Below, piece after piece: positions 1 to 26,296 of a DNA stretch of 26,296 nucleotides. The stretch's first letter is position 1; each line of letters begins with the position of its first letter. Both the position numbers and the translations under genes were made by a program. The notes under the pieces are model-generated. The model saw only the letters and a list, made by a program, of their open reading frames with translations, was not told the origin of the DNA and made no database searches. This DNA comes from a virus, in the IMG/VR virus record IMGVR_UViG_3300020405_000018, positions 1 to 26,296 of that record; one strand, written 5' to 3'.

Positions 1-131
1 TTGGCAATATTTAAACTCTGTTCTTCTAGAGTTTTGACTCGCCCATCAATTTGTGAGGACCACCATACTGCACCTGCGCCCTGAACCAACAGGAAAGATA
101 CAATAGCAAAAGGGATTTTAAAATCTTTCAT
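1..131 (-). CDS. Small single-span membrane protein, 3' end cut by window edge
   Basis: Partial gene: 43 codons are visible and the C terminus lies beyond base 1. It begins MKDFKIPFAIVSFLLVQGAG, so a short basic start is followed by one hydrophobic stretch (about residues 6-22), which could be an N-in membrane anchor or an uncleaved signal. After WWSSQIDG a polar, heptad-like run (RVKTLEEQSLNIA) suggests the start of a coiled coil. The ATG overlaps the stop of the upstream gene (ATGA arrangement), so translation is probably coupled. I do not recognise a function. A small spanin or holin-like role is possible but nothing visible requires it. Confidence 0.7.
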   Translation of the reverse strand, partial: MKDFKIPFAIVSFLLVQGAGAVWWSSQIDGRVKTLEEQSLNIA

Positions 132-286
132 GATTCACTCTCAATTTGTTTGTCTATCTGGTTTGAAATCTCTCTGATTTTAAGGATACCTTTATCAGTG
201 AAGAAACCGGGGTGGTCCTTTGTATATAAGAACAGATGATGACGCAAAACAATTGCATCATGTCTACTCAGTTCAAGGTTGATCAC
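128..286 (-). CDS. Hypothetical protein, 52 aa
   Basis: An open frame running from a GTG that overlaps the mazG stop to a TGA that overlaps the next ATG. The tight overlaps on both sides are the main reason to call it. The product starts VINLELSRHDAIVLRHHLFL, contains an aromatic DHPGFF turn, and ends in a helical charged tail (IREISNQIDKQIESES). The composition fits a small soluble helical protein. No family recognised. GTG is the only sensible start in frame: there is no internal ATG. Confidence 0.65.
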   Translation of the reverse strand: MINLELSRHDAIVLRHHLFLYTKDHPGFFTDKGILKIREISNQIDKQIESES

Positions 287-693
287 AGATCGTCAACCTC
301 ACGGTTTTCAGAGTAGTATACATCAAACTGTCCACCAGGATAACGCTTTTCAAGTTTCCTGACATTGCGAGCAACAACTTCATCAAAAGGAACTCCCAAC
401 GCCATACATGCTTGCGCCACATACCACATCAAATCACCAAGTTCAATAATAAGATGTTCCTTGTTGTGAGTATCCCAGGGTTTGCCTTGGAAGATCATTT
501 TCTTGATAATCTCAAGAAACTCACCACCTTCAGCATTAATACCAACACCGGCAGTCAGGAGACGTTCAATATTGGCACCTTTCTCATCCAGTTCAACTAG
601 ACGATCAGAAAGGGCAACGAAATCTGTAGATGCGTCAGAAGTAACAGCATCAACAAACTTTTCGTAGCGTTCAAAATCAACTTGCTTAGTCAT
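283..693 (-). CDS. mazG: MazG-like nucleotide pyrophosphohydrolase
   Basis: 136 aa. The second half carries the all-alpha NTP pyrophosphohydrolase pattern: an acidic helix (AEGGEFLEIIKKM, about residues 54-66) followed by HLIIELGDLMWYVAQ (about 80-94), together giving the EExxE...ExxD-type magnesium-binding face. Family members hydrolyse (d)NTPs to the monophosphate and pyrophosphate. Cyanophage MazG has been proposed either to alter alarmone levels or to recycle host nucleotides, and the sequence cannot distinguish these. The first 50 residues are an extra helical part. The ATG overlaps the gp41 stop by 1 nt (TAATG), so it belongs to the replication operon. Confidence 0.8.
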   Translation of the reverse strand: MTKQVDFERYEKFVDAVTSDASTDFVALSDRLVELDEKGANIERLLTAGVGINAEGGEFLEIIKKMIFQGKPWDTHNKEHLIIELGDLMWYVAQACMALGVPFDEVVARNVRKLEKRYPGGQFDVYYSENREVDDL

Positions 694-2072
694 TAGAATT
701 TAAATCCGTCGAATGATTTTTTAGGTTTCTTTTCTTCCTCGTAATTATACTCCTCTTCTCGTCCAGAGTCAAGTATATCTTCTTGTGCTGTTTGTTCGCA
801 ATCATATAATCGCATCTTAGCACGATCAATGCCAACAATAAATCGTTTGAATATTGTTGGATCGTTATAGCGATTCTTCAATTGCTTCACCATAATCTGT
901 CCCAACTGTTCCAGTTCTTCCGTGCTAATAAGGGCAAACATAAGATCAGCAGTAGCAGGGAGACCAAAGGACTCACTAGTATCAGTAAGGTCAACATCAG
1001 AGCTACCATAACCAGAACGAGTGGTCTGGGTGGCAGATACGATAGGGACCTCGGCTTCGACAGCCAATCCTCTAAGTTCCTCTGCAATCGACTTAACAAG
1101 AGTATAGGAATTAATATTGGCAGATCCTTTGTAACGTGACGAGGCACAAATATTGAGATAATCCACAAATATGATATCAGGTTTAAAAGACTTCTTAAGT
1201 GAAAGTTCATTAAGAAGTGCCTTAAAGTGTCCACTGTGGGCGCTGGCAGTAGGATACTCTTTAATTATAAGTTGTCCCTGAGTTTTCTTGGTAAGATTGG
1301 TTACTTTGTTTTCAAAAGAAGATTTAGGAAGTTCTACCAAATCTTGAATAGGGACATTGAGGAGGTTTGCGTCAATACGTTCAGCAATTTTCTCCTCTGC
1401 CATCTCCATTGTAATGTAAAGCACGTTACGTCCGTTAAGCAAAACGGAGCTAGCCATATGACACATGAAAAGAGACTTACCAACACCTGTCCCAGCAAGA
1501 GCGACATTAAGAGTCTTGTTAGGAAGACCACCTTTCGTAATCTTGTTGAAATACTCAAGATCAAATGGAATGCGATCTTCTTTCCGGTGATAAGACTCAT
1601 ATCTTTCTTTATAATCTTCTAAGTAGTTGTGACCGATATGGTTGTCAAAAGAAACCGCAAGAGCATCCGACAAAATTGAAGGAATAGCATCACGGTTCTT
1701 TTCTTTATCTCCACCATCAGCAATGCCAATGGATTCCATCAATGCCAAATAAATGGCACGATCACGACACCACTTTTCAGTAGTATCCAATAACCAATTA
1801 TGCTCCACAGGAGCATCTGTAAGATTAGAAGTAATCTCACGGGATTCTTTGACCTCAGTTTCAGAAAGGTCAGTACGGTTTTCTAGTTCAATAGCAAGTG
1901 CTTCTGTTGTGATAGCAGCACCATACTTCACAATGAACTGAGTAATCTCCTGAAAGATAATCTTTTCAGTTCTCTGTTCAAAATAATCAGGTTGAATGAA
2001 AGGAATTACTTTACGAGAATACTCTTCATTGAAAACAAGATTTCGCAGAATAGTTGTCTCAATTCGCTCCAT
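693..2072 (-). CDS. 41: Replicative DNA helicase gp41 (DnaB-like)
   Basis: 459 aa from the ATG at 2072. A TTG 21 nt upstream would add seven residues, but MERIETTILRNLVF aligns with the T4 gp41 N terminus as I recall it. An N-terminal helical domain is followed by a RecA-like motor: Walker A AGTGVGKS (about residues 191-198), an EMAEEKIAERIDANLL segment typical of DnaB, Walker B IIFVDYLNI, and SATQTTRSGYGS. The C terminus is acidic then basic (EEEYNYEEEKKPKKSFDG). It forms the hexameric 5'-3' helicase that unwinds the fork on the lagging strand. The start lies inside the uvsX 3' end (14-nt overlap). No primase gene (gp61) is in the window. Confidence 0.95.
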   Translation of the reverse strand: MERIETTILRNLVFNEEYSRKVIPFIQPDYFEQRTEKIIFQEITQFIVKYGAAITTEALAIELENRTDLSETEVKESREITSNLTDAPVEHNWLLDTTEKWCRDRAIYLALMESIGIADGGDKEKNRDAIPSILSDALAVSFDNHIGHNYLEDYKERYESYHRKEDRIPFDLEYFNKITKGGLPNKTLNVALAGTGVGKSLFMCHMASSVLLNGRNVLYITMEMAEEKIAERIDANLLNVPIQDLVELPKSSFENKVTNLTKKTQGQLIIKEYPTASAHSGHFKALLNELSLKKSFKPDIIFVDYLNICASSRYKGSANINSYTLVKSIAEELRGLAVEAEVPIVSATQTTRSGYGSSDVDLTDTSESFGLPATADLMFALISTEELEQLGQIMVKQLKNRYNDPTIFKRFIVGIDRAKMRLYDCEQTAQEDILDSGREEEYNYEEEKKPKKSFDGFKF

Positions 2073-3066
2073 AAGAATAGGTCTGTTGTGCAATTACGTC
2101 TAATTTTTCCATCACTTCAGGGGTGAAGTAAGTATCTGGGTCTTTCAGGATTGCTTTCGCGTATACCTTCTTCCCATCTATCTCATATCTACCAGCAACG
2201 TTTTTCCAAAGTCCGCCAATCTCACCGAGTTCAAGAAGACCAAAATATCGATCAAGACCACGCTCATCGTAATAAAGACGCACCGTAACATCCTGATTCT
2301 CCTTACTTAAACGCGACTTAGCAGTCTTTGCCTTGATAAGATTTCCAACGATTTCCGTTCCATCCTTCTCTTTCTTTTTGCTGAGATGGATGATTGTAGA
2401 AGCAGCGTACTTGAGTCCACTACCTCCCCCCATCTCTTTAGTTGGAACGTAAGCACCGATGACATCATAAGTGTGGTTGGTAACAATCATAGGGATGTTT
2501 GCTTGACCCAACTTGAGTGTAAGCATTCTGAACGCTCCTTTGATAAGTTGGGATTTTGTCATATCCCGAACTTGCTTGTCGTTGAGCGTATCAGTGATCT
2601 CTTTCTCAGTGGATAGCATCCCCAATGAGTCTAGCACAAACATACATGGTTTGCGGTCCTCTGCGGACTTTTTCATATAAAGATCTACTGCCTTGAGTGC
2701 CTTACTACGAAACTCTTCAACAGTTACAACATTAACAACAACTACACGATTAAGATCTAACCCGCGACTTGCGAGAAGAGACTTGTTAACAGCGGCTTCA
2801 GTGTCAAAATATAGACAATAACCATCAGGGTTAGAATCAAGGAAGTTCTTGACGACAGCAAGAGAGAAAAAAGTTTTTCCAGTGCTAGACTCCCCAGCAA
2901 TGGCAGTAATCTTATTCCCAGATACACCACCAAATATACTCCCTGAAACAAGTGCGTTAAAAATGTACGAACCCGTATCCACATACCTTTCAGTGTCGTC
3001 AATATCGGATGCGAGTTTTGTGTAGTCATCACCAATTTCTTTTACAATTTCAGTCAGAAAATCCAT
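2059..3066 (-). CDS. uvsX: UvsX RecA-like recombinase
   Basis: 335 aa. Walker A GESSTGKT (residues 58-65), LYFDTEAAV after it, Walker B-type CMFVLDSLGML, and the MIVTNHTYDVIGAYVPT segment followed by GGGSGLKYAAS (the L2 DNA-binding region) all match T4 UvsX. It forms ATP-dependent filaments on single-stranded DNA, driving strand exchange, recombination-dependent replication and repair. It is about 55 residues shorter than T4 UvsX. Its ATG overlaps the stop of the upstream 52-aa gene by one base. The loader UvsY and the ssDNA-binding protein gp32 are not seen here. Confidence 0.95.
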   Translation of the reverse strand: MDFLTEIVKEIGDDYTKLASDIDDTERYVDTGSYIFNALVSGSIFGGVSGNKITAIAGESSTGKTFFSLAVVKNFLDSNPDGYCLYFDTEAAVNKSLLASRGLDLNRVVVVNVVTVEEFRSKALKAVDLYMKKSAEDRKPCMFVLDSLGMLSTEKEITDTLNDKQVRDMTKSQLIKGAFRMLTLKLGQANIPMIVTNHTYDVIGAYVPTKEMGGGSGLKYAASTIIHLSKKKEKDGTEIVGNLIKAKTAKSRLSKENQDVTVRLYYDERGLDRYFGLLELGEIGGLWKNVAGRYEIDGKKVYAKAILKDPDTYFTPEVMEKLDVIAQQTYSYGAN

Positions 3067-3224
3067 TACAGTACAAATCCAAATCTTTCTTCATTAGTTT
3101 TATCAGACAGTTGTTGACGATCCTGTTTGATACTATTCAATTTTTGATAGAGAGCAGCATCACCACCAAGGCGGAGAGCACTTACAATAGTAGCAAGTTC
3201 TTTGTCGTTAATAGGCAATTCCAT
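3066..3224 (-). CDS. Small hypothetical protein between gp43 and uvsX, 52 aa
   Basis: Starts MELPINDKELATIVSALRLG and is helical and charged, ending FGFVL. The reading frame exactly fills the space between the gp43 stop (adjacent, TAAATG) and the uvsX start (1-nt overlap), which strongly supports translation. The pattern NDKELATIVSALRLGGDAALYQKL looks like a helical hairpin. No function recognised. Its position between polymerase and recombinase suggests an accessory factor or simply a conserved spacer gene. Confidence 0.8.
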   Translation of the reverse strand: MELPINDKELATIVSALRLGGDAALYQKLNSIKQDRQQLSDKTNEERFGFVL

Positions 3225-5726
3225 TTAGCCAAAAAATAGTTCCAAGTTTACAGTTTTTTCTACATTCCACCCAATCGCATCAAGGATTGCCTTTAGAGGT
3301 TCAACAAAACTCTTTTCAAATTGTAGATCATAGTCGATGTATTTGTCAAGATTAAGTTCTCGCGGAAAATCCTGGATGAACGATATAACATTCTCCCTAA
3401 TAATATTGGGTTTCTTCAAATAGAGGAATTTGATTTTTTCCCCATTATTGATGAGTGAATATTTATTAGTCAGTTTCTTCTCCTTAATGTAATGATTAAA
3501 AAGTAAAGCACCACGGCAATGAATTGGAGTTCCTTTTACATAGATGTCTGAGTGGGAACGGTATTTTACCACATCCGATACTGATCTGGGGAAAGCAATA
3601 TCTTCAGGTGGAAGTTTCTTGAAATCTGCACGACACTTATCAATATACTTAATGACATCATCTTCAGTGCCATTCATCATCAGTTTGAGACCATCCTTAA
3701 TCATCTTACGGCAAGGTGCAGGAGTGGATGATTTCACTGCTTCAATACCCATCATCTTCAGTTTGGGTTCTTCATATCGAACACCTTCACTGTCCCAAAC
3801 ATTAAGAATGTAACGCTTCTTCGCAGTCCAGATACCACGTTCAGCAATATTCTCACGCTTCATAAACATCTTCTGATCGTAAGCGTTTACGTAATCCGCG
3901 AGTTCTTGGTAACAACGGTCAATATACTTTTCAAGTTCCATCTCACACACCTTATTAAGGAACGTGACAACGCCTTCAGTAGTTTTCTCTCTTCCCTTGT
4001 ATACACTGTCAACCAGAGGACCCAGATTAAGATAAATGGAATCGGTATCAGAAGCAATAACATAATCTTCTCCTTCAGTTTTCAAGATCTTATTAATCTT
4101 TTTATTCATCTTATTCTCAATCCAACGGATAGAGACTTGACCAGAAAGCGTAATCGCCTCCGCATTGGCCAGTTTATAGTACCTAAAGTACTGATTACCA
4201 ATAGCACCATATGCAGAGTTGAGTTGAATCTTGCGAGCCATCTGAATGTTATTACATCTCGCAATTTCTTTCTCCAATGCTTTAGTAGGAGTCTTTTCAT
4301 AATCTTGCTTTGCCTGAAGCATCTTCTTTTTATAGATGGTTCGATCCTTATAGATTTTATCCATCAACTCAGGAAGGAATCCACGCTTGTCCTTACGATA
4401 CATTGAACCGTTAGCACAAACAGCATTATCCTTATACAGTTCAAAATTTATCTCTTCCTCAAGAATTCTGTCAACTGTAGCCGATGGGTGCCGTTCATCA
4501 AGGAGTGTTTCTGGCGAAATATTGTACTGCATAATGAGGTGAGGATACAGACTATTAAGGTCAAAACTAACCACCCAATCATACTTTCCTGGAATCGGTT
4601 CTTTGACATATGCCCCAGCGTACTTAGAATCTTTGTCAGAACGAACAATAGGTGGGATTACAATATTCCTTTTCTTAAGATAATTGTAGATAATAGTATC
4701 CCACATACGAACCTGAGAGAATACATCAGCATAATTCGCTTTAGCATCATATGCCATAACGATTGCCAATTCAATCAGTTTCATCTTGTCTTCCATACGG
4801 TCAACAAGTTCCACGTCTATTATATTATATTCTACAAATTTTTGCCATCCATTTGTGTAGAAATCCTTAAATGTATCAAACTCAGAGTGATCCAGTTTCT
4901 TTTGTCCAAGTTCAACACTCGCAATATAATCTAGACGATAGGATTCTTGTGCCTTATATGTGAACTTCTTGTAGAGATTAAGGTAGTCGAGTTGTGTGAT
5001 ACCGCCAACATCATATGAAATATGTTTACGACCCATGATTACAGTTTCTTTCTCTGTAACAAGACCCCATGGTGATATACGCTTCATCAACTTTTCACCC
5101 AGAATCCTATCGATACGTCGCACAAGATACGGCATATCATACAGTTCACTGTTCCAACCAGTAACAACTTCAGGAGTATTATCCTCAATCATCCACCAGT
5201 TAATGAAGTCATTCAGAAGTTCATACTCAGTTCTGAAACTTTTATAGATGACATTTTGCTGTTTGTTATTGAAGGGTCCTTGACCCCAGGTACGAATTTG
5301 TTTAGTAGTATAGTCCTGCACTGTAATGAGAAGAACTTCCTCAGCGGCAGACTCAACATCAGGGAATCCATTTTCTGATTTAACCTCAATATCAATTGTA
5401 GAAATTTTGATCTTGGAAGTGTCAAACTTTATTTCTTCTTCAGGATACTTCTCAGAAATATACTGATAGATATACCTTTCGTTTCCATAGATCTTGAAGT
5501 TATCTACGCCATCATAACGCTTGATAAACTCACGACAATCACGAACAGTTCCAGGTTCAACAGATTCAACATAATCACCATCAAGAGTTTTATATTTTGT
5601 TTTTTTGTTAGCAGCAACAAAAAGAGTCGGGTAAAACTTCTCCCGAGTCATGAAATGTTGACCATTTTCATAACCACGGACCAAGAAGTGATCCCCGACC
5701 ATTTGGACGTTCGTGTAAAATCTCAT
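3225..5726 (-). CDS. 43: DNA polymerase gp43 (family B, with 3'-5' exonuclease)
   Basis: 833 aa. Exonuclease motif I is STIDIEVKSENG (catalytic D112, E114), Exo II is VVTGWNSELYDMPYL and Exo III is YNIIDVELVDRM. Polymerase motif A is SFDLNSLYPHL (about residue 388), motif B RKIQLNSAYGAIGNQ, motif C IASDTDSIY (about residue 559). All catalytic residues are intact. The C terminus ends LELFFG, a hydrophobic tail like the sliding-clamp peptide of T4-type polymerases. It is about 65 residues shorter than T4 gp43 (898 aa). The ATG overlaps the stop of the upstream small gene (ATGA). It is the leading and lagging strand polymerase of the phage replisome. Confidence 0.97.
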   Translation of the reverse strand: MRFYTNVQMVGDHFLVRGYENGQHFMTREKFYPTLFVAANKKTKYKTLDGDYVESVEPGTVRDCREFIKRYDGVDNFKIYGNERYIYQYISEKYPEEEIKFDTSKIKISTIDIEVKSENGFPDVESAAEEVLLITVQDYTTKQIRTWGQGPFNNKQQNVIYKSFRTEYELLNDFINWWMIEDNTPEVVTGWNSELYDMPYLVRRIDRILGEKLMKRISPWGLVTEKETVIMGRKHISYDVGGITQLDYLNLYKKFTYKAQESYRLDYIASVELGQKKLDHSEFDTFKDFYTNGWQKFVEYNIIDVELVDRMEDKMKLIELAIVMAYDAKANYADVFSQVRMWDTIIYNYLKKRNIVIPPIVRSDKDSKYAGAYVKEPIPGKYDWVVSFDLNSLYPHLIMQYNISPETLLDERHPSATVDRILEEEINFELYKDNAVCANGSMYRKDKRGFLPELMDKIYKDRTIYKKKMLQAKQDYEKTPTKALEKEIARCNNIQMARKIQLNSAYGAIGNQYFRYYKLANAEAITLSGQVSIRWIENKMNKKINKILKTEGEDYVIASDTDSIYLNLGPLVDSVYKGREKTTEGVVTFLNKVCEMELEKYIDRCYQELADYVNAYDQKMFMKRENIAERGIWTAKKRYILNVWDSEGVRYEEPKLKMMGIEAVKSSTPAPCRKMIKDGLKLMMNGTEDDVIKYIDKCRADFKKLPPEDIAFPRSVSDVVKYRSHSDIYVKGTPIHCRGALLFNHYIKEKKLTNKYSLINNGEKIKFLYLKKPNIIRENVISFIQDFPRELNLDKYIDYDLQFEKSFVEPLKAILDAIGWNVEKTVNLELFFG

Positions 5727-5971
5727 TCTGTAAGTTTCAAGTATGCTTCAACTACTTCAGGTGTTGGATCTGCGATAGTTAGAATATCACTAGATCTTAT
5801 CATATATTCTGGTTGATTAGAAGCCTCAACCCAGGGTTCCATTTTATCTAAACTTAGAAAACGATACGGTTTAATCAGTTTACAATCTGGATCTCCTATT
5901 TCAGCATCAAGTTCTTCAATTTCTGATATGAGTATGGTTGTACCAACCATCAAACATTTAACATTGTCCAT
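5723..5971 (-). CDS. Small protein, member of a four-copy family in this window (82 aa)
   Basis: Starts at the ATG at 5971 (MDNVKCLMVGTTILISEIEE), which overlaps the upstream stop (TGATG). A TTG one codon earlier is less likely. The layout matches the neighbouring gene at 5971-6309 and those at 10743 and 24281: a short beta-rich start with a G-T/E turn, a central P, a W in the middle, then an I-rich strand and a C-terminal P..V.E.Y helix. The fold looks like a small beta-barrel followed by one helix, similar in outline to Sm-like proteins, but that is inference. Function unknown. It sits directly upstream of, and overlaps, gp43. Confidence 0.75.
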   Translation of the reverse strand: MDNVKCLMVGTTILISEIEELDAEIGDPDCKLIKPYRFLSLDKMEPWVEASNQPEYMIRSSDILTIADPTPEVVEAYLKLTE

Positions 5972-6309
5972 CAAACAACCTCAGTTTGAGTTACTTCTGT
6001 ATTTGCTGCTGCTACTTTAGCTTCATACATTTCCAACACCGATGGTAATGGATCACAAATAGTTGCCACAATATCAGTAGTAATTACAAATTCTTTATCC
6101 GCAGAAAGCAGCATCCAAGATCTAAGAATTACATCTAATTCGTAGTTATTATTTAAAGTATCACCTTCCATCAAGACAGTTTTCTCTTGAGTTGTAACAG
6201 TTTGAGGATTATTCAATAGATAACCTCTAGTCTGTTCCTCTTGGACAACTTCTTTAGCGTCTGTGATAATTGTTTCTCCCGTCTTTAGGAGCATCAGTTT
6301 AATTGCCAT
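5971..6309 (-). CDS. Small protein, member of a four-copy family in this window (112 aa)
   Basis: Begins MAIKLMLLKTGETIITDAKE. The TGE turn, the NNPQTV segment, the LRSWMLLSADKEFVITTDIV block and the closing P-S-V-L-E-M-Y-E helix are shared with three other small proteins in the window. The ATG is preceded by a strong GGAGGAA ribosome binding site and an extended -10 element, so this is probably the first gene of the unit running into gp43, uvsX and gp41. No known enzyme motif is present. A nucleic-acid or protein adaptor role is a guess. Confidence 0.8.
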   Translation of the reverse strand: MAIKLMLLKTGETIITDAKEVVQEEQTRGYLLNNPQTVTTQEKTVLMEGDTLNNNYELDVILRSWMLLSADKEFVITTDIVATICDPLPSVLEMYEAKVAAANTEVTQTEVV

Positions 6310-6320
6310 GATTAATTTGT

Positions 6321-6340
6321 TTCCTCCAAGTATTATAGCA
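6321..6340 (-). promoter_or_regulatory. Extended -10 promoter and Shine-Dalgarno site before the polymerase operon
   Basis: Read on the minus strand, TGCTATAAT (6340-6332) is a perfect extended -10 element, and GGAGGAA (6327-6321) is a strong ribosome binding site 11 nt before the ATG at 6309. No good -35 hexamer is visible, as is usual for extended -10 promoters. The element lies just after the ndhD stop, so it could separate expression of the replication operon from ndhD. Confidence 0.6.
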
Positions 6341-6343
6341 TGT

Positions 6344-7879
6344 TTAGACGGTTGGTGGGGTAAAAGTCCGAACCAATTGTGGGCGAACTAATGCTGCCTT
6401 ATCGCGAGCAACCAACGCATCAATTGAACTCTTATATGTATCTGTCATAATCCTGGGATACAATCCAATCACAATGATAGGAACCAGAAGAGCACTCACA
6501 ATGTAAACCTCACGAGGTTCGGCATCCACCAGATTGGTATGAGCGACCAGTTCAGGGTTCGGTTTACCGTAGAAGATTTCTCGAAGCATTGAAAGCAGAT
6601 AGATTGGAGTGAGGATAACACCAATGGCAGATACAAAACAGAGTGCAACACGGAATGGAAGAGCATACACAGTATCGGTAGCAAATCCAGTGAAGACCAT
6701 TAGTTCACTAATAAATCCACTCATACCAGGAAGAGCAAGAGATGCCATAGAACACATCACCCACAGGGCAAACATAACTTTCATACTCTTACCAACTCCA
6801 CCCATCTCATCCAGTTGGAGAGTATGAGTTCGATCATACGTTGCTCCCACCAGGAAGAACAGAGAGGCACCAATCAATCCGTGACTGATCATCTGGAGCA
6901 TCGCACCACTAGTACCAAGAGCACTATAACTACCAACACCAATAAGTACGAATCCCATGTGACTGATCGAACTATATGCGATCTTCCGTTTGAGATTCCT
7001 CTGTGAGAAAGATGTGAGTGCTGCGTAGATAATATTCACAGCACCCATAATAATCAGTGCTGGTGCAAATACCTTATGTGCTTCTGGAAGAAGTTGACAG
7101 TTGAATCGCAGAAGAGCATATCCACCCATCTTGAGTAGGATACCCGCCAGCAGCATATGAACTGGTGCTGTTGCCTCACCGTGGGCATCGGGCAACCAGG
7201 TGTGGAATGGAACGATCGGCAGTTTTACACCGAAAGCAATCAGGAATGCACCATAACACCAAAGTTGGAAGTTCGGCGGGAAACCCTGCTCCATCAGATA
7301 GGTGTATTCAAAGTTAGGTGTTCCAGTCCAGAAACCCATCGCCAGTCCTGCGAGCAGAATGAATAGAGAACTACCAGCAGTGTATAGGATGAACTTTGTA
7401 GAAGCATACTGGCGTTTCTTACCACCCCAGATAGAAATCATCAGATACACCGGAACAAGTTCAAGTTCCCAAGATAGGAAGAACAAGATAAGATCTTGTA
7501 CCGCAAAAACCATAATCTGCCCACCATCCATCAACAGAAGTAAGAAGTAGAACAGTTTTGGTTTGAATGTAACTGGCCAAGCAGCAAGTGCCGCCAGACT
7601 TGTAATGAAACTAGAAAGCAGAATAAGAGGCATTGAAAGACCATCTGCTCCTACAGACCAGGAAAGTCCTAGTTGAGGAACCCATGTATATTTCTCCGCC
7701 ATTTGAAGACTACTAATATCAGGATCGTATCCATTAACGTATCCCGCTACTGTAATCAAAAAAGTAATTAGTGTGACGCCAAGTGAATACCACTTAACTA
7801 CCTTGTTCCCATCTGGGAGCAGAGGAATAAACAACGCACACGCAATTGGAAATAAAATTGCTAGACTCAACCAGGGCAT
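6344..7879 (-). CDS. ndhD: NAD(P)H-quinone oxidoreductase subunit 4 (NdhD), phage-borne
   Basis: 511 aa, strongly hydrophobic, with roughly 14 membrane spans, full length for the NdhD/NuoM family. Residues corresponding to those needed for proton pumping in E. coli NuoM are present: E138 in LSWELELVP, K219 in GVKLPIVPFHTWLPDAHGEA, K250 in LLKMGGYALL and E392 in SGFISELMVF. The conserved KRKIAYSSISHMGF segment is intact. In cyanobacteria NdhD is a distal antiporter-like subunit of NDH-1 in the thylakoid membrane, which takes electrons from ferredoxin and reduces plastoquinone in respiration and cyclic electron flow. The frame has no stops or gaps. The N terminus begins right at the first membrane span, a little shorter than host NdhD as I recall it. 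No Shine-Dalgarno is visible. No other ndh gene is in the window, so the product must join host NDH-1. Confidence 0.95.
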   Translation of the reverse strand: MPWLSLAILFPIACALFIPLLPDGNKVVKWYSLGVTLITFLITVAGYVNGYDPDISSLQMAEKYTWVPQLGLSWSVGADGLSMPLILLSSFITSLAALAAWPVTFKPKLFYFLLLLMDGGQIMVFAVQDLILFFLSWELELVPVYLMISIWGGKKRQYASTKFILYTAGSSLFILLAGLAMGFWTGTPNFEYTYLMEQGFPPNFQLWCYGAFLIAFGVKLPIVPFHTWLPDAHGEATAPVHMLLAGILLKMGGYALLRFNCQLLPEAHKVFAPALIIMGAVNIIYAALTSFSQRNLKRKIAYSSISHMGFVLIGVGSYSALGTSGAMLQMISHGLIGASLFFLVGATYDRTHTLQLDEMGGVGKSMKVMFALWVMCSMASLALPGMSGFISELMVFTGFATDTVYALPFRVALCFVSAIGVILTPIYLLSMLREIFYGKPNPELVAHTNLVDAEPREVYIVSALLVPIIVIGLYPRIMTDTYKSSIDALVARDKAALVRPQLVRTFTPPTV

Positions 7880-7902
7880 ATTATAAGAAAAGAGTCAACC
7901 TT

Positions 7903-7931
7903 ATTTTAGCACAAAAAAAGAGGGGTATCAA
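7903..7931 (-). promoter_or_regulatory. Promoter for ndhD, built into the preceding terminator
   Basis: Read on the minus strand: TTGATA (7931-7926), a 17-nt spacer, then TAAAAT (7908-7903) with an extended TG-C just before it. The -35 lies inside the right arm of the terminator hairpin and the spacer contains its T run. Transcription would start around 7896, about 17 nt before the ndhD ATG. This is a good sigma70-type match by eye. Confidence 0.55.
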
Positions 7932-7953
7932 CTGGTTTTTGCCAGTCAACCCC
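7913..7953 (-). terminator. Rho-independent terminator between the small 7978-8101 frame and ndhD
   Basis: Minus-strand RNA forms GGGGT-TG-ACTGG, loop CAAAAA, CCAGT-TGAT-ACCCC, followed by TC and seven T. The stem has two 5-bp GC-rich blocks separated by a small internal loop. It would end the transcript of the short unit upstream and partly insulate ndhD. Confidence 0.75.
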
Positions 7954-7977
7954 TGCGGCGACGATATTCAGTTTTAT

Positions 7978-8101
7978 TTATGGAGTTGTTAGAAAAATTT
8001 CTGCTGTGGGTGGACCATTAGGGTAGTACACTGCCGAGGGTCCAACTACTAAAAAGAGTCAGGGTGGTTCCAATGAAAAGAGTGGCGGCTGTTAAGTTCA
8101 T
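7978..8101 (-). CDS. Tiny membrane-type reading frame, split by an apparent +1 shift
   Basis: The ATG at 8101 follows a perfect AGGAGG with 7-nt spacing, so translation is likely. Frame 0 gives 27 aa (MNLTAATLFIGTTLTLF, then SSWTLGSVLP, stop at 8018). The +1 frame continues open from the same point with a protein-like sequence (VVGPSAVYYPNGPPTAEIF) to a stop at 7978. The shift would occur at CTTTTTA, around 8051-8057. Joined, the product would be about 40 aa: one hydrophobic helix, then a GPSAVYYPNGPP loop. Explanations are programmed +1 frameshifting, a real indel, or a sequencing error in the T run. Other than this gene and its control sites, the 7880-8193 stretch holds nothing I can identify. 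Confidence 0.5.
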
Positions 8102-8134
8102 GAGTCGTCCTCCTAATTGTACATAACTATCTAT

Positions 8135-8169
8135 ATTATACTGTATCACTATGATACACTTCTGTATCA
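8135..8169 (-). promoter_or_regulatory. -10 element with repeated CTGTATCA sites
   Basis: Minus strand TATAAT at 8140-8135. Just upstream, plus-strand CTGTATCA occurs at 8141-8148 and again at 8162-8169, exactly 21 bp apart, with an inverted copy (TGATAC) at 8152-8157 forming the hyphenated palindrome GTATCA-CTA-TGATAC. There is no recognisable -35 hexamer at the right distance, so these repeats look like binding sites for an activator or repressor of the short unit at 7978-8101. Confidence 0.5.
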
Positions 8170-8193
8170 ATCGCAGCAGAAATTAATCAGGAT

Positions 8194-8628
8194 TTAGAGA
8201 TAATCCTTCCTTTGATGATGTTCTGGAACTACTTTACCAAGTTCAATACTCAGCAACCCATCCTCAAAGCTAACTGATCTAACTTCCGTCTCGTCACTGA
8301 GGGTCCATGATCTAGTGAAAGATCTTTGAGCCATTCCTCTATGGACGTATGTTGTTCCAGATTCTGTGTCTTCTTTTTGTCCTTCGACAAAAAGTTTTCC
8401 GTCTTGTGTGTAGACATTGATTTCTTCTTTTTTAAAACCTGCGAGTGCTAGTTCTAAGCGGTATTCTACATTGCTTAGTTGAACTAGGTTGTATGGTGGG
8501 TAGTTACTTTGCGTCTCGTGCAGCGATCCAAGACGGTCAAAGTAATCATCCATACCGATACTGTACCTATTTATACGATCCATCAGCTCAGGCAGATCCT
8601 TCGTATGAAACTTCATTAAGTTCCCCAT
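8194..8628 (-). CDS. hsp20: Small heat shock protein (Hsp20 family)
   Basis: 144 aa from the ATG at 8628 (MGNLMKFHTKDLPELMDRIN), chosen because AAAGGAG lies 9 nt upstream. The longer frame to 8688 has no such signal. The alpha-crystallin domain runs from YNLVQLSNVEYRLELALAGF to DGLLSIELGKVVPEH, with the typical YVHRGMAQRSFTRSWTL strand pair and an ending EHHQRKDYL. Family members are ATP-independent holdases that bind unfolding proteins in the cytoplasm. T4-like cyanophages often carry one, perhaps to aid virion assembly or protect host photosynthetic proteins. A TATAAATA late-promoter match lies about 60 nt upstream. Confidence 0.93.
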   Translation of the reverse strand: MGNLMKFHTKDLPELMDRINRYSIGMDDYFDRLGSLHETQSNYPPYNLVQLSNVEYRLELALAGFKKEEINVYTQDGKLFVEGQKEDTESGTTYVHRGMAQRSFTRSWTLSDETEVRSVSFEDGLLSIELGKVVPEHHQRKDYL

Positions 8629-8637
8629 GGTTATTAG

Positions 8638-8644
8638 CTCCTTT
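8638..8644 (-). promoter_or_regulatory. Strong ribosome binding site for hsp20
   Basis: AAAGGAG on the minus strand, 9 nt before the ATG at 8628. It decides the start in favour of MGNLMKF over the 20-residue longer open frame. Confidence 0.75.
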
Positions 8645-8660
8645 AAAAGCGAGTTTGTTT

Positions 8661-8687
8661 TGTGTGATCCCCGAAGGCAATCACACA
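8661..8687 (-). other. Hairpin with UUCG loop upstream of hsp20
   Basis: Minus strand: an 8-bp stem TGTGTGAT / ATCACACA enclosing CC-TTCG-GG. No T run follows, so it is not a standard terminator. It abuts the TATAAATA at 8688-8695. If transcription began at that late promoter most of the left arm would be lost, so the full RNA hairpin forms only in read-through transcripts. It may otherwise act as a DNA palindrome. Confidence 0.6.
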
Positions 8688-8695
8688 TATTTATA
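8688..8695 (-). promoter_or_regulatory. Late promoter (TATAAATA) for hsp20
   Basis: An exact T4 late-promoter octamer on the minus strand in intergenic DNA, correctly placed for hsp20. gp55, encoded in this window, is the sigma factor that recognises such sites. TGC precedes TATAAA, so host RNA polymerase might also use it as an extended -10. Confidence 0.6.
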
Positions 8696-8710
8696 GCACA
8701 CTTTTAAAAA

Positions 8711-8875
8711 TCAGGAGTTCGGATTACCCAACTCACTTCTCCAATCTGATTTATATTTTTCTACTATTTTTTCTTCGATTAATTTTTTAGCAGCACATTC
8801 TTTCTTCTCACCAATCTGCCTTTGGCGAGTTTTCTTAAAATCGTTTCTACCAACGTGATGTAATATCCTGCTCAT
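8711..8875 (-). CDS. Small basic hypothetical protein, 54 aa
   Basis: Starts MSRILHHVGRNDFKKTRQRQ and ends WRSELGNPNS. It is rich in K, R and E and almost entirely helical in character, with one Cys. The ATG directly follows the T run of the regA terminator. There is no separate Shine-Dalgarno, but AAGGAAGG within the terminator hairpin lies upstream. The basic composition suits nucleic acid or ribosome binding, but no family is recognised. It would be expressed by read-through or from the late-type promoter at 8904-8911. Confidence 0.75.
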   Translation of the reverse strand: MSRILHHVGRNDFKKTRQRQIGEKKECAAKKLIEEKIVEKYKSDWRSELGNPNS

Positions 8876-8876
8876 T

Positions 8877-8904
8877 AAAAAAGGAAGGTCATTTGCCTTC
8901 CTTT
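8877..8904 (-). terminator. Rho-independent terminator after regA
   Basis: Minus strand AAAGGAAGG, 7-nt loop, CCTTCCTTT and further T residues: a perfect 9-bp stem with a T run. It begins 9 nt after the regA stop and ends 1 nt before the next ATG at 8875. Confidence 0.75.
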
Positions 8905-8911
8905 ATTTATC
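8904..8911 (-). promoter_or_regulatory. Possible late promoter (GATAAATA)
   Basis: Seven of eight match to the T4 late octamer and a full match to the NATAAATA form I recall for cyanophages. It sits between the regA stop and the terminator hairpin and could drive the 54-aa gene late. In AT-rich DNA such matches also occur by chance. Confidence 0.35.
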
Positions 8912-8912
8912 T

Positions 8913-9353
8913 TTATTCGGTTACTTCCGCCTTTTTCTTCTTCGCCCCAATATTGTACTTAGTTTCGAGAATCCAGTCTTGCTTGTCTTTATAAGCAAGT
9001 ACTTTAATCTGATTAAGCGGAGCGATATCCTGAATTTTAGTGACATCTACGATACCAATGAGACCCCAATCGGCAAGTAATTGGGCAATACGATTACGAC
9101 GTTGAACGTCATTAACTGTTAGATTGGCGTGTTTACCATCAAGGGCAAACAACTCCTTAAAATGAACAAGATAGTATCTACCTTGCTTATGTAAAATATG
9201 GCAGGACTGATAGATTTTCTTTTCCTTCCTTGATGCCACTCCGATACGAGTCAAAGTCTCACGCACTTTCAAAAAGTCATCAGGTTCATTAAGAACCACT
9301 TCTACCATTTGTTCGGGCGTCCACTTCACTTCGGGTTCTTGAACCACGCTCAT
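8913..9353 (-). CDS. regA: RegA translational repressor
   Basis: 146 aa. The core closely follows T4 RegA: NEPDDFLKVRETLTRIGVAS, then YQSCHILHKQGRYYLVHFKE, then RRNRIAQLLADWGLIGIV. T4 RegA (122 aa) binds the start region of many early mRNAs, including those for replication proteins, and blocks translation. This version has about 17 extra N-terminal residues and a basic C-terminal tail (IGAKKKKAEVTE). The ATG overlaps the gp62 stop (ATGA). It is the last gene before a strong terminator. Confidence 0.95.
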   Translation of the reverse strand: MSVVQEPEVKWTPEQMVEVVLNEPDDFLKVRETLTRIGVASRKEKKIYQSCHILHKQGRYYLVHFKELFALDGKHANLTVNDVQRRNRIAQLLADWGLIGIVDVTKIQDIAPLNQIKVLAYKDKQDWILETKYNIGAKKKKAEVTE

Positions 9354-9730
9354 CTTTTTCCTCCAGTGTCAAATTTCGATTTAATAACGTTAAGTTGTTC
9401 TTCTGTGAGAATTTTCAAAGCTTGCTTTGCCTTTTCATTACTATAACCATAATAACGTTTGACATAATCAAGGTCTTTGATTTTATCTTGTCGGAGCCAG
9501 GGAGAAAATCTCTTCTTTTTCCTCAGACTATTTAGATAAAAATCATATTGAAGTTTCTTTGGGAGGAAATGATGCTGATTCATTTCATTAGCAAACATTA
9601 CAGCATCAAGATGTCCAGAAAAACATCGATTGACAATGTATGGAGGATATTCTTTTTCAAGTGATGGATCTTCCTCAATCAGATTCTCTTTGCTCTGATT
9701 GATGCTGTTCAACCAATCCTTCAATTCCAT
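9350..9730 (-). CDS. 62: Clamp loader small subunit gp62
   Basis: 126 aa starting MELKDWLNSINQSKENLIEE, with the segments PPYIVNRCFSGHLDAVMFAN and SLRKKKRFSPWLRQDK that I associate with cyanophage gp62. It has no ATPase motif. In T4 one gp62 joins four gp44 subunits to open and load the gp45 clamp. It is shorter than T4 gp62 (187 aa). Its place next to regA is conserved, but here it is separated from gp44 by about 2.8 kb. Its first 56 nt are inside the end of the dam gene, an unusually long overlap. Confidence 0.85.
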   Translation of the reverse strand: MELKDWLNSINQSKENLIEEDPSLEKEYPPYIVNRCFSGHLDAVMFANEMNQHHFLPKKLQYDFYLNSLRKKKRFSPWLRQDKIKDLDYVKRYYGYSNEKAKQALKILTEEQLNVIKSKFDTGGKR

Positions 9731-10547
9731 AATTAAAAAGTAAAAGTTCCTTGCGTTCTTTTTGTTCTCTCATATACTCACCAACAGATCTCATGGTGTA
9801 TGTGAGGTCGAACTCTCCTGTTTGGTATTCTTTAAAGCGGTCCTTAATAAGTTGAGACGAATTGTAAGAAATAAGTTGAGCACCATTATACAGAGCACAG
9901 TCGGCAGCAAAATCATCATGGTCGAACCCGCTATGCATACTCCCCCGCTTCCCATAGAGATTACTTCGAATGTCATAGGGCGGGTCAAGGTAGGTAAAGC
10001 ACTCTTTGTCATTAGTAAGGAGTGATTCATAAGACCAATTAGTAATTTTCCAATCTTTGATTATTTGAGTGTATCCCTGTAGTTTTTCAATTCCTCGCAT
10101 TGAGAAATTATTGTCTGAAGCTTGCTTTGAGAATGATGAGGATTCTGTGAGACCAGAAAAAGAGCACTTATTGATAATATAAAAAGCACAAGCGCGATAT
10201 AAATTTGGTTGAGAGTGGTCATTTACTATCTCCTTTGCTTCTAAAAATAAACCTTTAGCAGATGCCGGTTCTGGATATCTAGACTTCAGTTCTTGAAGTC
10301 TTTTATATAAACGGTATCCATCATCTCTTAGAGTTATCCAAAAATTTACAAGAGGTTCATAAAAGTCGTTAACCCACACTTTAAGATGTGGATACTTCTT
10401 AGTGATATGAATTGCTACGCTACCACCACCAAGAAATGGTTCGCGATACTCATCATAATCACGAAGATCTGGAATATAGACATCCAGTTTAGTGCAGGCA
10501 CGGGATTTACCGCCCGGATAGCGTAATGGTGTTTTCAGGGACTTCAT
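9675..10547 (-). CDS. dam: DNA adenine methyltransferase (Dam/D12 class)
   Basis: 290 aa. LRYPGGKSRA near the N terminus (SAM-binding motif X), YREPFLGGGSVAIH (FxGxG motif I) and TYLDPPYDIR (motif IV, DPPY) define an alpha-class N6-adenine methyltransferase. The recognition site cannot be read from the sequence; GATC is possible. It has no visible restriction partner, so it is likely a solitary modification enzyme that protects phage DNA or marks it. The start overlaps the upstream gene by 41 nt and the C-terminal part overlaps gp62. The inserted position suggests acquisition into the replication cluster. Confidence 0.92.
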   Translation of the reverse strand: MKSLKTPLRYPGGKSRACTKLDVYIPDLRDYDEYREPFLGGGSVAIHITKKYPHLKVWVNDFYEPLVNFWITLRDDGYRLYKRLQELKSRYPEPASAKGLFLEAKEIVNDHSQPNLYRACAFYIINKCSFSGLTESSSFSKQASDNNFSMRGIEKLQGYTQIIKDWKITNWSYESLLTNDKECFTYLDPPYDIRSNLYGKRGSMHSGFDHDDFAADCALYNGAQLISYNSSQLIKDRFKEYQTGEFDLTYTMRSVGEYMREQKERKELLLFNYGIEGLVEQHQSEQRESD

Positions 10548-10743
10548 AATCAGGTTTGTTATACTTCAAAAATTCCCAGAAGGTAAGTTTCATTTCCTTG
10601 TGGGTCATACCACAATGTTTTGCGGCAGCGGGTAAAGTCATTTTAGCACGGAATAGTGCCTCATTTGCTTCTTGAACATTCTCTGGAGTAGTCTTTACTC
10701 TTGGTTCAATAAGACTTTTACTGTCGATTTTAAAAAATGCCAT
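10507..10743 (-). CDS. Small hypothetical protein with possible helix-turn-helix (78 aa)
   Basis: Starts at the ATG at 10743 (MAFFKIDSKSLIEPRVKTTP), overlapping the upstream stop (TGATG). A GTG one codon earlier is possible. The segment MTLPAAAKHCGMTHKEMKLT reads like a helix-turn-helix (alanine-rich helix, C-G-M turn, recognition helix), and a W/F/Y-rich helix follows. This could be a small DNA-binding protein or a phage adaptor. It is directly upstream of dam with an unusual 41-nt overlap, so the two may be translated in a coupled way. No family recognised. Confidence 0.7.
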   Translation of the reverse strand: MAFFKIDSKSLIEPRVKTTPENVQEANEALFRAKMTLPAAAKHCGMTHKEMKLTFWEFLKYNKPDYEVPENTITLSGR

Positions 10744-11036
10744 CACACAATCAATTTCTTAGATTCGGGAACAACTAACTTACTCCCAAACATTTCATTA
10801 TACTTTTTACCAACCTCCTCTTGAACCTCTGCCACATAAACAACGTGTGTTTTCTTAACAGTAATCTCAGGACTTTCCTTGCTAATTACCATCGCCCATG
10901 GAGCAAATCCAACATTCTGTGAAGTAGGAAGAACAACTAGTCCATTCTGAACTGTGATTGTATCATCAGTTTCAGAAAGTAGTTCGGCAACAACCTCTTC
11001 GCCAGTCACGAAGCGAAACAATTTCACATCAATCAT
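10743..11036 (-). CDS. Small protein, member of a four-copy family in this window (97 aa)
   Basis: MIDVKLFRFVTGEEVVAELL is the clearest form of the family's first hairpin (TGEE). A QNGLVVLPTS strand, FAPWAMV and a closing EEVGKKYNEMFG helix follow in the same order as in the genes at 5723, 5971 and 24281. Predicted fold: a small beta-barrel plus one helix, Sm-like in outline (inference). Function unknown. Its ATG lies inside an 8-nt overlap with the upstream gene. Confidence 0.78.
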   Translation of the reverse strand: MIDVKLFRFVTGEEVVAELLSETDDTITVQNGLVVLPTSQNVGFAPWAMVISKESPEITVKKTHVVYVAEVQEEVGKKYNEMFGSKLVVPESKKLIV

Positions 11037-11196
11037 TTTGATAATTCCTTAAAATAAGTAACAGTTCTTGATAGTTTTTAATTAGTCGGTCAACTTGTTT
11101 TTTGTCAGTTCCACAGGGAGCATTATTCAAACATACCAAAATGCACTCTTCATCCGATATGGGATCTTTCTGAGTCCATCCATGTTCGTCAATCAT
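11029..11196 (-). CDS. Small hypothetical protein, 55 aa
   Basis: MIDEHGWTQKDPISDEECIL begins the protein; the rest is VCLNNAPCGT and a helix QVDRLIKNYQELLLILRNY. It has three Cys. The frame overlaps both neighbours through the same 8-nt sequence ATGATTGA, at 11196-11189 and 11036-11029, which supports coupled translation. No function recognised. A short leader plus a helix suggests a small soluble adaptor. Confidence 0.72.
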   Translation of the reverse strand: MIDEHGWTQKDPISDEECILVCLNNAPCGTDKKQVDRLIKNYQELLLILRNYQND

Positions 11197-11506
11197 AATA
11201 CTTCTCTAAAATTTCATCAACTTTGTAATTAACTTTATTCAATTTATCTCTTTCTTCCTGCCCCTCAAGATACGATCTATCACTCATTCTCCTAAGTTCT
11301 CTAAGAACAGCAGAATTACCACCGTAGAAACCCATATTCTTCCAGGCACAATCAATATACTTCCACTTCTCACCAACCATCTCATCCCCAAGTGAGGGGA
11401 CAACACGTCGGATACAGTGATTCCTAATTTCAGAAGGAACTTGAATTGTTTTGACCCAATTTGATTCCATTAGCATCACTGGGTCGGGGACAAAGAAGGG
11501 TATCAT
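11189..11506 (-). CDS. Hypothetical protein, 105 aa
   Basis: MIPFFVPDPVMLMESNWVKT opens the frame; a start at the later ATG (MESNW) is possible. No Shine-Dalgarno is visible at either. Features: RNHCIRRVVPSLGDEMVGEKW, then AWKNMGFYGGNSAVLRELRR and a long charged C-terminal helix (EERDKLNKVNYKVDEILEKY). It looks soluble. I do not recognise a family. It belongs to the inserted dam-associated block. Confidence 0.65.
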   Translation of the reverse strand: MIPFFVPDPVMLMESNWVKTIQVPSEIRNHCIRRVVPSLGDEMVGEKWKYIDCAWKNMGFYGGNSAVLRELRRMSDRSYLEGQEERDKLNKVNYKVDEILEKYYD

Positions 11507-11507
11507 T

Positions 11508-11642
11508 TTAGAGGGACCATGTTTTCAAAATATTGACAATATTTATGTATGCCCAAGCAGTAAATACTTGAGGAACAATAAATGCTATCATTGCTACAAT
11601 CCAGAACCAGTAGTAATAATTTTCTTTGTTTTGTGTTCTCAT
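11508..11642 (-). CDS. Small single-span membrane protein, 44 aa
   Basis: MRTQNKENYYYWFWIVAMIA is followed by FIVPQVFTAWAYINIVNILK and ends TWSL. One long hydrophobic helix (about residues 9-35) has a basic N terminus, fitting an N-in inner-membrane peptide. The stop is 2 nt before the next ATG and the gene fills the gap between its neighbours. The role is unknown; small phage membrane peptides include lysis and superinfection-exclusion proteins, but nothing here is diagnostic. Confidence 0.7.
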   Translation of the reverse strand: MRTQNKENYYYWFWIVAMIAFIVPQVFTAWAYINIVNILKTWSL

Positions 11643-11657
11643 TTGAATTACACTCAA

Positions 11658-12539
11658 TCAGGAAATAAATTTACGATAGCAACCGGTGAGGGTTTTTGGA
11701 TCCAACTTACTAGGAGTAATATTAAGAGCAATTGATCCATCAGATTTTTTAAGGATCCTGTCCATGGCAACACAAAGCATCATGTACAGAACTTTGAGTT
11801 TACCTTCATTACTTTCATTCCATGTGTGTTCTTTCCAATACTCAACAAAATCAGAAGTCAATCGACAGGTAGAATCTCCTAAAAGTTCTGCTTTAAGCAG
11901 ATCCAAAAATGCCTCTGCTTCATCACCAAGTTTAGCATTGACACAAAGAGTTACGAAAGCACCAATGGTTTTCTTTTGCGAAGAAAAATCCTCAGTATCA
12001 GTTAAAAATGAATTACAGATTTTCTCTGCTTTTTTAATATCATCCTTCCAATCAAACCATTTTTTAACAGCATTGTTGATTGTCAGTTTTGGTTTTCCTC
12101 CCTTACGAATCAATAGATCTCCAAGAATAGCAGTTTGAGATGCCTGTGCTGTGTTGTCCTTTCTATAAATTTCATCATGAGGACGACGAGGTTTAGCAAT
12201 CGCGGCGTTAGAAAATGAATCTGGTTGTGCTCCAAGAACAACTGCTGTTTCATATTCACCAGAATCTTGATTAGCAATAAAAGTTAATCTATGTTGACTT
12301 TCATTGATGTCACCGTTTGTATTAAAAATAACGGGATCACCAGTAAACAACCATCCAAAAGTAGCGACAGATTGTGCAATTTTATTTACTTGAGATGGGC
12401 ATATTTTTCGGTTGTCTTTATTGTGATGTTCAAGAATATACCTTGCCATCACAGGTGTCATTTTTATAACCATTGAATCTCTCACCTGTGATTTTGGATC
12501 AAAGGAAAGAGGGGTTGTCTGTTTAATAATTTCGTTCAT
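11658..12539 (-). CDS. ParB-like domain protein, 293 aa
   Basis: The N-terminal 110 residues follow the phage and bacterial ParB-like pattern: MTPVMARYILEHHNKDNRKI, then SQVNKIAQSVATFGWLFTGDPVIF and GDINESQHRLTFIANQ. The usual DGQHRL core is changed to ESQHRL, so Gly-Gln is replaced by Ser-Gln with an acidic residue before. A helical region (TAILGDLLIRKGGKPK to the C terminus) follows. ParB-like proteins bind DNA, and some have CTPase or nuclease activity; none can be assigned here. The ATG overlaps the gp44 stop (ATGA). Confidence 0.7.
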   Translation of the reverse strand: MNEIIKQTTPLSFDPKSQVRDSMVIKMTPVMARYILEHHNKDNRKICPSQVNKIAQSVATFGWLFTGDPVIFNTNGDINESQHRLTFIANQDSGEYETAVVLGAQPDSFSNAAIAKPRRPHDEIYRKDNTAQASQTAILGDLLIRKGGKPKLTINNAVKKWFDWKDDIKKAEKICNSFLTDTEDFSSQKKTIGAFVTLCVNAKLGDEAEAFLDLLKAELLGDSTCRLTSDFVEYWKEHTWNESNEGKLKVLYMMLCVAMDRILKKSDGSIALNITPSKLDPKTLTGCYRKFIS

Positions 12540-13477
12540 TTGAATTCACACTCCACCATAAGTTCAGTTAAACATGCCAACATATTAATTTCCTGATCTG
12601 CTACAAACGCTGCTTGATACTGATACTTAGCGAGAACAAGGACAGCAGCAGGAATAGAACCAGGAACCAAGGCTTCGTAAAGAGAGTCATAAATGCGACG
12701 GAGAAGTACAGTAGTATCATTATCCAGATTACTAACGATCCACTTTCGCACCTCAGCAAAGTTTTTACCTTTGAGATTTTTGACCAGTTCATTTACCGCG
12801 ACATCTGAAAACGTTGCAAGAATCCCCGAATCAATCTTACCACCCACCGAGTATCGTTGGATTTCGTTGAGGACACGTCGCCAATCTGGGAAGTGTTTGT
12901 TGATGAGCTCAACGAGTACTTTGTTGTCGTACTCAACTCCTTCTGCGTCGAGAATTTCCCGAATCCGTTTAAAAAAGTTGGCAGCGATTGACTGTCGGTC
13001 TTTACCTTTGATGCCAAATTCAATGACGGCACAACGGGAATGGAGGGGTTCAAGAATTTTGTTCTTGTAGTTGCAGGTGAAGATGAATCTGCAGTTACCG
13101 GCAAATTCCTCAATAAACGCCCTAAGTAAGAGTTGTACATCATTGGATGTGTTGTCTGCCTCATCGATGATGATGACTTTGTGTTTAGAAGTTGCCGTAA
13201 GCGAAACGGTCGAAGCGAAGTTCTTCGCATTATTTCGGACGGTGTCCAAGAATCGCCCCTCATCGGATCCATTGATGACATAAACATCTGCTCCAAGTTC
13301 GTTACAGAGAGCCTTAGCAACTGTGGTCTTACCAATTCCTGGAGGACCAGCAAGAAGCATATTAGGAATCTCTCCTTTATCTAGGAAGTCTTTAAAAGTC
13401 TTTTTTGTTGATGCTGGAAGAATACACTCATCAATAGTCTTAGGTCGATATTTTTCAACCCAGATAAAATCACTCAT
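12536..13477 (-). CDS. 44: Clamp loader large subunit gp44 (AAA+)
   Basis: 313 aa from the ATG at 13477 (MSDFIWVEKYRPKTIDECIL), which aligns with T4 gp44. An ATG-less extension to 13501 is not needed. Walker A is GPPGIGKT (residues 44-51), Walker B VIIIDEADN, and SRCAVIEF is the sensor/arginine-finger SRC motif. It ends ELMVECEFK, like T4 gp44. Four copies plus gp62 use ATP to load the gp45 clamp. The ATG overlaps the stop of the preceding COQ4-like gene (ATGA). Confidence 0.95.
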   Translation of the reverse strand: MSDFIWVEKYRPKTIDECILPASTKKTFKDFLDKGEIPNMLLAGPPGIGKTTVAKALCNELGADVYVINGSDEGRFLDTVRNNAKNFASTVSLTATSKHKVIIIDEADNTSNDVQLLLRAFIEEFAGNCRFIFTCNYKNKILEPLHSRCAVIEFGIKGKDRQSIAANFFKRIREILDAEGVEYDNKVLVELINKHFPDWRRVLNEIQRYSVGGKIDSGILATFSDVAVNELVKNLKGKNFAEVRKWIVSNLDNDTTVLLRRIYDSLYEALVPGSIPAAVLVLAKYQYQAAFVADQEINMLACLTELMVECEFK

Positions 13478-13797
13478 AATATTGTTTTGGGAATAAACCA
13501 ATAGGATACAGATTGCCAGTATTTTCCAAGCAAATATGCTTTATAAAAATCCCGGAGATCTTTCAAACCATTACGATAATCTTTTGGATATATCGTAATA
13601 CTCATAATACAGAATACCACAACGTGAAAGAAATTTCCAGCAGGGTGATGTCCTAATTGGAAACCAAGAAGTTTGGCTTCATCATTAATACTAAATCCAA
13701 GATCAAAGTGTGTATGAAGTTGATCGTGGAGTTTAGTATCTTCACCTATTCCTGGTATCCAATTTTCTAAAAATTGAATATAGGGATCAGGTTCCAT
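13474..13797 (-). CDS. COQ4-like mini-protein (quinone biosynthesis family)
   Basis: 107 aa. Residues H24-D25-x-x-H28-x11-E40 (sequence KLHDQLHTHFDLGFSINDEA) reproduce exactly the HDxxHx11E zinc-ligand motif of the COQ4 family. The continuation also fits the family: AKLLGFQLGHHPAGNFF after the glutamate, a hydrophobic helix, then YRNGLKDLRDFYKAYLLGKYW and a closing W-F-I-P. COQ4 proteins act in ubiquinone synthesis and a cyanobacterial homolog is known to bind an isoprenoid lipid. This protein is under half the usual length (about 220-265 aa) and keeps mainly the metal-site half. It lies between gp45 and gp44. A plastoquinone or isoprenoid-related role is inference. Confidence 0.6.
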   Translation of the reverse strand: MEPDPYIQFLENWIPGIGEDTKLHDQLHTHFDLGFSINDEAKLLGFQLGHHPAGNFFHVVVFCIMSITIYPKDYRNGLKDLRDFYKAYLLGKYWQSVSYWFIPKTIL

Positions 13798-13993
13798 AAT
13801 AAGAAAATAATTTACTTACTCCAATAGTAACAAGAAATGAAAGCATGATTACCATATCCCACATTCGATGTTTAATGAAATATGGAAGAGTAAATACGTC
13901 AGCAAATAAATGCACTATAACTCCAGACAACACACTCACGTAAATTATAGTGAAGTGAGAGCAAACAATTAGAGTGCATCCAATCACTCGCAT
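13787..13993 (-). CDS. Small two-span membrane protein, 68 aa
   Basis: The ATG at 13993 is 1 nt after the gp45 stop, so I take MRVIGCTLIVCSHFTIIYVS as the start rather than the longer open frame that would run back into gp45. Two hydrophobic segments (about residues 3-25 and 46-62) flank HLFADVFTLPYFIKHRMWDM. Its last 11 nt overlap the start of the COQ4-like gene, so the two are probably co-translated and may work together at a membrane. No family recognised. Confidence 0.65.
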   Translation of the reverse strand: MRVIGCTLIVCSHFTIIYVSVLSGVIVHLFADVFTLPYFIKHRMWDMVIMLSFLVTIGVSKLFSYYGT

Positions 13994-13994
13994 T

Positions 13995-14681
13995 CTATTC
14001 AAAAGTTGAGTCTGGTTCAAGAGCAATATAATAAGTAAGATTGTACTTGGTGTTTGTAAACTTTGAAAGAAGTTTAGAAGAAACAACTACATCATAGGCA
14101 CCAGGAATAATCTTGATGTTTTCTACTTTGAAGTTGAAGGTGAATTCTTTTTCAGTTTCACCAACAACGATGGCATATTCATTAGAAGTATCATTCTTCT
14201 TGTCACGAACAACCAATTTAATTACTCCTGCTTCGCCAACAGCACAGAAATCAGGAAGTTGATAAACTTGTGCTGCCTTGATTAGTTTTTCCAGAGAAGA
14301 ACTATCAAGTTGGAAACAAACATCCTGAGTAGGAAGTGTAATATCTTTCTCCGGTGGAGAAACAATTACAGCGGGATCAGCATAGAAATACTTAACACGA
14401 CGCTTACCTTCTTTGATACTAAGATAAGAGTCTTCCTTGAAATCTAGGTCAGGATCCTGGTGAAGACTAAGACCATTAAGGAACTGATTGAGATCGTAGA
14501 TAGCAAAGTCCCTAGGGAAGTCTTCTTTGATATCTGCCTCAGCAAGAATGTTCTTAGCAACAGAAATGGTACGAAGACGACTACCTTCTTTTACTAGAAT
14601 CGAATTATTGATACCAGCAAAGTTCTTAAGAACAGTGAGGGTGTTGTCAGACAGTTTCATTGTATTAGGATTCAATTTCAT
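13995..14681 (-). CDS. 45: Sliding clamp gp45
   Basis: 228 aa from the ATG at 14681, which overlaps the upstream stop (TGATG). A second ATG seven codons later (MKLSDNTLTVLKNFAGIN) matches the T4 gp45 start and may be the true one. Conserved blocks include FAIYDLNQFLNGLSL, FYADPAVIVSPPEKDI, FTFNFKVENIKIIPGAYDVVV and the ending YYIALEPDSTFE. It forms a trimeric ring that tethers gp43 and, in T4, also activates late transcription with gp55 and gp33. Confidence 0.95.
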   Translation of the reverse strand: MKLNPNTMKLSDNTLTVLKNFAGINNSILVKEGSRLRTISVAKNILAEADIKEDFPRDFAIYDLNQFLNGLSLHQDPDLDFKEDSYLSIKEGKRRVKYFYADPAVIVSPPEKDITLPTQDVCFQLDSSSLEKLIKAAQVYQLPDFCAVGEAGVIKLVVRDKKNDTSNEYAIVVGETEKEFTFNFKVENIKIIPGAYDVVVSSKLLSKFTNTKYNLTYYIALEPDSTFE

Positions 14682-15079
14682 CACTGGGGGTAAGTTTCAC
14701 GCTTAGCGTTTTTGTCGTTGAAGTGCATCAGAAGAACTGCATAATGCAGAATCTTCATGATATCACGGCGGGCAGTGCCTTTCTTATCATAGCGAGAGGC
14801 ATACTTGAGAATGTTACTGCGGCAGAAGGATTCGCCATCACCACAGGCTTCAATCAGATCAAGTGTTTGAATTTTATCGTCACCGGCAGAGTAATGTTGA
14901 TTATATGTGCCAGTAATATAATCTTGTAATTCCTTGAGGATAGTATCCTCACTATATTTGTACTTATTTGATTTTGCTTTTTCGTCCATGTTCACAATAA
15001 AAGTTGATGTATCAATATCATCAAATGTAATAACGTCGTCGTTCATAGCATCATAAAGAAAACTCCAAGCATTAGTCAT
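14681..15079 (-). CDS. DUF3310-like protein
   Basis: 132 aa from the ATG at 15079 (MTNAWSFLYDAMNDDVITFD), 4 nt after the stop of the ATPase gene; a longer frame would overlap that gene. The C-terminal half, YNQHYSAGDDKIQTLDLIEA, then FCRSNILKYASRYDKKGTAR and DIMKILHYAVLL, follows the phage DUF3310 pattern (H-Y, then IEA, F-x-x-x-N-I-K-Y, R-x-x-K-K, D-x-x-K-x-x-x-Y). The biochemical role of DUF3310 is not established. The N-terminal half is acidic and unrecognised. Confidence 0.75.
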   Translation of the reverse strand: MTNAWSFLYDAMNDDVITFDDIDTSTFIVNMDEKAKSNKYKYSEDTILKELQDYITGTYNQHYSAGDDKIQTLDLIEACGDGESFCRSNILKYASRYDKKGTARRDIMKILHYAVLLMHFNDKNAKRETYPQ

Positions 15080-15083
15080 TATA

Positions 15084-16160
15084 TCATTCCTGGGTGAGAT
15101 TGGCAACATCATTTTCTACAGGCATCTCGAAGTCAGCATCAACTTTGTCATACAGTTCCAAGAATGCTTGCTTAGTTTCATCATCGAAACGATTCACACA
15201 AACTTGAATTGCCTTTGCTTTATCACCAAAGATGTCGTATGCCCGGACAATGTGAACCAGGCGGCGGGTGCTGATGATCTCTTCAATTCCACCATCATAG
15301 AAAGTCTTGCGGATGATGTCTGCCCAGTCAGCAAGACGCTTACAGAAGTTTTCATCACCACAGAGTTTGTAGAGGATTTTAGTTTCAATAGAAGCAGTAG
15401 GATACTCCTGCTCAAAGGTCACTGGGAATCGCTCAAGGAAGGCTTCGTTAAGCACGTTAGTTCCAATGAATCGCCCGTCGTCGCTACCCTTACCTTTAGT
15501 GTTTGCTGTGGCGATGACGTTGAATCCACTTGCAGGGTCAACTCGCCGTCCGATTTTCTTAAGAAAAACTCCTTTTCCTTCAAGGATAGATTGGAGACAG
15601 AGAATTTTATTAGAGGCAAGGTCGATCTCGTCAAGGAGCAATACAGCTCCTCGCTGGAGTGCTTGAATAACTGGTCCATCGTGCCAGACGGTTGCGCCAT
15701 CGACAAGGCGGAAACCGCCAATAAGATCATCTTCATCAGTTTCGATAGTAATGTTTACGCGGATAAGTTCCCGACCCAACTGAGCACACGCCTGCTCAAC
15801 TGAGAACGTTTTACCGTTACCAGAAAGACCCGTGATGAACGTTGGATAGAATACACGGGACTCAATAATTTTTTTAATATCAGCGAAGTTACCAAAGCGG
15901 ACGAAGGAATCATCTTTCTGAGGAATAAGATTTTGCTCAACTGCAGGCATGGCAGGAGGTGCTTGATAGTTTTGCTCAAGTTTTTCTTGAACTGTCAAGT
16001 TCCACTTGCCGCGTCCTACTTTATAATCTTCAATTTTTTTAGATACAGTGGCATAAGTAGTGCCGTTCATCGCACACCAAGCACGAACGTCTCCGGTAGT
16101 TACGGATTCTCCGTAAACAGATTGAAGAGAAGTGATGATGTATTCGGCGGAAAGTGCCAT
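15084..16160 (-). CDS. cobS: MoxR/CobS-type AAA+ ATPase
   Basis: 358 aa. An N-terminal helical, possibly DNA-binding region (SAEYIITSLQSVYGESVTTG to VGRGKWNLTVQ, residues 1-57) precedes the AAA+ module: Walker A GLSGNGKT (111-118), Walker B LLLDEID (174-180), sensor 1 ATAN (217-220), and ERFPVTFEQEYP near the arginine finger. Cyanophage relatives are usually labelled CobS, the cobaltochelatase subunit, but the class is MoxR-like and these normally partner with VWA proteins. The metallopeptidase-VWA protein at 17775-19904 is the obvious partner. AAAGGA sits 5 nt before the ATG, downstream of a strong terminator. Confidence 0.85.
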   Translation of the reverse strand: MALSAEYIITSLQSVYGESVTTGDVRAWCAMNGTTYATVSKKIEDYKVGRGKWNLTVQEKLEQNYQAPPAMPAVEQNLIPQKDDSFVRFGNFADIKKIIESRVFYPTFITGLSGNGKTFSVEQACAQLGRELIRVNITIETDEDDLIGGFRLVDGATVWHDGPVIQALQRGAVLLLDEIDLASNKILCLQSILEGKGVFLKKIGRRVDPASGFNVIATANTKGKGSDDGRFIGTNVLNEAFLERFPVTFEQEYPTASIETKILYKLCGDENFCKRLADWADIIRKTFYDGGIEEIISTRRLVHIVRAYDIFGDKAKAIQVCVNRFDDETKQAFLELYDKVDADFEMPVENDVANLTQE

Positions 16161-16188
16161 GTCCTTTGTTTTAACTGAATTAATTATA

Positions 16189-16218
16189 CAAAAAAAGGGG
16201 GCACTGTGGAGTGCCCCC
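16189..16218 (-). terminator. Strong rho-independent terminator
   Basis: Minus strand GGGGGCACT, loop CCAC, AGTGCCCCC, then TTTTTTT: a perfect 9-bp GC-rich stem with a T run, 20 nt after the stop of the gene at 16240. It ends the operon of three genes at 16240-17744. TATAAT at 16187-16182, just beyond the T run, may be the -10 of the ATPase gene. Confidence 0.9.
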
Positions 16219-16239
16219 TGTGACAGTTATCAAACTGGT

Positions 16240-16464
16240 TCACCCCAAAGATTCCAGTTCTTCAATTAATTTTGCTTTACTATGGCGTTTATCAAGTTCA
16301 ACCCCCATAGTTCTACCTAGCTCCTCTAACTCATCCTTTGTCATTTTTTCCAAAGGACTTGCCTCGGTTAGGACTTCCTCTTGAGGAGTAATAAGAACTT
16401 CTTCTACGATGGGTTCAGGAGCAGGTGTTGCTCCTCCCACCAATAAGTCTCCAAATCTACTCAT
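16240..16464 (-). CDS. Small protein with C-terminal HeH/LEM-like helical motif, 74 aa
   Basis: MSRFGDLLVGGATPAPEPIV is a flexible, proline-rich start. The middle is acidic, and the last 35 residues (KMTKDELEELGRTMGVELDK then HSKAKLIEELESLG) read as a helix-extended loop-helix of the HeH/LEM/SAP sort, which usually binds DNA or protein. I recall similar short proteins near virion genes in cyanophages. The ATG overlaps the upstream stop (ATGA) and the gene ends just before a strong terminator. A virion or packaging-related role is a guess. Confidence 0.7.
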   Translation of the reverse strand: MSRFGDLLVGGATPAPEPIVEEVLITPQEEVLTEASPLEKMTKDELEELGRTMGVELDKRHSKAKLIEELESLG

Positions 16465-17582
16465 TTGCCGTAACCTCCTTTCTTTTTCTTTTTAGAACCG
16501 CAGGAACCTTCAATAATTTCAGTTCTCTGCTCATCAGTAAGTGTGAGCATTTGCTTGAGTGCTTCCTCTTCGGTTGCACCTTCACCGATCAGATATTCCT
16601 TGATGGTATCAAATACATCAATTTCTTCCATTCTCATTCTGTTCCGCATACCCATACGCGGTTTCTTAACAACAGGAGCAGCTTTAGCAGCAGCCTGTTT
16701 GTCTTGTTGAGCACGAAGAGCACTACCAACAGGTGCTGGTTTATTCAGATTTTCTGGTCTATTAACACGGGCGATGGCAGCATCGACACGCGCTTGCTTT
16801 TGTGCTGCAGTAGGATTGCTCTGTGCTTGAGTTGGTTTTGGAAGAGAGAAGTCTTTCTTGGCAGCACCAAGAGCTGCCATCTTCTTACCATATACTGCAG
16901 CAGCTTCAGGATCTTTCGCTCTCAAGCGATCATACTCTCTATTAACTGCTTGCTGATCCTTATTCAGAGTAGAATTAGGACCATATGCTCTATCTTTAGC
17001 AGTTAGTGGTGCCTTATTTCCCGGTGCTGCTGGTTTCTTCAAAGCAGCAACTTGTGCTGGAGTGAAGGTTTGACCTGCTTTGTTTGTATTTGCCTGAGCA
17101 GTAGCACTTGAAGATCTTCTAAATTTGCGACGATCGGCAAAGGATGTACTTGCAGGTCTTGCACCCAGTTGCTGTTGTGCTCTATTACCACCGCTTTGCT
17201 GCTGGCGGAGTTCGCGTTGCTTGTCTCTGTTTGCTTGATTTTCCTGAAGTTCTTCACCCTCCATAGCAGCATGTTCGTGCATCTCGGTGACAAGAACTTC
17301 AAGTTCCTCAACGGGAACCATTCTCTCCAGACCATGCCCAAATACAACATCATAATGAGTTACAGTACCATCTTCTAAGAGAGTGTGATGTTCGGGAACA
17401 CAAGTTCCTTCACCCCACTGCTCAGAACAGACCTTCTTAGCACAATTGTGCTTAGTCTTCTTTTCTTTCTTTACACATCCCTTTCCATATCCTTCAGAAA
17501 GGGTTTCTTGCTCTTCAGTTTTATAGACAGAAGCATATGCTTCCATCATTGATTGAACTTCGTTTGCGTTAATTCTTTCCAT
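16461..17582 (-). CDS. Long disordered protein with C-terminal helical domain, 373 aa
   Basis: The N-terminal region has VQSMMEAYASVYK and a Cys-containing basic stretch (GKGCVKKEKKTKHNCAKKVC), then a charged block. The centre (about residues 120-310) is a low-complexity run rich in A, Q, P, K, R and N. The C-terminal 60 residues include EIDVFDTIKEYLIGEGATEE and ALKQMLTLTDEQRTEIIEGS, a helical module also seen in the adjacent 52-aa gene, then a K/G-rich tail. I do not recognise a characterised family. An internal head or scaffold-type protein is possible. A late-type promoter upstream and the terminator at 16189 frame it as one unit with its neighbours. Confidence 0.75.
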   Translation of the reverse strand: MERINANEVQSMMEAYASVYKTEEQETLSEGYGKGCVKKEKKTKHNCAKKVCSEQWGEGTCVPEHHTLLEDGTVTHYDVVFGHGLERMVPVEELEVLVTEMHEHAAMEGEELQENQANRDKQRELRQQQSGGNRAQQQLGARPASTSFADRRKFRRSSSATAQANTNKAGQTFTPAQVAALKKPAAPGNKAPLTAKDRAYGPNSTLNKDQQAVNREYDRLRAKDPEAAAVYGKKMAALGAAKKDFSLPKPTQAQSNPTAAQKQARVDAAIARVNRPENLNKPAPVGSALRAQQDKQAAAKAAPVVKKPRMGMRNRMRMEEIDVFDTIKEYLIGEGATEEEALKQMLTLTDEQRTEIIEGSCGSKKKKKGGYGK

Positions 17583-17585
17583 TAA

Positions 17586-17744
17586 TCAGTTCTCCGTAAT
17601 GAGTTCGAACCACTGCTCGCTCATTCCACTGATGATGGAATCTGCGGACTCTACATCGGTAGCGTAACCTTCCTCAATGAGGTGTGTTACAACCTTTTCA
17701 TAGATTTCCTTTGTCTCTTTTAATTTCTTTGGGGAAGGTTTCAT
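17586..17744 (-). CDS. Small helical protein, 52 aa, sharing a module with its neighbour
   Basis: MKPSPKKLKETKEIYEKVVT opens it, followed by HLIEEGYATDVESADSIISG and MSEQWFELITEN. The pattern helix, L-I-x-E-G, acidic A, then M-S/T-x-E-x-x-x-x-I matches the C-terminal module of the gene immediately downstream (16461-17582). The frame fills the gap between the VWA protein stop and that gene. The role is unknown, though T4-like cyanophages repeat this module in several small proteins as I recall. Confidence 0.75.
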   Translation of the reverse strand: MKPSPKKLKETKEIYEKVVTHLIEEGYATDVESADSIISGMSEQWFELITEN

Positions 17745-17767
17745 TGTAGACAGTTTTTCTATACATT

Positions 17768-17775
17768 TATTTATT
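17768..17775 (-). promoter_or_regulatory. Possible late promoter (AATAAATA) for the 16240-17744 unit
   Basis: Minus strand octamer at the end of the VWA protein gene, about 24 nt before the ATG at 17744. It is a seven-of-eight match to the T4 late box and a match to NATAAATA. Together with the terminator at 16189 it would define a three-gene late operon. Confidence 0.4.
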
Positions 17776-19904
17776 CAAGCAATTAGTTCAATAAACTCTC
17801 CCAGAACTTTCTTGTTCATTTTCTTGCTTTTGAGACTTTTGGCAAAGGCAGATTTGATCTTTGCTTTTGTTGCTCCATCATCAACATCAAACTCTGAATC
17901 ATTGGCAAGGGCATTCGCAGAAAGTGCAAAATATTTTTGATATCCAGCATTATGAAGTGCGAAAGCACGCTCTTTCTTCCACACTTTTTGAATCTTTTCA
18001 AAGTTAGAACCCCATCCAGTATATCGACGAATAAAACCACCAGCATCACGAGATTCCAGAACACGAATACCAATGAAATTTACATCAGTGAAACTATCAC
18101 GAAGATCTCTGAGGAATACATCACTCATCTGCCACCACTCACCATCAAAAGAATAAGTGTTACCGGTCTTACGATTTCTAAGAAAAGCATTTGATTGAAC
18201 AGCACCAACTCCAAGATAGGGTTCCTCCTCCCAATGGCGCTTGACTTCACGATGATACTTCATACCACCGGCTTCCCCATCAGAGAGAACAACGCATTGT
18301 ACTTTTTGAACTTTGTTTTCTTGCTTAAATTGTGGAATAATTTGATGTAAGGTGATAAATGCTTCATTAAGGGGAGTCCCAGAAAGTCCCAATCCAGTAG
18401 GAATAAGAACTCCACCCCAGCGATTCATACCCCAGGAAAGACGATAAAAGTTAAGCATTTGCTGCTCAAGTTCTTTGAGTTTAGTTTTAGATGTAAAAAT
18501 ATTCATCATACTAAACCAAGGATTCACACAAATCAAACCTTCACGCCTAGTATACGCATAATCAGCAGAACTGTATCCATTATTTGGTTTTGGATACTCA
18601 TTAGTGAAAGCATAAACTTCAAAAGGAATTGATACTTTCTTACAGAACCACATCAAGTTAAACAATTGCTTGAGAGTATCTTGGAGAACAGAACCCATAG
18701 AACCACTCCAATCAAGAACAAATACCAATCCATGATTCTTACCATCAGCAAGAGTGGTAACTTTCCTGAACAAATCTTCATTGTATTTGTAAGTGTGTAG
18801 TTTGGAGCAGTCAAGAACACCAGTGCGAGCAGTTGTAGCACGAGCATAAGAGTCTGCTGCTTTCTTACACTCAAACTCTTTTACGAGATAGTTGACTTCT
18901 TTCTGTGCAGATTTTTTGAACTTCTTAAACTCATCATCAGCAGAAGCAAAAAATTCATCCTTAGTGGTTTCCAATCTTTCTTCTGCCCATTCATCCCACT
19001 CATTAAAACGAGAATGAATTTCAGAATTAGGAATGATAACTTCATCCAGTTTCAATTTAGGCAGTTCAAGATACACATTCTCCCAACCTTGATTTGAAGC
19101 AAGGTCTTTCAGAGCATCTTCCAGGTTCTGGGCAGTGGAAACTTCAAGTTCGTCATCATTCTCAGTTCCACCATAGGAATCACTATCTGTAGGTTCCTCA
19201 GAATCAAACTCATCAGAATCATAATCATTAGATTCAGGTGCTTCGTTAGTTCCGTCAGAAACACTAGAAGTACTTTCCTGAGAATCAGTTTCGGGTTGAT
19301 CTTCACCTTCACTCTGACCACCCTGAACTTGGAGGTCATCGGTCTTGGTTTTCATCTCTTGCTGTTGCTTACAGTATTTGTAAAGTTCTTCGGCAACATC
19401 AAGAACATCATCAAAAGTCTCAGTGTCAGAAATCTTTTGAATCAGAACACGTTCTTGAGAATTGAAATCAATATCAACAAAACTACCAATCTTGAAATAA
19501 AGATTTGCCTTATCGGCAAGATTCATTTTATTAATATCATCATTTTCAATACAGAAAAAGTCTTCATCAGACAATTCCTTGTAACCACGGTAAAAAGTTT
19601 TAGTGATGCCAGCGTAACGACGCTTCATCATTTTTTCAATACGAACATCCTCAACAATATTAACAAATTGAGGAGAAATTTTGCGGTCCTTGAACCAATC
19701 ACTATCAGGGGTAAAGAGAGCGTGTCCCACCTCATGAGCAACAAGCATATCATACACTTGAGAACTTGCCTTTTCCCAAACAGGCAGAGTCAGAACACGA
19801 GTATGAACGTTGAACTGAGCAGTTTCAACATACTTGTTCTCAACCACCAGATCTTCAGTAGCAAGCAGTTTAGCAAGTTGCGATTTGATTTCGTGGTGAA
19901 TCAT
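17775..19904 (-). CDS. Metallopeptidase-VWA (CobT-like) protein
   Basis: 709 aa. Near the N terminus HEVGH (residues 57-61) is a zincin HExxH zinc site, and NIVEDVRIEK about 25 residues later supplies the gluzincin-type third ligand (E-D-x-R). A long acidic, Ser/Asp/Glu-rich linker follows (about 195-260), as in CobT-like proteins. The C-terminal VWA domain has a complete metal-ion-dependent adhesion site: DWSGSMGS, T in LIPTGLGLSGTPL, and D in VVLSDGEAGG. CobT/VWA proteins act with MoxR/CobS ATPases, one of which is encoded at 15084-16160. The target is unknown. The start is inside the upstream gene (35-nt overlap) and no later Met precedes the zinc site comfortably. Confidence 0.88.
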   Translation of the reverse strand: MIHHEIKSQLAKLLATEDLVVENKYVETAQFNVHTRVLTLPVWEKASSQVYDMLVAHEVGHALFTPDSDWFKDRKISPQFVNIVEDVRIEKMMKRRYAGITKTFYRGYKELSDEDFFCIENDDINKMNLADKANLYFKIGSFVDIDFNSQERVLIQKISDTETFDDVLDVAEELYKYCKQQQEMKTKTDDLQVQGGQSEGEDQPETDSQESTSSVSDGTNEAPESNDYDSDEFDSEEPTDSDSYGGTENDDELEVSTAQNLEDALKDLASNQGWENVYLELPKLKLDEVIIPNSEIHSRFNEWDEWAEERLETTKDEFFASADDEFKKFKKSAQKEVNYLVKEFECKKAADSYARATTARTGVLDCSKLHTYKYNEDLFRKVTTLADGKNHGLVFVLDWSGSMGSVLQDTLKQLFNLMWFCKKVSIPFEVYAFTNEYPKPNNGYSSADYAYTRREGLICVNPWFSMMNIFTSKTKLKELEQQMLNFYRLSWGMNRWGGVLIPTGLGLSGTPLNEAFITLHQIIPQFKQENKVQKVQCVVLSDGEAGGMKYHREVKRHWEEEPYLGVGAVQSNAFLRNRKTGNTYSFDGEWWQMSDVFLRDLRDSFTDVNFIGIRVLESRDAGGFIRRYTGWGSNFEKIQKVWKKERAFALHNAGYQKYFALSANALANDSEFDVDDGATKAKIKSAFAKSLKSKKMNKKVLGEFIELIA

Positions 19905-20073
19905 GAATCATCTTTCGTATGGACTCATAATACGACGAAACCGCCTTGTCGGGGCGGTTCATGTGACGCTTTTTAAATTGTCTCAGTGCTTCTCTCCTTG
20001 CTCGCATTGCCTGAGGTTTGAGAGTGCGCTTCTTGTCTTTCCTAGAGTGGTGCTGCCAATTGGGAGTAACCAT
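19870..20073 (-). CDS. Small basic hypothetical protein, 67 aa
   Basis: MVTPNWQHHSRKDKKRTLKP is followed by QAMRARREALRQFKKRHMNR and ends in SPRNQIATC. It is strongly basic and helical, so a nucleic-acid binding role is likely. The ATG overlaps the gp46 stop by one base and its 3' end overlaps the VWA gene by 35 nt. No family recognised. The composition (many R and K, few acidic residues) stands out against its acidic neighbour. Confidence 0.65.
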   Translation of the reverse strand: MVTPNWQHHSRKDKKRTLKPQAMRARREALRQFKKRHMNRPDKAVSSYYESIRKMIHDSPRNQIATC

Positions 20074-21800
20074 TAGTCCTCGGTGTCTGAAGAAACTTTA
20101 CGCGAAAATCCTTTAACTTTGTCAAACATTATGACACTTTCAAATTTGTCACGCATGTCTTGTTTATGGGATATAACAAAAATGTTAGCATCTTTAATAA
20201 TATAACGGATGATTTTTAGAAACTCATCAGTTCCAAATCCATCAAGTGAAGAATCAAACACTTCATCCATAATCAACAGGTTGGTGTTTACAGAGTTTTT
20301 AACACGCGCTACTTCACGCCAAGTGAAGAGAAGGGCAAGGTCTATTCTCATCTTTTCACCTTCACTAAAGGAACTATATGAAAAATCTTCGTGTATAGGG
20401 GACTTCACAGTTTCCTTAAATTCTTCATCAAGATGGAAATTAATATAAAAATCCATCAATTGAAGATAACGATTTACCTGTTGATTTATAAAAGGAAGAT
20501 ACTTTTTTATGATCTTCGTTTTTACTCCGTCGTCTTTTAAAAGTGAGTATGCAAAATCGTGATGAACGATTTCTTGTTTTTTGTCTGTAAGTTCAGAAAA
20601 TGTGTGTGCTAAGTTTGATTTAAATTGATCTAACTTTTCATGTTCAGTATTTCGGTTTGCAAGGTTGTCGGCAATTGTTTGAATTTCCGATTCCAGATCT
20701 CGGATTTGTCGTTGATTTCCGCTAATCCGAGTATTGTTCTGAGAAATGCCATGTGTTAGATTAGTAATCTCCTTAGAAAGTGCATTGAATTGACGCTCTC
20801 TTTCTTGTTCAAACTTAATGGTCGATTCCAACTCGTCGAAACCTTCCTTTAGTTCCTTTGCTTTATTTTGAGCGTCACTAATTCTATTTACACGAAACTC
20901 TTCTTCAATATCCTGTTGACAAGTAGGGCATACCGTATTTTCCATGAAGAACTTATGCTCTTTCGTAATAGCAGATACTTTCTGTGATATTTTACCTCTA
21001 AGTGTGTTTAGTTTCGATAACTTTTGTCTCGCACCAGTTACCTCTTCTAACTCTTTCGTATACTTGTGTATATCTTTTTCAACTTTTTCATTATCCAACA
21101 TAAAATCATCAACTTCTTTCATAAGTTTTGTGATCTTAGTTTTATTTGCTGAAATATTCTGCTTTCCACGATTTTCCAACTCATCGATGAAGTTTTGTTG
21201 CATCTTCATCTTATCTTTGAGTGTTTCCTTCTTAAGATCTAGTGATTTAATTTGTTCTTTCTGAGTGCGAATCTTGTCTTTGAGAATATTATTCATCAAG
21301 GAAAAGATGCGAATATCAAGAAGATCTTCAATTACTTCTCTTCTATTAGCAGTAGTCAACTGCATGAAAGGAACAAAAGTGCTACTACCTAGAATTACAA
21401 TTTGAGTGAAAGATTTATAATTTACTTTAAGAATATTGTTTTCTAGTACACGCTGCATAGCACGATCATCTGCTTCACGATGAAGTTGTGTTCCATTTAC
21501 AGAAATATCAAAAACAGTTGGTTTTATTCCACGCCTAACAACGTATTGACGAGAATTAATCTCAAACTCAATTTCAACTAAACAGTCTTTTTCGTTAGTT
21601 GAATTAATTAATTGAGGTTTATTGATCTTACGAAATGGTTTATTGAATAAAACAAAAGTAAGAGCATCCAACATAGTTGACTTACCAGCACCATTGGTAC
21701 CAATAATTAAGTTGGTATTTTTTTCCTGAAAGTCAATTTCAGTAAATTGATTACCAGTAGAGAGAAAATTTTTCCACCTAATCTTCTGGAAAGTTATCAT
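20073..21800 (-). CDS. 46: Recombination nuclease subunit gp46 (Rad50/SbcC-like)
   Basis: 575 aa. Walker A GTNGAGKST (residues 34-42), a long coiled coil interrupted by the zinc hook C291-P-T-C294, the ABC signature SSFSEGEKMRID (about 475-487) and Walker B LLIMDEVFDSSLD. With gp47 it forms the SbcCD/Mre11-Rad50-type complex that resects double-strand ends to feed recombination and replication. The coiled coil is short, as usual in T4-like phages. Its start overlaps the DUF3110-like gene by 23 nt, which itself follows gp47, so the three genes are tightly coupled. Confidence 0.96.
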   Translation of the reverse strand: MITFQKIRWKNFLSTGNQFTEIDFQEKNTNLIIGTNGAGKSTMLDALTFVLFNKPFRKINKPQLINSTNEKDCLVEIEFEINSRQYVVRRGIKPTVFDISVNGTQLHREADDRAMQRVLENNILKVNYKSFTQIVILGSSTFVPFMQLTTANRREVIEDLLDIRIFSLMNNILKDKIRTQKEQIKSLDLKKETLKDKMKMQQNFIDELENRGKQNISANKTKITKLMKEVDDFMLDNEKVEKDIHKYTKELEEVTGARQKLSKLNTLRGKISQKVSAITKEHKFFMENTVCPTCQQDIEEEFRVNRISDAQNKAKELKEGFDELESTIKFEQERERQFNALSKEITNLTHGISQNNTRISGNQRQIRDLESEIQTIADNLANRNTEHEKLDQFKSNLAHTFSELTDKKQEIVHHDFAYSLLKDDGVKTKIIKKYLPFINQQVNRYLQLMDFYINFHLDEEFKETVKSPIHEDFSYSSFSEGEKMRIDLALLFTWREVARVKNSVNTNLLIMDEVFDSSLDGFGTDEFLKIIRYIIKDANIFVISHKQDMRDKFESVIMFDKVKGFSRKVSSDTED

Positions 21801-22065
21801 CTAATTCTAAGTCTCTTGGAGGAATCACAATGTCGTTTGGTGTCACCACCGCATACTTATAATTATACCTCTTACACGTCAAAATAGCAAGTGCGTCATC
21901 AACCTCTACAACATCCATTTCCGCCTCTTCTTCATCCTCCAACTGCATAGCATATCTCTCAGCATCATCTTCATCTTCGAATAATATTAAAACCTTTTCT
22001 CCATACTTATTGTGTATGGCATAGGCTCCTTCTTCTTTAGAATCACTAAGAGTTAAAAGAAACAT
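21778..22065 (-). CDS. DUF3110-like protein (cyanobacterial/plastid family)
   Basis: 95 aa from the ATG at 22065, which overlaps the gp47 stop (TAATG). MFLLTLSDSKEEGAYAIHNK and then GEKVLILFEDEDDAERYAMQ follow the DUF3110 pattern: a beta-strand, G-x-H/I, then vLxFEdedDAxRfalqLE. The end (NDIVIPPRDLELDD) also matches. The family is found in cyanobacteria and chloroplasts and its function is not established. Its position between the two nuclease subunits gp47 and gp46 is notable. Confidence 0.7.
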   Translation of the reverse strand: MFLLTLSDSKEEGAYAIHNKYGEKVLILFEDEDDAERYAMQLEDEEEAEMDVVEVDDALAILTCKRYNYKYAVVTPNDIVIPPRDLELDDNFPED

Positions 22066-23105
22066 TACTCTACCTCGCAAGCTTGTGAATAGACTTTCTG
22101 AAGGATTCCCTTGATAATAGTGCTATCACAATCAAACTCTGCCTCATCGATATATCGATTTAAGATAGAGATAGTGTTCTCACTTTCCTCAACTTCAAAC
22201 TCTTCATTCTCTTGAACAGAGAAGTTTTCTACGATCTTTAGGTCTTGAATACCACAGGAATATAACTTATCTATAAACTTTTCAAATTTCTTTGGTTCGG
22301 TTTTCTTCCTAACAATTACTTTAACAATTTTGCCAGCGTATTCTGTAGTATCAAATACTTGATATGGTGTATCCTCGTAGTAAATATTATAAAAGAGTTT
22401 ATATGGATTATTAATATGAGTATGTTTTAAAGTTTTAGTATCGAAAATGGTAAATCCGCGAGGATCATTCACATCATTCCAAAACATCTCATATGGATTG
22501 CCTAGGTAGAAGATTCGTCCGTTGTCTGATCGTGTATGGTAATGACCCGAAAATGTCCGCTCGAACTTCTCAAATAGTTCGCTCGCCATACCGTCTTCCA
22601 TGGTGTGACCGCGATGCGCTCTAAATCCGTTGAGTTCAAGATGCCCCATCGCGACCTTGCTAGTTGAATCTTCAATTGCTTTGACACTGCTCTCAAAATT
22701 TTCTGCATTGATCCAAGGAATAAAAAGTACTTTTAATGTATCTATTAATACTTCACTACATTCGGAATAAACTTTGACATTTTTATACTGTTTAAGCAAC
22801 AAATCTACAGAATTGATAGAATTTGTATCTTTGTAATAGGCAGTGTGATTACCAACGATAGTATGAACTGTTATACCTAAACTTTCTAATCTATCATAAT
22901 AGTTTTCTTTCGCCCACTCTAAAGACCACAAATCAATAGAGCGACGATTATCAAATGTATCGCCCATATCAATTACAGTATCAATTTTATTTTTTTCTAA
23001 GTATGGAAAAAATACATCATCATAAAATTTCTTAAAATATTCATGAAGAAATTTAGAACCCTTACGAGCACCAAAATGTTGATCTGTAATAATAGCAACT
23101 TTCAT
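22065..23105 (-). CDS. 47: Recombination nuclease subunit gp47 (Mre11/SbcD-like)
   Basis: 346 aa. Calcineurin-like phosphoesterase motifs are complete: DQHFG (D8, H10), DMGDTFDNR (G48-D49), VGNHTAYY (G85-N86-H87), AMGHLELNG and FSGHYHTRSD. These bind the two catalytic metals. It forms the nuclease half of the gp46/gp47 complex. The C-terminal third (VQENEEFEVEESENTISIL) is an acidic extension. The ATG overlaps the 2OG-oxygenase stop (TGATG). Confidence 0.96.
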   Translation of the reverse strand: MKVAIITDQHFGARKGSKFLHEYFKKFYDDVFFPYLEKNKIDTVIDMGDTFDNRRSIDLWSLEWAKENYYDRLESLGITVHTIVGNHTAYYKDTNSINSVDLLLKQYKNVKVYSECSEVLIDTLKVLFIPWINAENFESSVKAIEDSTSKVAMGHLELNGFRAHRGHTMEDGMASELFEKFERTFSGHYHTRSDNGRIFYLGNPYEMFWNDVNDPRGFTIFDTKTLKHTHINNPYKLFYNIYYEDTPYQVFDTTEYAGKIVKVIVRKKTEPKKFEKFIDKLYSCGIQDLKIVENFSVQENEEFEVEESENTISILNRYIDEAEFDCDSTIIKGILQKVYSQACEVE

Positions 23106-23647
23106 CAGTATATGTTTGCAGAGAGTGTAATTCGTGTTTCGTCATGAATATGAACAGGAACTTTATGCTTTAAAGATCCAGGAAAAATAACTAATCTACC
23201 CTCTAAAGGTTTTATAACTAAAGGTTTATTTTTTTTAGTTTTAGTATTAAAGTTTTCAATAATCAAGGGAGAAAAATTCGGTTTAGACTTTAAAAAATAT
23301 ACTACAGAATAAACACTTGGTTTATGATCATGAGCCTGAGTATAATCTCCTTTCCTATAAATGTTTCCCCAAAAAGATTCATATCTCAATCCATGATCAC
23401 GTACTTTTCCATTGAATGTCAGATATTCATCTCTTATTACTGAAATTATTAAATGTTTGAACTGATCAATAATTGGACTATATTTTTTCATAGTCCAATC
23501 AGTCATCGTCGCTTTGACATTTGTTGTCCTATTCTGAACATCACGGTGATTTTCCAAAAAATTTAATAAATCATTCTTAAGATACCAATGTCCATGATAA
23601 TCATCGAGAATAGAGACTTGAGAATGATGAACAATATCAAACTTCAT
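23105..23647 (-). CDS. 2OG-Fe(II) oxygenase-like protein
   Basis: 180 aa. A double-stranded beta-helix pattern in the second half: H106-D107-H108 in YTQAHDHKPSVYSVVYFL (metal-binding H-x-H/D), then LVIFPGSLKHKVPVHIHDET with H161 and H166, and R172 in RITLSANI as the likely 2-oxoglutarate contact. Such proteins are common in cyanophages. Substrates are mostly unknown; prolyl hydroxylation and nucleic acid or protein modification are options. The gene starts on the gp55 stop (TAATG), so it is expressed with the late sigma factor and the gp46/47 complex. Confidence 0.82.
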   Translation of the reverse strand: MKFDIVHHSQVSILDDYHGHWYLKNDLLNFLENHRDVQNRTTNVKATMTDWTMKKYSPIIDQFKHLIISVIRDEYLTFNGKVRDHGLRYESFWGNIYRKGDYTQAHDHKPSVYSVVYFLKSKPNFSPLIIENFNTKTKKNKPLVIKPLEGRLVIFPGSLKHKVPVHIHDETRITLSANIY

Positions 23648-24168
23648 TACTGTCTATTGGTTTTGTAAGTAATATTATCTTTAATAGTATTATACTCCGA
23701 ACTACTATTGGAAAGCAAGCTATCGTCAACCATCATAACTTCATCGTAACCAGTACGTTCGATGATCTTAGTTTTAATTTCCAGTTGCTTCTTCTCTTTC
23801 TGAATTCGACGTAGAAAGGCGTAGTGGATAATCTGCGTGAAGTAAGCGAACGGATTCTTAGATTTTTCTGGATCAAAGTTGTGAATATACTGAACACAGT
23901 TTTCAATACCATCAGAGATCATATCATCTCTGAACATATAATTCACAAAGTTTGGTTTATATGACAAGTGAGTAGCTATCTTAAGAAAACACTCTCCTAA
24001 GTAATTTGTTATCTGAGGTTTTCCTACCCAATGCTGAGACCTATCTGCCTTCGTAGGTTCTCTACCATTGATCTCTCTGAAACTATCAGCAACCTTTGCT
24101 CGATATACGATCAGAGCCTCAAGAAGTTCTTTATTATTAACATAATGTTCTGATTTCTTTTTAGACAT
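23647..24168 (-). CDS. 55: Late-transcription sigma factor gp55
   Basis: 173 aa. The order YLGECFLKIATHLSYKPNFV, then RDDMISDGIENCVQYIHNFD and NPFAYFTQIIHYAFLRRIQKE is the sigma-2-like core shared with T4 gp55. It directs host RNA polymerase to TATAAATA-type late promoters, of which several are seen in this window. The last 25 residues (DSLLSNSSSEYNTIKDNIT, ending KTNRQ) are polar and basic rather than the hydrophobic-acidic clamp-binding tail I associate with T4 gp55. A good sigma70-type promoter (24204-24231) lies directly upstream. Confidence 0.93.
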   Translation of the reverse strand: MSKKKSEHYVNNKELLEALIVYRAKVADSFREINGREPTKADRSQHWVGKPQITNYLGECFLKIATHLSYKPNFVNYMFRDDMISDGIENCVQYIHNFDPEKSKNPFAYFTQIIHYAFLRRIQKEKKQLEIKTKIIERTGYDEVMMVDDSLLSNSSSEYNTIKDNITYKTNRQ

Positions 24169-24203
24169 AACATTGTAATTTCCAATAAACTATCGTTATT
24201 AGT

Positions 24204-24231
24204 ATTATAACACATTATTGAGACTTGACAA
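24204..24231 (-). promoter_or_regulatory. Sigma70-type promoter for gp55
   Basis: Minus strand TTGTCA (24231-24226), 16-nt spacer, TATAAT (24209-24204): five of six plus six of six to consensus. It is 35 nt before the gp55 ATG, in the 112-nt gap after the 24281 gene. It would drive gp55, the oxygenase, gp47, DUF3110-like and gp46 from host RNA polymerase early in infection. Confidence 0.65.
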
Positions 24232-24280
24232 CATTGTGAATTATAAGTAGAATACCTTTGTTAGGTTTGAAGAGGAGAGC

Positions 24281-24688
24281 TTAGCTTTCTTTAGAGTCTT
24301 TACTATTATAAAGATTCTCTAGCATCTTTCTTGCAGCATCTACCGTAGTAATATATCCCATTTTATCAGATATCTTCGTTTTGCCATCCTCATCCCAATC
24401 ACAATCTTCTTCATTTAAATATTTGTTGTAGAAAGTGATCATCTTTTTTTCAGTAACTTCTGTCATAGTGATTATTTTGTCATATTTAATCACGTACATA
24501 CTGTCATCAGACATTTGAATCCATGGTTTTACTTTAACAAATTGACCTACGTGATTACGCATTACTTTCATAATCACTGGGTTCATCAGTAGAATAATGG
24601 GGTCACCATCATTTTCGTCTACGCAGACAAGTGAGAATATTTCTTCGCCGGTAACTAATTTAATAACTGCATGAAATTCTTCGCCCAT
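24281..24688 (-). CDS. Small protein, member of a four-copy family in this window (135 aa)
   Basis: MGEEFHAVIKLVTGEEIFSL shows the same KLVTGEE hairpin as the genes at 10743, 5971 and 5723, followed by an ILLMNPVIMKVMR strand, VKPWIQMSDDSMYVIKYDKI and MITFYNKYLN. It is longer, with a C-terminal helical tail (KMGYITTVDAARKMLENLYN). The fold is probably a small beta-barrel plus helices (inference). It lies between uvsW and gp55. Function unknown. Confidence 0.78.
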   Translation of the reverse strand: MGEEFHAVIKLVTGEEIFSLVCVDENDGDPIILLMNPVIMKVMRNHVGQFVKVKPWIQMSDDSMYVIKYDKIITMTEVTEKKMITFYNKYLNEEDCDWDEDGKTKISDKMGYITTVDAARKMLENLYNSKDSKES

Positions 24689-24689
24689 A

Positions 24690-26153
24690 TTAATTTTTTA
24701 GGGGTATGTTTACAATATCGTAATTGAAGTTCTCCTCGTTATATACTTTGATACGTTCAATTAAATGATTAAGTGTGTAGTTTCTCCGTGCCTTGTAGGA
24801 AATGTCGTCAGCAATGTCATAGAGAGTTGCCTTTGTCTTGTTATTGCCTTTCCTGAGCACCCTTCCAATAGACTGGAGATTCCGAATTCTAGATTTGGAT
24901 GGAGAAGCAAAAATAACATTGTGCAGATTCTTAATGTTGATACCTGTACTGAATGTTCCGTATGAAGCGACTATAATCGCGTTGTTTTCCTTCTCGGTAA
25001 TCTCTCTTACCTTTTCCCGATCCTCTGTTGCTACACCTCCGTGGACAAAGAACACATGACGTTCTTCCACACTACCATTATTTATCAAATCATAAAGTGG
25101 TTGACCATGTCCCTCAACTCTTGAAAACAGAATCAATGTATTTCCTTTTAGATCTAGAGCGAGATTTCTAATAAATCTATTTCTTTTTTCATGATTTATA
25201 ATATATTGAACTTCATCTTCAAAATTTTCAAACTTATGTGCAGGATGTTTCAGTAGAAGAACATTAATATCCAACTTAGCAACATGACCCTTCTTCATCA
25301 GCTCTTCTGTTCTGATGATTTTATATGACGGTCCAAACAAACCTTCTAATACCCACTTGTGTGTTTGAGTTCCATCAAGAGTTCCAGTGAATCCATATCG
25401 GAACTTAGCATCTCCAAGTTTTGTCATTATAGATATTAATGACTTGGATTTAAACTGGTGTGCCTCATCCCCAACCACAACATTAAATCTATTAAAATAT
25501 TTTCGGGGGAGTTTGTAGATCGACTGCCAGGTAGTAATAATGACTTGGGAATCAGTTTCCCTTTCTCTACCCGCGTATATCTTGTGGCAATATGAACCTA
25601 CGTCCCAACCATAGTCTGCAAAATCTTTATACATCTGCTCTACTAACGAAGTCGTCGGCACAACTATCAGAGTATTTTGCCCGCGCTCAACGTGATATCT
25701 CACAAGAGAATATATCATCAGAGACTTTCCAGAAGCAGTTGGGGATATCAACAACCTTCTATTATGCTTTAAGGCGTCGTATACCCCTTCAATTTGATAC
25801 TCTCTAGGAGCATATTTACTAACGGATGTCATATAATCTTTCACACCTTCTTTGGAGATCATATCATTGACCTCAAAAGGAAGACCATAGAACTTGTTCT
25901 CTATAAATTCATATGAGTATTCATGGTCTTTGCAGAATTGAATAATCTTATCTAATAACCCTACGTATATCTCTCCATTCTGGGTATTAAATAGACGGAT
26001 TTTACCATCCCAGTATTTGTTGCGATACTGAGGCATGAATTTAGCACCTGGAACATCAAACGTAAATTGATCTGCTAGTTCGTAAAATACGTGTGGTTCC
26101 GCTTTAATTTGAAGAAAAACTTCGTTCTTCTTCGATATAATCAAATGAGACAT
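24690..26153 (-). CDS. uvsW: UvsW recombination helicase (SF2)
   Basis: 487 aa. The N-terminal domain (FTFDVPGAKFMPQYRNKYWD) matches T4 UvsW. Helicase motifs: Q-like region PREYQIEGV, I PTASGKS (138-144), II GDEAHQF, III GFTGTLDG, then VASYGTFSTGINIKNL and motif VI QSIGRVLRKG. In T4, UvsW branch-migrates recombination intermediates and unwinds R-loops, shifting replication to the recombination-dependent mode late in infection. A late-type octamer and a bulged hairpin lie just upstream, in keeping with late expression. Confidence 0.96.
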   Translation of the reverse strand: MSHLIISKKNEVFLQIKAEPHVFYELADQFTFDVPGAKFMPQYRNKYWDGKIRLFNTQNGEIYVGLLDKIIQFCKDHEYSYEFIENKFYGLPFEVNDMISKEGVKDYMTSVSKYAPREYQIEGVYDALKHNRRLLISPTASGKSLMIYSLVRYHVERGQNTLIVVPTTSLVEQMYKDFADYGWDVGSYCHKIYAGRERETDSQVIITTWQSIYKLPRKYFNRFNVVVGDEAHQFKSKSLISIMTKLGDAKFRYGFTGTLDGTQTHKWVLEGLFGPSYKIIRTEELMKKGHVAKLDINVLLLKHPAHKFENFEDEVQYIINHEKRNRFIRNLALDLKGNTLILFSRVEGHGQPLYDLINNGSVEERHVFFVHGGVATEDREKVREITEKENNAIIVASYGTFSTGINIKNLHNVIFASPSKSRIRNLQSIGRVLRKGNNKTKATLYDIADDISYKARRNYTLNHLIERIKVYNEENFNYDIVNIPLKN

Positions 26154-26176
26154 AACCCATAAGGTTCACCTATGGA

Positions 26177-26184
26177 TATTTATT
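26177..26184 (-). promoter_or_regulatory. Possible late promoter (AATAAATA) for uvsW
   Basis: Minus strand octamer 24 nt before the uvsW ATG, overlapping the stop of the preceding partial gene. It matches NATAAATA. T4 uvsW is a late gene, so a late promoter here is expected from the family, though a chance match is possible in such AT-rich DNA. Confidence 0.4.
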
Positions 26185-26296
26185 CGCCCACTTGATACTT
26201 GTATTCTAAGATCATACGATAGAAAAAGTCTTTACAAGACTCTGTTCTTGCCCGATCATATTCATCACCAAATTTACCGTGCTCTTCATGACATTG
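26180..26296 (-). CDS. C-terminal fragment of an unidentified protein
   Basis: The last 38 codons of a gene whose start lies beyond the window. The visible end is HEEHGKFGDEYDRARTESCK, then DFFYRMILEYKYQVGE. It is a charged helical tail, coding-like, and its stop lies 26 nt before the uvsW ATG. I do not recognise it. UvsY, which can lie near uvsW in T4-like phages, does not look similar to this tail as I recall it. Confidence 0.6.
   Translation of the reverse strand, partial: QCHEEHGKFGDEYDRARTESCKDFFYRMILEYKYQVGE

Follow-up and report, generated by a model that had tools for sequence, protein, structure and literature searches.

Genomic setting of the mini COQ4-like gene

The DNA analysed here, hereafter the window, is a viral record of 26,296 nucleotides (IMG/VR record IMGVR_UViG_3300020405_000018). 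On its minus strand, an ORF running from 13797 to 13474 encodes a 107-aa protein (P0001), referred to below as the mini protein, in which H24, D25, H28 and E40 of an HDxxH-x11-E motif stand exactly where the initial annotation had put them. The H24-D25-Q-L-H28 codons occupy positions 13714–13728 and the E40 codon positions 13678–13680, followed by the codon of another histidine, H58, at 13624–13626 (all minus strand). By chance, the motif appears in 0.07% of shuffles of the mini protein. A promoter scan gave matches near the level of shuffled sequence.

Along the minus strand, the gene order is gp45 (sliding clamp; 13995–14684), a gene for a small hydrophobic (membrane) protein of 68 aa (phrog_2318; 13787–13993), the mini gene (13474–13797) and gp44 (clamp loader; 12536–13477). 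The position between gp45 and gp44, which form the upstream and downstream borders of a cargo slot, had been recognized correctly, but the additional phrog_2318 gene towards gp45 went unmentioned. The start of the mini gene overlaps the phrog_2318 ORF by 11 bp and its stop overlaps gp44 by ATGA, so that it is probably co-translated with gp44. In most T4-like carriers, the gp45–gp44 slot holds the mini gene, while in other cyanophages it holds speD, denV, a 2OG-Fe(II) oxygenase gene or other cargo. The phrog_2318 gene accompanies the mini gene in part of the relatives. Relatives of phrog_2318 itself occur in 232 phage records, often immediately ahead of the mini gene, and its product could be a membrane partner of the mini protein.

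Elsewhere in the window, the minus strand encodes a full-length NdhD-like NDH-1 subunit of 511 aa (6344–7879; Proton_antipo_M, E = 1.8e-66), 84–85% identical to NdhD of three Synechococcus phages, as well as a D12-class adenine methyltransferase (9675–10547) and an HSP20-type heat-shock protein (8194–8688). NDH-1 reduces plastoquinone, and co-occurrence with ndhD was considered as support for a quinone role; it was set aside, ndhD being absent from all 24 other carrier records, many of which are partial.

Distribution, conservation and origin

Relatives of the mini gene were located in viral contigs at 96 confirmed places in one scan and 115 in another, giving at least 115 places. Besides the T4-like phages, carriers include five S-TIM5-type isolate phage records, in which the gene (77% identity, annotated 'hypothetical protein') is located away from gp44 and gp45, a contig with podovirus-like DNA polymerase genes (L080) and a contig with sugar-metabolism genes (L072). 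Photosystem genes of the psbA/psbD family are present in nine of 24 carrier records, among them all six of at least 129 kb.

H24-D25-x2-H28-x11-E40 is kept in every aligned mini-family relative, and across 28 aligned sequences, which include more distant proteins at ~25% identity (the bridging family described below), E11, G16, H24, D25, H28, E40, A41, G45, F46 and G49 are invariant. Purifying selection on the mini gene is strong: dN/dS between the window copy and the 12 phage copies with finite dS ranges from 0.027 to 0.132 (the RCC307 row, being out of frame, was left out). Broken copies also occur: that of S-TIM54 has a premature stop, and those of three host genomes (L109, L110 and L207) are interrupted by a stop or a frame break; intact copies are known elsewhere beside these. 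The mini gene, with its ORF, its relatives, the selection acting on it and a confident helical model of its product, is thus a real, selected and conserved gene, as had been observed.

When 390 cyanobacterial-class genomes were searched with a profile combining phage and host copies, the mini gene was identified in a small number of Synechococcus-like genomes. Any member at all (E ≤ 0.001) was found in only 15 of 400 sampled host-family genomes, mostly in the bridging form. In a tree of phage and host copies, whose bootstrap is not fully settled, the phage copies constitute one clade (support 96/95) nested in a grade of Synechococcus copies, including that of RCC307. This placement inside the Synechococcus grade indicates that the mini gene is host-derived, and a single host-to-phage transfer would be the simplest reading of the sequences.

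Relationship to COQ4

Searches of Pfam, NCBIfam, PHROGs and PDB sequences with the mini protein alone returned no match. The Pfam Coq4 model did not match the window either, and other mini members and the bridging proteins likewise fall below its gathering cut-off; a weak match to HutD (E = 0.56–1) covers only ~20 residues and was dismissed. The initial expectation of a Coq4 profile match was therefore not borne out for the window protein by itself, for which direct hhalign comparison of the mini family with COQ4 gave 22%, with the motif in register. Given this silence of the libraries, relatives were needed to reach COQ4.

Such relatives were provided by the mini-family profile over the 390 cyanobacterial-class genomes, which identified ~20 longer proteins (~150–200 aa, E down to 1e-13) with the pattern HDCLHxLLxRGxSLxDEAFVxGFTMGND...YPxxYRF...VRxxLGI. 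This bridging family (e.g. L111–L131 and L165–L180) has no match in Pfam or NCBIfam. It shares with the mini protein the core HDxxH...DEAFVxGFTMGND...YPxxYRF (98% in hhalign), but is longer, carries WLLENPxSPxALPG as a lead-in, resembles COQ4 at its C-terminus and is only ~25% identical to the mini protein. Further members were found in viral contigs, Nostoc plasmids and Streptomycetaceae plasmids. The viral contigs L165–L180, several of which have terminase-like or structural-gene-like ORFs adjoining the longer bridging form, form a viral branch of their own within the unnamed family.

The neighbours of the bridging genes were considered as evidence on quinones, and none ties the family firmly to them. 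A xanthine/uracil-type (purine-type) permease gene, directly after the bridging gene in five cyanobacterial genomes (L189, L190, L192, L193 and L198) whose bridging proteins are mutually close, is the sole neighbour that recurs. In RCC307, a bridging copy adjoins ureC. On the Streptomycetaceae plasmid CP108401.1, a bridging gene (5956–6564 of the segment 5956–8955) and a second gene, likely of the bridging family, have an ABC1/UbiB (COQ8-type) kinase gene as their neighbour; tblastn placed the family at two sites in this record.

Against COQ4, the bridging family aligned at 89–92% in hhalign (best 92.4%, 97 columns); the motif is in register, and the alignment extends to the C-terminal VR..LGI. 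Controls with reversed profiles and unrelated neighbour families gave 0.1–0.8%. A local COQ4 model built from full-length cyanobacterial COQ4-family proteins placed 138 of 173 mini and bridging ORFs above every unrelated and reversed ORF. Its E-values, to be read as a ranking within 6,525 ORFs from the loci collected in this analysis and not as those of a database search, were 0.0005 for the best mini protein and 0.35 for the window protein, compared with 1.2 for the first unrelated ORF (none fell below 1) and 3.7 for the best reversed decoy.

The predicted structure of the window protein comprises five helices (pLDDT 91.2, pTM 0.84); helix 21–30 bears H24, D25 and H28, and E40 is close to the N-terminal end of helix 37–50. 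Foldseek searches with this model against the PDB and against viral models gave no match. A bridging protein was also modelled with confidence (pLDDT 89.1, pTM 0.86), and for this model the two top-ranking entries among 350,542 PDB chains were both chains of the Nostoc COQ4 homologue Alr8543 (6E12). Their probabilities were 0.63 and 0.80, and those of all subsequent matches at most 0.09; with a TM-score of about 0.46 and E = 0.54–0.57, the match is not significant on its own.

HDxxH-x10-13-E is the metal motif of COQ4, and in 6E12 its residues hold Mg2+ while the protein binds lipid (PMC9774615). The mini protein has this motif in exact and invariant form, and it resembles the COQ4 family (PF05019; human and yeast COQ4, Alr8543, PDB 3MSQ) in being helical with the motif in register, in the ExxLxxF conserved past the glutamate and in a glycine of the next helix. 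The A-x-L-x-x-F pattern reported earlier downstream of the motif is correct; in the Y-R-N-G pattern, YRN is nearly conserved, but the glycine is not. In contrast to COQ4 proteins of ~220 aa, the mini protein has about half the length, as had been pointed out; it lacks the N-terminal region, beginning ~23 residues before the motif, as well as the C-terminal WE..W..pl..R..LgI tail, and it has an additional conserved GHH and H58. The latter is invariant in the mini family and frequent in cyanobacterial bridging proteins, but is no feature of the full-length cyanobacterial COQ4-family proteins collected here. Because of the missing N-terminal region and tail, and a score below the Pfam cut-off, the mini protein counts as a minimal COQ4-superfamily variant and not as a member of Pfam Coq4, and its earlier description as a minimal metal-site form fits.

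Discussion

Several lines of evidence, all of which depend on the bridging relatives, make COQ4 homology of the mini family highly probable. The COQ4 relationship proposed in the initial annotation is hence supported in part, namely by the ranking under the COQ4 model, the bridging-family alignments and the first rank of 6E12, and not by the window protein alone, with its empty Pfam and PDB searches and its low direct alignment score. The host origin of the gene, its wide spread and the bridging family had escaped that annotation.

If the mini protein were instead a small helical metal protein without common ancestry with COQ4, in which HDxxH-x11-E arose by convergence, the silence of the curated libraries, the empty Foldseek search with the window model and the 22% of the direct alignment would be readily understood. 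We nevertheless regard shared descent as the better account and convergence as improbable, as the COQ4 model ranks the family above all unrelated ORFs, collinearity extends past the motif and a blind fold search with the bridging model returned 6E12 first. The location in the slot bordered by the sliding-clamp and clamp-loader genes raises another possibility, that of a replication accessory protein, in line with the ATGA overlap with gp44 and with the slot being shared by most T4-like carriers. However, S-TIM5-type phages, the podovirus-like contig and host genomes carry the gene away from gp44 and gp45, and in other cyanophages the same slot is filled with speD, denV, the oxygenase gene or other cargo, which leaves a replication role very improbable.

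A more serious challenge concerns function: the protein may be a COQ4 homologue by descent with another job, either binding metal and lipid and acting on a different substrate (another isoprenoid, a fatty acyl or a small metabolite) or serving as an adaptor, with no part in quinone synthesis. Its half-size form without the N-terminal region would suit such a role, as would the permease adjoining the bridging gene in five genomes, ureC beside it in RCC307 and the oleic acid contained in the 6E12 structure. Moreover, with members in only 15 of 400 host-family genomes, the gene is evidently not needed for plastoquinone. Since the metal site is fully retained, and the kinase gene near a bridging relative on one actinobacterial plasmid hints at quinones, we consider this reading somewhat unlikely.

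Overall, we lean slightly towards the mini gene being a minimal COQ4-superfamily member and a host-derived auxiliary metabolic gene, most likely linked to quinones. This explanation starts from parts that are directly supported (the gene, its conservation and selection, the remote homology, the host origin and the genomic slot) and extends them to metal binding, substrate and benefit. It envisages a small all-helical protein reduced largely to its HDxxH-x11-E metal site, and a gene acquired once, probably from marine Synechococcus-type hosts, that would then have spread among unrelated cyanophage groups, settling in the gp45–gp44 slot of T4-like phages. By analogy with Alr8543, H24, D25, H28 and E40 would bind a divalent metal, and the protein may handle a prenylated aromatic or another lipid, most likely in quinone metabolism. 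COQ4 replaces the carboxyl at ring carbon C1 with a hydroxyl in one oxidative step and is thought also to organize the CoQ complex (PMC11495197, PMC12938788). The mini protein might catalyse a comparable C1 step, or it might hold the intermediate for a host enzyme. The benefit would be a plastoquinone pool kept working while the phage drives photosynthetic electron flow in its host.

A quinone role appears plausible, and function is far less certain than descent. Against such a role, the hosts already possess full COQ4-family genes, members are sparse in hosts and gene neighbours do not point to quinones. Synechococcus RCC307 encodes four full COQ4-family genes (L100, L103, L105 and L106), even though the quinone in cyanobacteria is plastoquinone. 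Like psbA, psbD, ndhD and other auxiliary metabolic genes of cyanophages, the mini gene is host-derived, sits in a cargo position, is under strong purifying selection and forms a phage clade within host sequences; unlike them, it has no annotation as an auxiliary metabolic gene, and its metabolic role is putative. None of the papers searched links COQ4 to cyanophages.

The bolder proposal that the mini protein is a stand-alone, half-size COQ4 enzyme with which cyanophages remodel or repair the plastoquinone pool during infection is, in our judgement, unlikely. If true, we would know of no earlier viral enzyme for isoprenoid-quinone biosynthesis, and the COQ4 reaction would need only ~85 residues around the HDxxH-x11-E site. 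That reaction was assigned only recently, and a natural 107-aa version under strong selection would offer a ready minimal model for it. The bridging family fills a gap in the family databases that spans cyanobacteria, actinobacteria and phages. With a gene of this sort widely distributed in phages, quinone handling would join the known means by which marine viruses influence photosynthesis.
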